DNA from: Candidatus Poribacteria bacterium | GTDB lineage: Bacteria; Poribacteria; WGA-4E; WGA-3G | Reading direction: 5' to 3' | Length of the DNA: 64,000 nt | Assembly (NCBI GenBank): GCA_021295715.1 | Contig: JAGWBV010000003.1 | Location: forward strand, 83,400-147,399 | Shown: positions 1 to 64,000 of the stretch, in pieces | Position numbering within the stretch: position 1 is the first letter of the stretch | How the letters are laid out: each line of letters opens with the position of its first letter | The notes under the pieces: model-generated | Told to the model about the DNA's origin: nothing | Database searches by the model: none | Seen by the model: only the letters and a program-made list of their open reading frames with translations | Position numbers and translations under genes: made by a program

Positions 1-1075
1 CTCGGTCACAGGAAAAACCGCATTTTAGGCAATTGTATACTCTGTCTGAGAGCGTAAGGTGCTTTTGCTTGTGTCCGCAGTGGCTACAGGTTTTAGAACT
101 GGCAAAGAACCTATCGGCTTCGGTTATCGGTATCCCACGCCTTTCTGCCTTGTATTTGAGCATCGTTAGAAATCTCGACAATGCCGAGTCGGATAACGCC
201 TTTGCTAATGACCGATTTTTCAAGAGTCCGCTGATGTTCAGTGTTTCTATACCAATAGCACTTGCTTTACGGACAATCTTTGTAGTCGCTTGGTGGTGTG
301 CATCTTCACGGATATTTGATATACGATAATGAACACCACCAAGTCGTTTCTTTGCCTTATGCCAATTCTGTGAGCCTTTCACCTTGCGCGATAAAGCACG
401 ATTGGCACGCGCTAACTTCCGCTCATATCGTTTCAGGGGGCGTGGGTTCTCATAGGTATCGCCATTTGAACAAGTCGCCAGTGTGTTGATACCCACGTCA
501 ATGCCCATCGGCTGCTTATCGTCAAAGAGAGACGGTTGATGATTATAATTGTTGCTCTCAAGGTTTCGGACGGTAATAGACACAAACCAGCGATTATTGC
601 GTTTAGATACAACGACTTTACTGATTTCACCGGTATACCGCAATTCCTCACGCATGCGCACCCAGCCGATTTTCGGCAACTTAATACGCTTTTTGTAGAC
701 TTCAACCGTTCCGAGTCCATTGTCGGCTTGGTAAGAACATTTACCACTTCGGTTCTTATAGATGGGAAACTTGTTTTGTCCACTTTTCCAGCGGGTTATC
801 GCGTCTCCGAAATTGTGAATCGCATTCTTGGAGGCATACTGTGATAGGGCATCACACCAATCAAACTTATCACGCTTAACAGCGTTAAACTCACGTTTGA
901 TGTCCACGTGGCTACGCCATTCGTCTTTATCTAATCCTGCTTTAAAGGACGATAAAGCGAAATTAAACGCAACACGGGCATAGCCAGCATGTTGAGACAT
1001 AAGCGTGGATTGCTTGTTATTGGGGTTTAACTCTATTTGCTGTGCGCGTAACTGCATTGGGTTCTCACGTATCAT
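1..1075 (-). CDS. tnpB: TnpB-type RNA-guided nuclease, 3' part cut by the window edge
   Basis: An uninterrupted minus-strand frame runs from ATG at 1075 to the left edge (358 codons plus one base, no stop). The product has the TnpB layout: an N-terminal helical domain, then the first RuvC motif GIDVGINTLAT (about residues 203-213), a second-acid motif IETLNISGLL further on, and a zinc finger with CSHCG and CLKCG pairs just before the edge. The last visible residues CDR begin the CDRD motif that normally carries the third RuvC acid. TnpB is the IS200/IS605/IS607 accessory protein that acts as an omega-RNA-guided DNA nuclease. No tnpA transposase is visible on the upstream side, so this may be a tnpB-only element. 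The omega RNA and the right end would lie beyond the left edge. Confidence 0.92.
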   Translation of the reverse strand, partial: MIRENPMQLRAQQIELNPNNKQSTLMSQHAGYARVAFNFALSSFKAGLDKDEWRSHVDIKREFNAVKRDKFDWCDALSQYASKNAIHNFGDAITRWKSGQNKFPIYKNRSGKCSYQADNGLGTVEVYKKRIKLPKIGWVRMREELRYTGEISKVVVSKRNNRWFVSITVRNLESNNYNHQPSLFDDKQPMGIDVGINTLATCSNGDTYENPRPLKRYERKLARANRALSRKVKGSQNWHKAKKRLGGVHYRISNIREDAHHQATTKIVRKASAIGIETLNISGLLKNRSLAKALSDSALSRFLTMLKYKAERRGIPITEADRFFASSKTCSHCGHKQKHLTLSDRVYNCLKCGFSCDR

Positions 1076-1101
1076 GCTTTTACCGCTTGCTACAGTCGGT
1101 C

Positions 1102-1143
1102 GGCGAGGGGACTGCCCTTGCAGGCAGGTAGCAAGCCCTCGCC
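1102..1143. repeat. Imperfect palindrome at the 5' side of tnpB, possible IS end hairpin
   Basis: Outer arms GGCGAGGG (1102-1109) and CCCTCGCC (1136-1143) pair perfectly. Inside them CTGCC (1112-1116) pairs with GGCAG (1123-1127). IS200/IS605 elements are recognised as single-stranded hairpins at their ends, and this structure lies 27 bases outside the tnpB start codon, where a left end would be expected. It also sits inside the predicted tnpB 5' leader, so it could act in the mRNA instead. Confidence 0.5.
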
Positions 1144-1156
1144 ACGTGATATAAAT

Positions 1157-1185
1157 ATTATAGCACTTTCTCAAAATATTATCAA
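1157..1185 (-). promoter_or_regulatory. Promoter of tnpB
   Basis: On the minus strand TTGATA (1185-1180) is followed after 17 bases by TATAAT (1162-1157), with a TGC extension just before the -10 box. Transcription would start about 75 bases upstream of the tnpB start codon and run through the 1102-1143 hairpin. Confidence 0.6.
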
Positions 1186-1496
1186 AAAAAAACAGCATAA
1201 CTTTAGATTTTTATAGGTTTTTATAGGAAATTGCTAACTGCAACATATCCCTATACTCAGACGTGATGCAATACTTATGCCAATGCCAATTTTAACGTAT
1301 GCGTAAGCCAACCCGTTTCGGACGTTGTCCGGAATGAAAACACAACTTGACCGCCGTTGGTTGCTTGCTAATTTTTTAGGCAGTGTGGTCGACTCCTGTC
1401 TAATTATGATGCACCGATCGATTGATGGTGCAAACGCGAAATAGGTTGAATTCCATAACGCCATATTGAGGATGTAAAGTCAAGCAAAATCTTTAG
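1186..1496. other. Noncoding stretch, no gene recognised
   Basis: This AT-rich stretch holds a 10-base direct repeat TTTTTATAGG at 1208-1217 and 1218-1227 and a short hairpin with TGCACC/GGTGCA arms near 1420-1440. A 76-codon frame at 1234-1464 has no recognisable similarity or ribosome site and is not called. Confidence 0.4.
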
Positions 1497-1550
1497 CAGA
1501 AAAAAATAAGGCTGCTCCAACTACACAAAAAACTGGATAGTTGGAGCAGC
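1497..1550 (-). terminator. Rho-independent terminator of the PhyH gene at 1595-2773
   Basis: A perfect 13-base inverted repeat (1511-1523 with 1538-1550) lies 44 bases past the stop codon. Reading on the minus strand it is followed by a T-rich tail with seven consecutive T at 1508-1497, the standard intrinsic terminator layout. Confidence 0.8.
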
Positions 1551-1594
1551 ACGAATAGAAACCACTCTCCTAAGTTTGCCCTGAACCGTGGTAT

Positions 1595-2773
1595 TTAAAC
1601 AGCGGTTTGGAAAGCTTCCCAGGCATCGCCCGCTGCTGCGGCTTGACGTTCTAATTCAGTGCGCCACCCAACAATCTTTCCAGACTTAATCTGCCGAATG
1701 TCATACCCGGCATATCGGTCCTCAAGCGTATCGCCGAGTTTTTGGGTTTCTGCCCACCGGTCCCATGCCGTCTTCATAAACTCATGTGGTAAAGCGTCTC
1801 GGATAGCAGGATCGAGTTGCCAAGCACTTCGAGCGTCTGCGACCGAAGGTTCACCGGTGGATTCACCTGACCATTTCGACCAACCGATCGACAAAGTGTT
1901 GCGCTCGCGCTCAGGCACGGTATGCCCTGTGTGGATATTGTTGCCATTGCGGATGAGTGCCTCGCCCGGCTTGAGTCGGATAGCAACCTGATCGGGCAAT
2001 GGGTCAGATTTGTTCCAACTCGGCGTATAGGGGACACCCTGATCCTTCATCGACTGTGGAAGTAGCACGTCATGCTCAAAAGGGGTGCGCCATCGATGAT
2101 GGCTGCCCGGGATAAGCTCATGGCATTCGTCGTCCGTGAGTGCCAAAAACATGCTCACGCCGTTCCGTTCGGCAATTCGTTTCTCGTTGCTTTCTTGAAT
2201 TTCTTTCCAGCGGATCCGCTCTACCTCTTCGGAATAATCTTCAGGGGCGTCCCCGCGAATTTCCCGCTGTGAGAAGTAACCTGCGCCGTCCCCCCACCAC
2301 GTCACGTCTCTGTGCCAACTGGGCCCGTTTTCGTTCCGTCGAGGGTTCGCCCACAGCAGCATACCACTAAACGTCAAGTCATCAGGTTGAAGCCCATGAC
2401 ACCAAGAGGCAACAAAATCCAGGAAATCCGAAGAGCCGTGAAATTCGGAGAAACTCGGCTCTTCAAAAGCGGGATGGATGAGCCCTCGAATCGCCCACGG
2501 TTCATCTTCCGCTGCACGGTGGACGTACCCCTTTGAGCTGTCGATGATGTCGTAACTATTTTCGGGGGCACACGCCTCCGTAACACGGCGACCCGCCTCT
2601 CGAAGAATGGGAATCCATGGGTTATCAACAAAGTCGTTGATGATGACAAAACCGTGCTCCTTCAGGTACGCTAATCTTTCAGGCGTAGCACCGGGAGCTG
2701 AAAGTTCAGGTTCGAAATCCGCAAACGCTGTCGCGCGGTAGGTCTCTTTCACTGGTGATTCATTCGTGCTCAT
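1595..2773 (-). CDS. Phytanoyl-CoA dioxygenase (PhyH) family protein
   Basis: This is a 392-residue protein of the PhyH branch of Fe(II)/2-oxoglutarate oxygenases. The family hydroxylates or otherwise oxidises small organic molecules with O2 and 2-oxoglutarate. The double-stranded beta-helix core is visible: the iron motif WHRD (H154, D156), a LIPGSHHRW block near 220-228, and the distal histidine in NNIHTGHT (H281 or H284) followed by the 2-oxoglutarate-binding arginine in PERERNTLS. It is longer than the common 250-290 residues because of a charged insert at about 165-205. AGGAGG stands upstream of ATG at 2773. The substrate cannot be told from sequence. It has its own promoter and terminator, so it is probably a single-gene unit. 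Confidence 0.9.
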   Translation of the reverse strand: MSTNESPVKETYRATAFADFEPELSAPGATPERLAYLKEHGFVIINDFVDNPWIPILREAGRRVTEACAPENSYDIIDSSKGYVHRAAEDEPWAIRGLIHPAFEEPSFSEFHGSSDFLDFVASWCHGLQPDDLTFSGMLLWANPRRNENGPSWHRDVTWWGDGAGYFSQREIRGDAPEDYSEEVERIRWKEIQESNEKRIAERNGVSMFLALTDDECHELIPGSHHRWRTPFEHDVLLPQSMKDQGVPYTPSWNKSDPLPDQVAIRLKPGEALIRNGNNIHTGHTVPERERNTLSIGWSKWSGESTGEPSVADARSAWQLDPAIRDALPHEFMKTAWDRWAETQKLGDTLEDRYAGYDIRQIKSGKIVGWRTELERQAAAAGDAWEAFQTAV

Positions 2774-2814
2774 TTTTTCCCTCCTATTAGACAGTAACTT
2801 TGAGCCAGAACGCT

Positions 2815-2842
2815 ATTTTAGCACACTTCACATATTTCCCAA
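2815..2842 (-). promoter_or_regulatory. Promoter of the PhyH gene at 1595-2773
   Basis: Minus-strand TTGGGA (2842-2837), a 16-base spacer and TAAAAT (2820-2815) preceded by TGC. The start point would be about 35 bases upstream of the ATG. Confidence 0.5.
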
Positions 2843-2916
2843 AACATTAGTGGGTAGTGCCTGATAATTTCACATGAAGATACACCTTTCGGCAGTATCT
2901 GTCAAGAAAAATCGGT

Positions 2917-2944
2917 TTGACTTTTCCATCAAATATGTTATTAT
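2917..2944 (+). promoter_or_regulatory. Promoter of the tandem PhyH-LamG operon
   Basis: TTGACT (2917-2922), a 16-base spacer and TATTAT (2939-2944), close to the sigma-70 consensus. It lies 60 bases upstream of the first gene and is back-to-back with the promoter of the minus-strand PhyH gene. Confidence 0.6.
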
Positions 2945-3003
2945 TTTTCTAGCGGTTCAAAAGATTGCGCCCACCGCTGCAAACCAAGAAATAGGAGATG
3001 ATT

Positions 3004-3855
3004 ATGAATGCAGAATCACCGCTACAGGATCGACGTTTTAAACTAAGTCCAGATGAACTCTCACATTGGAATGAGAACGGTTACCTCGTCCGTTTGAACG
3101 TATTCACCGCGGAAGAGAACGATGCATTCCGCCAAACCGCCGAAGACATTGTAGACAGGAAACGCCCATTTCCAACCGTCCACATCGATCAGAATGCCCT
3201 CGTCAGAGACGGGAAAGCAGAGCAGCAAGGCATCTATGCGATGCACAAAATCCATTTTCCGAGCTGCTACGACCCAGAATTCCTTGCACGCGTTCGGGAT
3301 CCGCGTCTCACGGATCCACTCGTTGACCTGCTAGGTCCGGATATCCTCGGTATCAATACGCTGTTTATCTGGAAAGCCCCAAAGATTGGTCTCGGTTTCC
3401 CGTGGCATCAAGATAAGTTCTACTTCCGCACTCGGTTTAATACGGAGACAACTGTCGGGACGTGGACAGCTATCGACCCTGCAGACCGAGAGAACGGTTG
3501 CCTCTATGTGATTCCGGGTAGCCATAAACGCGATATTTTTCAACACGACGCTCTTGAAGGCTCACAACAGCAGGAATTCAAAATGGCACAAGGTGTTCGA
3601 GACGAAGACGGTGTAGCGGTGGAAGTCCCGCCCGGTGCAGTCATCTGGTTCCACAGTCATCTTCTGCATAAGAGCATGGACAATCACAGTCTGCGGTTCC
3701 GCCGGAGTTTTGTCGCCCATTACCTCAGTGCGCAAGCGGAATGGGTAAAGCCTAAACCGACCGGAGGGTCCGCCGTCATGTGGATTCGCGGCAAAACCCA
3801 TCCCGGTAAAGTCCAAGAAGTTGAACATGATGTTCTACCCATCCCCGAATCTTAG
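3004..3855 (+). CDS. PhyH family dioxygenase, first tandem copy
   Basis: 283 residues. The iron ligands are H135 and D137 in FPWHQDKF, with the distal H222 in LLHKS and the 2-oxoglutarate arginine near 232. An earlier in-frame ATG at 2998 directly abuts the AGGAG ribosome site, so the ATG at 3004 is the better start. The next gene, 12 bases downstream, is a close paralogue with the same length and motif spacing. The two share most residues and differ mainly at the C-terminus, so this is a tandem duplication. Together with the LamG protein that follows they form a tight three-gene operon. The substrate is unknown. Confidence 0.92.
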   Translation: MNAESPLQDRRFKLSPDELSHWNENGYLVRLNVFTAEENDAFRQTAEDIVDRKRPFPTVHIDQNALVRDGKAEQQGIYAMHKIHFPSCYDPEFLARVRDPRLTDPLVDLLGPDILGINTLFIWKAPKIGLGFPWHQDKFYFRTRFNTETTVGTWTAIDPADRENGCLYVIPGSHKRDIFQHDALEGSQQQEFKMAQGVRDEDGVAVEVPPGAVIWFHSHLLHKSMDNHSLRFRRSFVAHYLSAQAEWVKPKPTGGSAVMWIRGKTHPGKVQEVEHDVLPIPES

Positions 3856-3867
3856 GAAGCATTATTG

Positions 3868-4731
3868 ATGAACACAGATGCAACACTACAAGGCCGACGT
3901 TTTGGCTTAAGTCCAGATGAGTTAGCATATTGGAACGAGAACGGTTACCTCGTCCGTTTGAACGTATTCACTCCGGCAGAGAACGACGCTCTGCGTCAAG
4001 TTGCTGAAGACATCGTGGACGGAAAACGTCCATATCCAACCACGAACATTGATCAGAACGCACTCGTCAGAGATGGGAAAATAGAGCAGCAAGGCATCTA
4101 TGCGATGCACAAGATTCATCATCCGAGTTGTTATTGCCCGGAATTTCTCACACGTGTGCGCGACGCGCGTCTCACGGATCCACTCGTTGACATCCTCGGT
4201 CGGGACATCCTCGGCATCAATAATCTATTTATCTGGAAGGCACCGAAAATCGGTCTTGGTTTCCCGTGGCACCAAGACAAATTCTACTTCCGCAATCGGT
4301 TTAATACAGAGACAACTGTCGGGACATGGACGGCTATCGATGCCGCAGATAGAGACAACGGTTGCCTCTATGTGATTCCCGGTAGCCACAAACGCGATAT
4401 TTTTGAGCATGACGACCTCGAAGGCTCACAACAACGGGAGTTCAAACTCGCACGCGGTGTTCGCGATGAAGACGGTGTCGCAGTAGAGGTGCCACCCGGT
4501 GCGGTCATTTGGTTCCACAGCCATCTCCTGCATAAGAGCACGGATAACCACAGCCTGCGGTTTCGCCGGAGTTACGTCATCCACTACCTCAGTGCGCAAG
4601 CAGAATGGGCACATCCTGCGGCACTCAATGGCAGGCGAAGACAACCCGTCATGTGGATTCGCGGTAAGACCTTCCCCGATAAAGTTCACGAAGTCGAGCG
4701 CGATGTGCTGCCCATTTCCGAATCCGCTTGA
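3868..4731 (+). CDS. PhyH family dioxygenase, second tandem copy
   Basis: 287 residues, paralogous to the preceding gene. The catalytic triad falls at the same positions (H135, D137, H222), and all core motifs are kept (NENGYLVRLNVF, FPWHQDKFYF, CLYVIPGSHKRDIF). The copies diverge near the C-terminus, where this one has a short insert (NGRRRQP). The start is the ATG at 3868 after AGGAAG; a TTG one codon earlier is possible but less likely. Both copies look catalytically competent, so divergence of substrate preference is more likely than decay. Confidence 0.92.
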   Translation: MNTDATLQGRRFGLSPDELAYWNENGYLVRLNVFTPAENDALRQVAEDIVDGKRPYPTTNIDQNALVRDGKIEQQGIYAMHKIHHPSCYCPEFLTRVRDARLTDPLVDILGRDILGINNLFIWKAPKIGLGFPWHQDKFYFRNRFNTETTVGTWTAIDAADRDNGCLYVIPGSHKRDIFEHDDLEGSQQREFKLARGVRDEDGVAVEVPPGAVIWFHSHLLHKSTDNHSLRFRRSYVIHYLSAQAEWAHPAALNGRRRQPVMWIRGKTFPDKVHEVERDVLPISESA

Positions 4732-4758
4732 CATTCAACACCAAAGGAAGATGTAATA

Positions 4759-5541
4759 ATGATTGATTGGAAATCACCTGTGATGATATTGATGGTTCTG
4801 TTGTGTGGCACTGGTATATGCGTAGCGGATGTGTTGGAAGATGCGCTCGTTGGCGTATGGCTTTTCGACGAGAACCAAGGGGGGACAGCGGAAGATGCAT
4901 CTGGAAACGGCCATGAGGGCGATATTCAGGGTGCGAAATGGGTTCAAGGCAAAATAGGAACGGCTCTCGAATTCAACGGTGATGGAAATATCGTGGAAAT
5001 CCCACATCACGCCGATTTCGATCTCACGGAATACACAATATCGGCGTGGATCAAAACGGAACCAACCGGACTCTGGCAAACCGTGATAGGAAAGGAACCC
5101 GTTGCGGGGAACCCCAGAAATTATGGGATCTTCGTTGCGGGTAATACGAAGTTGCTCGGTGTGAACTACACCACTGCTGGCGCATGGAAGACAACCTTTA
5201 GCAAAACAGTCGCTGCCGATGGTAAATGGCATCACGTCGCTGCGACCTTTGATGGCACGTTCCTTCGGGCGTATTTTGACGGTGTGATGGAGGGCGAAAC
5301 CAAGACTGAGATTCCGCCCGATCATAATACGGAACCTGTCCGAATTGGGCGTTGGGGGAATCCGAGAGGCGATTTCTGGTCAGGCGTGCTGGATGAGGTC
5401 GCAATGTTCAATCAGGCACTTACCGAAGACGAGATTCAGGACATCACGATGAACATGCGAGATGCCCTAGCAGTCGAGGCATCGGGGAAACTTACGGTAA
5501 CATGGGGAGCACTCAAGCAGTCAAAAATTGAACGGGACTAA
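4759..5541 (+). CDS. Secreted LamG/concanavalin-fold protein
   Basis: 260 residues. Residues 1-23 are a signal peptide (hydrophobic VMILMVLLCGTGICVAD). One LamG-like jelly-roll domain follows from about 30 to 235, with typical blocks ALEFNGDGNIVEIPHH, TISAWIK, WHHVAATFDG and LDEVAMFNQAL. The C-terminus carries the tail LAVEASGKLTVTWG, which reappears in the other LamG protein of this window. LamG domains bind glycans or proteins outside the cell. The gene starts 27 bases after the second PhyH copy with an AAAGGAAG site, so it is probably cotranscribed. A short palindrome CGAAAATTTTCG at 5544-5555 followed by a T run could be a weak terminator. Confidence 0.85.
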   Translation: MIDWKSPVMILMVLLCGTGICVADVLEDALVGVWLFDENQGGTAEDASGNGHEGDIQGAKWVQGKIGTALEFNGDGNIVEIPHHADFDLTEYTISAWIKTEPTGLWQTVIGKEPVAGNPRNYGIFVAGNTKLLGVNYTTAGAWKTTFSKTVAADGKWHHVAATFDGTFLRAYFDGVMEGETKTEIPPDHNTEPVRIGRWGNPRGDFWSGVLDEVAMFNQALTEDEIQDITMNMRDALAVEASGKLTVTWGALKQSKIERD

Positions 5542-5670
5542 TCCGAAAATTTTCGTCCTTTTTTCTCCGCTGGTGAGTTAGGAACTTTGCAGCAATCTCC
5601 TATATTGAGGTTGGATTTTACATTGCTGACATCCGCACAGTGATACGGCACTGATTCCCATTTTCGCTCT

Positions 5671-6099
5671 TCACAGCGGCGGTACCCCTTTATTCCAACG
5701 AGGCAGATTGACCATTACAAGATCAACATCAGGAAGATTTTCCTTCAATTTCGGTTTGAATACGACGCCAAGGAACTTCTCTATCCCTTTTTGTATCTGT
5801 TCTGGTCCTATTACAGATAAGGTAGATGCCCACGTAACATACAATCGTGTAGGTTTATAGGCTCGAATTTCAGGGTCTTTGAGATCCGCTGCCAATTTAT
5901 CTTTGATAATTCCGCTTCCGACTTTAAGCACCGTGCGATTGTTGTCAATTCCCGTCCAGATGATATAGATCCCGCTGATACCGACACTATAGTCGCCAAG
6001 ACGGGCCTCAAGACGGCCATCGTTTAATATCTTTTCATTGAATTGACACCAGAGGGAGTTTTTGATACATTTTTGCCAGTGAACGGTTATCATCGTCAT
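5671..6099 (-). CDS. Small GIY-YIG-like hypothetical protein
   Basis: 142 residues, no signal peptide. The segment SGIYIIWTG then VLKVGSG about 10 residues later resembles the GIY...YIG core of GIY-YIG nucleases. A clear downstream catalytic glutamate/arginine pair is not obvious, so activity is uncertain. A strong AGGAGGAG site lies 11 bases upstream of the ATG at 6099, which supports a real gene. A second ATG two codons in is also possible. It stands alone between the LamG gene (convergent) and a PhyH gene. Confidence 0.6.
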   Translation of the reverse strand: MTMITVHWQKCIKNSLWCQFNEKILNDGRLEARLGDYSVGISGIYIIWTGIDNNRTVLKVGSGIIKDKLAADLKDPEIRAYKPTRLYVTWASTLSVIGPEQIQKGIEKFLGVVFKPKLKENLPDVDLVMVNLPRWNKGVPPL

Positions 6100-6280
6100 A
6101 ATACGGAATCTCCTCCTGTTTTCCTTTCCGGAAAGCGATTACTCGGCACCCGAATAACGAACTTTTATTAAACGAATTCTTTTTTCCATGCCAATTATAT
6201 TAATCATACAGAGTCAGAGAATGAGACAGGCATTTTGAATTATAACGTGAAATATATGATTAACGGTACAGTTTTGTTAG

Positions 6281-6315
6281 CGAAGAAAAGAAAAAACCGC
6301 GTGTGGGTTTTCTTT
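6281..6315 (-). terminator. Probable terminator of the PhyH gene at 6401-7153
   Basis: On the minus strand a GGTTTT/AAAACC-type stem (arms 6306-6311 and 6293-6298, 7-base loop) is followed by a T-rich tail (6292-6281). It lies about 85 bases after the stop codon. The stem is short and AT-rich. The rest of the 6100-6400 gap holds no gene; a block GTGTTTTGCTTGGG (6353-6366) recurs at 31335-31348, and a similar block lies near 18822-18840. Confidence 0.5.
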
Positions 6316-6400
6316 CCGTCGTTAGCGAAAAGCCCAACCTTATGAAAGCGAAGTGTTTTGCTTGGGTATTTCCGCAGGAAACCTCGTCGGTAAAAGGTGA

Positions 6401-7153
6401 TTACCGCGTGGATTGATCTGGAGGTTGGGGTTGGGAATCGAACCCGTAGATACGACGCATGGTCGGGGTGGCGCGTTCGACGACCTCTCGTTTGAGATGA
6501 TGCACGAAATCGAACATCGGTTTGACGAAGGAACGACAACAGAAACAGATTAACGCGATACGCTGCCGATCGGTTGTGTTGGCACCCGCGGAATGCCAGA
6601 TCGCACCGTTGAAAAGGAACACGGAACCTTTCGGGGCGGAAAGCCGAACCTCATCGGGATGGTGGGTGGTACCCGGAGGCGGCTTGATCCGCTGGAGATG
6701 GATACCCGGTACATGACGAGTTCCACCGTTCTCTGGCGTGAAATCGTCGAGCAACCAGAGACTGTTGGCAACCAATGGGAAACTCGGCAGCGGCTCCGGC
6801 ATTGAGCCAAGTACGCTATCAACGTGGTAGCCACCATCCGGCGCGCCGGGATCGATAATGTTAGAAGTGAGTGTGCTGAGTGTATAATCAGGACCGAGCA
6901 GATGTTCAAAGTAGGGCATCACCTTCGGACGAGCGACGAGCTGCTCGTACATCTGTCCCTTGTTGACTAACCAACGGACGTGCTGACCATGCCCATCAGT
7001 ATGTTGGCGTGCCAACCCGTTTTGCTTTTCTTCCTCCGCTAATCGAAGTATATCGGCTCTGTAAACCCTAATTTCTTCGTCGGAAAGCACATCAGGAATG
7101 ACGATGCACCCCAGTTCGTCCAATTGCTTTTTTTCCGCCTCGGTGATACCCAT
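6401..7153 (-). CDS. PhyH family dioxygenase
   Basis: 250 residues. The iron-binding set is H110 and D112 in GYHVDS and H187 in IWHSAGANTT, with the arginine at about 198 in DRQRIA as the likely 2-oxoglutarate anchor. The first 20 residues include ELGCIVIPDVLS, the usual PhyH N-terminal strand. GAAGGAG precedes the ATG at 7153. It follows the DUF362 gene on the same strand after about 80 bases and may share its transcript. It resembles the PhyH protein at 50206-50958 in size and in the WHSAGANTTD-type distal motif. Confidence 0.9.
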   Translation of the reverse strand: MGITEAEKKQLDELGCIVIPDVLSDEEIRVYRADILRLAEEEKQNGLARQHTDGHGQHVRWLVNKGQMYEQLVARPKVMPYFEHLLGPDYTLSTLTSNIIDPGAPDGGYHVDSVLGSMPEPLPSFPLVANSLWLLDDFTPENGGTRHVPGIHLQRIKPPPGTTHHPDEVRLSAPKGSVFLFNGAIWHSAGANTTDRQRIALICFCCRSFVKPMFDFVHHLKREVVERATPTMRRIYGFDSQPQPPDQSTR

Positions 7154-7232
7154 TTTGCATTCTCCTTCAATAGGTGAGTGGGTGTTTCCTCCAGAAAACC
7201 GCTTCTACCGGATATAGGGAAACCGGATTTAC

Positions 7233-8450
7233 TTACGCCGCGAAGGGATTCAGACACTCCTCATAGACGTTAAAATGTTCGCCTTCATGCTCTTCAGCAT
7301 CAACAAGTTTGAGCCAGAGTGCGCTGTCCTTCTTGTCACCACTCAATTGTCGACGGCTGCCAAGATTCGACGGATCCGGTCCACTCCAGACGACTTCGCC
7401 GCCTTGCATATAGATGAAGTTGTTACGATACCGGTCAATGAGGTCCTTCTGGTTTTCGAGGTAAGCCAATCCCTGTTCACAAGTCGTTCGCCGCCAATTC
7501 GCAACTGTTTCCGGCGTATCCGTTTCGATAGAATCAAATTCTGCCAACGGTGCCTTGACTTCGCTCTCCCAATCGATCTCATCCAAGTTGACGGTGCCGT
7601 ATCCGCGCTGTGCGGCGATGAGGATATGGTTCCGATCGCGCTTGAAGGGGGGGGTGGGCCAATCCGACTGTGGATCGTGTCCCATCAGGTGCATACCCAC
7701 AGTGTCGGTGGAGATTGGATGATCCCCTGCGATGAGTGCGTTACAGATTCTGCCTTCACCGCCCCATTCGCGTCCCCATTGTCCCGTCAACGCATCAATA
7801 ATATTGAGGCACGGCTTCGTAATGAGTGCCAGATCCGGGAGTACATAGGAGAGTCGGATGAGATGATGGTAATAACTACGTGTCCTGCCTTCTGGAAGAA
7901 GCATCGGTGGCAACCCGAACAGGTTTTTGGTGCACAAAGTGATGCCCATGAAGGCGTGGTTTTTCATCTTCGCGACAGAGACGACTGCATCCGTATCGTC
8001 AAAACAAGAACTCAACGTATAGCGATCAAACATTGAACCACCGCCGGGGACATCGTAGGCTTTGAAGGGTGGCAGGTTGGAATCGACGAACTGCACGTCG
8101 AATTCTTTCAGAAGGTATTCATAGTTGAAACCGGGGGGCATCCGATGCCCGTGGGTATACGGGTTTGTGTCGGTAGCGACCAACTGCGCCGTGGTGTGTT
8201 CCTTGATTAATCGCAATACGGCACGACAAACCGCATCGTCTACCAATTCTCGGCGACGACCCTCAAAGTAGATAATACGCTCAGCCGGTTTCATCATATT
8301 GAGTTTCATGACCACTTTCTTAGCAGTCTCAATCGGTTTCCATGCCTCGGCGAGTGGGTCAGTGATACGGCGGAGTGTTTGATAAATCTCCTCCTCTGTT
8401 GCGCGATAATCACAATGTGCCGCTCTAACTTTGAACTGTTTCTCTTGCAT
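7233..8450 (-). CDS. DUF362 domain-containing protein
   Basis: 405 residues. Conserved DUF362 blocks are present: KVVMKLNMM near the N-terminus, ATDTNPYTHGH, VVSVAKMKNHAFMGITLC and NLFGLPP. In other proteins DUF362 is often joined to ferredoxin domains, but no iron-sulfur cysteine cluster is seen here, so a redox role is not supported by sequence. The family function is unclear. A TTG start at 8483 would overlap the -10 box of the promoter, so the ATG at 8450 with GGAG upstream is chosen. Confidence 0.85.
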   Translation of the reverse strand: MQEKQFKVRAAHCDYRATEEEIYQTLRRITDPLAEAWKPIETAKKVVMKLNMMKPAERIIYFEGRRRELVDDAVCRAVLRLIKEHTTAQLVATDTNPYTHGHRMPPGFNYEYLLKEFDVQFVDSNLPPFKAYDVPGGGSMFDRYTLSSCFDDTDAVVSVAKMKNHAFMGITLCTKNLFGLPPMLLPEGRTRSYYHHLIRLSYVLPDLALITKPCLNIIDALTGQWGREWGGEGRICNALIAGDHPISTDTVGMHLMGHDPQSDWPTPPFKRDRNHILIAAQRGYGTVNLDEIDWESEVKAPLAEFDSIETDTPETVANWRRTTCEQGLAYLENQKDLIDRYRNNFIYMQGGEVVWSGPDPSNLGSRRQLSGDKKDSALWLKLVDAEEHEGEHFNVYEECLNPFAA

Positions 8451-8484
8451 GAGGTGACTCCATTTACGGGCGTGAATTTTCAAA

Positions 8485-8513
8485 ATAGTAGCATGCTATT
8501 CAAAAATTGTCAA
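8485..8513 (-). promoter_or_regulatory. Promoter of the DUF362 gene
   Basis: Minus-strand TTGACA (8513-8508), 17-base spacer, TACTAT (8490-8485) with a TGC extension. The predicted start point leaves a leader of roughly 28 bases before the ATG at 8450. Confidence 0.65.
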
Positions 8514-8576
8514 GTCCGATAGGATTTAGCATGCAACCGTAGTTTGCGTCGAAAAAATGTAGAGTTCAATTTTTCG

Positions 8577-10625
8577 CTATAATTGCGCGCGCAAAAGGCG
8601 GCGCATCACCTTATTAGAAGCGGTTCGTGGCAAGGCATCCACGATGACGACATCGTGAATTCTGAACAGCGGGTTGAGATGTTGGGAGAGCGAGGCTTGC
8701 AACGCATCATGTACCTCCTGTTTTGTTAAAACGGATTCCGATGCTGCTGGTACAGTATAGATGACCAGTTGGCTCGGACCACCATCTTCTGGTGAGACAG
8801 CAACCGCCGCTGTTTCCTGTATCCCATCAATAACGTTAAGTACCTCTTCAATCTCCGCGGAGCTCACCTTGATACCGCTCAAGTTCATCGTATCGTCGAC
8901 GCGTCCGTGAACCCGATATTTCATCCCCGTAAGCCAAGGTTCATCTTCAAATTTGCTGCCGAACCTTTCGATCGCATCGCCGTGGCGGCGCAGATTCGGA
9001 CTCGGTGTCCCTGCAAAGTAGACTTCACCGTGGTCAGCATTGAGTAGGCTCGTGGAGAGACCAAGGGAAGGTGGGACGATGAAAACTTCACCGTTGTCAG
9101 AGAGGTTTCCATGATCATCATAAAGTCGGAAATCTAAACCAAGTGCTGGCGTTGTGAAGGTCGAAGGCGCAGCAGGTTGAACCCGCGTGCCAGTGACATA
9201 CCCGCCTCCGATCTCGGTGCCGCCGCAATACTCTATCACCGGTTTATAACCCGCCAAGGACATGAGGTAAAACATCTCCTCTGGATTAGAGCATTCACCC
9301 GTTGAACTGAAAGCTCGGATTGCGTGCCAGTCCAACCCGTGCATGCATTCCGTATTTTTCCACGCTCGGACGAGGGTAGGTACGACACCGAGCATGCTGA
9401 CTTTCGCTTTCTGGATAAAAACACCGAAGTCGCGCTCTGTCGGAGCCCCACCATCATATAGAGCAATAGTGGCTTTGTTGATGAGGCTGGCGTAGATGAG
9501 CCACGGTCCCATCATCCAACCGAGGTTTGTATACCATGCCAACACGTCGTTGGGATGAATGTCGTGGTGTAGATAAGCATCCGTAGCACATTTGATAGGA
9601 GTGGTATGCGTCCATGGAATCGCCTTCGGTTCACCAGTGGTTCCGGAGGAGAAGAGGATATTGGTATGGGAATCAGGATGGCACGGGACGGCGGTAAAGG
9701 TTTCCGTGTCACTCAGAAAATCGCTCCATACCATATCGCCTTTGCGTAAGGTCTGTGTAACCCCGCCCCCACCTTCACATGAGCAAATGATTGCTTTTGG
9801 TGCGTTTGCGGCGATCACTTTCTCATACAACGGGAGGCGTTTACCTGCCCTATTGATATAGTCTTGTGTGAAGATCGCTTTGGCATTGCCGATACGGAGA
9901 CGGGTGGCTATCTCATCTGGTGCAAAACTATCGGCGATGCCAACAACAACGCCCCCCGCTTTGACGATCCCCAGATAGATAGCGACAGATTCAGCATTCA
10001 TCGGCATGTCAACTGCTACCGCGTCACCTTGTTTCAAACCAATTTCGACAAGTCCATTCGCGACACGATTGGTGAAGGATTCCAACTCACGATAGGTAAG
10101 CGTTCCCAGATTTCCGTCGTTTTCGCGTTGCGTAACAATAGCGATAGCATCAGGAGGCGCGTTGAAGCAGCTTTCGACGATGTTGAGTTCACGTAGATTT
10201 GTCGTGATGCCTGTTGCGTCTTGTTTTGGCTCGGCGTTCGTGGATACCGTCTTAATGCCCAATGCCTCAATCATCATCTGCCAAAACGTGTCCCGATTTT
10301 GGACTGTCCAAGCATGAAGTTCATAGTATGTTTTCAAGCCTAAAGCCATCATTAGACGGGTAATATTTGCTTTGGTGATGTCTTCGTTCGTAGGAAACCA
10401 TGCAGGTGGTGGTCCACAGGTTGTGCGATCAAAGTCGGCATATACCGTCTCATAAAGCAGTTGATGGAGGGCAAATGGATGGTATGGCGTGAGAATGTGG
10501 CGTGAAATTTCGTACCAACAGGCAGTCGGAGATTGCGTCTCCAATATCCGATTGATGACCTCTGTGATTTCTGATGCTTCTGCTTTGTCCAATCCGCAAG
10601 CGATGAGTTGTTCAACAGTCAGCAT
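8577..10625 (-). CDS. AMP-dependent acyl-CoA synthetase / acyl-activating enzyme
   Basis: 682 residues, a member of the ANL adenylate-forming superfamily that makes acyl-AMP and then acyl-CoA. The phosphate loop is FSSGTTGEPKAIPWTH (about 327-342), the GGTEIGGG motif corresponds to core A5, the R-hinge is YRVHGRVDDTMNLSG, and the C-terminal catalytic lysine lies in RTASNKVMRR near the end. The first 130 residues (CGPPPAWFP, then a WTV...FW block) match the N-terminal extension of acetoacetyl-CoA synthetase-like and plant AAE17/18-like enzymes rather than plain acetyl-CoA synthetase. GAGGGAA lies upstream of the ATG. It follows the Uma2 gene by 35 bases. The acid substrate is not predictable. 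Confidence 0.88.
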   Translation of the reverse strand: MLTVEQLIACGLDKAEASEITEVINRILETQSPTACWYEISRHILTPYHPFALHQLLYETVYADFDRTTCGPPPAWFPTNEDITKANITRLMMALGLKTYYELHAWTVQNRDTFWQMMIEALGIKTVSTNAEPKQDATGITTNLRELNIVESCFNAPPDAIAIVTQRENDGNLGTLTYRELESFTNRVANGLVEIGLKQGDAVAVDMPMNAESVAIYLGIVKAGGVVVGIADSFAPDEIATRLRIGNAKAIFTQDYINRAGKRLPLYEKVIAANAPKAIICSCEGGGGVTQTLRKGDMVWSDFLSDTETFTAVPCHPDSHTNILFSSGTTGEPKAIPWTHTTPIKCATDAYLHHDIHPNDVLAWYTNLGWMMGPWLIYASLINKATIALYDGGAPTERDFGVFIQKAKVSMLGVVPTLVRAWKNTECMHGLDWHAIRAFSSTGECSNPEEMFYLMSLAGYKPVIEYCGGTEIGGGYVTGTRVQPAAPSTFTTPALGLDFRLYDDHGNLSDNGEVFIVPPSLGLSTSLLNADHGEVYFAGTPSPNLRRHGDAIERFGSKFEDEPWLTGMKYRVHGRVDDTMNLSGIKVSSAEIEEVLNVIDGIQETAAVAVSPEDGGPSQLVIYTVPAASESVLTKQEVHDALQASLSQHLNPLFRIHDVVIVDALPRTASNKVMRRLLRAQL

Positions 10626-10660
10626 GAGACGGGTTCCCTCTTTTAGACGCTGCGGGTCGT

Positions 10661-11248
10661 TTAAACGGCGGCATCAGTTTCAAATTCAACGAATCTGTAA
10701 ATCTGACGTAAGGAGAGTTCTGCCCCGATTGAAACGAGTGGCAACACGTTCTCAAGTGCGCTAAATTCGCTGAGTACCCATTGTTTATCTTGACGGAGAT
10801 AGTGTTCAACTTGGACCTGATCCTGTGCAATAAGGAGGTATTCTTGGAGTGATTCTAATTGCCGGTAGCGTATGAATTTCTCACCTCGATCATAGCCTGC
10901 TGTTGAAGCAGAAAGCACTTCAATAATGACCTGCGGATTGATGAGTGTATCGAAAGCATCATCCTCAAAACTGGGTTCATCACAGACAACCGTTACATCT
11001 GGATAGAAGTAGGAGACTTCTGCACCAATGCCGACGCGCATATCCCCGGTAAAAATCCTACATCCGCCTTCTGTGAGTTGATTATAGAGTTGAGTTACGG
11101 TGTTCACTGTGATAAGGTTATGCGCAAGGCTAGCTCCGGACATCGCGATGATCTCGCCGCTGAGATATTCGCTTTTGAGCGTTGCCTTCCGTTCGGCAGC
11201 GATGTATTCTTCAGGCGTTAAGTAGGTTTGAGCTGCAACAGATGACAT
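10661..11248 (-). CDS. Uma2 family (PD-(D/E)XK-like) protein
   Basis: 195 residues of the Uma2/DUF820 family. Typical blocks are LTPEEYIAAERKA, KSEYLSGEIIAMSGAS, FYPDVTVVCD, PQVIIEVLSAST and SLQEYLLIAQD. The aspartate in YPDV and the E of VIIEVLS fit the PD-(D/E)XK nuclease fold assigned to this family. These genes are abundant in cyanobacteria and some uncultured phyla, and their role is unknown. AGGAGG precedes the ATG. The gene is first in a likely two-gene unit with the acyl-activating enzyme. Confidence 0.88.
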   Translation of the reverse strand: MSSVAAQTYLTPEEYIAAERKATLKSEYLSGEIIAMSGASLAHNLITVNTVTQLYNQLTEGGCRIFTGDMRVGIGAEVSYFYPDVTVVCDEPSFEDDAFDTLINPQVIIEVLSASTAGYDRGEKFIRYRQLESLQEYLLIAQDQVQVEHYLRQDKQWVLSEFSALENVLPLVSIGAELSLRQIYRFVEFETDAAV

Positions 11249-11296
11249 ACAAGCCTCCTATACCATGTTGCTTTAGGATAGGGTTCAATACTTTAG

Positions 11297-11325
11297 AGTA
11301 TAGCATATTATTAAGAAAATTGCAA
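11297..11325 (-). promoter_or_regulatory. Promoter of the Uma2/acyl-activating enzyme unit
   Basis: Minus-strand TTGCAA (11325-11320), 17-base spacer, TATACT (11302-11297) with the TGC extension. Confidence 0.6.
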
Positions 11326-11335
11326 CCATTCTGCG

Positions 11336-11369
11336 AACATGAAAAAAGGCGAGGTTAAGAAACCTCGCC
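11336..11369 (-). terminator. Rho-independent terminator of the cysteine desulfurase gene
   Basis: GGCGAGGTT (11348-11356) and AACCTCGCC (11361-11369) form a perfect 9-base stem with a 4-base loop. On the minus strand the stem is followed by six T. The GGCGAGG/CCTCGCC stem recurs at 35608-35628 and in part at 1102-1143. Confidence 0.85.
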
Positions 11370-11431
11370 AGCGAAAAGTGAGAGCCTCGCAACTGGGAAA
11401 TAGCTCGTATTGAGGGAATGGCGTGTCCATG

Positions 11432-12583
11432 CTATTCCGGTGCTAAGGCCCGCAACCGATTGACGGCCTTTACAACCTCATCGGCGACAACATCAATTTC
11501 TTCCGCGGTGTTGTAACGTCCCAAGCCGAAACGGACAGCAGTCAATGCCAATTCATTGGGGACTCCCATTGCAACTAAGACGTGTGATGCCTTCACCGAT
11601 TCAGAATCACATGCCGACCCAGTTGACACCGCGACGCTTTTAAGCCCCATCAATAGGGCATGGCTCTGTACACCCGCAAAACAGAGGTTCAGATTACCCG
11701 GTAGTCGCTGCTCAGGATGTCCATTGAGATGAATATCCTCCAAACGGGTATTCAACTTCTGATGGAGTGAATCCCGCAAAATCGCCACGCAGTTTTTTCC
11801 GGTCTCCATATAGTTTTTAGCAAGTTCGCACGCCGCCCCTAATCCAACAATACCGGCGACGTTTAAAGTGCCCGGACGAACCCCATCTTCCTGTCCACCG
11901 CCGTGGAAAAGCGAACGCGGTCGAGAGCCGTTTCGACGAATGTAAAGTGCTCCGATCCCCTTCGGTCCGTAAATCTTGTGTGCCGTTAGGGATGCGAGAC
12001 CTACACCGAGTCTCTCCATATCCGATGGCAACTGTCCGATGCCTTGCACCGCATCCGAATGGAACGGCACGCCATGCTTAGCGGCAACAGCGGCAACAGC
12101 GGCAATCGGATTTATCGTGCCCACTTCGTTGTTCGCGTACATGAAACTCATCAAAATCGTCTTCGGTGTAATGGCAGCTTCCACGTCGTCAGGGCTCACC
12201 CTCCCGTATTTGTCTACCGGAAGATATGTAGTTTCAAATCCCTCTGTCGCCAAAACGTGACATGTATCGAGGATTGCGTGATGCTCCGCCGTACTTGTGA
12301 TGATGTGGTTTCCCCTCTCTCTGCAGGCGTAGGCGATTCCCCTAACAGCGAGATTGTCCGATTCGGTCGCACCGCTGGTAAAGACGATCTCCTCTTCTGA
12401 AGAACCGAGCAGTCCAGCGACCTGCTGGCGCGCTTTTTCCACAGCATCCTTCGCCGTAATACCAAATGGGTGTGTGCTGGACGCGTTGCCGAAGTTCGTC
12501 GTGAGGTAAGGCAGCATCGCCTCCAAAACTTCGGGGGCAATTGGCGTTGTGGCATGGTTGTCCATGTAGATAATGTTCTTCAT
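11432..12583 (-). CDS. Cysteine desulfurase (NifS/IscS type)
   Basis: 383 residues. PLP-dependent enzyme that takes sulfur from cysteine and hands it on as persulfide for Fe-S clusters and thiolation. Visible features: YMDNHATTP at the N-terminus, TSGATESDN (about 69-77), the HSDAVQ PLP-aspartate motif (about 175-180), the PLP lysine K203 in LTAHKIYGPKG, and the active-site cysteine C325 in STGSACDS. The short loop around that cysteine resembles the IscS/NifS group I class. The start at 12583 follows AAAGGAA; the longer frame from 12622 runs through this ribosome site. No iscU or nifU neighbour is seen, so it may be a solitary desulfurase. Confidence 0.93.
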   Translation of the reverse strand: MKNIIYMDNHATTPIAPEVLEAMLPYLTTNFGNASSTHPFGITAKDAVEKARQQVAGLLGSSEEEIVFTSGATESDNLAVRGIAYACRERGNHIITSTAEHHAILDTCHVLATEGFETTYLPVDKYGRVSPDDVEAAITPKTILMSFMYANNEVGTINPIAAVAAVAAKHGVPFHSDAVQGIGQLPSDMERLGVGLASLTAHKIYGPKGIGALYIRRNGSRPRSLFHGGGQEDGVRPGTLNVAGIVGLGAACELAKNYMETGKNCVAILRDSLHQKLNTRLEDIHLNGHPEQRLPGNLNLCFAGVQSHALLMGLKSVAVSTGSACDSESVKASHVLVAMGVPNELALTAVRFGLGRYNTAEEIDVVADEVVKAVNRLRALAPE

Positions 12584-12642
12584 GAAGGTGTTCCTTTTGT
12601 GCGGAGGAAAAGTGGACGGCACACGGCACGCGTCTACTACTT

Positions 12643-13680
12643 TTAAAGGCGTTCGCGGAACATGTCAATCATACCATCAGGTGGATCAAACGGCAATTCA
12701 ACGACAGTGTTTGTCAAACCGCTATAGTAAATTCCCAGCAACAGGTTGAACTCCGCGAGGGATTGCTTCAAGTGTGTTGGATGCTCCTGAGTTTCATCAT
12801 CGAGCCACGCAAAGACTGCGTCTGTGAGTCCACCTTGAGCAATAACATCCTGTGCGCCGTAGTTGAGATCGCCGCCTTCATATCCACTGCCCGGTAGATT
12901 CCGCTCCCAACTCTCAAACCGCCAGTGGACGAATCCTTTTTCACCAAAGACGCAGACGCGCTTATGCCGATTATTTCCTGTATCGGGCAGTACGCGTGGT
13001 GCCATCTCTGGTCCGAATGCGACTGAGACTTGCACACCGTTCGCGTAGGTCACGAGTGCCGTGGCGTTGGCAGGCGAAGGTTGCGCGGAATCGAGTTGTT
13101 CCGCACCAGAGATCTGTCCTTGGACCTTCACGGGTCGCGAGTTATCGATATAGGACGACACGAGTTGTAAGACGTGTGGTGCTTGGTCGACGGGTGGGTT
13201 GCGTGCGCTTGCCTCAATAAACTTAATCGCACCGATTTTGCCTTCTGCGACATCACGCTTGAGGGCAAGGTTCTGTGGATGGAAGTTGAGTTGTGTATTG
13301 ACAACGAACTTTGTTTTGGTGCGTTCGGCAAGCCCGGAAATCTGCCGCCAGTCTTCGCTCTCCACAGCAATTGGTTTTTCAACGATTGCTGCAGGCACGC
13401 CGTGTTCAGAGGCTTGATTCATTAGCGGGTAGCGGATGCGTTTGTTACTCCCGCGCAACACGGGCGCAGTAACGATGTGCAGGAGATCCGGTTTCTCCTT
13501 TGAAAGCATCTCGTCGAGATCGGTATAACGAGCTTCAATGCCAAACTCATCTCCGAAATCGTTGAGTAGCTCTTCCTGCATGTCGCAAATAGCGGCAAGT
13601 TTACCACCCTTGACGTGTTCATAGGCGCGTGCGTGCCCGCGCGCACGTCCTCGACATCCTAAAATCGCACTTTTATACAT
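12643..13680 (-). CDS. Gfo/Idh/MocA family oxidoreductase
   Basis: 345 residues. The N-terminal Rossmann segment starts AILGCRGRARGHARAY, an altered dinucleotide loop compared with the usual GxGxxG. The family lysine lies in the conserved EKPIAV motif at about residue 105. The C-terminal alpha/beta domain follows. Relatives oxidise or reduce sugars, inositols and related compounds with NAD(P). AAAAGGAG stands 8 bases upstream of ATG at 13680, which is preferred to the longer frame starting at 13719. The substrate is unknown. Confidence 0.85.
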   Translation of the reverse strand: MYKSAILGCRGRARGHARAYEHVKGGKLAAICDMQEELLNDFGDEFGIEARYTDLDEMLSKEKPDLLHIVTAPVLRGSNKRIRYPLMNQASEHGVPAAIVEKPIAVESEDWRQISGLAERTKTKFVVNTQLNFHPQNLALKRDVAEGKIGAIKFIEASARNPPVDQAPHVLQLVSSYIDNSRPVKVQGQISGAEQLDSAQPSPANATALVTYANGVQVSVAFGPEMAPRVLPDTGNNRHKRVCVFGEKGFVHWRFESWERNLPGSGYEGGDLNYGAQDVIAQGGLTDAVFAWLDDETQEHPTHLKQSLAEFNLLLGIYYSGLTNTVVELPFDPPDGMIDMFRERL

Positions 13681-13717
13681 TGTAGTGTCTCCTTTTGCGT
13701 ATAAATCCAGATAATGC

Positions 13718-13746
13718 ATTATAGGGCGAATGTCGTTTTAAAGCAA
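13718..13746 (-). promoter_or_regulatory. Promoter of the Gfo/Idh/MocA gene
   Basis: Minus-strand TTGCTT (13746-13741), 17-base spacer, TATAAT (13723-13718). It is back-to-back with a weaker plus-strand promoter for the lipoprotein gene (TTCAAA at 13767-13772, 17 bases, TATAAT at 13790-13795). Confidence 0.55.
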
Positions 13747-13831
13747 CGCTTTTCACAAAATTTCAATTCAAAGAAAAACGGAAATGCGGTATAATATTCT
13801 GAAAAGTAGAAACATAGCGCGGGAGGAAAAG

Positions 13832-14368
13832 ATGCAACGTTACCTGTCTATTTTCATAACGTTCTCTGCAGTAGTCCTCTTTTCAGGATGCCAATCCAAG
13901 GCACTGCAAATGCTGATCGAACCACAGGAACTTTACAACTACGCTGTTACAGAAGGCGTTACCTGCACGTCCCAAGAAATGATAGATGGTGATGTGAAGA
14001 CAAAGGGCTATGCTGACGGACGGTGGATTCACCTAAACTTACCAAAACAAAAGGCGCTTCACCGGATTACCATCCATGGAACTAATATTATAAATGCTAT
14101 GATATACGAGAAATTGGAAGGTGAAGGGCGTTGGCGTGCTTTTATGCAGATCCAGAACAACGAAAGCCCAATCATTAAAATGCGCGTCAGCGGTGTCGTG
14201 ACGGAAGCAATCCGCATCTACATCAGCGGCACCACCGATGATGAAAAACAAGCCAGTCGGTATGATCCCAGGCGCGGTGCAATCGTCCCGCAAATAAGGT
14301 TAGGTAGAGCCTTTATACATGAACTTGAGGTTTATGGACTCGTCTCAAAGGGGGAATCCCCAGAGTGA
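13832..14368 (+). CDS. Lipoprotein with a discoidin (F5/8C)-like domain
   Basis: 178 residues. The start at 13832 follows GGGAGGAAAAG; a longer frame from 13784 is less likely because it overlaps the -10 box. Residues 1-22 form a lipoprotein signal with lipobox LFSGC. The rest (IDGDVKTKGYADGRWIHLNL, HRITIHGTNI, EAIRIYISG, FIHELEVYG) has the strand pattern of F5/8 type C galactose-binding-like domains, so a carbohydrate- or surface-binding role is plausible. The next gene begins 22 bases downstream. Confidence 0.7.
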   Translation: MQRYLSIFITFSAVVLFSGCQSKALQMLIEPQELYNYAVTEGVTCTSQEMIDGDVKTKGYADGRWIHLNLPKQKALHRITIHGTNIINAMIYEKLEGEGRWRAFMQIQNNESPIIKMRVSGVVTEAIRIYISGTTDDEKQASRYDPRRGAIVPQIRLGRAFIHELEVYGLVSKGESPE

Positions 14369-14390
14369 ATAGCATAAGGGGCAGACAACA

Positions 14391-15452
14391 ATGAAACGCT
14401 TGATTTTTGAAGATATATACAGTTGGGGGGTCTTTAGCCGAGACCGTCAGATAGACTTTAATGGACATTTGTGGGTGCGTCCAGACGGAAACATCCTGAT
14501 AGATCCGGTTCCAATGTCTGACGACGACCAAGAACACCTGAAAGCCCTTGGTGGCGCGAAATCGATCATTTTGACGAACGCCGATCATGAACGTGAAGCC
14601 GCTGCCTTTCAGAAATGGACGGGGTCAGACGTGATTGTTCACGCAGCCGATGCCGACGCGCTGAACATCACAGCCGCTCGAACGCTTCAGGACCATGAGA
14701 CGATTGTTCCGGGATTACACGCCATCCATCTCAGGCACGGAAAAACGCCTGGTGAGATTGCCCTCTATTTTCCCGAGAAACAGACCGTCCTGTTCGGGGA
14801 TCTTGTGGTAGGTGAACCGATGGGCGCGCTGACGCTGCTCGCCGATAGTAAGCTGAGCGATCCACCGAAAGCGGCACTTGAACTGCGCAAAATTTTGGGA
14901 CTCCGATTTAATACAATCCTTGTCGGTGACGGTCACTCCATCTTTAAAGATGCGCGCCAATACCTCATTGACTGTCTGCAAGCGCGTCGCGATATCTACA
15001 TCAACCGCATTCATGTCGATGAAATCGCGTGGCAGCATAAAAATGCGCCACACCCATACGACTTCGAGGACAAGGACATCGACCCGCTCATCGGTGGCAA
15101 GAATTTAGGGTATCGCGTGATTCGACTACAACCCGGTAAGATGAGTTTCCCGATGCATTTCCACAATTTCGGAGAGGAGATGTGCTACGTCATGGAGGGT
15201 GCTTGTACGCTTAAAACCCCGCGAGGCGATGTAGAAGTCAGTGAAGGCGACTTCCTTGCGTTTCCGCCGGGCACCATCGGTGCACATAAGTTTGTAAATA
15301 GCAGTGATGCACCGGTCACGTTGTTCATTCTGGGCACGACTACACCGCACGATGTGAGTGAATATCCCGATTCTAATAAGGTCCTCCCGTATGCAGTCGG
15401 AAAGATTTATCGTAGAGACCCAAGTCTGAGTTATTGGGATGGCGAGGTTTAA
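14391..15452 (+). CDS. Metallo-beta-lactamase-fold / cupin fusion protein
   Basis: 353 residues with two domains. Residues 1 to about 205 look like a metallo-beta-lactamase fold (NILIDPVPM, LTNADHEREA, TVLFGDLVVGEP, TILVGDGHSIF). The canonical HxHxDH metal motif is degraded: only D65-H66 remain of it, while D137 and H182 are kept. Residues about 240-330 form a cupin with metal ligands H256, H258, E262 and H299 (PMHFHNFGEEMCYVMEG, FPPGTIGAHKF). The cupin half looks intact and the hydrolase half altered. The gene is convergent with the sulfatase, only 6 bases apart. The function is unknown. Confidence 0.75.
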   Translation: MKRLIFEDIYSWGVFSRDRQIDFNGHLWVRPDGNILIDPVPMSDDDQEHLKALGGAKSIILTNADHEREAAAFQKWTGSDVIVHAADADALNITAARTLQDHETIVPGLHAIHLRHGKTPGEIALYFPEKQTVLFGDLVVGEPMGALTLLADSKLSDPPKAALELRKILGLRFNTILVGDGHSIFKDARQYLIDCLQARRDIYINRIHVDEIAWQHKNAPHPYDFEDKDIDPLIGGKNLGYRVIRLQPGKMSFPMHFHNFGEEMCYVMEGACTLKTPRGDVEVSEGDFLAFPPGTIGAHKFVNSSDAPVTLFILGTTTPHDVSEYPDSNKVLPYAVGKIYRRDPSLSYWDGEV

Positions 15453-15458
15453 CACAAC

Positions 15459-16811
15459 CTACGCTCCACGCAATCTCTGATTCTCTTTTGCCCGAGCATC
15501 CTCTTGTTCTGGATTGACAACCCCACATAGGGTAGTTTCCATTTCATTACGTATCGCCGCATATTCAGGGTCCGACGCTAAGTCATCATTCTCCAATGGA
15601 TCAATACCTACATTGAATAATTGCGGTTCGCTTCCGACGTAATGACACAATTTGTAATCCCCGCGCTTGAGCATAAACCCAGCGTTAAGCATACCCATGT
15701 GATGGTACTCCGAAAGGACAGCACGCCTCGTTTCGTTCGCTGGGTGTCGCGCTATCTCCAGCAAACTGTCTCCGGGTAAATCAGAAGGTGCTTCCAAACC
15801 AGCCACTTCGAGTAAGGTCGGTAGGACATCTACCAAAGAGACATTTTCTGCCACGCGATCGCTCTCACCGGAAGGTAGGCGAAGCATCAACGGCACTCTT
15901 ACCGCCGGTTCATAGAAGCACTGCTTCTGCCAGATGCCGTGGTGTCCTGCCATTTCGCCGTGATCGCTGGTATAGATGACAAGCGTATCTTCGCGTAACG
16001 GAGACGTATCAATCGCCTCAAGTATCCGCCCGACCTGTACATCGAGGGACGAGACAAGCGCGTAATAGGAGGCTAAGGCACAACGGACAACGGCTTCAGG
16101 CGGTGGGATGTCGTTCCGCCATGCCCAACGGTGGTGTTGGATTATGGGATGCTGAGATTCAAGCGGTTCGTTCCATGTCTCAGGTAATTCGAGTGTGTCT
16201 GGATCATACAGTGAAAAGAATTCGGGTGGCGCAATCAGTGGAAAGTGCGGGTGCATGAATCCGCAATAGAGCAGGAATGGTTTGTCCTCCGGGGACGCGA
16301 CTTTTTCGCGAAGGAAATCCACTGCTAAGTCTGTGACGTTTCTGTCATATTCCGTGTGTTCGTGATCTCCCGGTCCGCATTCGGTGACGTGTGAGTTGGA
16401 ACCTCGACGTGCGTCTGGTGTGCGTCGTGGCGGCCTTCCATTTCTGCTACACCATCGCGGCAAGTCGTCCAGCAAGCGATGGGAAAAGCCGAGGAGTCGG
16501 TCAGTTCCGTTGAAATGCGTCCGTCCGCACAGCACAGTCTCATAACCCGCTTCCGCCAAGTAATCCCCCCACGTTTGGTACTGCTGATCCGCAATTACTC
16601 CCAAATCCCATGCTCCAATTTGATGCGGATAACGTCCGGTGAGCATTGATAAGCGTGAAGGCGTACAGATTGGATAATTGCAATAGGCGTTGTCGAAGGT
16701 GTAACTCTGTCCAGCGAGACTATCAAGGTGTGGAGTTCGGACAACGGGATGCCCACTATTCCCCATCACAGCCCCCGCGTGTTCATCTGAAAATAGAAAG
16801 ACAATATTCAT
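15459..16811 (-). CDS. Sulfatase (formylglycine-dependent)
   Basis: 450 residues, type I sulfatase of the alkaline-phosphatase superfamily. The N-terminal metal aspartate segment is IVFLFSDEH. The signature CTPSR (C49-R53) fits the CxPxR motif in which the cysteine is converted to formylglycine. A second metal block YTSDHGEMAGHHG is present. No signal peptide is visible, so it may act in the cytoplasm. The C-terminal 100 residues (LFNVGIDPLENDDL) match the small sulfatase subdomain. Its ribosome site AAGGAAAG lies within a dispersed repeat that ends right at the start codon. The substrate is not predictable. Confidence 0.92.
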   Translation of the reverse strand: MNIVFLFSDEHAGAVMGNSGHPVVRTPHLDSLAGQSYTFDNAYCNYPICTPSRLSMLTGRYPHQIGAWDLGVIADQQYQTWGDYLAEAGYETVLCGRTHFNGTDRLLGFSHRLLDDLPRWCSRNGRPPRRTPDARRGSNSHVTECGPGDHEHTEYDRNVTDLAVDFLREKVASPEDKPFLLYCGFMHPHFPLIAPPEFFSLYDPDTLELPETWNEPLESQHPIIQHHRWAWRNDIPPPEAVVRCALASYYALVSSLDVQVGRILEAIDTSPLREDTLVIYTSDHGEMAGHHGIWQKQCFYEPAVRVPLMLRLPSGESDRVAENVSLVDVLPTLLEVAGLEAPSDLPGDSLLEIARHPANETRRAVLSEYHHMGMLNAGFMLKRGDYKLCHYVGSEPQLFNVGIDPLENDDLASDPEYAAIRNEMETTLCGVVNPEQEDARAKENQRLRGA

Positions 16812-16898
16812 TTTTTTAACTTTCCTTGCGGAGTCGTTGATCGGGTTTCATGTTTAACGTGCTTTCCTCTTGAATCGCCTGTGCCGTTGTTGCAGGCT
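16812..16898 (-). repeat. Dispersed repeat carrying the ribosome site of the sulfatase gene
   Basis: Minus strand: CCGCAAGGAAAGTTAAAAAA directly precedes the ATG at 16811. The same leader (CCGCAAGG, then a TTAAAA run) stands before the genes at 18906, 30937, 43962 and 55929. A second block CGTTGTTGCAGGCT at 16885-16898 recurs at 31010-31023. The remaining bases up to 17096 show only the AAGGAGG ribosome site of the next gene and no clear promoter. Confidence 0.6.
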
Positions 16899-17096
16899 CA
16901 TAACTTTGCCGTATTTCTTGCTATTAACACTGAATTAAGATTCTATAGAAGTATATCCGATTTGGAGAAAGGAAGCGACAATTTTTTATTTTCAGAAGTA
17001 TTAGCAACCCCTGTTTCCAAACCCAAGAAATCAGTCGTCAATCTTGCCAAAAAGTGATATGATATGCACAGGAAACTCCTTAAGGAGGCCAATTTG

Positions 17097-18236
17097 ATGC
17101 AAACAACGAACCGCCATGTTCCCCATTTGCTTCGATCAGATACGACTCTCATTCCGGATGTTCCGCCGAGCAACACCGTTATCTTTCGAGGGGATGGAGA
17201 GCCGAAAACACCATCAATGATGCTACAGCGACTTGCAGAGTTCGACCAAAAATTTACGCTTAGAGAGGATACCTATTCTCTCGGTGGCACTGTCGAGCAG
17301 CTTGAGAAAAAATGCGCTGAAATGTTGGGCAAGGAGACGGCGGTCTTTATGCCAACTGGCACACTCGCCAATCATCTTGCCATCCGGAAACTCTGCGGCA
17401 CCAAACCGCGTGCGATCGTCCAAGAGCAAAGCCATCTCTACAATGACAGTGGCGATTGTGTAACGCGGCTGAGTAACATAAACCTCATACCTTTAGCAAA
17501 GAGGTGCCCCTATTTTACGCTCGAAAGACTGAAAACCGCAGTAGAGCAGGCAGAGAGTGGAAGAGTCATCAATCCGGTTGGGGCAGTGATGATCGAAAGC
17601 CCTGTGCGCCGCCAATCGGGTAAAATTATGCCGTTTGATGAAATGAAGGCGGTAACGGACTACTGTCAGGACAAACAGATTGGGAGTCATCTTGATGGCG
17701 CACGGCTCTACATGATGTCAGGTGCGACCGGTATTCCGCCCGCTGATTATGCGGCGTTGTTTGATACGGTGTATGTGTCGTTGTATAAATATTTTGGGGC
17801 ACCGTTCGGGGCGATATTGGCAGGCACAACTGAGTTCATGGACGGGTTATATCACGACCGTCGTATGTTTGGGGGCGGGTTGGCATCAGCAAACTTTGCG
17901 GCAGCGTTGGCACTTCAGGGTATAGAAGGGTTTGAAGAACGTTTCAATCGTGCTATGATACGGGCAAGAGCACTTTTTGATAAAATCAACGCGCTGGAGA
18001 GCGTCAGTATTGAACGTTTTGAGCACGGTTCTAATATATTTCCACTGAAGTTAGAATCGGATGTTGATAGTACACGTTTCGTCAAGACGCTTGAGGCGCA
18101 TTCAGTATCTGTATCACCTCCAGATGGCGATCATGCCGGACATATCATGCTGACTGTGAACCCAACCCTATTACGTCAGGATATCCAAGATCTATTCTAC
18201 ACCTTTGAACGCGCTGTCAAAGAGAGCCAGCGATGA
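17097..18236 (+). CDS. Low-specificity threonine aldolase family (beta-eliminating lyase fold)
   Basis: 379 residues, fold-type I PLP enzyme. The PLP lysine sits in VSLYKYFGAPFGAIL; the PLP-contacting aspartate and following block are in SHLDGARLYMMSGATG; the N-terminal glycine motif MPTGTLANHLAI binds the phosphate. Threonine aldolases split beta-hydroxy amino acids into glycine and an aldehyde. The first 40 residues (RSDTTLIPDVPP) are atypical for LtaE and suggest a divergent subgroup. AAGGAGG supports ATG 17097 over the upstream ATG at 17064. Confidence 0.85.
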   Translation: MQTTNRHVPHLLRSDTTLIPDVPPSNTVIFRGDGEPKTPSMMLQRLAEFDQKFTLREDTYSLGGTVEQLEKKCAEMLGKETAVFMPTGTLANHLAIRKLCGTKPRAIVQEQSHLYNDSGDCVTRLSNINLIPLAKRCPYFTLERLKTAVEQAESGRVINPVGAVMIESPVRRQSGKIMPFDEMKAVTDYCQDKQIGSHLDGARLYMMSGATGIPPADYAALFDTVYVSLYKYFGAPFGAILAGTTEFMDGLYHDRRMFGGGLASANFAAALALQGIEGFEERFNRAMIRARALFDKINALESVSIERFEHGSNIFPLKLESDVDSTRFVKTLEAHSVSVSPPDGDHAGHIMLTVNPTLLRQDIQDLFYTFERAVKESQR

Positions 18237-18348
18237 ACGGGTCGCTGTGTTGATACCCCTAATTTTCGTCAAAAATCACCGGCTTGTATGCATAGGAGAT
18301 TTGTGATAGAATAGCGGACGTTTGGTAATATCTATGTGAGGTGAAACA

Positions 18349-18732
18349 ATGAAAGAAACAATCGAAGCCGAAATCCTGAAGGTTCTGGACACGTGGATGG
18401 CTGCCTTTAATCGTCTTGATATAGTTGCATGGGAGAAAACGTTTCACTTTCCACACTACCGTCTCGCTTCTGGCAACATGCGAATCCTCAACGAACCGGG
18501 TGAACAGGATGTAGAGAGAATCAGAAAGAACCTAACCGCAAGGGGTTGGCATCATAGCGGTTGGGACAGACGCAATATTGTCCATGCCTCAGAATCCAAA
18601 GTCCACGTTGACACGCAATTCACACGCTATCGCGCCGATGGCACGGTCATTGCTTCCTACGAATCGCTCTATGTCTTAACCTACGAATCGGGGTGCTGGG
18701 GCATCAAACTACGATCGAGTTTCGCACCGTAA
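18349..18732 (+). CDS. SnoaL/NTF2-like small protein
   Basis: 127 residues. The pattern EILKVLDTWMAAFNRLDIVAW...H, a middle helix, then VHVDTQFTRYRADG and SYESLYVLTYESGCWGIK is typical of the SnoaL/DUF4440 alpha+beta cone. Such proteins are small-molecule isomerases, hydrolases or binding proteins, and no catalytic residues can be assigned. A promoter TTGTAT (18284-18289), 17 bases, TAGAAT (18307-18312) precedes it. Its stop codon lies at the left end of an inverted-repeat element. Confidence 0.75.
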   Translation: MKETIEAEILKVLDTWMAAFNRLDIVAWEKTFHFPHYRLASGNMRILNEPGEQDVERIRKNLTARGWHHSGWDRRNIVHASESKVHVDTQFTRYRADGTVIASYESLYVLTYESGCWGIKLRSSFAP

Positions 18733-18907
18733 TATTTTAATTTTTCCTTGCGGTTCGGTTAGTTCAGTTTGATAGATGAAGTGTCTCTCCGTATATCCGC
18801 TTGTGTGTTTTTGCTTCGGGTTTTTGCTTGGGCGTTTCTGCAGATAGAGGGAACGCACGCAACCGTTCAAACGCCCTTCATCACTCCGCAAGGGAACATT
18901 AAAATAT
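18732..18907. repeat. MITE-like element with terminal inverted repeats
   Basis: The left end 18732-18753 and right end 18886-18907 are inverted copies of about 22 bases (ATATTTTAATnTTyCCTTGCGG), so the element is 176 bp and has no coding capacity. The left end overlaps the stop codon of the SnoaL-like gene. The right end supplies the ribosome site CCGCAAGGG and overlaps the start codon of the sulfatase gene. Single ends of the same type occur elsewhere in the window. Confidence 0.7.
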
Positions 18908-20330
18908 GGGTAGCACAATGACCTCTCGACCCAATATCGTACTCATTATGTGTGATCAGATGCGGTGGGACGCTGCCGGTTTCGCTGGCAACTCGGTCGT
19001 TCAAACGCCCCATCTGGATCGGTTAGCGGCGAGCGGTGTCTGCTTTGAAAACGCTTACTGTGCATCTCCGGTCTGCTCACCAGCACGCGCAAGTTGGTTG
19101 ACTGGACTCTATCCCCATGCCCATTTACAACTACGGAATTATGGACCCAAAAGGATGGGCGAGTTCGGCGGCTACCTGCCTCACGACCGCATCACTATCG
19201 GGGATATGCTCAAACGTGCTGGCTATCGGTGTGGTATCGTCGGACCGTGGCATTTGGGGGACGACCATCGTCCACAACACGGATTTTCTGATTTCTGGTG
19301 TACCTATCGTTATCAGGGAGACCATCCAGATCCACTCTTTGACTATTTTGAAACGGAAGGGATTGAAAACCTCTATCGCTCAGGGGCACCCGGGATGACG
19401 CAGTACGGAAATATCTTGGAATTCGGCACGATCAATGACCCTCGCCAGCAACGCACCACTTGGACAATTGACCGTTCCATCGAATTTGTCCAACAGCAGC
19501 ACGATAACCCGTTCTTCCTATTTGCGAGTATCAAAGATCCACACCCGCTTGTCTTGGTGCCGCCCGACCTACTGGAATACTATCGCGAAGAAGATATGCC
19601 ACTACCTTCCTCTTTGCGTGACACGCTTGATGGGAAGCCCGAATTTCAAACGCGCGGAAAATTCCGTATCCCTTCAACGGTCACTGACGATGAATTCCGC
19701 CGAATGATGACCTACTACTACGCCCTCATCACACACATCGACACCCAAGTCGGACGCCTGCTGAATGCGCTTGAAGGAACAAATACGGTTGTCGCCTTCA
19801 TGAGTGACCACGGCGAGTTGCTCGGCGACCACGGTTACACCGAGAAGTGTTTGATGTATGAGGCTTCGGTGCGGGTGCCGTGTCTGCTCTCATGGACCGA
19901 CCATTTGCCGTCCGGTTTCCGCGTCACGACCCCTCTGGCGGGCGTGGATCTGATGCCGACTTTGCTGAGTTTCGCGGGACAGACACCCGAAACACAGATT
20001 GATGGACGATCGGTCGCGGAATCAATTTTGAAAGGGCAAGAACCCGAACATCAGCCGATCTTCGCTGAAATCGCCAGCCTCGATGCGATCTATCACGATG
20101 CTAACGAACCAGAAGAACTCGCGGCGCATGTGATGGTTATCGATGGAGACTGGAAATATATTCGGAACCGCTTTGATATTGATGAACTGTATAACCTGAA
20201 GACAGATCCGGACGAAATGCGAAATGTTGCCAATCGCCCTGAACACCAAAACCGCATCACACAGATGCACCAGCAGATCGCTGAGATGGTTTGTCGGACG
20301 GGTCCCGGTCCGTATGCGTGGTGCTTATAG
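18906..20330 (+). CDS. Sulfatase (formylglycine-dependent)
   Basis: 474 residues. N-terminal metal segment NIVLIMCDQMRWDA, signature CSPAR (C57-R61), and AFMSDHGELLGDHG for the metal aspartate/histidine pair. The C-terminal subdomain includes DLMPTLLSFAG and ELYNLKTDPDEMRNVA. No signal peptide is visible. The start may be ATG 18906 or ATG 18918. It differs from the sulfatase at 15459-16811 in the signature and in much of its length, so the two probably act on different sulfate esters. The double-PhyH gene follows after about 50 bases on the same strand. Confidence 0.92.
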   Translation: MGSTMTSRPNIVLIMCDQMRWDAAGFAGNSVVQTPHLDRLAASGVCFENAYCASPVCSPARASWLTGLYPHAHLQLRNYGPKRMGEFGGYLPHDRITIGDMLKRAGYRCGIVGPWHLGDDHRPQHGFSDFWCTYRYQGDHPDPLFDYFETEGIENLYRSGAPGMTQYGNILEFGTINDPRQQRTTWTIDRSIEFVQQQHDNPFFLFASIKDPHPLVLVPPDLLEYYREEDMPLPSSLRDTLDGKPEFQTRGKFRIPSTVTDDEFRRMMTYYYALITHIDTQVGRLLNALEGTNTVVAFMSDHGELLGDHGYTEKCLMYEASVRVPCLLSWTDHLPSGFRVTTPLAGVDLMPTLLSFAGQTPETQIDGRSVAESILKGQEPEHQPIFAEIASLDAIYHDANEPEELAAHVMVIDGDWKYIRNRFDIDELYNLKTDPDEMRNVANRPEHQNRITQMHQQIAEMVCRTGPGPYAWCL

Positions 20331-20381
20331 CGATACGCTCACACGAGTTGGTTGCACCATCTCCGATAATAGGAGGAATAA

Positions 20382-22124
20382 ATGGATAACGAAGTCATGA
20401 CGAATGAAGAAAATTATGCTTTTGATGTAGCAGGCTATCTACACGTTCCGGGTGTCCTCAATCCAGAAGAGGTAGCAGTACTCAACGCGGCATTAGATGT
20501 CGTTGGAGAGCGTGAGACACTGTTAGGCGGAGAGAGTTCGCACCGCGAATTGTTCCGGGACCTACTGATCCATCCGAAATTGGTGTGGTATTTGAACCAG
20601 ATCATCGGACACGGTTTCCGACTTGATCAGGCACCTCAATTGTTGGGGAATCGGGAGGGTGAAGTCGGTTCAACACTCATCGGCGGCGACGAACCGAGAA
20701 ATCCCTCCTTAGCATATCGCCAACAAAACGGTCGGCGGAGTTGTCAGGGCGTGAGAGCGATCTGGGTGTTGGACGATGTTGAAGAAGGGGACGGTGGATT
20801 GGTTGTTGTCCAGGCAAGCCACAAGAGCAATGTCGAAACGCCTCACGAATTGGCGACCGGCACTGATGATATGGGGATAGTGGTGCAGCCGGAACTCAAG
20901 GCAGGCGATCTATTCTTGGTCGCGGTACCTACGCTCCAAGGGGTTCGACCGTGGAAAAGCGATCCGAAAAGGTTGTTGTCCTATTGGTATGCGGCGCGTG
21001 CAGCAGTGCAGTCCAATCCACATGGACCTTACTCAGAGACCGAATCTTTACCCGGATGGGCGGACGAAGCAACACCTGCGCAAAAGGCGGTCTTGTACGT
21101 CCCCGGATATAAGGGTTCAAGTCCACCACCGGTGATCAATACAGATGGCGAAGATACATGGGTGGAAGAAGATCCATCTGTCATTCACCCATCAATTTAT
21201 ACTCGCGACCCCAACTCAGGCATTGATGAGAAAGAATTTTACTTTTGGGATCTGAACGGGTATCTGGTGGTGCGCGGCGTGATGAATGAGCAGTGGCTTG
21301 CGGAAGCCAACGAAGCGGTGGATAAATTCCAAGATCGTATCGTCGTAGGTGAGGAACTCGCTCGCGGGTCGATAAGTCAGGCTGGCACAGGACGACCACT
21401 CCTGTCGGGGTTATTAGACTTACCAGAACCCTATAACGCACCGTTTCGGTGCATGATTGCGCATCCTACCGTGGTGCAGCGACTCAATTGGATGGGCGGT
21501 AGCGGCTATCGCACGAGTGGCGCGACCGTATTCTGCGCGGTTAAAGGAACATCGGGGCACTCGCTCCACGATGGCAACGAGCCAATGAGCCCCTCACGGG
21601 GTTATTATTTTAAGAATGGACGCAGTTATGCGGAGACCGTCACCATTACATGGCAATTGCGCGATGTCGAGCCAGGACTCGGCGGTTTCGCATGTGTACC
21701 AGGATCTCACAAGACCCAGTACTCCATGCCTTCCGGCATTCGGACGTGTGATGATACGATGGGTTTGGTGGTCCAACCTGTGATGAAAGCAGGGGACGTG
21801 CTCTTCTTCATGGACGGCGGTTGCACACACGGTGCCTTAGCGTGGAAAAATCCTGTCCCCAGACGCGGGGTCCTGATTAAGTACCAGTCAAAAAATGTCA
21901 ATTGGGGCGGTGGTGTGATTGATCCGCAGGAGCGGTGGGGTGATATGGTTGAAGATATGACCGAGGAACAATTCGCTGTCATGCGGGGCCCTGAACGGGA
22001 TGGTCGTCATCGGACTGTACCGAGACTGGTTGTGGAAGATGGGCAGGTGTCCGTTTCCTACGATCCAGAAGGGGATAGTTATGCATCAAAGCATCGACGA
22101 AAACCAGGTGAAAAGCAGGTGTAA
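20382..22124 (+). CDS. Tandem PhyH-domain protein with a degenerate N-terminal half
   Basis: 580 residues made of two PhyH-like halves (about 10-235 and 285-530). In the C-terminal half the likely iron residues are present: H396 in SLHDGNEP and H483 in GCTHGALAW, with a VPGSHKTQY block between. The N-terminal half has the same frame (STLIGGDEPRNPSL, VVQASHKSN, PTLQGVRPW), but the first histidine is replaced by isoleucine (I100) and the distal one is lost (L185/Q186). The N-half is therefore probably non-catalytic. AGGAGG precedes the ATG. The protein is about twice the family's usual length. Confidence 0.88.
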   Translation: MDNEVMTNEENYAFDVAGYLHVPGVLNPEEVAVLNAALDVVGERETLLGGESSHRELFRDLLIHPKLVWYLNQIIGHGFRLDQAPQLLGNREGEVGSTLIGGDEPRNPSLAYRQQNGRRSCQGVRAIWVLDDVEEGDGGLVVVQASHKSNVETPHELATGTDDMGIVVQPELKAGDLFLVAVPTLQGVRPWKSDPKRLLSYWYAARAAVQSNPHGPYSETESLPGWADEATPAQKAVLYVPGYKGSSPPPVINTDGEDTWVEEDPSVIHPSIYTRDPNSGIDEKEFYFWDLNGYLVVRGVMNEQWLAEANEAVDKFQDRIVVGEELARGSISQAGTGRPLLSGLLDLPEPYNAPFRCMIAHPTVVQRLNWMGGSGYRTSGATVFCAVKGTSGHSLHDGNEPMSPSRGYYFKNGRSYAETVTITWQLRDVEPGLGGFACVPGSHKTQYSMPSGIRTCDDTMGLVVQPVMKAGDVLFFMDGGCTHGALAWKNPVPRRGVLIKYQSKNVNWGGGVIDPQERWGDMVEDMTEEQFAVMRGPERDGRHRTVPRLVVEDGQVSVSYDPEGDSYASKHRRKPGEKQV

Positions 22125-22154
22125 CAAGCCTTTTGACTGAATCCTGAATTGTAT

Positions 22155-22203
22155 GCTATCACTGACCGTTGCAGTACGAAACCGACGAATGGTCAGTGAT
22201 AGC
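22155..22203. repeat. Inverted repeat between convergent genes
   Basis: Arms GCTATCACTGACC (22155-22167) and GGTCAGTGATAGC (22191-22203) match perfectly around a 23-base loop. No T run follows on either side, so it is a stable stem rather than a classic terminator. The TCACTGACC word resembles the repeats near 63120-63185. Confidence 0.6.
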
Positions 22204-22270
22204 CTAAAGAAAAAACACCTTTGTTCGCATCGGATTTTACCACCGTATTCGTCATCAACTCAACAGGGCA

Positions 22271-23080
22271 TTATTTGTCATTACCGGCTTTTAAGTCACC
22301 CCAAGTCAAAGTCAATTTGTCTGAAGGTTCGACAGCCAATATACCGAGTGTCTCTTCCAAGCCGTCGTTCATGATGGCGTTGATATCCTCTTCTTCCAGA
22401 GCAACACTAAAAATCGCAGTCTCGTCGATAAGACCATCCACTGGCTGAATGCCGCCTGGGTAATTGGTTCCAATAACCACGGGAGCATTTGTGTCGGCAA
22501 TCTCCGCAGAAAAGACACGCGTGGCAGAAAGCACGCCGTCAACGTAAACCTGTGCCTCTTCACCGGTATAGACAGCACCCACATGATACCATGTGTCATC
22601 TTCTGGAAGGATGTTGGATGCTGTCCAGCTGTCGTTACCTCCTTCTCCAAAAAGAGCAAACTCGAATTTGCCATTAGCAGCCCGTTGCAACAGGTAACAC
22701 ATATCGACTCGCCATCCCTGTGCTTTTGTCACTAACCCGTGCCAATCGTTGGGTCTGTAAGTGCCTTGAACCCAGATGACGATTGAGAATACCTCACTGA
22801 TTTCGGTATCTAAAGTTTCATGGTCCGGGACGCTGACATAATCACCTGCACCATCCAATTCCAGGGCATTGCCAAATTTGCCATCGGGGACCCAGTTCGG
22901 GTCACCTTGCAGTGTGCCATCGTTGCCGTTTTCAGAGGAGTCATGTGCTGTGTTACCGTCGGTCTCATTAAAAAGCCACACGCCAACGGCAGTTGTCGGG
23001 TCGATTTCAGAATCGCTGTGTCTCACAAGCATAGCAAGACAGCACAGGATACTGAAAGCAATTAATATTAGACGGATCAT
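22271..23080 (-). CDS. Secreted LamG/concanavalin-fold protein
   Basis: 269 residues. The start at 23080 follows GGAGGGAAA. The signal peptide MIRLILIAFSILCCLAML is followed by one LamG domain at about 30-245 (VGVWLFNETDGNTAHDSS, ALELDGAGDYVSVPDH, WYHVGAVYTG, GLIDETAIFSVAL). The C-terminus LAVEPSDKLTLTWGDLK matches the tail of the LamG protein at 4759-5541. The role is probably extracellular glycan or matrix binding. A 12-base perfect palindrome AACCTATAGGTT at 23096-23107 lies just upstream. Confidence 0.85.
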   Translation of the reverse strand: MIRLILIAFSILCCLAMLVRHSDSEIDPTTAVGVWLFNETDGNTAHDSSENGNDGTLQGDPNWVPDGKFGNALELDGAGDYVSVPDHETLDTEISEVFSIVIWVQGTYRPNDWHGLVTKAQGWRVDMCYLLQRAANGKFEFALFGEGGNDSWTASNILPEDDTWYHVGAVYTGEEAQVYVDGVLSATRVFSAEIADTNAPVVIGTNYPGGIQPVDGLIDETAIFSVALEEEDINAIMNDGLEETLGILAVEPSDKLTLTWGDLKAGNDK

Positions 23081-23268
23081 TGGGTTTCCCTCCATAACCT
23101 ATAGGTTCGGAAAACTGAATGATTGTAATAAAAATGAGTGGACATCAAGTTTAAAAATCTGTTAGACTCTTGACATTATCGCATATTCAGTAGGTTTATG
23201 CAAGGCGTTTTAGGTTGGATTGAATTGGGATTTTAGGGAGTTTCACAAATAATCGGAGAGGATATTAT

Positions 23269-24159
23269 ATGAGACATGAGGTGCAGTGGGAACGAATGTT
23301 CCCAGATGAGTTAGAAGCGGCACTTGAGACGTGTCCAATGGTGTATCTACCTTATGGGTTGTGCGAACCGCACGGTTGGCACAATTCGGTTGGGATGGAT
23401 GCGATTCGGGCACATGAATGCTCGTGTCAGGCGGCGCAAGCACACGGTGGGATTGTCGCACCGCCGTTCTACTGGCATTGCCATGAGATTGGTGGTTACG
23501 GTTCATGGGGACACAATCAAGTCGACCAAGAGCGACCGTGGCTGACAGCCATACCGCCTTGGATGTTTTTGAAAAATATCTGCTATCACATTCGAGCAGT
23601 GGATGCGTTGGGTTTTCAGGGTGCAATTCTATTTTCAGGGCATTCGGGTCCCCATCGGTTGGACGTGCCAGTAGTGATTGAGATTATGCAGGCACATGTC
23701 GGCGTTCGGATGTATTCAACGATGAGTATCGGTGCGGATATCGAGCGTTTCGAGGATGGTAACGGATTGGGTGGGCATGCTGGACGCGGTGAAACGTCCG
23801 TGCTTTGGGCGGTGGCACCCGATTGCGTGGATATGTCGCGGATGCCGACGGATGACACACGCGCACCTGATTTCGCAATGGGGGATTTCAACGAGTCCTC
23901 CAGTCGTCAAGTTGGGGAACAGATGGTGATCGATATTGTGGCGCATTTTGGTGAAAAGACGCGGGAGTTGTTATCGGCTTATGAAGCGGAAGTGTCGAAT
24001 CACACGCCACTGACGTTTGATGATGTCGAAGGGATTTGGGAAGACGAGATCCGACCGAAGTTGACTGCGTTTGCTTCCCTGCAGCCGCCTGAACCCGCAC
24101 CGCCTTCTGATTCTCGATGGTACCCGAACTCGCAGATACCTAAAGGGCGGATACTGTGA
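23269..24159 (+). CDS. Creatininase family protein
   Basis: 296 residues. The metal-binding pattern of creatininase is visible: E33 and H35 in GLCEPHGWH, D44 in VGMDAIRAHE, the histidine in LFSGHSGPHR, and the glutamate in GGHAGRGETSVLW. Family members are metal-dependent amidohydrolases (creatininase, mycofactocin MftE, formamide hydrolases). GGAGAGG precedes the ATG. The C-terminal 50 residues are proline-rich and not part of the family core. Substrate unknown. Confidence 0.87.
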   Translation: MRHEVQWERMFPDELEAALETCPMVYLPYGLCEPHGWHNSVGMDAIRAHECSCQAAQAHGGIVAPPFYWHCHEIGGYGSWGHNQVDQERPWLTAIPPWMFLKNICYHIRAVDALGFQGAILFSGHSGPHRLDVPVVIEIMQAHVGVRMYSTMSIGADIERFEDGNGLGGHAGRGETSVLWAVAPDCVDMSRMPTDDTRAPDFAMGDFNESSSRQVGEQMVIDIVAHFGEKTRELLSAYEAEVSNHTPLTFDDVEGIWEDEIRPKLTAFASLQPPEPAPPSDSRWYPNSQIPKGRIL

Positions 24160-24231
24160 CACATCGGGTTATTGGAATTAAATCGTGAAATGGTTTGCTA
24201 TACAAACCCCAGTTTTTATATGAGGGAAACT

Positions 24232-24993
24232 ATGAAGTCTCAGGATGTAAAACAGATTAAGGAATCCGTTCGTCAGCACTATGCCGATAGAATAAAAACG
24301 GATGAGTCGTGCTGTTCATCAGTCACCTGCTGTCCAGACACCGATACGGATAGCCCCGCAGAAAAGAATGGTTACACCGAAGCACAGATTTCCAGCATCC
24401 CCACCGATGCTGCTGAACACTCCTTTGGGTGCGGGAATCCATTGGAATATACAGACGTTCAAGAGGGTGACGTTGTGGTGGATCTCGGCTCTGGTGCCGG
24501 GATTGATGTGTTACTCGCATCGCAGCTTATCAGTGAAAGCGGCAGCGCGATCGGTATTGATATGACCCCTGAGATGATCGAGAAAGCGCGACAGAATGCT
24601 GAGGAGGTTGGTGCGAAGAATGTCGATTTCCGTTTGGGTGAGATCGAATCCATGCCGGTCGAAGATGGAAGTGTGGATTGGATCATTTCGAATTGCGTCA
24701 TCTGCCTGTCGCCGGATAAGGACAAGGTTTTTGAAGAAGCGTTCCGCGTCCTCAAACCGGGCGGTAAATTGGTGGTATCCGATATGGTCGCCAACAATAT
24801 GCCCGGGTGGGTGAGGACTGCAGTCAGCACATGGGTGAGTTGTATTTCAGGCGCGTTGCCTGAGGACCAGTATTTAGGTTCGATTCGCCAAGCCGGATTT
24901 GAAGACGTTCGGGTTCTCAGTAAGTCAGCCTATGCGAAAATGGGGCCGGTGGAGGTGGCGAGCGTTAAAGTGGCAGCAGTTAAACCGGTATGA
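24232..24993 (+). CDS. arsM: Arsenite S-adenosylmethionine methyltransferase
   Basis: 253 residues. The N-terminal KESVRQHYADRI followed by a cysteine-rich patch (CCSSVTCCP) is typical of ArsM. The SAM motif is VVDLGSGAGIDVLLAS. Cysteines thought to bind As(III) are seen in FGCGNPL and ISNCVICLS, within a class I methyltransferase fold. The protein would methylate arsenite to volatile or less toxic forms. The start at 24232 follows GAGGGA; the longer frame at 24172 has no such site. No arsR or arsenite pump is adjacent. Confidence 0.88.
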   Translation: MKSQDVKQIKESVRQHYADRIKTDESCCSSVTCCPDTDTDSPAEKNGYTEAQISSIPTDAAEHSFGCGNPLEYTDVQEGDVVVDLGSGAGIDVLLASQLISESGSAIGIDMTPEMIEKARQNAEEVGAKNVDFRLGEIESMPVEDGSVDWIISNCVICLSPDKDKVFEEAFRVLKPGGKLVVSDMVANNMPGWVRTAVSTWVSCISGALPEDQYLGSIRQAGFEDVRVLSKSAYAKMGPVEVASVKVAAVKPV

Positions 24994-25019
24994 GATGACA
25001 GGATATTGTAGCCACAAAT

Positions 25020-26510
25020 TTACCACGGATTGGTTGCGTCCATCTCCCATTTCACAATATTTCTGACTGCAATCCGTCGACCTTCACAAAACAATCGTAC
25101 CTCTTTGCTGTCGGGGCGCATCGGATAAACTCGCTGGACAATGCACACCTCAGCGTTGACAAAAATTTCAATTACCGATCTGTCAACGAAAATATCCAAT
25201 TCAAGCACTCGGTCGTCTCCGAGTGTGAAGGGCACGGTTTGCTTGAACTCTCCAGATTTCAGCACCTCACGTCCACACCGGTATGAAAGCGTTTTGTCGG
25301 TACTCGCATTTTCAAAATCGACAATAAAGGCTTGCTGGCCCGTATCGTAACGAATCACCGTCTCTTCCTCAAGATCTGGCGAACAGAACAGTTTTAACCC
25401 AAATCGCTGCGCGGAATGTGGCTCTATTGTCAGTTTCAACTCCATACAATCGGAAGCAATCCCGTCAAGGGTGATCTCCTGCCCCGCTTCTAAAAACAGA
25501 TTTCCGACTTGAAATGGATTGTATCTCAAGGATTGTAATTCTAAAGCCGGTTCGATATTCAGACAGTTATCCGGTGTTGGTTTTAGGTGCCACGGCAGCG
25601 TCATAATGCTCTGCCAGCCATATGTGTCTGCGTCGCGGGCATCGCCGATCCATCCCCAAAAAAGGCGTCTGCCCTTATCGTCGATGAGGGTTTCGGGACC
25701 GGAGAGTATACTGCCGCGATGGCTCAATTGTCCGTTAATTTCGGGATAAAAGGTTTCATTTTCGTAGTGTCCGATGTAATACTGGCATTTGTTAAAGGGA
25801 TGATGGGTGTGCATCAGCAGCATCCATTTCTCCCCAAATCGGAAGAAGTCAGAGCAGGCGCAATCTTCAACCGCTGCTGTCCATCTGCGCGAAGATTTAT
25901 AGAAGGGACCGACGTAATTCCACTCCTTGAGGTCTTTCGACTTAAACAGGCTGGTCGAATCACCTTCGTAGCCGGGACGATGGTTTTTATTGCCGATTAA
26001 GGCGTAGTAGGTATCACCCTCTTTCCAGCCGCTCGGATCGAAAATCACGCATTCGGGAAATTCGTCCGTATCAATTGGAATCACCGGATTTTCTGCTAAG
26101 GGTGTCCAGTGTGAGAGATCGGCATCGTGGCATTGATAAATGCAGATTCCTCTTCTGGGCATGTTGGTGATAATCGTCGGAATTTCCATCCCGTCCATGA
26201 TGTCGCCGCTATTGAAATAATCGCCTTTCTTCCCTTCGAGTGGCTCGTCGAGGTACGCAGTGTGATACGTCCAATGCAACAGATCCCGACTCGAAATGTG
26301 TTGCCAACTCGAAAAGTCCCTCTCATCGGGACCGTTTCTGATCTTTTGTAGGTAGCCGAGATGGTATCTACCGTTGAAGAAGACTGCACCATTGATGTCA
26401 TTCCAACGCCCGTGTGGTGGTAAAAAGTGGTACTTCGGTCGCAATTTATCGGCGACCATCTTTTCTCTGACTTGATACGACTCCATTAAAAAATCATCAT
26501 ACCTACGCAT
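25020..26510 (-). CDS. Glycoside hydrolase family 32 (fructan/sucrose-hydrolase-like)
   Basis: 496 residues, five-bladed propeller plus C-terminal beta-sandwich. The nucleophile motif, normally WMNDPNG, appears as RWNDING with D38. The transition-state aspartate is D158 in IFDPSG, where the usual arginine is replaced by phenylalanine. The acid/base glutamate is probably E215 in VEDCACSDFF, a variant of the EC motif. The GH32 sandwich motif VDRSVIEIFVN is present near the C-terminus. No signal peptide is seen, so the enzyme is probably cytoplasmic. The altered motifs make sugar specificity uncertain. Confidence 0.85.
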   Translation of the reverse strand: MRRYDDFLMESYQVREKMVADKLRPKYHFLPPHGRWNDINGAVFFNGRYHLGYLQKIRNGPDERDFSSWQHISSRDLLHWTYHTAYLDEPLEGKKGDYFNSGDIMDGMEIPTIITNMPRRGICIYQCHDADLSHWTPLAENPVIPIDTDEFPECVIFDPSGWKEGDTYYALIGNKNHRPGYEGDSTSLFKSKDLKEWNYVGPFYKSSRRWTAAVEDCACSDFFRFGEKWMLLMHTHHPFNKCQYYIGHYENETFYPEINGQLSHRGSILSGPETLIDDKGRRLFWGWIGDARDADTYGWQSIMTLPWHLKPTPDNCLNIEPALELQSLRYNPFQVGNLFLEAGQEITLDGIASDCMELKLTIEPHSAQRFGLKLFCSPDLEEETVIRYDTGQQAFIVDFENASTDKTLSYRCGREVLKSGEFKQTVPFTLGDDRVLELDIFVDRSVIEIFVNAEVCIVQRVYPMRPDSKEVRLFCEGRRIAVRNIVKWEMDATNPW

Positions 26511-26790
26511 GGTTTGCCTTTCTTTGCACGGGTTTCCGAGTATCTACAATCCTTCGTATTGATTATTTTATAGAGACGAGAATACATTGTCTGTTAGAAG
26601 AAGTCAAGGAAAAAGAAGAAACAGATGAGATAGGGCTATTCAGTTTTCCGAAATTTTAGATTTTCGGTCCCTGCGAATCTGCTGTAGGAGGGGAGAAACA
26701 CCCTATCAAAAACACCCCGGTTCCCGACTTTTCCGATAAATTGGACAAAAACCTTAAAACTAAATGGTCCTGACAGATGAGAGGTTTTGC

Positions 26791-26819
26791 TTGATGTTTT
26801 GAGGAAGGTTTGATATAAT
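26791..26819 (+). promoter_or_regulatory. Promoter of the PQQ/FGE-like gene
   Basis: TTGATG (26791-26796), 17-base spacer, TATAAT (26814-26819), with a leader of about 105 bases before ATG 26933. The rest of the 26511-26790 gap shows no gene. Confidence 0.6.
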
Positions 26820-26932
26820 TGTTAGTGATTGTACGAGGCTCGATCAAGAGCGTTTTCTGCCCATACCTGCCATTCCGTTAGTTGTTTAAAACTCTTTCTA
26901 CGAATTCAAATTACCTATTGAGAGAAGAAAAA

Positions 26933-28966
26933 ATGAAACGATTTTCAAGAAGTATCTGGATCATCGTATGCCTTTATGCCACCATTGCATTTGCCCAATG
27001 GCCACAATGGCGCGGACAAAACCGAGACGGCATTCTGACACAATTCTCTGCACCATCGGTTTGGCCGAAACGACTGAAAAAACTCTGGCATGTAGAGTTG
27101 GGAAGTGGGGATGCCTCGCCTATTGTCAACGGAGGGCGGATTTATACGCACACACGGCAAGGCGAAAATGAAGTTGTTACTGCACTTGACTTTGAAACGG
27201 GTCAGGTGCTTTGGCGGGATTCCTATGGACCGGTGCCATATATGTGGCCTTGGCATGGGGCGGAATCGCGGGGTCAAGGACCATTTTCCACGCCAATACT
27301 TCACGATGGGGTTGTCTATACCTTGGGAGTCACACAAGCCCTCTCCGCATTTGATGCCGAAACGGGTCAGGTGCTTTGGCGAAAAGATTTCAAAAAACAC
27401 CTCGGCTTCGGGAGTTCAACATCGCCAATTGTGGAGTCAGGTTACTGCATCGTCCATGTAGGTGAACCGAAGAACGGCGCCTTGACGGCGTTTGACGCAC
27501 GTACAGGTGATGTCGCATGGCAGTGGACTGAAGATGGTCCATCCTACGCGTCCCCAATCTGCGTTGAATTTGAGGGAACAAAACAACTCATTGTACTCAC
27601 TCGGAAATACTGCATCGGCATCTCACCGACTACTGGCAAACTTTTTTGGAAAACGCCCTTTGAACAGGTGTGGGACGAGACTATCCCTACCCCGGTTCGT
27701 TACAAAGATACTCTTGTTCTTTCGGCTGCAGAAACAGGGACGCATGCAGTCCGTGTCCGCAAGGATGGTGATGAATGGGCAGCCGAACTGGTTTGGCAGA
27801 ATCCGAAAATTCACATGTACACTGCATCGTTTGTCTTGAATGGTGACTTGTTGTATGGATTTTCTATGCAGCGTAAGGGGCAATTCTTCTGCCTTGACCC
27901 GCGGACCGGAAAGGTCCTTTGGACAAGCGAAGGGCGGCAGGGTGAATCTGCGTCGATTGTCAGTGCAGGTGAGGTGTTGTTCTGTTTAACAGGCGATGCG
28001 GAACTGATTCTCATTAAGCCGAATGCACAAGCGTTTGAACCGATTGCTCGGTATTCAATTGCGGATAGAACGACTTGGGCGCATCCCGTCATTTTGGATA
28101 AGTACATCCTCATCAAGAACGCTTCACATCTCGCGCTCTGGAGTTTGGAAGGACTGGATATGGCTGATGCCGAGCCGGAAGAGATCACGACTGTTACACC
28201 ATCGGGACAACCGAGCGCAACGAGGCTTGAAACCATCATTTGGGACAAAGATGGTGCAGAGATGGTGCTTATTCCTGCGGGTGAGTTTCAGATGGGCAGC
28301 AATGCCGGTGATATGGATGAAAAGCCAGTGCACACCATTCACCTTGATGCCTTCTATATTGATAAATACGAAGTAACGGTCGCCCGATACAAACAGTTCA
28401 TTTCAGCTACCGGACACCCAGAACCGACAAAATTCTGGAATGATCCACAATATAATCAACCGAACCACCCTGTTGTCGGAGTGACGTGGTATGACGCGAT
28501 GGCGTATGCAGAATGGGCAGGTAAACGGCTGCCTACTGAAGCAGAATGGGAGAAAGCCGCACGTGGTGGTTTGGTTGCGAAGAAATATCCATGGGGTAAC
28601 ACCGCACCGGAAGATGACGAACAGCACCGCGCAAACTACGATTTTCTGGGAAGCGACGGTGGAAAGACAACGTTTCCTGTCGGGAGTTTTCCGCCCAATA
28701 GTTACGGACTTTACGATATGGCAGGCAACGCTTGGGAGTGGTGTCTTGATGAGTATCAGCAAAATTTCTACGCTGCCAGTCCACGAGAGAATCCGTTAGC
28801 GGGTGAGCCATTGTCGGATTATAAAGCTATAACATCGGAGCGTGTGATACGCGGAGGGAGTTGGGAAAACTATGATAATCTTATCCGGGTCAATAACCGT
28901 AATAGGGGGCATCCGACACGGACTTATTATCCAGGATTTCGGTGTGTTGTGCAACGTTCTCATTGA
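26933..28966 (+). CDS. PQQ-like beta-propeller fused to an FGE/SUMF1-like domain
   Basis: 677 residues. A signal peptide (residues 1-20, SIWIIVCLYATIAFA) is followed by PQQ-type propeller repeats (WPQWRGQNRDG, then repeated TALDFETGQVLW, SAFDAETGQVLW, TAFDARTGDVAW) to about 430. A formylglycine-generating-enzyme-like domain follows (MVLIPAGEFQMGS near 443, DKYEVTVARYKQF, RLPTEAEWEKAAR, GNAWEWCLD, VIRGGSW). In true FGE the copper-binding cysteines follow GGSW; here the segment reads RGGSWENYDNLIRVNNRNRG without cysteine, so sulfatase maturation is unlikely. The start at 26933 follows AGAGAAGAA. Likely periplasmic or secreted. Confidence 0.88.
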   Translation: MKRFSRSIWIIVCLYATIAFAQWPQWRGQNRDGILTQFSAPSVWPKRLKKLWHVELGSGDASPIVNGGRIYTHTRQGENEVVTALDFETGQVLWRDSYGPVPYMWPWHGAESRGQGPFSTPILHDGVVYTLGVTQALSAFDAETGQVLWRKDFKKHLGFGSSTSPIVESGYCIVHVGEPKNGALTAFDARTGDVAWQWTEDGPSYASPICVEFEGTKQLIVLTRKYCIGISPTTGKLFWKTPFEQVWDETIPTPVRYKDTLVLSAAETGTHAVRVRKDGDEWAAELVWQNPKIHMYTASFVLNGDLLYGFSMQRKGQFFCLDPRTGKVLWTSEGRQGESASIVSAGEVLFCLTGDAELILIKPNAQAFEPIARYSIADRTTWAHPVILDKYILIKNASHLALWSLEGLDMADAEPEEITTVTPSGQPSATRLETIIWDKDGAEMVLIPAGEFQMGSNAGDMDEKPVHTIHLDAFYIDKYEVTVARYKQFISATGHPEPTKFWNDPQYNQPNHPVVGVTWYDAMAYAEWAGKRLPTEAEWEKAARGGLVAKKYPWGNTAPEDDEQHRANYDFLGSDGGKTTFPVGSFPPNSYGLYDMAGNAWEWCLDEYQQNFYAASPRENPLAGEPLSDYKAITSERVIRGGSWENYDNLIRVNNRNRGHPTRTYYPGFRCVVQRSH

Positions 28967-29014
28967 TAGGAATTACGCGGGTCCCAGATGGGAATTCATC
29001 ATTCAAGTCTTCTG

Positions 29015-30937
29015 TCAATCCAGTAGGATGCGATAGCCGGTTTGAACCCCGGTTATCATCCCAACGATCGACCAGAGTCCAGCGCAAGTCATCTCACCGA
29101 GGATCAATCCAAGAAACAGCGGGCGCGCCTCTCTATATGCTCTGAGTCCTCCGTATTTCACAACGCCGTATTTCAGAAAATAACCGAGCATGATAGAGAA
29201 CCATAGCTTGAACGATGCCCATGAGCTTAGCATCGTGTATCCGATCGGATGAATCGGCCACCAGACGAAAACTTTTCGCATCCACATCAACCCAATTGTA
29301 AACGCACCGCCGAAAAGTGTAAAACCGGTATTCGTCCAATCTGTTCCTATTGAAGGACTGGTAAGGACAGCACTCAACCAGCGCACGCCGCCGCTACCGC
29401 CCGTGTGCACGTGTAAGGCACCGTGTTGGTAACTGACTTTCAGCACAGAATAATATGAAACAAGCAGCCCGAGCACCATCGCCACTCCCATCGCCATGAG
29501 GAGTTTGCGCCGGTTGGCTCTAACCGTATCCGCTGCCTTCAACCCGTTCATCACATTTGGCATCATAAATTCTCTCAGGTGTGAGGTTAAGCCGGTGGGT
29601 TGCATGAACAGCCACGTTGTCGTTGAGGGGGTCATACGTGCCGTTCCAAGTGTTGTGAGGAAGAAGCTTTGCGGTGAAAATGAGGGATTGATAAAAGGGA
29701 TCCCGCCGTTGATAATCTGCCATGTCAAGGCAACAAACACACCTACCGAGAAGATCACAAAGATCACCGCAAATCCGAGCGACATTCCCATCAGGACACT
29801 CAAGTATATCAAGAGGAGCAAGCCCCCAATCAGCCCGATGACTGTCAGACCCGGAGGTATCGGCTCATTCTGGACATCAGATTGAGGAGATCCGCGTCCA
29901 AAACCACTTAAGAATAGCTGCTTGATATGCCGCCTTGCCTTGAAGAGAGCAAATCCGCCAAGCGTCAGACACGCACCTGCTTCCTGCGCAGCACTGAACG
30001 AATACGCTGTCCATTTTACACCCGGACCCTTCGTTATGAGAAAACCGAGCATACCGCCGATGAGACATTGTAGCTTGAAAAACAGAAAGAAAAACCAGAG
30101 ACTGAATGCGACTTCAAGTGTGAGCAGATAACTGAATCCGACCATCGACATCAGCACGACAATCTGAAAGGGTCTTAAGGCGTTGAGCGGTCTGCCGACG
30201 AGAAACGGATCAAGCCAAATTCGGATGGGGATGTGTGGAAGGGTAGGGAAATACGCCTGTAGCCCGTTCAGGGTGTGGATGAACGCCGGTATCGCGAATC
30301 CGAGCCACATCTTTCTGCTTTTGAAGAATGAATTGACAATGCCTGAACGATGGACGGAAATTTCCACAGGCAGTTGAACGAGTGGAAACGTGCATTTCTC
30401 ATATTCGATCCACTGTTTTCGGAGGATCACCGCGAGGCACACCATAACGAAATAGGCAGTTAAAACATACAACGCCCACACGGAAAGCGGTTTCAGCCAC
30501 GCGCCCCAAGGGATTCTCTCGCCGACAGATAAGCCTTCATAGAAGGAGACAATCGCGCTCTCATCTTGCACGACACGCCACTCGGGGATATATTGAAAGA
30601 AAAGGGATCGCCACTCGTTCTCTGGTGTGGCGAAATAGTTGTAAGCCGCGAAAGTCGATAGTGCGTCTCTCATCATTCCCGATGACGGGATACCCGCGAC
30701 GGCAATCATGATACACCAGATAATAACGAGTTCTTGCGCGGAGAGCGCGAGTTTCGGATGTAAGCATCTTAGGATAGCATTAACAACCAGAGCCAAGACG
30801 GTCAGGACAAAAAATGGGGCAAGCGGAAAGTGACCACCTGCCAGAAAGGTGTTACGAATAACAAAATCGTTATAGGGCGCAATCAAGCATTCTAAGATAG
30901 CTAAGACGATGCCGATACCCAACGCCCTATTTGACAT
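29015..30937 (-). CDS. Polytopic membrane protein (DUF6785/DUF6784-like)
   Basis: 640 residues with many hydrophobic segments. A paired arrangement is visible: SAQELVIIWCIM, YNYFATPENEWRSLFF, FVMVCLAVILRKQW, ECTFPLV-like EYEKCTFPLVQLP, and near the C-terminus FWWPIHP-like VWWPIHPIGYTML with KYGGLRAYREARPLFLGLI. The broken gene at 41824-43715 is a clear relative with the same blocks. The family is common in planctomycetes and related uncultured bacteria; its function is not established, though the fold looks transporter-like. The start codon and ribosome site AAGGAATAA lie at the end of the dispersed repeat. Confidence 0.8.
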   Translation of the reverse strand: MSNRALGIGIVLAILECLIAPYNDFVIRNTFLAGGHFPLAPFFVLTVLALVVNAILRCLHPKLALSAQELVIIWCIMIAVAGIPSSGMMRDALSTFAAYNYFATPENEWRSLFFQYIPEWRVVQDESAIVSFYEGLSVGERIPWGAWLKPLSVWALYVLTAYFVMVCLAVILRKQWIEYEKCTFPLVQLPVEISVHRSGIVNSFFKSRKMWLGFAIPAFIHTLNGLQAYFPTLPHIPIRIWLDPFLVGRPLNALRPFQIVVLMSMVGFSYLLTLEVAFSLWFFFLFFKLQCLIGGMLGFLITKGPGVKWTAYSFSAAQEAGACLTLGGFALFKARRHIKQLFLSGFGRGSPQSDVQNEPIPPGLTVIGLIGGLLLLIYLSVLMGMSLGFAVIFVIFSVGVFVALTWQIINGGIPFINPSFSPQSFFLTTLGTARMTPSTTTWLFMQPTGLTSHLREFMMPNVMNGLKAADTVRANRRKLLMAMGVAMVLGLLVSYYSVLKVSYQHGALHVHTGGSGGVRWLSAVLTSPSIGTDWTNTGFTLFGGAFTIGLMWMRKVFVWWPIHPIGYTMLSSWASFKLWFSIMLGYFLKYGVVKYGGLRAYREARPLFLGLILGEMTCAGLWSIVGMITGVQTGYRILLD

Positions 30938-31457
30938 TTTTAATTATTCCTTGCGGTTCGGTCAAGTCGGTTTGATGAATGAAGTGCCTCTCCGTAGACC
31001 CGCCTTCGTCGTTGTTGCAGGCTACAAATTTGGTTTATAGTAAAACCCACAATTATAGTAGAGCTCATAACGAAATTAGGTTTCCTAAAATGGCATCATT
31101 TGCCAAAATTATCTTTCCATTCATCTAATTTTCCCTCTTTTGTGTTGGAAAATTTTATGCGATCATTCGGCTGTAAGACCTGCTCAAAAATCCCACAGCA
31201 TCCATCAATAACGCAATTTCCCCAGATTATAGCACACGTCAGTTAAAATGTGGATTTTTGTTTTATGTGTGGGCAACCACAAGGGGTAAGGTTAGAAATC
31301 TCGCCAGCAGGGAATGTAAGCGTCGGGAATCGGAGTGTTTTGCTTGGGCATTTCTGCGTATTCTTACGGATTTCCCACTCCTACAGAAGAACTGAATACC
31401 CCTATCCGGCACTTTCTTCGGCTTGCTAAAAGGAAAGAGTCGTGGTAACATAACGAT
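30938..31457. other. Long intergenic region with dispersed repeat and minus-strand promoter
   Basis: 30938-30957 is the minus-strand ribosome-site repeat (CCGCAAGGAATAATTAAAA before ATG 30937), and CGTTGTTGCAGGCT at 31010-31023 is shared with 16885-16898. AATTTTCC (31127-31134) and GGAAAATT (31147-31154) form a hairpin. A minus-strand -10 box TGCTATAAT covers 31231-31226 with a weak TCCACA -35 at 31254-31249, probably the promoter of the membrane-protein gene. A block at 31335-31348 repeats 6353-6366. No gene is seen. Confidence 0.5.
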
Positions 31458-32828
31458 ATGTTTACGATGCAGCTGAAACATCTCAGTCAATCAGAACTCG
31501 CAAGGAAGATAGCTCTTTGGGCACTATCCATCGGACTCCTATTCTTTGGGTTTTTCTCTAATGTATGGCATGTCGCTGAACAGCAGTGGTTTGACACGCA
31601 TCAGCGAGACACCGAAAGCCTGATTATAGGTAGGATGGTCAAATCTCGCCAAGATGGTATCTTCTCGGTAGGTGGATTGACGGGGGCAGGAGTTACAACG
31701 AATATTCAGCAGGACTGGATATCTGCAAACCAGATTGACAACCAATATGCAGCCTATCTCAACAAAGGCTCCTTTGATAAATTCTCGCCCTACATGTCAC
31801 AACCCGGCGGACAAGGAATGATTTTCAGTCGACTCGATAGACGCATTCCGCTATCGCCTCAAATTAAGTTGTGGTCATTCTATGTGCTAACGGCTCTACT
31901 CTCGGCAACCGCATTGACCGCAATTATCGGTTGGTTCTATGAGGAATTTGGCGGATGGGTCGCTATTTTCGTCTTATGTTCAGCTGTGCTCTCACAATGG
32001 TTGACAGTCTTTGGTAAGAATCTTTGGTGGAGTCTATGGGCATTCTACCTGCCGATGATTGTCGTCTTGTACCTCCTTAAACGCCACAGGGTCCCATCGA
32101 ACCGTCAGTTTATCAGGTTCGGTATCCTAATCTGCATCTCAGTTCTCATTAAGTGTTTCATTAACGGCTTTGAGTATATTACGACTACTCTCGTAATGAT
32201 GGTGACACCGTGTATCTATTATGCTGTCCTTGACAACTGGAATAGGCACCAATACGTGAAGTGGACGCTTGCAGCCGTGTGCGGATCGGGCGTAGCAATC
32301 CTTTTGAGTCTTCTGCTTTTATGCTTCCAAATCGGTGCTGCGAAGGACGGATTTATGGACGGCGTTGCCCATGTGTTCTATTCCTTCGGGAAGCGAACGC
32401 ATGGAGAGACAGCAGGTTTTCCAGAGGTGTATGCTGCCAGTCTTGAAGCCGGGACGATAGGGGTGGTCATTACTTACGTGAACGGTATTTTCTTTGACCT
32501 CAATAACTATCTATCCAACGCGAACACTTTCGTCTCTGACTTCCTATTGAAAATCCGTTATGCATACCTAATCGTGCTTTTTATGGTGATGTCTGGGCTG
32601 CTATTTTGGCAGAGTAAAAGGGCGATGGCAGAGCAACGACAACACTATATCGCATTAATCTGGACGACGTGGTTTTCAATTCTGGCACCTTTATCGTGGT
32701 ATGTCATCTTCAAGGCACACTCATACATTCATACGCACATGAGTTTTCTTCTGTGGCAGATGCCCTTTACTTTCTTCGGCTTCGCCGTGTTCGGATGTGC
32801 CGTCATCGCGTGGAAGAAAGGTTTTTAA
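31458..32828 (+). CDS. Polytopic membrane protein of unknown function
   Basis: 456 residues, about ten hydrophobic segments (for example 17-37, 141-165, 170-190, 198-215, 225-250, 275-300, 370-390, 405-425, 435-452). A first extracytoplasmic loop holds DTESLIIGRMVKSRQDGIFSVGG and a glutamine-rich aspartate region, which recalls GT-C-fold glycosyltransferases or mannosyltransferases acting on lipid-linked sugars. This is only a resemblance. The start could be ATG 31458 or 31467; no good ribosome site is close. The next gene follows after about 80 bases on the same strand. Confidence 0.6.
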   Translation: MFTMQLKHLSQSELARKIALWALSIGLLFFGFFSNVWHVAEQQWFDTHQRDTESLIIGRMVKSRQDGIFSVGGLTGAGVTTNIQQDWISANQIDNQYAAYLNKGSFDKFSPYMSQPGGQGMIFSRLDRRIPLSPQIKLWSFYVLTALLSATALTAIIGWFYEEFGGWVAIFVLCSAVLSQWLTVFGKNLWWSLWAFYLPMIVVLYLLKRHRVPSNRQFIRFGILICISVLIKCFINGFEYITTTLVMMVTPCIYYAVLDNWNRHQYVKWTLAAVCGSGVAILLSLLLLCFQIGAAKDGFMDGVAHVFYSFGKRTHGETAGFPEVYAASLEAGTIGVVITYVNGIFFDLNNYLSNANTFVSDFLLKIRYAYLIVLFMVMSGLLFWQSKRAMAEQRQHYIALIWTTWFSILAPLSWYVIFKAHSYIHTHMSFLLWQMPFTFFGFAVFGCAVIAWKKGF

Positions 32829-32907
32829 TCTATCAGGTTTTCGCGTAGGATATAACCGTAAGCCTGCAACAACGGCGCAGGCGATTCTTGAGAAGGGGAC
32901 TTCAAAT

Positions 32908-34752
32908 ATGAAACCCACGAGGTTCTCCCGCAAGGAAAGTTTAAAAAAATTGGATCGGTGGATTGGCAGAGACCGCTTGAGCCTCAACGAAATAAATGAT
33001 AATCGCTTTTTGAAAGCGGCGAGTCTCTTCGCAGATACAGCTGTCCAGTATGGGAGAGATAGATACAGTGGCAAAGATATGCCGCTTTTTGCGGATTGCC
33101 TCCATACCGATCATTTGAAGGCACCCAGATCTATGACGTCTCACCGCACAGGCACCGAGCCGAAACCGGCGGTCTGGAGTTTCTTTCAAAATCAGCAGAA
33201 CCTGATGCGGTTACTATCTTCTTTAAGCCAGTTCACTGGGGATGGTAAATATGTTCATGCCGCGGGAGAAGCCGCCGAATACATGTTCAATCACTACTGG
33301 TATCCAGAAAGTGGCGTTCTGCATTGGGGCGGACACGGCTATGTGGACTTGGTAACCGGGGATAGATACGGTATGAAGGGTGTTGTCCACGAAATAGAGG
33401 ATGTATACCCCTACTGGGAACTACTGAGAGCAGTAGAGGCAGACCGCGGCGAGATGCTGATGAAAGGGATTTGGGAAGCAAATATCAAAGATTGGGGCGC
33501 TCTACACTACAACCGACACGGTGATTTCAAAAAGCAGGTCGATCACACCAATACCTGGAACAGACCCTGGGATGGATACAAAACCCCCGAAATCAGTGAG
33601 GATCTCTCGTTTATCAGTGTGGCACTGGATCTGGCTTACGCTGCTTACAGTTTGGGGTATCAAAAGCAGGAGGAGGCACCGCGAATTTGGGGGGAACGTC
33701 TCTTAAATCTGATTATAAAGCAACGTGACCCAGAGACCGGTATCTTGCCCAATCTGGTTCATCCACAAATCTCTAAACGCGGGCTTAACGTATTCGGTAG
33801 ACGGTATCCGCAGGCGACCGAACCGAGAGTCTATGTCGGCAATCAGTTAAACCACACCATTACCCAGATGATGGGTATGCTGACAATCGTAGAAAATGCC
33901 GAAAAGTACGGACGTATCGGCGAAATGGCGCACATCAAAGAAGCGGTCGAGCAACACATCATCGGTTTTTTAGACGCCTCCTACGATCAAGAAAGCAATA
34001 CGCTGAAAAGTATCATTATTGACGGGACAGATCTCACAGGTTTTCGGATAAAGGGACCCTTCAGGGGAAAAAAACTTTACTTTGGCGCGAAAGAAGGCGG
34101 TGCATTTCTGCCACAAAACATCACGCCGCTCTTTACGTCCGTGTGTGCCCGTGGATATCGGGTTTCTGGGGGCAGAAGGGAGTTCAGAGACTACTTACGC
34201 ACGCTATTTAAAGCCTTTGGGATTGGCGACATCGGTGTTGACAAAAACCGCGAACCACTGTTCAATTTTGATACAACTGCTCTGGAACCCGCTTATATCT
34301 TCGCACTGGTTGATTTGTATCGGGTAGAACCGAAGGCAGAATTTCTGGCGATGGCGGAGCGAATCGGGGACAACTTACTTCAAGGTAGACAGCACCCAGA
34401 TAGCGGACTTTTTACGCTCGAAGATGACTTTATACTTCACAGCAAGGTCATGGATAAGCCGGAGCTACAGGAGGGACATGAGGGGAAAAGCGTGGCTGAA
34501 CTCCTGCAGGATACCCATAGAACCGCAAATCTTGATGCAATGGAACCGCTGGCGTTGCTCAGCATCTACGCCGCGCAAACCGAACGCTACGACATCATCC
34601 CCGGATGGACAGCGGGGGGTCTCTACCTCAAGGTAAGCAGTGTCGGGCATATTGTTAGCAAAGAAATGCAGCTATGGTTTGATAAGCCAGCCCTCAAGCA
34701 ATTTTACAAGGACAACAATATCAACTGCACTTGGTCCATTGATGAAGACTGA
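32908..34752 (+). CDS. Probable alpha/alpha-toroid carbohydrate-active protein
   Basis: 614 residues. Repeating helix pairs and motifs such as AVWSFFQNQQNLMRLL, LHWGGHGYVDL, DVYPYWELL, SEDLSFISVALDLAYA and FDTTALEPAYIFALVDLY suggest an (alpha/alpha) barrel like those of polysaccharide lyases and unsaturated-glycan hydrolases. Relatives are sometimes labelled pectate lyase, but the catalytic residues cannot be confirmed. No signal peptide. AAGGGGAC lies upstream of ATG 32908; a longer frame from 32797 overlaps the preceding gene and lacks a site. It may act with the sulfatases and GH32 enzyme on glycans. Confidence 0.6.
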   Translation: MKPTRFSRKESLKKLDRWIGRDRLSLNEINDNRFLKAASLFADTAVQYGRDRYSGKDMPLFADCLHTDHLKAPRSMTSHRTGTEPKPAVWSFFQNQQNLMRLLSSLSQFTGDGKYVHAAGEAAEYMFNHYWYPESGVLHWGGHGYVDLVTGDRYGMKGVVHEIEDVYPYWELLRAVEADRGEMLMKGIWEANIKDWGALHYNRHGDFKKQVDHTNTWNRPWDGYKTPEISEDLSFISVALDLAYAAYSLGYQKQEEAPRIWGERLLNLIIKQRDPETGILPNLVHPQISKRGLNVFGRRYPQATEPRVYVGNQLNHTITQMMGMLTIVENAEKYGRIGEMAHIKEAVEQHIIGFLDASYDQESNTLKSIIIDGTDLTGFRIKGPFRGKKLYFGAKEGGAFLPQNITPLFTSVCARGYRVSGGRREFRDYLRTLFKAFGIGDIGVDKNREPLFNFDTTALEPAYIFALVDLYRVEPKAEFLAMAERIGDNLLQGRQHPDSGLFTLEDDFILHSKVMDKPELQEGHEGKSVAELLQDTHRTANLDAMEPLALLSIYAAQTERYDIIPGWTAGGLYLKVSSVGHIVSKEMQLWFDKPALKQFYKDNNINCTWSIDED

Positions 34753-34808
34753 ACCAAACAGGTCATTAAATTCCACACATTCCCTTAGAACATCCAGCAC
34801 GGCAGCAA

Positions 34809-34851
34809 AAAACTTGTAGGGCAAGCACCACGCCTGAACCCTACAAGTTTT
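34809..34851. terminator. Bidirectional terminator between convergent genes
   Basis: Perfect 13-base arms AAAACTTGTAGGG (34809-34821) and CCCTACAAGTTTT (34839-34851) with a 17-base loop. A-rich and T-rich flanks serve the plus-strand toroid gene and the minus-strand VOC gene. Confidence 0.8.
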
Positions 34852-34883
34852 AATAAGCATTGCATCCCGAGCGAAATTTATTT

Positions 34884-35294
34884 TCACTGTGAATAATCGT
34901 TCCGTTTCGCTGGCTCATCCGTGAAGTATTCGACGAACTCCCATTCAAAACCATCCGCATCAATGAAATAGATCCGTTTTCGATGGGGATGTGGTTCGAC
35001 TTTATAACCTTCCTTATATCCGGCAGCGAGCATACGTTCCCTGATACCTTCAGCGTCATCAACAGCAAAACCGAGATGGTTCACATAGGTGCCTTTCCGG
35101 TCACCTGTGAACGGATGCTTGCGGTCTGACAACGCAATATAAAAATCGTCAGTCCCAAGATGACACCATTTCGTTCCGTTCGCATTATCACCACCACCCC
35201 TGACTCGAAATTCTGGGAAGGCGGTTGTTAGGAAATCGATCGCTTTTTCAAGATCATTCACGGTCATGTTGGCGTGTTCAAGATAACGGCTCAT
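34884..35294 (-). CDS. VOC (glyoxalase/bleomycin resistance) family protein
   Basis: 136 residues. Two beta-alpha-beta-beta-beta halves: LEHANMTVNDLEKAIDFL (metal histidine H7), TKWCHLGTDDFYIAL, then VNHLGFAVDDAEGIRERM and RIYFIDADGFEWEFVEY with the terminal metal glutamate. The HxH/E set is consistent with a metal-dependent lyase, isomerase or dioxygenase. AGGAGG lies upstream of the ATG. The partner and substrate are unknown. Confidence 0.88.
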   Translation of the reverse strand: MSRYLEHANMTVNDLEKAIDFLTTAFPEFRVRGGGDNANGTKWCHLGTDDFYIALSDRKHPFTGDRKGTYVNHLGFAVDDAEGIRERMLAAGYKEGYKVEPHPHRKRIYFIDADGFEWEFVEYFTDEPAKRNDYSQ

Positions 35295-35607
35295 TTTTAA
35301 ATCCTCCTGAAATTTAGAGATAAACCTTATCGTCTAATCCAAATCGGGTTAGTTCTCTTTTTTCTTTACAATAGGTTTGCAAGTTTGATGCCAAACCTTC
35401 AGGTTCCTATACAATTGAGATAGTTCAACGTTTTGCAGGGTAAAATAAAATTTTAGATTTTTCCGATGTATTTCAAATCTGAAACAAAATCTGAATTAAT
35501 TGCTTAGAGATCATAGAAATAGGACTAACGCAACGGGCAATGAATTGCGCTACTACGAACTGAGTTTGTGAACAGTCGTTCTATGAATAAAGTCCATCAC
35601 CACCGCT

Positions 35608-35628
35608 GGCGAGGATTGTATCCTCGCC
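35608..35628. repeat. GGCGAGG hairpin in the VOC-regulator intergenic region
   Basis: GGCGAGGAT (35608-35616) and ATCCTCGCC (35620-35628) form a 9-base stem with a 3-base loop, nearly the same stem as the terminator at 11348-11369, but here no T run follows. The rest of the 35295-35680 stretch is AT-rich and shows no gene. Confidence 0.6.
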
Positions 35629-35683
35629 TTCCTGGAATGTCCAAGTAATTGTGAATTTTACTATAATTGCTTCAGAATTTCAC

Positions 35684-35703
35684 AAATGAAACGTTTTTCA
35701 TTT
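35684..35703. promoter_or_regulatory. Palindromic operator or enhancer candidate
   Basis: AAATGAAA (35684-35691), CGTT, TTTCATTT (35696-35703) is a perfect 8-base inverted repeat, and ATGAAAC occurs again at 35704-35710. It lies 14 bases upstream of the -35 box of the regulator gene, a usual position for an activator or autoregulatory site. The DNA-binding protein is not known; the regulator's own Fis-type HTH is one candidate. Confidence 0.5.
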
Positions 35704-35717
35704 ATGAAACAAAATTC

Positions 35718-35744
35718 TTGACATCCGATTCACCGTGTGATAAT
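35718..35744 (+). promoter_or_regulatory. Promoter of the Rieske-sigma54 regulator gene
   Basis: TTGACA (35718-35723), 15-base spacer, GATAAT (35739-35744) with TGT before the -10 box. A 10-base palindrome ACCTATAGGT (35750-35759) lies at the likely start point and could be a second operator. Confidence 0.5.
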
Positions 35745-35790
35745 CTGTAACCTATAGGTAACAAACCCTGTTCACGCGTGGAGGGAAGTA

Positions 35791-37953
35791 GTGAAGTGGA
35801 TTAACATTGCTAAAACATCTGAAATTGAACCGGGACAGAATATCCTCGTCAAATGGGACGGCGAAAACATTGCAATCTTCAATACAGGCACAGAATTTTA
35901 CGCGATCAATAATACCTGCCCGCATCAGGGGGGACCCCTCAACGAGGGAACACTGGCGGGTGAAGTCGTTACCTGCCCATGGCACGGTTGGCAATACAAT
36001 CTGAAAAGTGGATGTCCGATTACCACGCCAAACCTCCGAACCTATCCACTTCGGCTTGATAGAGATACACTTCAGATCGCAATCTCCCCTGAAGTATCAG
36101 CAAACAACAGGCTCGAAGGGACTGTTTTTAACCAAACCATTGAAACCGATCAGGTCTATGAAATCCTTGAGCAGATTCAGCTTGGAAAGACACTCGATGA
36201 AGTCTTTGAGAATATCCACGAGGGACTTCAGAATGTGGTCCCACATAACCGATTAGGGATCGCACTCATTGACGAATCCTCCGGTAATTTAGTGCAGTGC
36301 AAAACGAAATCCAACAGAAAAATCTTGCTGGACAACGGGTTTTCAGCAAAGATCAAGGGGTCAAGCCTTGAGCCTATCCTCAATTCAGGGGAAGCACGGA
36401 TTATTGACGATTTTCAGGAAATTCTCGCAAGAAGACCGACGGACTGGACAAGACTGATGGTCCAAGAAGGGATGCGCTCAAATCTGACACTTCCACTTAA
36501 AGTGCAGGGCAAACCCATTGGGGTTGTCTTTTTCACCAGCGAAAAACCCCGGGCATTCTCCGAGGCGCATATTGGACGACTGAAACCGATTGCCGGACAA
36601 CTCTCAATTCTCATTGAAAAAGGGAATTGGATAGACAAACTCGCCGAAAACAACAGACGATACCGCACACTTTTTGAGATGTCTAACGACGCAATTTTCA
36701 TTTGTCCATCACTCACAGAAACGTTTGTTACTGTAAACGAAAATTTCTGTGCATGGCTTGGTTACACACACCAAGAACTCGTCAATCTGTCCCTGCGTGA
36801 TCTAACGCCCCCTGATGAATTTCAAAAAGCCAGCGAAACGCTCGAAGGCCTCGACCAACAGAATCCTATTACTTTCCAAACTGAACTATCCCGTAAAAAC
36901 AGAAGCCGCTTACCATTGGAAATTCGAGCGATCCGGATTGTGCATGACGAACGGGAATTTGTCCAGGGGTTCGCGCGCGATCTTTCGGAGGTAAAGGCAC
37001 TCAGTGCCCAACTGAAGGAGCACCATTCGTTTGGGAATCTCATTGGGAAAAATCGGAAAATGCAGGAGATTTTCGAGTTAATTCGACTCGTCGCGCCCAT
37101 GAAAACGACCGTCCTGATTCAAGGTGAAAGCGGGACCGGCAAAGAACCGATCGCTCACGCAATCCACGACAATAGCGAGAGGACGAAAAAACCCTTCATC
37201 CGCGTCAATTGCGCTGGCTTGGTCGATAATTTGTTGGAGAGTGAACTCTTTGGACATGTCAAAGGTGCGTTTACGGATGCCATCGCAACGCGCGAAGGAC
37301 GGTTCGCAGCCGCGGACCGCGGTACCCTTTTTCTTGATGAAATCGGTGAGTTAAGTCTCGGAACACAAGCAAAGTTGCTCCGCGTCTTGCAAGAGGGCGA
37401 ATATGAAATGGTCGGTTCAACCGAAACAAGGAAAGTAGATGTTCGTGTCATTGCAGCAACAAATCGAATCCTGAAAACAGAAATTGATGCTGGACGTTTT
37501 CGCGAGGATTTATACTACAGGCTCAATGTCGTCCCGATTACACCGCCGCCACTCCGTGAAAGACGAGATGACATTCCACGCCTCATTGAACACTTTATCG
37601 AAAAATTCAATCAACAGACCCAAAAATCTATTCATCGCGCCTCACCCGATACCCTTGAAATCTTAGTGGATTATACTTACCCCGGCAATGTGCGAGAGTT
37701 GGAGAACATTATAGAGCATGCATTCGTTAAATGTCAGGGTGGCAGCATCGAAAAGCAACATCTACCGCCCGATCTTATTTCGTCGCGGGATGATATTGTT
37801 ACGCAGGCACTCAGGGAAAGCAATCCGCTTGCTGCCTTGGAACGTGAACTCGTTCAACGGGTTTTGGAGGAGTCTGATGGAAAGCCGCAACTCGCTGCAC
37901 AACGTTTGGGAATCAGTCGGACAACCCTATGGCGCAAACTCAAGGCAGTATAG
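35791..37953 (+). CDS. Rieske-GAF-PAS-sigma54 AAA+ transcriptional regulator
   Basis: 720 residues from a GTG start with GGAGGG upstream. Domains in order: Rieske [2Fe-2S] domain 1-100 with ligands C43, H45, C62, H65 (CPHQGG and CPWHGWQYN); GAF-like 115-275; PAS about 285-400; AAA+ sigma-54 activator about 415-645 with Walker A GESGTGK (445-451), Walker B GTLFLDEIGE, arginine finger region FREDLYYRLN; and a Fis-type HTH at 685-720. The sigma-54 contact loop reads GAFTDA (492-497) instead of GAFTGA, and Walker A continues KEPIA where KELIA is usual. A Rieske cluster as the input domain suggests redox or oxygen sensing (inference). The PhyH and sodC genes follow on the same strand. Confidence 0.93.
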   Translation: MKWINIAKTSEIEPGQNILVKWDGENIAIFNTGTEFYAINNTCPHQGGPLNEGTLAGEVVTCPWHGWQYNLKSGCPITTPNLRTYPLRLDRDTLQIAISPEVSANNRLEGTVFNQTIETDQVYEILEQIQLGKTLDEVFENIHEGLQNVVPHNRLGIALIDESSGNLVQCKTKSNRKILLDNGFSAKIKGSSLEPILNSGEARIIDDFQEILARRPTDWTRLMVQEGMRSNLTLPLKVQGKPIGVVFFTSEKPRAFSEAHIGRLKPIAGQLSILIEKGNWIDKLAENNRRYRTLFEMSNDAIFICPSLTETFVTVNENFCAWLGYTHQELVNLSLRDLTPPDEFQKASETLEGLDQQNPITFQTELSRKNRSRLPLEIRAIRIVHDEREFVQGFARDLSEVKALSAQLKEHHSFGNLIGKNRKMQEIFELIRLVAPMKTTVLIQGESGTGKEPIAHAIHDNSERTKKPFIRVNCAGLVDNLLESELFGHVKGAFTDAIATREGRFAAADRGTLFLDEIGELSLGTQAKLLRVLQEGEYEMVGSTETRKVDVRVIAATNRILKTEIDAGRFREDLYYRLNVVPITPPPLRERRDDIPRLIEHFIEKFNQQTQKSIHRASPDTLEILVDYTYPGNVRELENIIEHAFVKCQGGSIEKQHLPPDLISSRDDIVTQALRESNPLAALERELVQRVLEESDGKPQLAAQRLGISRTTLWRKLKAV

Positions 37954-38033
37954 TTGTGGTATCGGGGCAATCGCTTTGTGGATACCTTAGAAGAAATCTG
38001 GACGCTTGAAATCCAACGCCGACACGTTTTTCA

Positions 38034-38063
38034 TTGACAACTTCGTTGGGATTAACATATCAT
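38034..38063 (+). promoter_or_regulatory. Promoter of the PhyH gene at 38112
   Basis: TTGACA (38034-38039), 18-base spacer, TATCAT (38058-38063). This is a sigma-70-type signal; no -24/-12 sigma-54 promoter was recognised in the 37954-38111 gap. Confidence 0.55.
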
Positions 38064-38111
38064 ATCGGATAAGCGTTGATTCGTTGCTACTGTTTGAAAG
38101 GAGTACCGAAA

Positions 38112-38915
38112 ATGGCGAAAGCCCTCTCCCTCGTTGCCTATGATGACTTGGAAAGCCAAGTTGAAGCCTTGGAAAGGGATGGATATGTCTATTTTCCCAA
38201 CGTGCTTGATGCCGATGAAATTGCTGAATTGCGTGCAACCATGGATCAATTAGAGGCAATCCCAGTGTCTCATGATCGGGACGAAACCCCTCAAAATGGC
38301 GACGCATTCCTCCATAAACTCATCAGCAACTCGTTTAATCGAGACCCGTTGTATCTCCAATTCCTTGACAGACCTCCCGTTTTTGAAGTTGCCGAGGCGA
38401 CGCACGGCGAGGATTTTCATTGCATCGGTATGCATTCGTGGCTGACAGGACCGGGACGTCCGGATCAGGGACTACATTCGGATTGGCTGCCAATCTCTCT
38501 ACCCGCAGACGTTCGTTCCGATCCCCGCGTCAAAATCCCCATTTTCATCACTACCGCCCATTACTATCTCAATGATATGTATGAGGAATTAGGACCAACA
38601 AAGTTTGTTCCGGGCAGTCATTTTTCTGGGTGCTCTCCAAACGGCGCAACCGAGTGGAATAACCGCGGAGAAGAGAGTATCTTATGCAATGCTGGGGACG
38701 TGGTGCTTTTCCGTAGTGAAGTCTGGCATCGTGGCTCAGCCAATACGAGTGCCGAAACCCGTTACCTTATGCAGGTGCACTATGCCCAGCGGATGATCAC
38801 ACAGAAGTATCCGCCCTATCTGAATAAGTTCCAGTTTGACGAGTCGATTCTCGCCCAAGCAACCCCACGACAGAGGCGACTCATGGGGGACCATCGACCG
38901 AGTAACTATGATTGA
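38112..38915 (+). CDS. PhyH family dioxygenase, copy flanking sodC
   Basis: 267 residues. Iron ligands H122 and D124 in GLHSDW and H206 in VWHRGSANTS, with R217 as the likely 2-oxoglutarate anchor. The start at 38112 follows AAAGGAG; an earlier frame start at 38076 has no site. The protein at 39743-40546 is nearly the same in length and sequence, so the two are duplicates now separated by the sodC gene and a short inverted-repeat element. This subtype (MAKALSL N-terminus, YLNDMYEELGPTKFVPGSH) differs from the tandem pair at 3-4.7 kb. Confidence 0.92.
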   Translation: MAKALSLVAYDDLESQVEALERDGYVYFPNVLDADEIAELRATMDQLEAIPVSHDRDETPQNGDAFLHKLISNSFNRDPLYLQFLDRPPVFEVAEATHGEDFHCIGMHSWLTGPGRPDQGLHSDWLPISLPADVRSDPRVKIPIFITTAHYYLNDMYEELGPTKFVPGSHFSGCSPNGATEWNNRGEESILCNAGDVVLFRSEVWHRGSANTSAETRYLMQVHYAQRMITQKYPPYLNKFQFDESILAQATPRQRRLMGDHRPSNYD

Positions 38916-38994
38916 GATTTTTACGGATTCTTTCTATCATATTTCAATTATCTGACCCACGTTAGATTAACAAACTTTAACAAAGGAGTTATCA

Positions 38995-39570
38995 ATGAAA
39001 ACACGTTTAATTTCTATTACTGTAAAGTCCACAGTTTTCCTATTGATTGGTATTTTTATTATATTGGTGGGTTGCGAAAGAACGCGCCAACAGGCAGGAG
39101 TTCTTTCAATCACACCCAGAAAACAAGCAAACGCCATGATTGCCTCATCGAGCGACAGTGGCGTAACTGGAGTAGCAGTCTACACACAAAACGGCGACCA
39201 AATCACGCTCACGGTTGAAATTCAGGGCGCAACCCCCGGTCTTCACGCCGTTCATATCCACGCAAACGGTGATTGCAGTTCACCCGACGGTACATCCGCC
39301 GGAGGTCACTGGAATCCCACGGGTGTTGCACACGGAAAATGGGGAGAAGGTGAGTTCCATCTTGGGGACATCGGCAATATCACCGTCGGAGAAGATGGAA
39401 TGGGCAGTATTACATTGACGACGGATCTCTGGGAGATCGGCACCGGTTCCGACGTAGATATTGTCGGTCGAGGTATTATTGTCCATGCCGGTGCGGACGA
39501 TTTCACTTCGCAGCCTTCGGGGGCTGCTGGTGCGCGTATCGGGTGCGGTGCCATTGTATTAGTAGAATAG
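38995..39570 (+). CDS. sodC: Cu/Zn superoxide dismutase lipoprotein
   Basis: 191 residues. Lipoprotein signal with lipobox ILVGC (C27). Copper ligands H87 and H89 in HAVHIHANGDC, bridging H105 in GGHWNP, later H164 in IIVHAGADD. C94 and C184 (ARIGCGAI) would form the structural disulfide. It dismutates superoxide outside the cytoplasm, anchored to a membrane. AAAGGAG lies upstream of the ATG. Its position between two copies of a PhyH gene, downstream of a Rieske-type regulator, suggests a link to oxygen chemistry (inference). Its stop codon overlaps the left end of a short inverted-repeat element. Confidence 0.94.
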   Translation: MKTRLISITVKSTVFLLIGIFIILVGCERTRQQAGVLSITPRKQANAMIASSSDSGVTGVAVYTQNGDQITLTVEIQGATPGLHAVHIHANGDCSSPDGTSAGGHWNPTGVAHGKWGEGEFHLGDIGNITVGEDGMGSITLTTDLWEIGTGSDVDIVGRGIIVHAGADDFTSQPSGAAGARIGCGAIVLVE

Positions 39571-39694
39571 GACTTACGCAAAATTCCTTTCTTTCCTCAC
39601 AGGATCGGAAGATTGGAAGGATGGAAGCGTGGAAGGTGGACTTCCATCCTTCCTTTCATCCTTTCATCCCAATATTTGCTTTGTGCGTAAGTCC
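39570..39694. repeat. Short inverted-repeat element (MITE-like) between sodC and PhyH
   Basis: Ends GGACTTACGCA (39570-39580) and TGCGTAAGTCC (39684-39694) are inverted copies. Inside, GGAAGGATGGAAG (39615-39627) and CTTCCATCCTTCC (39641-39653) form a perfect 13-base stem. The 125-bp unit has no gene. Left-end-like sequence GGACTAACGCA is also seen near 35522 without a matching right end. Confidence 0.65.
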
Positions 39695-39742
39695 CGTTAT
39701 TAAACTTTGAACAATTTTTAAAATCATCAAGGAGTACTGAAA

Positions 39743-40546
39743 ATGGCAAAAGCCCTCTCACTGATTGCCTACAACGACTTAGAAAGCCGAGTGGAAGCAC
39801 TGGAAAGGGATGGTTATGTCTATTTCCCTAACGTGCTTAATGCTGAGGAAGTCGCCAAATTGCGAGCCATGGTGGATCGATTAGAGACGATCCCAGAGTG
39901 TTTGGATCGGCACCAAACACCTCAAAATGGTGGAAAATTCCTCAACAAAATCATCAATAACTCGTTTAATCGAGACCCGTTGTATCTCCAATTCCTTGAC
40001 AAATCACCCATTATTGAAGTTGCCGAGGCAACGCACGGCGAGGATTGTCATTGCATCGGCATGCAATCGTGGGTGACGGGACCGGGACGTCCGGATCAGG
40101 GGTTACACACAGATTGGTTGCCAATCAGCCTACCTGCAGACATTCGTTCCGATCCGCGCGTCAAAGTCCCAATCTTTATCACTACTGCCCATTATTATCT
40201 CAACGATATGTATGAGGAATTAGGACCGACGAAGTTTGTTCCGGGCAGCCATTTTTCTGGGTGTTCTCCAAACGGACAAACCGAATGGAATAACCGGGGT
40301 GAAGAGAGCATCTTATGCAATGCTGGGGACGTGGTGCTTTTCCGCAGTGAAGTCTGGCATCGTGGTTCAGCCAACACGAGTGACGAAACCCGCTATCTTT
40401 TGCAGGTGCACTATGCCCAGCGGATGATTACACAGAAGTACCCACCCTATCTAAATAAATTTCAGTTTGATGCCTCGATCCTCGCCCAAGCGAACCCTCA
40501 GCAGAAACGACTCATGGGCGATCATCGACCCAGTAACTACGATTAA
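39743..40546 (+). CDS. PhyH family dioxygenase, second copy flanking sodC
   Basis: 267 residues, paralogue of 38112-38915 with the same motif positions (H122, D124, H206, R217; GLHTDW, VWHRGSANTS). Even the ribosome site and leader (AAGGAGTACTGAAA against AAAGGAGTACCGAAA) are shared, so the duplication included the translation signal. Differences cluster in residues 45-70. Both copies look active. The next PhyH gene follows 31 bases after the stop codon. Confidence 0.92.
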   Translation: MAKALSLIAYNDLESRVEALERDGYVYFPNVLNAEEVAKLRAMVDRLETIPECLDRHQTPQNGGKFLNKIINNSFNRDPLYLQFLDKSPIIEVAEATHGEDCHCIGMQSWVTGPGRPDQGLHTDWLPISLPADIRSDPRVKVPIFITTAHYYLNDMYEELGPTKFVPGSHFSGCSPNGQTEWNNRGEESILCNAGDVVLFRSEVWHRGSANTSDETRYLLQVHYAQRMITQKYPPYLNKFQFDASILAQANPQQKRLMGDHRPSNYD

Positions 40547-40577
40547 AGGCACGTATTTCCGATCCACTTAAGATGCC

Positions 40578-41405
40578 ATGAATACACAAGTTACGAACGA
40601 TCAGATCGAATTTTACCGCGAAAATGGATTCCTGATTATTGACAATTTCCTGAACGGTTCCGAGTTGTTATTGTGGCAGGATACCGTGGACGAGGCTGTT
40701 GCGCAGCATGTGAGCCGTTCTGATGCCTATCACAACCAAAGCGGAGAAGACAGCTACTACAAGAATGTCTTCGTTCAATGCGTCAATTTGTGGAAGACGA
40801 GCGAGAAGATTAAACAGTTAATTCTCAACCCTGAGTTGGGTAGTCTGGCGGCAGACCTCGCCGGTACTTCGGGTGTGCGATTGTATCACGACCACGCCAT
40901 GGTTAAGCAACCGTGGGCAAATCCGACGAACTTCCATGTCGATAATCCGTATGACCCGTTCTATTCACATCAGGCAATCATGTTCTGGATAGCTCTTGAT
41001 GATGCAACGCTTCAAAACGGCTGTTTGTATTTTCTGCCCGGTACACATAAGACGAGCGGCTTTGAGGTTGGTGGGAGCCTCGGACAGGTTGGTATCGGTG
41101 AGCTGTTCCGAGAGTATCCAGAGTGGGCGGAGATTGAACCCTACGCCGCTGAGATGAAAGCGGGAGCCGGCGTGTTCATCAGTGGGATGGTCGCGCATGC
41201 GGCGGGACCGAATATGACAACACACCCGCGCCGTGCGTTCGCCATGCTCTTTATGCCGGAGGATGCCACGTTCAATGGGAAGAAAAGCGCGTTGCCCGAT
41301 GAAGTATTTGCGAAGTTAGAGGTCGGCGATGTGTTGGCGGACGATGCACATCTGCCACTGATTTTCTCGTATCAAGAGGGTAGTACATTGCCAAATCAGT
41401 CTTAA
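40578..41405 (+). CDS. PhyH family dioxygenase
   Basis: 275 residues, a different subtype from its upstream neighbours. Iron ligands H120 and D122 in NFHVDNPY, distal H207 in GMVAHAAGPN, arginines at 218-219 in HPRRAF. Residues 14-24 (RENGFLIIDNF) are the usual N-terminal strand. It is the third PhyH gene in a row on the plus strand. Ribosome site not obvious (a purine-poor leader), so it may be translated from the upstream transcript. Confidence 0.9.
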   Translation: MNTQVTNDQIEFYRENGFLIIDNFLNGSELLLWQDTVDEAVAQHVSRSDAYHNQSGEDSYYKNVFVQCVNLWKTSEKIKQLILNPELGSLAADLAGTSGVRLYHDHAMVKQPWANPTNFHVDNPYDPFYSHQAIMFWIALDDATLQNGCLYFLPGTHKTSGFEVGGSLGQVGIGELFREYPEWAEIEPYAAEMKAGAGVFISGMVAHAAGPNMTTHPRRAFAMLFMPEDATFNGKKSALPDEVFAKLEVGDVLADDAHLPLIFSYQEGSTLPNQS

Positions 41406-41434
41406 ATCGAAAACCGAATATCGGGAGTTTTCTC

Positions 41435-41824
41435 ATGTGGCGTGTAGATGTGAATGGAAAAATTATCGTGTTGATTCTATCGATGATATTATTTCTTACC
41501 GCTTGTGGTAGCGATGTCGATTATCTTGGCGACTCCTATCCGTCTACCGTCCATGTGGATGTTTACTTTTCAGAGAATGATGTAATCGAAGACTATCTGG
41601 TGATGGGACATGCGACTATAGAGGGAGATGAAGCGGGGGAGTTACAAGAAAAGCTAATAGAGAAGGCGCGAGAGAGTGGAGCTGATGGAATCGTATTTGA
41701 AGAATTTGATCGCGTGAAGTCCGGAGAAGTAACCATAGACAATAACGTGGGTACCGAGCAGACAATAACCACAAAAGTGTTACAGGTTAAATCGATTTTT
41801 ATCAAGTATAAAAAGAATCTGTAA
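41435..41824 (+). CDS. Small lipoprotein
   Basis: 129 residues. Signal with lipobox FLTAC (about residue 24). The mature part has YPSTVHVDVYFSENDVIEDYLVMGHATI then a helix with EKARESGADGIVFEEF, a pattern seen in small outer-membrane lipoproteins of planctomycete-like bacteria. Function unknown. GGGAG precedes the ATG. Its stop codon overlaps the start of the membrane-protein pseudogene (TAATG), so the two were translationally coupled. Confidence 0.75.
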   Translation: MWRVDVNGKIIVLILSMILFLTACGSDVDYLGDSYPSTVHVDVYFSENDVIEDYLVMGHATIEGDEAGELQEKLIEKARESGADGIVFEEFDRVKSGEVTIDNNVGTEQTITTKVLQVKSIFIKYKKNL

Positions 41825-43715
41825 TGCCGCACACGAAACCGCCCCTATCCCCATCAAGACCGTCCTCATCCGTCGGCTGGCGGTCCATAGCAATTGGACT
41901 TCTTCTCATCCCGATCAATTGTTATTGGATTACTTATATTGAACTGGTACAATACTCCGCGCAGCCCACAATCGTCTCGCTGATTTTCACGGTTGTTTTC
42001 AACGTGCTTGTGTTGATCGGATTCAACCAAATACTCAAGCGATTCCTGCCCCAGTTCGCGCTATCTCAAGGTGAACTCCTTGTCATCTATGTCATGTTAT
42101 CCGTAGCGTCTGCCACTGCGGGACACAGCATGATGGAGATTTTGGTTTCCACGTTAGGGCACGCTTTCTGGTTCGCAACGCCGGAGAACGATTGGAAAGA
42201 CCTGTTTTGGCGGTATATTCCGAGTTGGCTTGCCGTGTCGGACAAGGGCGTTCTTTCAGGCTATTACGAGGGAGATTCTACGCTCTACACAACGCGGCAT
42301 CTGTTGGGTTGGCTAACGCCTGTGATGAATTGGTTCGCCTTTCTCTTTGTGATGCTGTTTGTTATGGTTTGTATCACTGTCATCGTTCGGAAACCGTGGA
42401 CGGAAGATGAGAAACTGGCGTATCCGATTATCCAACTTCCGGCTCGGATGACGAGCGACGGTTTCTTCACAAATCGGTTGATGTGGATCGGTTTCGGGCT
42501 TGTGGCGGCTTTCGATGTCGTTAACGGTCTCCACCACGTCTTTCCTGCGATACCCTCTGTGTACGAGAAAGCATACCGTTTCAGATTCACAGAGAAACCC
42601 TTCTCCGCAATGGGGTGGCTGAGATTGGGTATCTACCCTTTTGTTTTAGGCATTGGGTTTCTAATTCCGTTGGATCTGTTATTTTCGAGTTGGTTTTTCT
42701 TTTGGGTGTGGAAGGGGCAACAGGTCGTTGGAAGCATTATGGGTTTAGAAGGGACGGGTTATCCTTACGTCAACTATCAGGGATTTGGTGCCTATATGGG
42801 CATCTTTCTGATTGCCTTATGGAGGGGCAGAAAATACCTTCAGAATTTGCTGGCAGCGAAAGTTCGTCCCACATCCACGCGAGATGAACCGATGTCACCC
42901 CGGACGGTGCTTCTCGCACTTATTGCTGGCATTGCGTTTCTGACCTTTTTTTGTTTGAGAGCGGGTATGTCCCTCTGGACGATTCTTGTCTTCTTTGGAC
43001 TCTATTTTGCCTTCTCCACGGCGGTTTCTCGGATGCGAGCCGAGCTCGGATCGCCAATGCACGACTTGCATTATACGGGACCCGAACGAGTCATGGTTGC
43101 GGCTGTAGGCACTCGTAGGTTAGGACCGAATAATCTTTCGATGTTCTCTTTTTTTTGGTTTTTTACGCGCACTTTCGATTCGCATCCGATGCCCCATCAA
43201 CTTGAAGGCTTCAAACTCGGCTATTTGCGATCCTGATCGCACTGTTCGTTGGTATCCTCTCGCAATTTTGGGCACTTATATCCGTTCCTTATCGACTCGG
43301 TGCTTTACACGAGATGTCTCGCGTCCCGATTATATACGGATCTGAACCGTGGATGCAACTGCAGAAGTGGTTAGCACATCCGCTTGATCCAGACTATTGG
43401 GCGTTAGGATTTACCGGAATTGGTTTGTTGTTCGCGCTTTTCCTTATGCTGATGCGGATGAAATTTTTCTGGTTTCCTTTTCATCCAGCAGCGTATGCCA
43501 CCGTGTGTGGGAGCTGGGCAGTCAATTACATCTGGTTTAGCCTGGGCATCGTGTGGGTGTTGAAATTGGTTCTGCTGAAATACGGTGGGAGAAATGCCCA
43601 TCGAAAGGCAATGCCATTTTTTTTGGGGTTGATATTGGGGCAATTTACCGTCGGGAGTCTGTGGACAATATTGGGGATGGTGTTTAATATACCGACTTAT
43701 GGAATTTGGCCTTAA
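41824..43715 (+). pseudogene. Frameshifted polytopic membrane protein (DUF6785/DUF6784-like)
   Basis: Two frames together match the intact 640-residue protein at 29015-30937. The first (41824-43236) ends abnormally in GFKLGYLRS and a stop. The second continues from about 43215 in another frame (LFAILIALFVGILS, then 43314 onward: KYGGRNAHRKAMPFFLGLI) to 43715. Against the relative, about a dozen residues (the NRRKLL-like stretch between helix and loop) are missing at the junction, so a small frameshifting deletion near 43213 is more likely than a one-base error. The N-terminal part keeps the blocks FATPENDWKDLFW and VMVCITVIVRKPW. Confidence 0.75.
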
Positions 43716-43752
43716 TACACTAAACTGTCGACAACTATAGGACACAATTGTC

Positions 43753-43807
43753 GCCCCGCTGGGGCTTAGGGTTTGGCGGATGTCTGTATTTTTATAGACA
43801 TTCCGCC
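43753..43807. repeat. Clustered hairpins after the membrane-protein pseudogene
   Basis: GCCCC (43753-43757) pairs with GGGGC (43761-43765). GGCGGATGTCT (43775-43785) pairs with AGACATTCCGCC (43796-43807) with a one-base bulge. No T run follows. The structure is repeat-like and may help end transcription or protect the 3' end. Confidence 0.5.
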
Positions 43808-43863
43808 GCGTCCAATCTTGGTGTAGCAGCGAGCTGTGCTTGCAATACTGTTAACTTCATAAC

Positions 43864-43961
43864 GTCAAAAACGTTAGCACGTAACGGAGTGGAGTGCGGA
43901 TTTAAGGAACGTATTCGATAGTTTAGACGCACTTAATTCCTCCGCAAGGGATATTAAAAAC
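43864..43961 (+). repeat. Dispersed repeat ending at the start codon of the MR/MLE gene
   Basis: This 98-bp stretch is an inverted-orientation relative of 55922-56020. Shared parts are the AACGTTTTTGA end, CGTTACG, the ACGTTCCTTAAA block and the CCGCAAGG leader. Its right end provides CCGCAAGGGATATTAAAAAC directly before ATG 43962. Confidence 0.65.
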
Positions 43962-45089
43962 ATGAAAATTCAAAAAATTCAGGCGTTTCCACTTGCATAT
44001 CCAGAGCCACACTACAAAGGTATCGAGCGTTACATCACGCTTGCCCGCGTGGAGAGCGACGACGGTCTCGTGGGTTGGGGGGAGTGTATCTCGCAATTCC
44101 GAGAAGCGACACTCGCAACACAGATAATTATTGACCAGGGATTTGCACCAATGCTTACCGGTGAAGATGCCTTAGATGTGGAACGACACTGGCATAAAAT
44201 GCTCGACCACATCTGGTGGTATGGTCCTGAAGGCATCGCTGCGTTCGCCGTCAGTGCTGTGGATATGGCGTTATGGGACTTAAAGGGCAAAGCCCTCGGT
44301 CTACCCGTCTGCCAACTCCTTGGGGGTCAACTTCACGACAAAATCGCTGCAATGGCATCATTCATCTTCGATATGGAAGACTTGGACTGGACACTGAACG
44401 AATTTCGGTGGTTGCGTGAGCAAAACTACCGTATCGTCAAAGGCGGATGGGGGATGCGACCCGAGGCGGTATTCGGTCTCGATCGCCAGCGTGATATTGA
44501 GATGATTCGTCGTGTGCGTGAGGTGATTGGGGATGAACTTGAGTTTGTGATTGATACACCTGGTCACCGGCGTATTTGGGATGTCCCGACAGCGATTCAA
44601 CGTTTCCGGGACCTCGAACCCTATCGGCTCAAATGGATTGAGCAACCCCTGCCCCCCCAAAACTTTGAAGCATACGCCCAACTGCGGTCAGCGGTTATGA
44701 CACCCATCGGGACAGGTGAGGATGAATGGGATGTCGAAAGTTACAAACGCCTTATCCAGTCGGGTGGCGTTGATATCGTACAAATCGATCCGGGGCGTTG
44801 CCATGGACTCACCGGTAGCCGACGTGTCATCAAACTCGTTGAGGCGGAGAATCTTCTGTTCAGTGCCCATTCATGGAGCAGTGCCTTAAACACCGCTGCG
44901 AGTCTGCACATGCTTGCGAGTTCACCGCATGCCGATTGCACGGATTTTAAGCCCCATGAATCCCCGATGCAGCATGAATTGGTCAGCGATCCGTGGGCCC
45001 AAGAGGACGGTTATGTCGCTATCCGAGACGTTCCGGGATTGGGGGTCACGGTGCGAGAAGATATTGTGGAAAAATATCTGTTTGGATAG
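43962..45089 (+). CDS. Enolase-superfamily enzyme (mandelate racemase/MLE type)
   Basis: 375 residues with the capping domain (GWGECISQF, PEGIAAFAVSAVDMALWDLKGK) and barrel. Metal ligands D198 (VIDTPG), E227 (WIEQPL) and E253 (GTGEDE). The KxK region reads VKGGWG with only K160, and a candidate base H303 lies in SAHSW. Such enzymes abstract the alpha-proton of a carboxylate, most often as sugar-acid dehydratases. The single lysine and aspartate-threonine context do not identify the substrate. The start codon and ribosome site come from a dispersed repeat. Confidence 0.88.
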   Translation: MKIQKIQAFPLAYPEPHYKGIERYITLARVESDDGLVGWGECISQFREATLATQIIIDQGFAPMLTGEDALDVERHWHKMLDHIWWYGPEGIAAFAVSAVDMALWDLKGKALGLPVCQLLGGQLHDKIAAMASFIFDMEDLDWTLNEFRWLREQNYRIVKGGWGMRPEAVFGLDRQRDIEMIRRVREVIGDELEFVIDTPGHRRIWDVPTAIQRFRDLEPYRLKWIEQPLPPQNFEAYAQLRSAVMTPIGTGEDEWDVESYKRLIQSGGVDIVQIDPGRCHGLTGSRRVIKLVEAENLLFSAHSWSSALNTAASLHMLASSPHADCTDFKPHESPMQHELVSDPWAQEDGYVAIRDVPGLGVTVREDIVEKYLFG

Positions 45090-45246
45090 CAAATAGCAAT
45101 CGGCAGCTCGCAGGTTGAATTGAAACCCAACATCATACCAAAGTCCCTGAACTCACTATTGTAAGGGCAGCACTTGTGGCTGCTCTCTTAAAATCCGCGA
45201 AATCTGTAAAATCCGTATCAATCCGCGATTCAGACAATGAACTTCA

Positions 45247-46188
45247 TTACACGGCTTTCACAACACCTTTGATGTAACTTCCGTCTCCACCCGCGTCTCC
45301 ACCCGTTGCTTCCTTGAGGAGTGCCGGATAATCCTGCAGTGGGACGATGTGCGTTATGAGTGGTCTCAGGTCAATATGCCCACGCTCAAGAAGCCGGATC
45401 GCTGGTGGGAACGTGTCCCGAATCTTCGCACCCGGCGACGAACTCACCAAATTGAACGCACCGCCATGCCACTCGGAACCGTTGAATGTTACTTGCTCCC
45501 GAATACAACCGAAGAGATTGATATGCCCACCTCTACGAACAATCTTCGTGGCGAGATTTAACCCTGCCCCTTTGCCAGAACAGTCAAATACCACGTCAAT
45601 CGGACGCGCTTTTAGCTCCGACACTAACTCGGAGGCAGGGATTTCCTGAGGATTATACGTGAGTTCAGCACCGAGCGATTTCGCCAGGTTCAGACGTTTC
45701 TCAACGAGATCAATGGCGATCAGGTCATTTGTGTAGAATCGGCTCATTGCCTGAACGAACATAAGTCCCATAAAACCACACCCGATAACTGCAACGTTGT
45801 CAGCGGGTCGCAAAGGGGCAGTGTCGAGCCCAGTTACAACGCATGAAACCGGCTCAACGAGCCAATACTCATCCGAAATATCCGATTCCGGAAGGACATA
45901 TATGTTTTCAGCTGGACAGTTCTTGATACCATCGAATCCCAACGCTACACTCGCAACACGCATCCCCTCCTCAATATCCGGGACCCCGCTCCCAACTTTT
46001 GTGACATAACCAACGCCTTCATGCCCCGGAGGCGCGTAACCACCATCCCGAAAGGTCGCTAAGTCCCATGCACAGACCCCACAGGCGGCACTTTGAACCT
46101 GCACTTCATCCGCCTGCAGATTGGATACATTAACATCAATAATCTCGACCCCACCGTTTTCTCCATACCTGATCGTTTGCGTTTTCAT
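45247..46188 (-). CDS. Zinc-type alcohol/sugar dehydrogenase (MDR family)
   Basis: 313 residues. The catalytic zinc cysteine is in CGVCAWDL and the histidine/glutamate pair in PPGHEGVG. The Rossmann motif is VAVIGCGFMGL. The four-cysteine structural zinc loop is missing, which makes the protein short (about 350 is usual). It probably oxidises a secondary alcohol of a sugar or polyol with NAD(P). The ATG at 46188 follows AAGGAGGG with a longish spacing; a GTG at 46236 is possible. A minus-strand -10 box TGCTATAAT (46253-46248) lies upstream. It lies near MR/MLE genes, which fits sugar-acid metabolism. Confidence 0.85.
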   Translation of the reverse strand: MKTQTIRYGENGGVEIIDVNVSNLQADEVQVQSAACGVCAWDLATFRDGGYAPPGHEGVGYVTKVGSGVPDIEEGMRVASVALGFDGIKNCPAENIYVLPESDISDEYWLVEPVSCVVTGLDTAPLRPADNVAVIGCGFMGLMFVQAMSRFYTNDLIAIDLVEKRLNLAKSLGAELTYNPQEIPASELVSELKARPIDVVFDCSGKGAGLNLATKIVRRGGHINLFGCIREQVTFNGSEWHGGAFNLVSSSPGAKIRDTFPPAIRLLERGHIDLRPLITHIVPLQDYPALLKEATGGDAGGDGSYIKGVVKAV

Positions 46189-46313
46189 CGGTTTAACACA
46201 ACCCTCCTTACATTGGTCAACAGCGAACAATACCACGATTTTTCCAGATTATAGCATACATTCTGAATGCAACTGCCACTTTTGTGTGAGATGCACACTT
46301 CTCCTAAAGCACA

Positions 46314-47427
46314 CTACCAGTTCGTATGCGATCCGTCGCGTCGGCGAAGGTGTGGCGGTTCCGAGAATTTGTAGGTCTGTGCCGTTACGAGTTCTTCATC
46401 AACTTCAACCCCTAAGCCAGGACCGTCTGGTACTGGTATGACTGCACCGTCAAGTTTGTGTTGCACGGGAAATAGGTCCTCATCATAGTGTCCAGATTTT
46501 TCTGTTGGAGAGACTCGGATTTCTAACCACGCGAAGTTCGGGACCGCGGCTGCCAGATGAACCGTCGCAGCCGTGCATATCGGTCCTAATGGGTTGTGTG
46601 GCATCAGGTCGATATAGTGTGCTTCAGCGTCAACCCACCGACGTTGCACACATCAAGTCGGGCAAAGTTCGTAATACCGCGTTCCAGGTACGGGAGAAAC
46701 TGCCACTTACTGGAGAATTCCTCGCCAATCGCGAATGGGACATCGACCATCGTCCGCAGGGATTCATACGCTTCTGGTGTCTCATCTCGGATCGGCTCCT
46801 CCAAAAAGTCGAGCGTGCCAGAGGGCATACGTTGACAAAAAGATGCCGCTTCCGCGACGCTGAGCCGGTGATGATAGTCGATGCCAAGAACAGGTTCGGA
46901 TCCGATGGCTTCTCGAAGTGCCGTCAACCATTCCGCGGCGAGGCTGATGGACTCGTGGGGTTCAAAGATGTTCTCCTCGCCCGGCTTCGCACGGTGCAAG
47001 ACGTTTGTTCGGATGACGTTCCATCCGTTCTCAAGCAATAAATTCGCGTTCGCAATTAATTCCTCAACTGTGGATGCCCCCGTCGTTGCAAAGCATGGGA
47101 CAGCGTCGCGTTGCTTTCCACCGAGCAATTGGTAGACCGGCACGTTCAACGCCTTCCCGACAATATCGTGCAGTGCGATGTCGATCGCTGAGATCGCGCC
47201 TGTCAATGCCCGACCACCCTCAAAATACTGGCTCCGGTACATCTCCTGCCACAACCCACCGATCCGCATCGGATTACGCCCGATGAGGAATTCGCGATAG
47301 TGTCTAACTGCACCCACGACAGCCAATTCTCGACTCGAAAGTCCAGACTCGCCCTCTCCACCTTGACAATGTGTTGATTTCTGTGTCCCACCCAAACAGG
47401 ATACGGTTTGATATCGGTAATTTTCAT
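46314..47427 (-). pseudogene. Enolase-superfamily gene broken by two frameshifts
   Basis: Three minus-strand frames join into one MR/MLE protein. The N-terminus MKITDIKPYPVWVGHRN...IVKVE runs from 47427 to about 47355. The middle (GESGLSSRELAVVGAV, IDIALHDIVGKALNVPVYQLLGG, LGIDYHHRLS, LDFLEEP, AIGEEF) runs from about 47350 to 46650. The C-terminus (AEAHYIDLMPHNPLGP, PGLGVEVDEEL) runs from about 46648 to 46314. At each junction the expected protein is short by roughly eight residues, so two deletions of about 23 and 25 bases, each shifting the frame, fit best. All three metal-ligand motifs are still readable. Confidence 0.8.
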
Positions 47428-47531
47428 AATGCCTCTCTCCTACGCAAACTTCGTGCTGGATTTCTAACCCTTATACCAAATTGCTTGGCATGTGTCAATT
47501 GGTTTTCGTGTTTTGTGGACATCAGCAATGG

Positions 47532-47560
47532 TTGAACCAAACGGACAGGTATGTTACAAT
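47532..47560 (+). promoter_or_regulatory. Promoter of the nitrilase gene
   Basis: TTGAAC (47532-47537), 17-base spacer, TACAAT (47555-47560). It overlaps a longer in-frame start at 47551, which supports ATG 47587 as the true start. Confidence 0.65.
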
Positions 47561-47586
47561 TGCAGAAACAGAAGGGAGGCACTCAG

Positions 47587-48429
47587 ATGACTAATAACCA
47601 GATTAAAATCGCGGCGTGTCAATTGCTCACCAGTGAAGATGTTTCTACCAATACTGCAAAAGTGCTCCAGCAGATTGAAACGTGTGCAGAGATGGAGATT
47701 CAGATTGCGGCATTCCCTGAAGGATGCCTGTTCGGCTACTGCTGTCGGACGGATTATTGGGAACGTATCTCGCCACAGGTTTTTAAAGAAGCTGAGGCGG
47801 AAATAGCGGAAGCGGCGCGTCGGCATGGAATCGCCGTTATTGTCGGCTCCGCGCATCACGATGGAGAGAATTGGCACAACGACCTTGCTATTTTCGATCC
47901 GCAAGGAACCCTCAAATACCGTTACGGCAAAACCTTTCTCGCAGGGGAACAGTGGTGTACCAACAATCGCGGTCCGCTACCGATTGTGGAACTCGCTGGT
48001 GTTACGTGCTGCTTCATCATCTGCCACGATGTTCGCTATCCAGAGTTAGTCAAATTGCCTGCAGCGATGGGCGCGCAACTCTGCATCTTCTGCTCGTGTG
48101 AAGCAGGGTTGCTATCGGAATATAAACTCTCCGCTTATCGCGCTATGCCGATCTCACGTGCGACAGAAAACGGTATCTATCTCCTGATGGCGAACACACC
48201 TGCAGATCCAGATGATTTGCGGGCAACGGGTGCCTCACACGGCAACTCTAAGATTGTGCATCCAGATGGTAATGTTATCATAGAGGCTGGGTTCTTCGGA
48301 GATGACATCGTTTCGGCAACGATAGACCTCTCACAGGCGACAGGTTCGCAGGCGAAACGAACCTACAATGAAGACACCATCCTGCGGGAATGGTTCCGAC
48401 AAGGGTGCGAATTCGTTGTAAAAGTCTGA
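47587..48429 (+). CDS. Carbon-nitrogen hydrolase (nitrilase superfamily)
   Basis: 280 residues. The catalytic triad of the superfamily is visible: E45 in AAFPEGCLFG, K115 in RYGKTFL, and C146 in FIICHDVRYPE. Members hydrolyse amides, nitriles or carbamoyl groups. AAGGGAGG precedes ATG 47587. The amidohydrolase gene starts 31 bases downstream with its own strong ribosome site, so the two may form an operon that degrades a nitrogen compound. No signal peptide. Confidence 0.92.
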   Translation: MTNNQIKIAACQLLTSEDVSTNTAKVLQQIETCAEMEIQIAAFPEGCLFGYCCRTDYWERISPQVFKEAEAEIAEAARRHGIAVIVGSAHHDGENWHNDLAIFDPQGTLKYRYGKTFLAGEQWCTNNRGPLPIVELAGVTCCFIICHDVRYPELVKLPAAMGAQLCIFCSCEAGLLSEYKLSAYRAMPISRATENGIYLLMANTPADPDDLRATGASHGNSKIVHPDGNVIIEAGFFGDDIVSATIDLSQATGSQAKRTYNEDTILREWFRQGCEFVVKV

Positions 48430-48460
48430 AATCAGTATAGTATCTGAAGGAGTTAGATAT

Positions 48461-49714
48461 ATGCCAAATCAAACTGTCCAGATCCGTACCGGTCAGCTCG
48501 TCGATGGGATCAGTACATACGCTAAGAACAATCAGGCGATTCTTGTGATTGATGGACGGATTAATGCCGTTGGACATTACGAAGAGATTGCGAAACAGAC
48601 ACCACCTGACGCAGAAGTTGTTAATCTTGGAGACGCGTATATCACACCGGGACTCATTGATGGACATACACATCTGAGCCTCGCAGGCGATGGGCGGAAC
48701 TACGTTCAGATGTTCTCGGAAACCGATGAGATGATGGTGCTGACCGGTGCGATGAATCTGCAACGCCATCTCACCGCAGGGATCACAACCATCCGCGAAC
48801 ACGGAGCAAGGAATAAGGTAGGATTCACGCTCAAGGAAGGGCTTGAACGCGGTTACATTCCTGGTCCCCGCACCTTAGTAAGCGGACGACCCATCACTTG
48901 CACAGGTGGGCATTTCCACATGTGTAACGAGACAGCGGATGGTGTGGCTGAGATGCGACGCTCCGTCCGCCGCTTGGTTCACGAGGGTGCGGATTACATC
49001 AAGATTATGGCATCTGGCGGAGGGACTGCTGGAACGATTCCGGGACGCGCCAGTTACTCTGTTGCTGAGTTGCACGCCGCTGTTCACGAGGCACACCACT
49101 TCCATCGGCTCACGGTGGCGCATTGCCGCGCAAAGGAGTCGATGGTGCGTGCGGTTGAAGCGGGCATTGATCTGATGGAGCATGCGGAATTCCTCGACCC
49201 AGACGGTGAACTCCGGTTCGATCCCAAAATTGCCGAAATGATGGCAGAATCCGGCATCTGGATCAGTCCAACCCTTCAAGCATGGACGGGTTATCCTCGC
49301 ATCGTTGAACTCCGCACGAAACGGGACACGGATGCGATTTCTGCTGACGAAGCAACCGAATTACAGCGACTTGAGGCGCGGGCAGAAGTCCGTTTAGATG
49401 TGATGCGACGCATGCTTGACTATGGACTCCGCGATCGGATTGTTCCGGGCACGGATTCAGGGGTCGGCAATCTCGCATTCGGTCATCTTGATTATGATTT
49501 GCAACTGCTCGTTCAAGTCGGATTTACGCCTGCGGAGGCACTTATCTCAGCGACCCGCATTTCCGCCGAGGCGATCGGAATGGCAGATGAGATTGGGACG
49601 ATCGAGGTGGGGAAAATTGCTGATCTCGTTGCTTTTGAGGGCGATCCGACAAATGACGTAGATGCCTTTAGCCGAGTGATTGCGGTATTTCAAGCCGGAC
49701 AACGGGTGAAATAA
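48461..49714 (+). CDS. Metal-dependent amidohydrolase (imidazolonepropionase/prolidase-like)
   Basis: 417 residues. Metal-binding motifs of the superfamily: ITPGLIDGHTHLS, the lysine in YIKIMASGGGT (likely carboxylated), the histidine in LTVAHCRA, the histidine in DLMEHAEFL and the aspartate in VPGTDSGVG. The C-terminal IGTIEVGKIADLVAF returns to the small beta domain. It resembles enzymes that open cyclic amides or cut X-Pro dipeptides. AAGGAG lies upstream of ATG. Cytoplasmic by the lack of a signal peptide. The substrate is not predictable. Confidence 0.9.
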   Translation: MPNQTVQIRTGQLVDGISTYAKNNQAILVIDGRINAVGHYEEIAKQTPPDAEVVNLGDAYITPGLIDGHTHLSLAGDGRNYVQMFSETDEMMVLTGAMNLQRHLTAGITTIREHGARNKVGFTLKEGLERGYIPGPRTLVSGRPITCTGGHFHMCNETADGVAEMRRSVRRLVHEGADYIKIMASGGGTAGTIPGRASYSVAELHAAVHEAHHFHRLTVAHCRAKESMVRAVEAGIDLMEHAEFLDPDGELRFDPKIAEMMAESGIWISPTLQAWTGYPRIVELRTKRDTDAISADEATELQRLEARAEVRLDVMRRMLDYGLRDRIVPGTDSGVGNLAFGHLDYDLQLLVQVGFTPAEALISATRISAEAIGMADEIGTIEVGKIADLVAFEGDPTNDVDAFSRVIAVFQAGQRVK

Positions 49715-49722
49715 ACCACAAT

Positions 49723-50187
49723 ATGCAGTCAAACATTGACCACACTATCATTCAGCAGTTGGTCACCGATTCTCAAAAAGATGGCGTCCAAAAATTGGTT
49801 GTGGGGGCGGTAATCTCGAAAAATAACAAGTTCCTGCTTTTGGAGCGAGTGCTATCTGACTTCATGGGTGGATTTGTTGAAATTCCAAGTGGTACCGTGG
49901 AGACGGGGGAGGATCTACTCACAGCACTCGCACGGGAAGTGCAGGAAGAGACAGGGCTTGTGGTAATATCAGTCCTTGAATGTCTCGGATCCTTTGATTA
50001 TCGATCCAGTTCCGGTAAAAAAACGAGACATTTCAACTTTTTCGTTGAGGTGGAGGACGGTGAGATCAAACTGGACCCTGCTGAACATCAGGCATACTAC
50101 TTAGTTGCGTTGTCTGATGCGGCGTTCACAACGCTTAACATCTCGGATGCTACCAAGGCTATTCTCAGGACTGCATCGCAACGATGA
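49723..50187 (+). CDS. Nudix hydrolase
   Basis: 154 residues. The Nudix box spans about residues 60-80: GTVETGEDLLTALAREVQEE then TGL, which fits GX5EX7REUXEEXGU. The N-terminal part (QKLVVGAVISKNNKFLLLER) is the usual beta-sheet. These enzymes cleave nucleoside diphosphates linked to another moiety. The gene begins 8 bases after the amidohydrolase stop without a clear ribosome site, so it is probably translated by coupling. Substrate unknown. Confidence 0.9.
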   Translation: MQSNIDHTIIQQLVTDSQKDGVQKLVVGAVISKNNKFLLLERVLSDFMGGFVEIPSGTVETGEDLLTALAREVQEETGLVVISVLECLGSFDYRSSSGKKTRHFNFFVEVEDGEIKLDPAEHQAYYLVALSDAAFTTLNISDATKAILRTASQR

Positions 50188-50205
50188 TGCCGGCGTTTGA
50201 TTAGA

Positions 50206-50958
50206 TTATACCTCATAGATGTCTGCACGTCGTTTTGCCACCTTATGTCGGGTAAGTGCTTGAAGGTCCTCCGGCATACGCGCAAACGTCTCCGGGAAAA
50301 CGGGTTGATGACCTCCCTCGCGCATGAGATTCCACCAAGGAGGGTAGTAGGCAATATTCAACGCCATGCGGTGTTGGTTGTCGGTTGTGTTCGCGCCCTG
50401 CCCGTGCCATGTGCCACCATGCCACAACAACACGGAACCGCGTCGGCCGCAGACGGGCACTGGATGACTCTCCGCAATATCGGATGCTGAAGGTCTCCGC
50501 CGTGCGCGATGGCTGAATGGCACAACAAGGGTCGCGCCGTTATCAACGGTAAAATCCGTCATCATCCAGATTGAATTAATCATCCACGGTGTTTCAGGTA
50601 GGCGCGATGGCAAGTCGTGCGTCGAATCGGAATGGATACCCCCTTGTGATGCACGCGGCTTAACCCATTTTGTACACGCCTCACCCAGTCGCGCGTTATC
50701 GCCGAGAAAATGGCGGACGACCTGTAGCACCTGTGGATGTGCGATGCATTCCCAACACATCTCATCGAGGTTGACTACCCCGAAAAGCGTTTGATACAGG
50801 TCAGCATTTGGGTCCTGAAAGGCGGCGTGATTCGCAGGGTTTCGGTGAAGTTGGAAGTATTTCTCCGCCATTGCATCCGCTTGTACGGCAGGAATCGCAT
50901 CCTCAATCAAACAGTAGCCGAATGTTTCGAGATGTTCTATTGCGTCTTGTTGTGGCAT
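50206..50958 (-). CDS. PhyH family dioxygenase
   Basis: 250 residues. Iron ligands H109 and D111 in GIHSDS, distal H185 in TWHGQGANTT, arginine R197 in QHRMAL. The N-terminal strand is ETFGYCLIEDAI. The HGQGANTTD motif links it to the PhyH protein at 6401-7153. It is convergent with the Nudix gene (18 bases apart). A ribosome site is weak (GGAGTTCC upstream of ATG 50958). No signal peptide. Confidence 0.9.
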   Translation of the reverse strand: MPQQDAIEHLETFGYCLIEDAIPAVQADAMAEKYFQLHRNPANHAAFQDPNADLYQTLFGVVNLDEMCWECIAHPQVLQVVRHFLGDNARLGEACTKWVKPRASQGGIHSDSTHDLPSRLPETPWMINSIWMMTDFTVDNGATLVVPFSHRARRRPSASDIAESHPVPVCGRRGSVLLWHGGTWHGQGANTTDNQHRMALNIAYYPPWWNLMREGGHQPVFPETFARMPEDLQALTRHKVAKRRADIYEV

Positions 50959-51214
50959 TTATGGAACTCCTGCACTTTTCAGAGGATCCTTCGGTATCAG
51001 TGCGTACTTATTGTGTTTAATTGAAGCAAAAAATCAATGCGAAGGCAGTCCTGAAAAGCGTTTTGGCTATTTTACCACGCCTTATCGTGTGCGAACAAGC
51101 GGAAAAATTACGAATTTTCAAAACTCTATAGGATTTAAGCTTTTGGACAGGTTTCTGAGCATCCTTGCCCTAACTGAAATGAGTCGCTGGACACTGATGA
51201 CGGAGATAGAATTC

Positions 51215-52018
51215 ATGAAAAAAGAAAATGAAGTCGAAACTGGTGAATGGAATCGGCTTGTGAAGGATACTTATCATTCGCTGGAGTTCTTGGTCACGAT
51301 GCATTACCTTCGGAAACACCTTCCTGAGACAGGTAAGATTTTAGATGCAGGTGGTGGACCCGGGCGTTATACGCTTGAACTTTGTCGGGCAGGCTATGAT
51401 GTCGTTCTCTTGGATATTGACCGAGCATACACGACTTTTGCTGAAGAAAAAATCAGATTAGAACCGAAACACGTTTCGAGCCGACTCATCGCGTCGGTTG
51501 TTGGGGATATACGAGACCTTTCACGTTTTAACACGAATGACTTTGATGCCGTGCTATGCCTCGGTGGTCCACTAACACATATTAGCGATGCAACCGAGCG
51601 GATCCAGGCTACCTCTGAATTGGTTCGGGTCGCCAAGCCTGGAGGGATCGTCGGGATTGCCGTTGTAGGGTATCTGGCGATGCTGCGGACGGTTCTCAGT
51701 CGTGTGAGTCAGGAATTGATAACACCTCAGTATTGGGAATTAATAAAAGAAGGAAAAGGAAATAACCTTGTTGGTGGTAACCTATGGCATTTTTTTCGGG
51801 CTTCCGAACTTCAGCAACTTGCTGAATCGTGTGGGTTAATCACACTACAAATGGTGGGCTGTGAGGGGCTTTCAACGGGATTATCTGCGGCGACTAATAC
51901 AGCGGCAAAAGACCCAGCAAAGTGGGAACGTTGGGTCGAGTTAGTCTTGGAAACAGCGACGGAACCCGCCATCGTGGACATGGCTGAGCATATCTTATAC
52001 ATTGGTCAGGCTGGCTAA
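51215..52018 (+). CDS. Class I SAM-dependent methyltransferase
   Basis: 267 residues from ATG 51215, which follows GGAGA; a longer frame from 51011 lacks a site. Motif I is ILDAGGGPGRYTLEL, motif II DVVLLDID, motif III/IV DFDAVLCLGGPLTHI, and VAKPGGIVGIAVVG corresponds to motif V/VI. The N-terminal WNRLVKDTYHSLEFLVTMHYL helix is a lid. The target is unknown. The next gene lies only 3 bases away, convergent, and is another methyltransferase of a different subtype. Confidence 0.85.
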   Translation: MKKENEVETGEWNRLVKDTYHSLEFLVTMHYLRKHLPETGKILDAGGGPGRYTLELCRAGYDVVLLDIDRAYTTFAEEKIRLEPKHVSSRLIASVVGDIRDLSRFNTNDFDAVLCLGGPLTHISDATERIQATSELVRVAKPGGIVGIAVVGYLAMLRTVLSRVSQELITPQYWELIKEGKGNNLVGGNLWHFFRASELQQLAESCGLITLQMVGCEGLSTGLSAATNTAAKDPAKWERWVELVLETATEPAIVDMAEHILYIGQAG

Positions 52019-52021
52019 CCC

Positions 52022-52702
52022 TCATCTATTTTTATTCCGAAACACCAACATATATCTATTTTCTCCTATTTGCTCTACCTGTTCTAAAGCAAAGTGCTTC
52101 TCAACAATGTACTTGGCAAAAGCAATTGTCCAAAAGACCCATGGAGAAGCGTAAACGCCTTTACCCGGAATTGTGATGTGTCCTGCCATCAGACCTGTCT
52201 GGACATCATATCGCTCTGGAAGGGTTTCCTCACCCGCTCTCTTGACCAATTCATCGTGCATAATAACAACGAAGATGCCATTGTCCGATAGAATCTCTTT
52301 AAGTTGAACTGTTAAGCTCTCCAGCGTCTGATATGATAAGTAACCATTATTTTGAGGAAGCAACGCAAGATCGAAAGAATTCTCTTTGTAAGGTAGAGCA
52401 GTTATATCTCCTATATTGAATTGGCATCGACTCTTTCTTTTTTCGGCAACCTCTTTGGCGTGGAGAAGTGGAATCTCTGCGAAATCAATACCTGTTGCTA
52501 TGGCTCCCATCTCTTCCATGGCGAACGTATACCGCCCTGCATTGCAGCCTAAGTCTAATGCGCGCATGCCGGGCTTTATTAATTTAGGTAGGTGGTTTTT
52601 GTATCTGTCAACGGCAAATTGTGATCTTGGGTTATCAGGGTCAGTCGTCGGATGGACACCAGCGGCATTGTAGTGTTTCCGAGTCGCGTCAAATATGTTC
52701 AT
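52022..52702 (-). CDS. Class I SAM-dependent methyltransferase
   Basis: 226 residues. Motif I is ALDLGCNAGRYTFAM, motif II ATGIDFAEIPLLHAK, then ALPYKENSFDLALLPQNNGYLSY. The start at 52702 is ATG; a TTG 18 bases upstream is also in frame. The ribosome site is weak. Substrate unknown. It overlaps nothing and ends 3 bases from its convergent neighbour, so their 3' ends lack any room for a terminator. Confidence 0.82.
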   Translation of the reverse strand: MNIFDATRKHYNAAGVHPTTDPDNPRSQFAVDRYKNHLPKLIKPGMRALDLGCNAGRYTFAMEEMGAIATGIDFAEIPLLHAKEVAEKRKSRCQFNIGDITALPYKENSFDLALLPQNNGYLSYQTLESLTVQLKEILSDNGIFVVIMHDELVKRAGEETLPERYDVQTGLMAGHITIPGKGVYASPWVFWTIAFAKYIVEKHFALEQVEQIGENRYMLVFRNKNR

Positions 52703-52838
52703 ATACTTCTCTTTCTTCAAATATGGCTTGCCCTATACGGTACTATCGTGTAAATTAGTGGGATAGGATACATCAGACATTTTGTCATAATTTATTACAT
52801 TAGACAAGAGGAAATTCACCGTAGAAGGAGTCCTGCAA

Positions 52839-53903
52839 ATGCTATCGACTGAAAACATGGGAGGTGTTGTCGTCACCCCAAGTCAATTAGGTGAGATGCA
52901 AGCGGACGACTACATTCTCCACGCTCGCGATGGTATGCTGAACAAGGTAGAGGTGGAGAAAACCCGAATGCCCTTGGACCCGCAAGCGCACTACCAAGGA
53001 TTGAATTTCGTTCTCGCTCCTGATGGCACCATCTATGCGGTGCAACAGACCATCATCTCTAAGTCTACGGATGATGGCAGAACATGGGAACATCTCAACA
53101 GAGATCCTTCTGCTTTTGGGTTCAATGGATGGTTGCTGCAAGCCAATAACCACGGGAAACTCATCAATGTGAGCCAACAGAGTGAAGAATCGCCAATCAC
53201 TGTCTGGCTATCCGATGATGAGGGCGCAACGTGGGAGCAGACGAGTGAAATAGATGTTGCGCCATTTCAGAAGACCGTTGCCGGTTCAAGTTTGACTCGA
53301 CTCAGCAATGGGACGCTCCTCCTACCTATCAAAAGACGTGATGACCCGTTTTACGAAGGCACGAACCCGACGTATGTCTTCGTTTCGGACGACGATGGAT
53401 ACACCTTCTCGAATCGTTTTTTCTTATCGGATTACGGTAACGAGGTCAACATTGCTGAACTATTCCCCGGTAGACTGCTTGCAGTTATCCGGTACCAACC
53501 TGGACCGTCAGATCAACCCCACACAAATAAAACCGTTTTCCTCGCAGACGCAATGGACAACGGCGCGACATGGGCGAATCTGCGTCAATTGACGAGTGTG
53601 CATGGGCAATGCCACGGGGCCGCAGTGGGACTTTCTAATAACCGTGCTGTTGTGGCTTACGATCACCGTTATCCGCGAGAACTCGGCAGCGGTCGCGCAA
53701 TGGTAAGTGACGACAATGGCGAGAATTGGTCTGACGAGATCTATTACCTCTGTCACGGACACGTCGCTGGTTTTCCACGACACATTAGCTTAGATGGAAA
53801 AGAGATACTAACCTTCATCGGTTCCTGCTACGGCGATGTCAGCAAATGGGAGAACGCCACAGGGAACTCACACTTCTGTGTGATCCGGTGGCAACCGGTT
53901 TAG
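52839..53903 (+). CDS. Sialidase/neuraminidase-family (BNR repeat) protein
   Basis: 354 residues, six-bladed propeller. Asp-box motifs (SxDxGxTW) occur about five times: STDDGRTW, LSDDEGATW, VSDDDGYTF, DNGATW and SDDNGENW. The classic arginine triad could be R in the LPIKRRDD, LAVIRYQPG and ISLDG contexts, but this cannot be fixed. No signal peptide, so it is probably cytoplasmic. AAGGAG precedes the ATG. The MR/MLE gene follows after 10 bases and is probably cotranscribed, pointing to breakdown of a sugar acid or uronate. Confidence 0.88.
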   Translation: MLSTENMGGVVVTPSQLGEMQADDYILHARDGMLNKVEVEKTRMPLDPQAHYQGLNFVLAPDGTIYAVQQTIISKSTDDGRTWEHLNRDPSAFGFNGWLLQANNHGKLINVSQQSEESPITVWLSDDEGATWEQTSEIDVAPFQKTVAGSSLTRLSNGTLLLPIKRRDDPFYEGTNPTYVFVSDDDGYTFSNRFFLSDYGNEVNIAELFPGRLLAVIRYQPGPSDQPHTNKTVFLADAMDNGATWANLRQLTSVHGQCHGAAVGLSNNRAVVAYDHRYPRELGSGRAMVSDDNGENWSDEIYYLCHGHVAGFPRHISLDGKEILTFIGSCYGDVSKWENATGNSHFCVIRWQPV

Positions 53904-53913
53904 GACAAACATT

Positions 53914-55038
53914 ATGAAGATTACCGGATTTGAGACGATACCGATTCAGGGTCGCGCAATGGTGTTGAAAATGTTCACCGACGAAGGAATCATCGGCTAC
54001 GGTGAACCTATGAACTACGAGCATTGGCGCGTCGTCGCCCAAGCCGTGGACGACATGGCAGAATACCTCGTTGGCAAAGATCCGCTACAGATTGAGGACC
54101 ATTGGCAGGCAATGTACCGGTCAAGTTATAGCCGGAGTATGCCCGTTTTGGTCGGCGCATTGAGCGGTATTGAGATGGCAATGTGGGATGTATTCGGAAA
54201 AGTCGTCGGGATGCCGATATGGAAACTATTGGGCGGTTCAGTACGGAATCGGATCCGCGTTTATACGGGTATAGGCGGCACAACGCCTGAGGAGTGTGCA
54301 GAGAGTGCTAAAAAAGCAGTCGCAGCAGGATTCCGAGCCGTGAAGATGGGAGCCGCATCAAAACCTGTGCGGTTCGTCGATACACCGAAGGCAATTGATA
54401 CGATGGTGGCGCGGGTGGCGGCAGTCCGAACAGCAGCAGGTGATGAAGTAGACATCGCTGTTGACTTGCATCGTCGGTTAAGCCCAACGATGGCGATGAT
54501 TGTAGTGAAAGAATTAGAACCCTTCCGATTGTTGTTCGCTGAAGAGCCGTGTCATCCAGAAAACAACGAACCCTTACTGTCTTTGTCTCAATCAACAACG
54601 GTGCCGATAGCAACCGGTGAGCGGCACTTGACAAGATGGGGTTTCCGAGAGATCATTGAACGCGAGATGTGCGCGATCTTGCAGCCGGATATCCGGCACT
54701 GCGGTGGGATCCTGGAACTGAAAAAGATTTCAGCAATGGCGGAAATTCACAATATGGCAGTCGCTCCGCACAATGCCGCCGGCCCTATCGGAGTTGCTGC
54801 ATCGGTACATGTGATGGCAACTGTGCCGAATTTACTGATATGTGAGGGTGGACACCGACGCGGAGAAGGACTATTTTCAACCCCTTTAGTGTTCAAGGAT
54901 GGGTTCATTGAACTCCCAACAGCCCCCGGACTCGGTGTTGATATGGACGATGCTGCTCTTGAAGCGGTTCGAGATGAAACGTTTCGGTTGCGTGGAATGT
55001 TCTGGCACTCAGACGACGGAGCTTTCGCTGATTATTAG
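53914..55038 (+). CDS. Enolase-superfamily enzyme similar to D-galactonate dehydratase
   Basis: 374 residues. Barrel motifs VDLHRRLSPTMA (D184, H186), FAEEPCHPEN (E210), TGERHLTRW (E236), LQPDIRHCGGI and a base histidine in APHNAAGPIG resemble the DgoD-type D-galactonate dehydratases that remove water from sugar acids. The capping domain has GYGEPMNYEHW. The start ATG at 53914 has AGGA upstream. It is coupled to the sialidase-family gene. Assignment to galactonate is by motif likeness only. Confidence 0.85.
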   Translation: MKITGFETIPIQGRAMVLKMFTDEGIIGYGEPMNYEHWRVVAQAVDDMAEYLVGKDPLQIEDHWQAMYRSSYSRSMPVLVGALSGIEMAMWDVFGKVVGMPIWKLLGGSVRNRIRVYTGIGGTTPEECAESAKKAVAAGFRAVKMGAASKPVRFVDTPKAIDTMVARVAAVRTAAGDEVDIAVDLHRRLSPTMAMIVVKELEPFRLLFAEEPCHPENNEPLLSLSQSTTVPIATGERHLTRWGFREIIEREMCAILQPDIRHCGGILELKKISAMAEIHNMAVAPHNAAGPIGVAASVHVMATVPNLLICEGGHRRGEGLFSTPLVFKDGFIELPTAPGLGVDMDDAALEAVRDETFRLRGMFWHSDDGAFADY

Positions 55039-55047
55039 CCGCAGTCC

Positions 55048-55326
55048 TTATAGTGAGTTGTCCCGATCCGTGGGACGTGTGGAGAGATTCGTTTTCGGCG
55101 GAACATCCCATGAGATATACCCGCAACGCGGACAACGCATCTCAAGTTCAACGAGGTTTCTGACAGTGCCCGTCTTTTCGGGTTTCCGTCGGGTTTGACA
55201 TTGTGGACACCGAACCGCACGAAATTCATCGGCATCGCTCTTGCCAAAATAGGCACCTACTTTGAATAGAACAACCAGCAACACGATGATGAAGGCACAG
55301 AAGAGGCTGAAAAAGAGAAAAGGCAT
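55048..55326 (-). CDS. Small membrane-anchored zinc-ribbon protein
   Basis: 92 residues. One N-terminal transmembrane segment (PFLFFSLFCAFIIVLLVVLF) is followed by a zinc ribbon with CPQC and CPRCG pairs 24 residues apart. The C-terminus is short and polar. The start at 55326 is ATG; an in-frame TTG lies two codons earlier. Same strand and 42 bases after the DUF309 gene, so possibly cotranscribed. It is convergent with the MR/MLE gene. Function unknown. Confidence 0.65.
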   Translation of the reverse strand: MPFLFFSLFCAFIIVLLVVLFKVGAYFGKSDADEFRAVRCPQCQTRRKPEKTGTVRNLVELEMRCPRCGYISWDVPPKTNLSTRPTDRDNSL

Positions 55327-55368
55327 TTTCAAATTCGCGCCAAGTATGAAAATAACCAGGACAACTTG

Positions 55369-55929
55369 CTAATCCATCAACAGTATGAGCGGCTTAACAG
55401 AGTCCCTACGAAAGGTAGATTCCGTAACGGTGTCGTCAAAGAAAGGATCGAAAAACGCGTCGGCAGTGTCCAAAAACGTTGGTAAATTGAGTCCCATATA
55501 ATTTCCCGATGGGTCGTCACATTCAACCACAACCCGCCGCAATTTATCGCGTCCTGCAGTCGAAAGCGTGCGCAGTGGACGCAGCATCCGTGTATGATAC
55601 TTGATGAAGGCTGCCGACACCTGAATTAATCCTTGAAGGAACAAGCGATAGGTGTCTTCTGCTCGGTGCCATAACCCTTCCCACGCCTCATGTGCCTCCC
55701 ACCAATAAGCAAAGTTGTAGAGATCCACGCCGTATAGATAATCCTCGTTCTGTCTCCACATCTTTGGCGACAAGGGTTCAACGTCATGATCTTCTTCCAC
55801 GCCGTAACTATGGCCAAGTGGGTCGCGGATCGGATGTGGTGTGACACCGGGTATATGTCGATATGACGGAAACGGCTTTTGTGGACAATATCGCTGCCAA
55901 TTGACATCAAAAGGTTCAGGATTTTTAAT
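55369..55929 (-). CDS. DUF309 family protein with an apparent ATT start
   Basis: The DUF309 core is clear: LYNFAYWWEAHEAWEGLWHR, FLQGLIQVSAAFIKYH and a following helix. A GTG at 55800 would give 143 residues, but upstream in frame there is a well-formed N-terminal segment (PFDVNWQRYCPQKPFP, YRHIPGVTPHPIRDPLGHSYG) back to 55929, where ATT follows CAAGGTAAA; an in-frame stop lies just before. The full product is 186 residues if ATT (or another non-ATG codon) is used. The leader belongs to the dispersed ribosome-site repeat. DUF309 function is unknown; it may act in nucleotide or metal metabolism. Confidence 0.75.
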   Translation of the reverse strand: MKNPEPFDVNWQRYCPQKPFPSYRHIPGVTPHPIRDPLGHSYGVEEDHDVEPLSPKMWRQNEDYLYGVDLYNFAYWWEAHEAWEGLWHRAEDTYRLFLQGLIQVSAAFIKYHTRMLRPLRTLSTAGRDKLRRVVVECDDPSGNYMGLNLPTFLDTADAFFDPFFDDTVTESTFRRDSVKPLILLMD

Positions 55930-56020
55930 TTTACCTTGCGGTTAAACAACGTGCGCCTGAGTTATCACGTACGTTCCTTAAACCCGCCCTCCACTTCGTT
56001 ACGGGCTAACGTTTTTGATA
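55922..56020 (-). repeat. Dispersed repeat upstream of the DUF309 gene
   Basis: Related in inverted orientation to 43864-43961: it shares the CCGCAAGG leader (minus strand), the ACGTTCCTTAAA block (55971-55982) and the CTAACGTTTTTGA end. It carries the leader of the DUF309 gene. Confidence 0.65.
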
Positions 56021-56028
56021 CTTAGGAT

Positions 56029-57408
56029 TTACGCTCTGCCGATTCCGATATAATGGAAACCTGCAGCCCTCGCTTCTTCTGGAGAATAAACATTGCGTCC
56101 ATCGATGAGGATCGGAGTCTTCATCTGCTTCGCAAGCCTACGGAGTTCAAGCTTGTGATAGAGTTCCCATTCAGTAACGAGCACGAGGGCATCGGCATCG
56201 TAAGGAAGTTCGTATACATCTTCCGTGAAAATCACTCTGTTATCGTCGGTTTCGCCGTTCCCACTTAAGGCGCGGTGTGCGTTTGCAATAGCGATCGGAT
56301 CGTGTGCCCGAACTGTCGCCTCCGCTTTAATCAGTTCGCGGATAATGTCAAGTGCGGGTGCTTCTCGAATGTCATCGGTGTTTGGTTTGAAAGCGAGTCC
56401 GAGGATACCAATCGTCTTACCTTTGAGTGTGCCCAATGTGCTGCGCAATTTTTCGATGACACGTTCCCGCTGGTGGAAGTTGACGGCGCGCGCGGCTTTT
56501 GTAATCGGCATTGCGTATCCAGACTGTGCTGCGACCCCTAACAAAGCAGCGGTATCTTTCGGATAACAACTGCCGCCCCATCCAAGACCTGCTTGGAGAA
56601 ATTGATTCCCAATACGTCCGTCAAGTCCGATACCGCGGGCGACTTCTGTTACGTCTGCCTCTACCTCCTCACAAAGCCCCGCAATTTCGTTGATAAAACT
56701 AATCTTTAGTGCGAGGAAGGTGTTCGCGGCATATTTAATCATTTCAGCACTATTGGGATCTGTTGTCATCATTGGCGGTAGGTGGTAAGAAGAGGGACGC
56801 GGGAACTCGCTTGGTGGATCAAACGTCTGTTCGAGGATCGGTTTATAGAGACGACGCAAGGTATCAATTGCTTCATCGCTGTTTGCACCGACAACGATCC
56901 TATCTGGATAGAACGCGCCTTGCAACGCCAATCCCTCTTGCAAAAATTCTGGGTTTGAAGCGACGGAAACGTTCCCTTGAATCCCACGTTCCGAAAATAC
57001 CTCCGCCACAACTTCAGCAACACGTTGATTCGTGCCTATCGGGACTGTCGATTTCACAACAAGCGTGTAGTGTCTATCAGGCAGGCAGACTTGGGCGACC
57101 TCTTTGGCAGCCTGTTCTACATGTTGCGTATCCGCTTCACCGTTCTTTTTCGGTGGCGTCCCCACAGCAATCAAAATCAATTCTGCTTCTGGGACGACTT
57201 CAGCCACACTCGGCGTGAAACGGATGGTGTGCTGCACCTCTTCAAGCAGACTTTGGATGCCGGGTTCGTGGATAGGGCTTCTTCCCTCGTGCAAAAGGTT
57301 GAGTTTGCGCTCGTCTTTGTCCACCGCAGCGACATCATGATTCAGATGTGCCAGCACCACAGCCGTGGTCAAGCCGACGTATCCTGTTCCTATAATTGCA
57401 ATTTTCAT
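56029..57408 (-). CDS. ugd: UDP-glucose/GDP-mannose 6-dehydrogenase
   Basis: 459 residues. NAD-binding GTGYVG (7-12), VGTPPKKNGEAD, STVPIGTN, NPEFLQEG, the active-site cysteine C281 in GWGGSCYPKDT, and the C-terminal domain starting at ILGLAFKPNTDDIREAP. It oxidises UDP-glucose to UDP-glucuronate (or the GDP-mannose equivalent) for surface polysaccharides. ATG 57408 is the start of the NAD fold; a longer frame from 57423 is possible. The ribosome site is weak. It lies 11 bases after a broken small gene and near a heptose-type kinase. Confidence 0.92.
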   Translation of the reverse strand: MKIAIIGTGYVGLTTAVVLAHLNHDVAAVDKDERKLNLLHEGRSPIHEPGIQSLLEEVQHTIRFTPSVAEVVPEAELILIAVGTPPKKNGEADTQHVEQAAKEVAQVCLPDRHYTLVVKSTVPIGTNQRVAEVVAEVFSERGIQGNVSVASNPEFLQEGLALQGAFYPDRIVVGANSDEAIDTLRRLYKPILEQTFDPPSEFPRPSSYHLPPMMTTDPNSAEMIKYAANTFLALKISFINEIAGLCEEVEADVTEVARGIGLDGRIGNQFLQAGLGWGGSCYPKDTAALLGVAAQSGYAMPITKAARAVNFHQRERVIEKLRSTLGTLKGKTIGILGLAFKPNTDDIREAPALDIIRELIKAEATVRAHDPIAIANAHRALSGNGETDDNRVIFTEDVYELPYDADALVLVTEWELYHKLELRRLAKQMKTPILIDGRNVYSPEEARAAGFHYIGIGRA

Positions 57409-57419
57409 ATTATAAACTA

Positions 57420-57633
57420 TCAAATGAGTTTATCAACTTCAAGAACTCTTTGAAGTCGTTCGGTAATTGGGTTGTAGCCATAGTTGATCTGCCGCATTAA
57501 TTCCAGGGCTTCCAAGCGGGTCGAAGAAAGTCTTAGAATGCCAATATGCTCTGTCCACTTTGTCGGCTTCTTCAAAGGACGATAGCACAGAAAACGTTGC
57601 CTTATCCATTTTAAAAGTATCAATTGCACGCAT
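57420..57633 (-). pseudogene. Small protein gene with a one-base frameshift
   Basis: Two frames overlap. From ATG 57633 (GGAGG upstream) the first gives MRAIDTFKMDKATFSV, EADKVDRAYWHSKT. The other gives TRLEALELMRQINYGYN, TERLQRVLEV to the stop at 57420. Removing one T from the TTTC run near 57533 joins them into a 70-residue protein with YWHSKTSSTRLEALELMRQINYGYN, a well-known small-protein pattern. Family members that I recall often neighbour nucleotidyltransferase-like toxins, but none is seen here. A real mutation or a sequencing error are both possible. Confidence 0.65.
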
Positions 57634-57647
57634 ACGAAAACCTCCGG

Positions 57648-58679
57648 TTATTGAACCGCTGGTGGTTCGACGTTTTCCAACAATCTATTGATGATATCCA
57701 AACTTGTAATACCGTCAGCCTCGGCGTTGAAATTCGTCAAAATTCGGTGGCGTAGCACAGGTATAGCGACTGCCTTAATATCGTCGTATGCGACATGATA
57801 ACGTCCATGGAGAATAGCGCGCGCCTTAGCCCCGAGCACGAGATACTGTGATGCCCGCGGTCCTGCACCCCACTGCACCCAATCCCGAATGAAATCGAGG
57901 GCCTCTGAAGCAGGTCGCGTCTGCCGGTTCAGTTCCACCGCATAATCCACGATTGCTTCAGCAATCGGTACTTTCCGGACAACCTGTTGGATTCGCAAGA
58001 CCTCTTCTCCTGTGATAACAGGTTCTATCTCCGGTTCATAAGCCGCAGTTGTTGTCATCACAATCTCTTTTTCGGCAGCTTTATCGGGGTAATCCAGCGT
58101 GATATGGAACATGAATCGATCGAGTTGCGCTTCCGGTAGCGGATAGGTGCCTTCCTGCTCGATCGGATTCTGCGTCGCTAAAACAAAAAACGGACGTTCC
58201 AAAGGATAGGTTCTGCCGCCTGCGGTGACCTGGTACTCCTGCATCGCTTGTAAGAGTGCGGCTTGTGTTTTGGGGGGTGTTCGGTTAATCTCATCGGCAA
58301 GGACGATGTTAGCAAAGACGGGTCCATTAATAAAGCGAAAAGCGCGTTTGCCTGCCTCACCTTCCTCAATAATATCGGTACCAATAATGTCCGATGGCAT
58401 CAGGTCCGGCGTAAATTGGATTCGATTGAAAGGGAGTTTCAGAATCTGCGCGAATGTGCTGATGAGTAGTGTCTTGGCTAACCCCGGCACGCCCACCAGT
58501 AAACAGTGTCCCTGCGAAAAAAGTGCGATAAGAAGTTGTTCAATGACCTCGTCCTGTCCAATGATTCGCTTCCTGAGTTGGTTTAAAATATTTTCCTTCG
58601 CCGTTTTCAAGACTTCGGCGGCTTCTATATCTGTTCCGGTCTGCGTCGCTGACATATCATTTTTCATAGAAATAGCCAT
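57648..58679 (-). CDS. MoxR-type AAA+ ATPase
   Basis: 343 residues. Walker A is GVPGLAKT (63-70), Walker B LADEINR, sensor ATQNPIEQEGTYPLPEAQLDRF, and arginine region RPASEALDFIRDWVQWGAGPRASQYLVLGAKA, all diagnostic of MoxR. These ATPases act as metallochaperones or assembly chaperones, usually next to DUF58 and VWA proteins, which are not visible here. The start is uncertain: ATG 58679, or the ATG in MKNDMS, with no clear ribosome site. A tandem 7-base repeat stands directly upstream. Confidence 0.9.
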   Translation of the reverse strand: MAISMKNDMSATQTGTDIEAAEVLKTAKENILNQLRKRIIGQDEVIEQLLIALFSQGHCLLVGVPGLAKTLLISTFAQILKLPFNRIQFTPDLMPSDIIGTDIIEEGEAGKRAFRFINGPVFANIVLADEINRTPPKTQAALLQAMQEYQVTAGGRTYPLERPFFVLATQNPIEQEGTYPLPEAQLDRFMFHITLDYPDKAAEKEIVMTTTAAYEPEIEPVITGEEVLRIQQVVRKVPIAEAIVDYAVELNRQTRPASEALDFIRDWVQWGAGPRASQYLVLGAKARAILHGRYHVAYDDIKAVAIPVLRHRILTNFNAEADGITSLDIINRLLENVEPPAVQ

Positions 58680-58704
58680 CAGCCATCAGCGGTCAGCGGT
58701 CAGC
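58674..58704. repeat. Tandem heptamer repeat at the MoxR start
   Basis: AGCCATC, AGCCATC, AGCGGTC, AGCGGTC, AGC (58674-58704) is four 7-base units. It overlaps the MoxR start codon region and could affect translation by slippage or reading of the leader. Confidence 0.7.
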
Positions 58705-58770
58705 AAGAATGTGTAACCTCACCAGAAAACCTTTTTGCTGATGGTTCCCGACAGCCGAAAGCCGTTCCTT

Positions 58771-59829
58771 TTAATCGTTTGAGACCTTCCACATTTGGAG
58801 CCCGTCAAAATCGAAGTTAACATCAATAACCCGCGCCCCCGCTTCTTGAAGTTTTTGACGGACGCGGTGTTCACGTGTAGGTTCACAGTAAAACAGTAGA
58901 CACCCGCCACCACCAGCACCGCAAGCTTTTCCTCCGATCGCACCATGCGTCATTGCAATTTTAAAGAGGGATTCTATCTGTTCATTTGTGACAGAGGGGT
59001 GTAACCTTTTCTGATTCTGCCAATTTTGGGTAAGGAGTTCGCCGAATTCGGTCAGGCGACCGCGCATGAGTGCTGTTTTTGTTGCCTCAGCGGTGGCTTT
59101 GAGGGTTTCCAATGCGTCGCGGACACTGGGTTCTCCGCTTTTATAAGCATCGGTCACGTTTTGATGTATATTACCAGAGAGGCGAGACTTCCCGGTATAA
59201 CAGAGGACAAGGTTCTTTTCAAGTTCACAACGGATATGTAGTGGAAATTTCAATGGTGAGGTTTTCACCTCTTCCCCCTGAAACTCCATAAAATGAATTC
59301 CGCCGATTGCGCTGGCGTACTGATCCTGTTTCCCGCCGAGGATACCGAGTTCATGACGTTCAATATTGCTTGCGAGATCCGCATACTCATAAGGAAGATA
59401 AGTGGCTTCCTTAAGTGCGCCAAGCACACCGATGAGTGCGACTCCCATTGCTGCGGAAGTGCCCAATCCACTTCCCGGCGGCGCGGTAGATTGCGTAATC
59501 AGGTCGAAACCACCAATCTGTATGGACATGCGTCGCACAGCTGCCTTGACTAAATCAATGTTTCCATCGTATTCAAGTTGACGGACATCGTCGGCTTCAA
59601 TGAATGTGTCAAAATCCGCAGAATAGATACGAATGCTTTTATCCAGAACGCGCTGGAGCTCAACAGAATCGTCGTATGCCACTTGACGTTCACAGCGGAG
59701 CGTCGCATAAGCGTATCGGTTAATTGCCCCGTTGACGACCAACCCTTTTGACTGTTCAGTAAAGAGGTCTACGTCGCTCCATCCGCCAGCAAAGTCAATG
59801 CGGACTGGGGCTCTCGTTCGGATTAACAT
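58771..59829 (-). CDS. GHMP kinase (heptose-phosphate kinase-like)
   Basis: 352 residues from ATG 59829 with AGGAG upstream; the longer frame from 59943 lacks a site. N-terminal RAPVRIDFAGGWSDV is the substrate-side motif, PPGSGLGTSAAMGVAL (117-132) the ATP phosphate loop, and GGKACGAGGGGCLLFY the C-terminal motif. It resembles D-glycero-D-manno-heptose 7-phosphate kinase (HddA) and related sugar kinases. With ugd it suggests nucleotide-sugar and surface-glycan synthesis. The exact sugar is not certain. Confidence 0.85.
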   Translation of the reverse strand: MLIRTRAPVRIDFAGGWSDVDLFTEQSKGLVVNGAINRYAYATLRCERQVAYDDSVELQRVLDKSIRIYSADFDTFIEADDVRQLEYDGNIDLVKAAVRRMSIQIGGFDLITQSTAPPGSGLGTSAAMGVALIGVLGALKEATYLPYEYADLASNIERHELGILGGKQDQYASAIGGIHFMEFQGEEVKTSPLKFPLHIRCELEKNLVLCYTGKSRLSGNIHQNVTDAYKSGEPSVRDALETLKATAEATKTALMRGRLTEFGELLTQNWQNQKRLHPSVTNEQIESLFKIAMTHGAIGGKACGAGGGGCLLFYCEPTREHRVRQKLQEAGARVIDVNFDFDGLQMWKVSND

Positions 59830-60039
59830 GATGAGTCTCCTGACATCAAATTTTAACCAACGCGCCCGGAAAGCGTGCCCATAAATGATGCGAACAAAAA
59901 ATGGAAGCGTACCTACAAACGGGCAAGAGAAAAGTTGTGTCAATAACTGCAGGTGATAATAGAGTATTAGAATATGTTATGAAGATGAATACTGTTATGA
60001 AAAAACCCGCAGAGACTTTTGTCAATAGGCGTAACGTGG

Positions 60040-60092
60040 AAAAGCCGCAGGCATCCCTCCATTAAAAACGAGGCACAGCCCGGCGGCTTTTT
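60040..60092. terminator. Terminator of the HU gene
   Basis: AAAAGCCGC (60040-60048) and GCGGCTTTT (60083-60091) pair over 9 bases with a large loop and are followed by T on the plus side and by TTTT on the minus side. It lies 30 bases past the HU stop codon. Confidence 0.65.
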
Positions 60093-60120
60093 CAGAAACT
60101 GAGCGAGAAAACTACCAGTT

Positions 60121-60402
60121 TTAGCCAGTAGCGTCGCGAAGTTTCTTACCAGCTTTAAAGACAGGGACTGTCTTTGCTGGAATATTAAGTGGTGCGCCAG
60201 TCTGCGGGTTGCGACCCGTGCGCGCTGGACGATTTTTGGCTTCAAATGTTCCGAAACCAATTAATCCAACAGAATCGCCATTACTCAAAGCTTCGCAAAT
60301 AGTCGCAGCAAAAGCATCAACAGCAGCGTTCGCATCTTTTTTGCTAAGGCCTGTTTCTTCAACGATACTGTTGACCACATCGCTTTTCATTAATTTTGCC
60401 AT
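60121..60402 (-). CDS. HU-family DNA-binding protein
   Basis: 93 residues, the usual size. The helix pair (LMKSDVVNSIVEETGLSKKD) and the arm GFGTFEAKNRPARTGRNPQTG with the conserved proline in NPQTGAP are standard HU/IHF features, ending in FKAGKKLRD. It bends and compacts DNA as a dimer. AGAGGAAC lies upstream of the ATG. It has its own consensus promoter and terminator. Confidence 0.95.
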   Translation of the reverse strand: MAKLMKSDVVNSIVEETGLSKKDANAAVDAFAATICEALSNGDSVGLIGFGTFEAKNRPARTGRNPQTGAPLNIPAKTVPVFKAGKKLRDATG

Positions 60403-60525
60403 GTCAAATGTTCCTCTAATTTTTAGCCCAATTCAGAAAATGCTATGTTTTCCGAACTGTTCGGAAAACGCGATTCTCACGCCTCGGACTCAAAATGGAT
60501 TTAACAAAAAACTAATAGTAATTAT

Positions 60526-60554
60526 ATTATACTATACAAATATAGATATGTCAA
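60526..60554 (-). promoter_or_regulatory. Consensus promoter of the HU gene
   Basis: Minus-strand TTGACA (60554-60549), exactly 17 bases, TATAAT (60531-60526): a perfect sigma-70 consensus, as expected for an abundant nucleoid protein. Confidence 0.85.
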
Positions 60555-60771
60555 GACAAATTAGATTAACGCCAAAAAATTAAAATGGGTTACAGGGAAA
60601 GCCCACGTTTAACCGTAAATAAACGTATTAGAGATAGAAAAAATCTAACACGAAGCTTGACATAATACATAGATGTCTTAATTTTAATACCACAGACTAC
60701 GCAATTTGTCAAGTTTTTTTGTCCTGAAGGCGAAGTATTCCCTTGTAACACGGCATTCTTTGCCGAAATAT

Positions 60772-60800
60772 TTGCTTAAAGGGCGGGTTTGTGGTAGAAT
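60772..60800 (+). promoter_or_regulatory. Promoter of asd
   Basis: TTGCTT (60772-60777), 17-base spacer, TAGAAT (60795-60800), with a 60-base leader before ATG 60860. The rest of the 60555-60771 gap is AT-rich and shows no gene and no recognisable lysine riboswitch. Confidence 0.6.
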
Positions 60801-60859
60801 TATACATTAAACTTAACAAAAATTCTGCTTGAATAACACAATAAAGGAAAACATCAGAA

Positions 60860-61858
60860 ATGAGTGAGAGTTATCGTATCGCGGTTGTCGGCGCAACGGG
60901 TGCCGTCGGTAATACTCTGTTGCAAATTCTCGAAGAGCGATCATTCCCCGTTGCTTCCGTCAAACTATTAGCATCACACCGCTCTGCCGGTGAAATTCTA
61001 TCCTTTAAAGATGAACCCATTATTGTTGAGGAACTGACACACGACTCGTTTGAAGATGTGGACGTAGTGTTCTCATCCGCAGGCGGTGCTGTCAGTCGCG
61101 AGTTCATGCCTACAGCCGTAGAAAAAGGTGCGCTCGTCATCGACAATACGAGTGCCTTCCGCATGGACCCCGAAACCCCTCTCGTTGTCCCGGAAGTCAA
61201 TATGGACGCTGCCCGTGCTCACAATGGACTTATCGCCAATCCAAACTGTTCTACCATCCAAATGATGGTAGCATTGAAACCCATCTATGACCTTGTCGGC
61301 ATCAAACGGGTCGTTGTGTCCACCTATCAAAGTGTCTCCGGTAAAAGTGGGCGTGCTGTTATGGAACTGGTTCAACAGACGACTGAAGCACTCGAAGGCA
61401 AGCCGATCACCTTAGACAAATTCCCACATCAGATGGCATTCAACGTCGCATTTGATTGGCCCTTCTTGGAGTGCGGTGACAACGAAGAAGAAGTGAAAAT
61501 GATTAATGAGACCCGGAAGATACTTGCAGATGATGCGATTGGCGTTTCCGCTACAACCGTCCGAGTCCCTGTCTTCTTCGCACATTCTGAATCAATAAAC
61601 CTTGAAACACACGAGAAGCTCACAGCAGCCCAAGCGAGAGAGTGCCTCGCCACTGCCCCCGGTGTAAAAGTCATGGACGATCCCGACAACCAACAGTATC
61701 CGCTCGCCGTTGATGTTGCTGGAAAAGATGAAGTCTATGTCGGTAGAATTCGCGATGATGCTTCCATAGAAAATGGTTTGAATCTCTGGGTAGTCGCAGA
61801 CAACCTCCGCAAAGGTGCTGCGCTGAACGCTATCCAAATCGCCGAAAATCTGCTGTAA
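60860..61858 (+). CDS. asd: Aspartate-semialdehyde dehydrogenase
   Basis: 332 residues. NADP loop GATGAVGNTLL (11-21), catalytic cysteine C130 in ANPNCSTIQ, catalytic histidine in VPVFFAHSE, and SVSGKSGRA block. It reduces aspartyl phosphate to aspartate semialdehyde, a branch point to lysine, methionine and threonine. AAAGGAAAA lies upstream of the ATG. The gene for methylthioribose kinase follows 15 bases downstream. Confidence 0.95.
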   Translation: MSESYRIAVVGATGAVGNTLLQILEERSFPVASVKLLASHRSAGEILSFKDEPIIVEELTHDSFEDVDVVFSSAGGAVSREFMPTAVEKGALVIDNTSAFRMDPETPLVVPEVNMDAARAHNGLIANPNCSTIQMMVALKPIYDLVGIKRVVVSTYQSVSGKSGRAVMELVQQTTEALEGKPITLDKFPHQMAFNVAFDWPFLECGDNEEEVKMINETRKILADDAIGVSATTVRVPVFFAHSESINLETHEKLTAAQARECLATAPGVKVMDDPDNQQYPLAVDVAGKDEVYVGRIRDDASIENGLNLWVVADNLRKGAALNAIQIAENLL

Positions 61859-61873
61859 GGTTGTCAGAAGGAT

Positions 61874-63013
61874 ATGGAACTCGACCTTGCCACGCTGCCG
61901 GACTACCTACGTCAACGATGTGCTGAGATCCGCATGTTTGAATCGGAGACGGAACTCCGTATAGAAGAGATTGGCGATGGTAATCTTAATACAGTTTATC
62001 GCGTCTCAGACGCAGCGCAACCAGAGCGTTCGATCGTCCTGAAACACGCGCCACCCTACATTAAGATATTAGGACCCGAGTATCCGTTATCCATCAAACG
62101 TTTGACTTACGAGTCCCGCGCGTTGGACATCTACAATCAGTTCGCAAGCTGCAGCGTCCCTGAACTATACTATTTCGACGCTGAAACCGCGGTCATTGCA
62201 ATGGAGGACCTCCGAGATGCGCAGGTCCTGCGCGCCGACCTAATCGCAGGCAGCGTGGACACCGATATCGCTGAACAGATTGGGCGGTTTATGGGTACCG
62301 TACACAGTCGTACATACATCGGGAACCTTGATAGCACAACCATGCAGCAGTATAGACAGCAATTTGCGAACACTACCATGCAGTCGATAACTGCCGATTA
62401 CGTGTTCACTTTTCCGTACACCGAGCATGAAACGAATTTCTGGACCCCAGGCTTAGAGCCTGATATCCAGCGACTGAAGGCGGATACGGACTTTTTGAAG
62501 CATGCAGAGGTCCTCAAACAGATTTTTCTAACAGCGCAACAAGCTTTAACCCACGGTGATCTACACACAGGAAGCGTTCTCGTCCAAAACAACACAGCGA
62601 AAGTGATTGATGCCGAGTTTGCCTTTTATGGTCCCGTAGGATTTGACCTCGGATTGTATTGGGCGAACCATCTCTTATCCTATTTTTCACATCAAGATAC
62701 CTCGGACGTGCAAGCCGCACTCAAGACAGCGATTGCAAAAACATGGCACGCCTACACGCTTGAATTCAGGACAGTCGACGGAACGTTGAAAGAACAAACC
62801 TTACAACAAATCTTTTACGAAGCAGTAGGGTTTGCGGGATTGGAAATGCTGCGTCGTCTTATCGGTGCAGCGCACGTCAAAGATATAGAAGGTATTACTG
62901 ATATATCCAAAAAACTACGCGTAGAAAGGGCAGCACTCCAGTTCGGATTAAAACTCGTTAAACAGTACTCATCCCTACGAGATGTGCCAGCAGTTCTCGC
63001 GATGCTTTTTTAA
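61874..63013 (+). CDS. mtnK: S-methyl-5-thioribose kinase
   Basis: 379 residues of the APH/MtnK kinase fold. The nucleotide loop is GDGNLNTVYRV (34-44), hinge AMEDLRDAQVL, catalytic loop ALTHGDLHTGSVLV, metal motif VIDAEFAFYGPVGFDLG. It phosphorylates methylthioribose in methionine salvage. AAGGAT lies upstream of ATG. Its coupling to asd joins methionine salvage to methionine synthesis. No mtnA is visible in the window. Confidence 0.9.
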   Translation: MELDLATLPDYLRQRCAEIRMFESETELRIEEIGDGNLNTVYRVSDAAQPERSIVLKHAPPYIKILGPEYPLSIKRLTYESRALDIYNQFASCSVPELYYFDAETAVIAMEDLRDAQVLRADLIAGSVDTDIAEQIGRFMGTVHSRTYIGNLDSTTMQQYRQQFANTTMQSITADYVFTFPYTEHETNFWTPGLEPDIQRLKADTDFLKHAEVLKQIFLTAQQALTHGDLHTGSVLVQNNTAKVIDAEFAFYGPVGFDLGLYWANHLLSYFSHQDTSDVQAALKTAIAKTWHAYTLEFRTVDGTLKEQTLQQIFYEAVGFAGLEMLRRLIGAAHVKDIEGITDISKKLRVERAALQFGLKLVKQYSSLRDVPAVLAMLF

Positions 63014-63046
63014 CGGTTGTCGGTTCGGTTTTTTCTTACGAAAAAA

Positions 63047-63187
63047 CCTTTCAGTAGTCAGTTTTCAGTTAAGAGGTGTTTTCGCAAACGCTAAAATCCA
63101 ATGCGAAGAAAGTGTTTCCCTCGTTTAACAATATCCTCTTTTAAGCGATAACTGACCATTACTGATAACTGACCACTGATAACGATT
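63047..63187. repeat. Repeat-rich intergenic DNA with TCAGT/ACTGA words
   Basis: The segment has CAGTAGTCAGTTTTCAGTTAAG near 63053-63074 and the inverse AAGCGATAACTGACC, ATTACTGATAACTGACC, ACTGATAACG at about 63140-63187. The inverted words could pair around a 70-base loop. Related words occur at 22155-22203 and, more loosely, at 58674-58704. Confidence 0.5.
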
Positions 63188-63192
63188 AAAAT

Positions 63193-64000
63193 ATGAGAGA
63201 CTACTACGAAATCCTCGGTGTGAATCGAGGTGCCACTCCAGAAGAAATCAAAAAAGCCTATCGCAAACTTGCGGTCCAGTACCATCCGGACAAGAATCCT
63301 GGTGACAAAACGGCAGAGGAGAAGTTCAAGGAGGCATCGAACGCATATTCGGTCCTCTCCGATCCTGAAAAGCGACGTATGTATGATATCCGTGGACACG
63401 CGGGCGTTGAGGGTATGGGATTTGAAGGTTACCGGAATATGGATGACGTTTTCAGGCACATTAACCTCGACGATATTTTTGGACGCGGTGGATTCGGTGG
63501 ACTCGGTGGATTTGGCGATGCCTTCGGTGATGTGTTCGGACAACGGCGCACAACTGCTCCGCCTCGCGGACGCGACATCCGCATGAACGTCAGTATTCCT
63601 TTTGCGGATGCGGTGTTAGGGAACAAGAAAGAGGTCAGTGTCCAAGGAAAGCGTCTGACGCTCACAATCCCGCCGGGTATTCAGGATGGAAAAACCTTAC
63701 GTATTCAGGGGCATGGAGAATCTCTCGGCAGCGGCATTTCGGGTGACCTGTTGGTGACTGTCTCTGTTCAACCACATCCGACACTGACTCGCGAAGGGGC
63801 AGACCTGTTGACAGATGCAAATGTCTCTATGACGACAGCGGCGTTAGGGGGTTCTGTTCGGGTACAAACGCTCACAGGCGATGTGGATCTGAAAATCCCG
63901 TCTGGAGCACAACCTGGACAACAGTTTCGCTTACGTGGACGCGGTGGAGTAGACACCTCCGGCAGAAAAGGCGACTTGCGGGTGCGGTTGGTTGTGGAAA
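63193..64000 (+). CDS. DnaJ-like chaperone without zinc finger, cut by the window edge
   Basis: The frame runs from ATG 63193 to the right edge (269 codons, no stop). J domain 1-65 with HPD at 31-33 ([10 protein letters not shown]), a glycine/phenylalanine-rich stretch ([13 protein letters not shown]), then the C-terminal substrate-binding region directly ([48 protein letters not shown]). The four CxxCxGxG zinc repeats of DnaJ are missing, so it is the CbpA type. It stimulates DnaK. No dnaK or grpE is visible. Confidence 0.93.

Follow-up and report, generated by a model that had tools for sequence, protein, structure and literature searches.

The question raised by this locus is why a protein should keep, within one chain, a PhyH domain devoid of the iron-binding histidines of its fold beside a second PhyH domain that retains them. 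The gene lies at positions 20382–22124 (stop codon included) of the 64,000-nucleotide stretch of a Candidatus Poribacteria contig analysed here (hereafter the window), on the + strand, as do all features given below. It begins with an ATG, preceded by an AGGAGG ribosome-binding site (20371–20376), and its open reading frame translates to 580 residues. An earlier note on this DNA had proposed a pseudo-oxygenase half joined to an active half, with a regulatory, dimer-like or substrate-binding role. By analogy with known systems of this fold, the protein is probably a single-chain PhyH pseudo-dimer, with a two-histidine, catalytic C-terminal half (C-half) and a non-catalytic N-terminal half (N-half) that builds or stabilises the C-half active site.

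The Pfam PhyH family (PF05721) matches the whole protein at 1.4e-18, and each half taken alone exceeds the 22-bit cut-off of this family, with 30.3 bits for the N-half and 43 bits for the C-half. The N-half domain spans residues 4–210 (20391–21011) and the C-half domain residues 279–512 (21216–21917), with a linker of residues 211–278 (21012–21215) lying between the two domain envelopes. Alignment of the two halves with each other gives 35% identity over ~228 columns (E = 1e-31), with I100 (codon at 20679–20681) opposite the first iron histidine, H396 (21567–21569), and Q186 (20937–20939) opposite the distal iron histidine, H483 (21828–21830). The halves are thus homologous, as first proposed from their alignment, and the assignment of I100 to the place of the first iron histidine, the lack of a distal histidine in the N-half, and the retention of H396 and H483 in the C-half were all borne out.

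The tandem is an established gene family and not a local accident. Full tandems were found at 75 loci of genome_contigs, with 53–96% identity, in MAGs of Poribacteria, which are sponge-associated bacteria, and of Latescibacterota and Gemmatimonadota, the phylum labels being those of the MAG records. At 96% identity, the named contigs nearest to the present one are from Poribacteria. Within the phylum, 59 of 85 genomes have tandem matches at E ≤ 1e-80, some of them partial. Two tandem genes lie within a few kb of each other in some Latescibacterota and Gemmatimonadota MAGs (loci L067–L069, L071, L072, L082, L088 and L093). The gene at 20382–22124 is the only true PhyH tandem in its own genome; other candidates for fused tandems, frames of 553–611 residues, proved to be adjacent genes in the same frame with a stop codon between them.

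The loss of the iron ligands from the N-half is a property of the whole family. A search of other proteins with this arrangement, suggested in the earlier note, yielded 102 distinct tandem homologues from Poribacteria, Latescibacterota and Gemmatimonadota MAGs, on which the residue counts given here are based, and the first histidine is gone in all 102. Residue 100 is V in 51 of these, T in 10, I in 9, S in 9, A in 6, E in 4, L in 4, G in 3 and Q in 2, with others in the remainder. The distal histidine survives in few lineages (His186 in 7 of 102), with Gln in 89 and Trp, which marks one whole group, in 6. The canonical HxD/E...H triad is accordingly lacking from the N-half throughout the 102 tandems, and as the pattern is fixed in so many distinct sequences, it reflects neither chance nor assembly error. 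A missing histidine is a strong, rather than an absolute, sign of a dead site, as TauD retains 81% of its activity when Gln replaces its distal histidine (PMC2767507), and AspH variants with one histidine are active (PMC10947486).

Despite this loss the domain itself has been kept. G102, E104 and H147 are invariant in the N-half, with dN/dS ratios of ~0.11 for the N-half and ~0.035 for the C-half (Nei-Gojobori, 101 usable Poribacteria pairs), which are rough, the dS values of the pairs lying close to 1, but both of which are far below 1. The N-half is maintained by purifying selection, under looser constraint than the C-half.

The C-half in turn departs from an ordinary PhyH site. Both iron histidines are invariant (H396 in 102/102 and H483 in 101/101), as is R494 (21861–21863; 101/101), the predicted 2-oxoglutarate-binding arginine, positioned 11 residues past the distal histidine. 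Residue 398 (21573–21575), the carboxylate position of the HxD motif and a glycine in the present protein, is Gly in 70 tandems, Ala in 14, Ser in 13 and Asn in 5, and is never Asp or Glu, such that both histidines of the canonical triad are present and its carboxylate is absent. The description of this half as active therefore stood in respect of its two invariant iron histidines, but not in respect of a conventional site, as no homologue has the carboxylate. E400/E104 was considered as a substitute iron carboxylate for the C-half and rejected as a general ligand, since six of the 102 tandems have F, Y or A instead of E400 and four have D, and since other members of the clade described below do not have it.

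As the HxD carboxylate is missing, the activity of the C-half is argued from the precedents of HygX and AspH, on which basis the C-half would be catalytically competent. A two-histidine site suffices for catalysis in the HXG hydroxylase AspH (PMC10947486). This aspartate/asparagine beta-hydroxylase resembles the C-half in being a 2-oxoglutarate hydroxylase with two histidines, and with HXG in place of the triad. The closest structural precedent is HygX, an enzyme of hygromycin B biosynthesis (PDB 4XC9, 4XCA, 4XCB and 4ZPI), which shares the fold of the tandem halves and has an LHGG motif without the HxD aspartate, but differs in being a single domain with one active site and an aminoglycoside substrate. 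The LHGGN of HygX corresponds to LHDGN of the C-half, and the titles of the HygX PDB entries describe an iron-bound form and a form with nickel and 2-oxoglutarate. The halves of the tandem, like HygX, have the PhyH fold; AspH is of a different family, which is not known to include a tandem of this kind. The authors of the HygX work reportedly describe variation in metal coordination.

The AF2 model of the whole tandem, built from an alignment of 42 tandems, has a mean pLDDT of 74.6 and a pTM of 0.78, with pLDDT below 50 at residues 396–415, around the active site; the model of the C-half, built from a deeper alignment of 60 sequences, has a pLDDT of 82 and a pTM of 0.77. Foldseek places HygX as the top PDB match for both the whole model (E = 7e-15) and the C-half model (E = 5e-15). 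By phmmer, the N-half stretch finds HygX at 3e-6; a single-sequence search with the C-half alone gave no significant match, and a profile search with the C-half finds TlxI, TlxJ, SyrB2 and CytC3.

Two of these proteins offer a direct parallel. TlxI–TlxJ (PDB 7VBQ) and TalA, like the tandem, consist of two PhyH-fold units, of which the non-catalytic one helps the other. TlxI lacks the 2-oxoglutarate arginine, has a short loop A, and forms a heterodimer with TlxJ (PMC12141560; PMC11880133), with the kcat/Km of TlxJ rising from 0.02 per min per μM alone to 1.63 per min per μM with TlxI (PMC12141560). TalA is a natural fusion of a TlxI–TlxJ-type pair (PMC11880133; PMC13311259), and resembles the bacterial tandem in being a fused single chain. 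The TlxI–TlxJ pair differs in that its members are fungal meroterpenoid oxygenases, encoded by separate genes and remote in sequence. The nature of the loss also differs, as TlxI lost the 2-oxoglutarate arginine, whereas the N-half of the tandem lost the iron histidines and keeps the equivalent arginine, R197 (20970–20972), in 98 of 102 homologues. Furthermore, the catalytic half of the bacterial tandem has no iron carboxylate, unlike that of TlxI–TlxJ or TalA.

A shortened lid loop in the helper is a further likeness between TlxI and the N-half. The segment from the helix near residue 35 (N-half) or 310 (C-half) to the FR motif comprises at most 24 residues in the N-halves and 46–48 in the C-halves, and from its position we infer that this segment is the lid, equivalent to loop A of the fungal enzymes. 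The N-half loop is ~22 residues shorter than that of all C-halves, and comparison of segment lengths places the stretch missing from the N-half at approximately residues 320–342 of the C-half (21339–21407). The same segment is 48–51 residues long in the closest single-domain relatives, and as it is 20–34 residues long in more distant clade members and HygX, loss of the loop from the N-half is likely rather than proven.

On the pseudo-dimer reading, the C-half would hold Fe(II) by H396 and H483 only, with R494 anchoring 2-oxoglutarate and a water or other small ligand standing in for the absent carboxylate. The N-half, with no His100, no carboxylate at residue 102 and mostly Gln186, would no longer bind iron in the conventional manner. 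With its shortened lid loop it would pack on the C-half, and may supply part of the C-half substrate pocket or stabilise that pocket, as TlxI does for TlxJ. The halves would thus pack as a dimer, with a structural or substrate-binding role for the N-half. Of the roles offered in the earlier note, a non-catalytic, dimer-like one agrees best with the homology of the halves, the fixed loss, the purifying selection and the TlxI–TlxJ and TalA precedents, albeit beside a partner that is not plainly "active".

The regulatory role offered in the same note would make the N-half a sensor, in which R197 binds 2-oxoglutarate, succinate or product without iron and gates the C-half. The retention of R197, which lies 11 residues past Q186 just as R494 lies 11 residues past H483, and of E104 in 102/102 tandems, although the iron ligands are gone, is in keeping with such a sensor. 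However, R197 could be structural, 2-oxoglutarate normally binds via the iron as well, and no such precedent was found in the PhyH family, making this role unlikely.

The missing carboxylate of the C-half also invites comparison with the Fe/2-oxoglutarate halogenases, in which case chloride would take the place of the carboxylate and the N-half would be a fused partner. Replacement of HXD/E by HXG/A is a signature used to mine halogenases, and residue 398 is Gly or Ala in 84 of 102 tandems. The halogenases SyrB2 and CytC3 have the PhyH fold and are among the matches to the C-half profile; enzymes of their type likewise have the HXG/A motif and two histidines, but they are single domains with a chloride site, and the tandems include Ser or Asn at residue 398 in 18 of 102. 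Close single-domain relatives of the tandem carry HGS or HGA, and the best structural match is HygX, not SyrB2. HygX shares HxG yet is no halogenase, AspH is an HXG hydroxylase, and removal of the Asp from hydroxylases does not yield halogenases. Halogenase activity of the C-half is thus decidedly unlikely. A variant in which N-half residues, for example the invariant E104 motif, complete the carboxylate-free C-half site, with chemistry such as the halogenation or oxidative cyclisation of a sulfated sugar, appears just as doubtful.

If the want of a carboxylate were taken to mean that the C-half is inert as well, the whole protein could be a binding or scaffold protein. PhyH proteins can turn purely structural, as in the case of the PhyH pseudoenzyme RESC14 (PMC12936278), which belongs to the RNA-editing complex of trypanosomes (PDB 8FNC). 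RESC14 resembles the tandem in that the fold has remained under selection after catalysis was lost, but has no active PhyH domain joined to it and works in an RNA complex. The invariance of H396, H483 and R494, the C-half dN/dS of 0.035, and the fact that HygX, whose motif is the same, was crystallised in an iron form and in a nickel form containing 2-oxoglutarate, make a wholly non-catalytic protein very unlikely.

Lastly, a catalytic N-half holding metal by non-canonical residues (e.g. E104 and Q186, or H186 in some lineages), for which the invariance of E104, His186 in 7 of 102 tandems and the ability of single-histidine proteins of the superfamily to work might be cited, is highly improbable, because a catalytic site would not vary as residues 100 (freely V/T/I/S/A/L/G/Q/E) and 186 (Trp in one group) do, because residue 102 is always Gly, and because the invariant H147 is matched by an equally invariant H443 in the C-half, as part of a structural PGSH motif.

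The origin of the pseudo-dimer was addressed with a FastTree domain tree of 170 sequences, comprising all PhyH domains detected in this genome, the tandem halves, the pair genes described below and the HygX segment. The N-halves and C-halves are sister clades (support 0.949), so that the two halves can be accounted for by a single internal duplication and a single subsequent loss. Single-domain proteins with LHGG, LHGS and related motifs surround them, and HygX falls within the same 56-member clade, with support of only 0.0–0.24 at the joining nodes. The simplest history suggested by these sequences is that a two-histidine ancestor was duplicated and fused, and that the first histidine had gone from the N-half by the time the known tandems split from one another; the position of the root and the sequence of these two events belong to this reconstruction rather than being read directly from the tree.

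The tandem belongs to a genome rich in this fold. A 2014 study described PhyH proteins as abundant in Poribacteria (PMC3909097), and the present 5.1 Mb genome has 139 PhyH matches, with at least 8 PhyH genes in the window. Approximately 20 of the 22 single-domain clade members in this genome have no iron carboxylate, and these ~20 HxG/A/S/T proteins are likely to be two-histidine oxygenases. Members of this carboxylate-free group carry HxG, HxA, HxS or HxT, for example LHGG, LHCA, LHNG and FHGS. The nearest single-domain relatives of the C-half are ~40% identical to it within the same family, and 52–53% within the same order. LHGS or LHGA is the motif of the closest single-domain relatives, which often occur as adjacent gene pairs and carry the first histidine in both copies; the LHGS/LHGA proteins of these bacteria resemble the C-half in their two histidines and long loop, but are not fused. 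Adjacent pairs of single-domain FHGSSG genes (L245–L264, e.g. L250 and L253), ~40% identical to the C-half, are found in most genomes of the family, and their products are possibly heteromeric pairs. Several other PhyH domains of this genome appeared to have no first histidine, but this was mostly misalignment, with LHCA or a shifted HxD present. Another PhyH protein of the genome, of 318 residues (L016, G000:C56), has Gln at the distal histidine position (HKG...Q).

Very few pseudo-oxygenase partners are known in the Fe/2-oxoglutarate superfamily, and reviews describe them as fungal and recent. The novelty of the tandem is lowered by the fact that pseudo-partners and a fused pair of the PhyH fold were known beforehand; what is new is the bacterial lineage, the strict conservation, and a catalytic half free of the carboxylate. 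No description of this PhyH tandem was found in a search of an open-access library. With more than 100 sequences from three phyla and both units in one chain, the family provides a natural series for the question of why a dead half is kept, in which the first histidine of the N-half is lost in all members and the distal histidine is kept, then replaced by Gln or Trp. Additionally, the tandem and the ~20 single-domain relatives mark a sizeable bacterial PhyH group in which the iron carboxylate is absent and which searches based on HxD would overlook.

The genomic neighbourhood offers a lead to the substrate. A sulfatase gene (Pfam PF00884; 18906–20330), a possible operon partner, ends 51 nt upstream of the tandem gene, and an orthologue with 72% identity lies near a 60%-identical tandem in several Latescibacterota MAGs. 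Across lineages, no neighbours other than sulfatases recur, these being present at 31 of 74 loci overall and 14 of 33 outside Poribacteria, but this association is a lead only, given the non-independence of the loci and the high number of sulfatases in the genome (48 hits in 5.1 Mb). Taken together with HygX, the sulfatase neighbour allows a guess that the substrate may be a sulfated carbohydrate. In Poribacteria, creatininase-family and LamG-like genes are also frequent neighbours of the tandem. Elsewhere in the window, a gene for a Lactamase_B_5 and cupin fusion protein (14391–15452) is conserved in the Poribacteria loci, and an open reading frame at 26882–28966, read from its translation, apparently joins a PQQ-type beta-propeller to a C-terminus resembling the formylglycine-generating enzyme.
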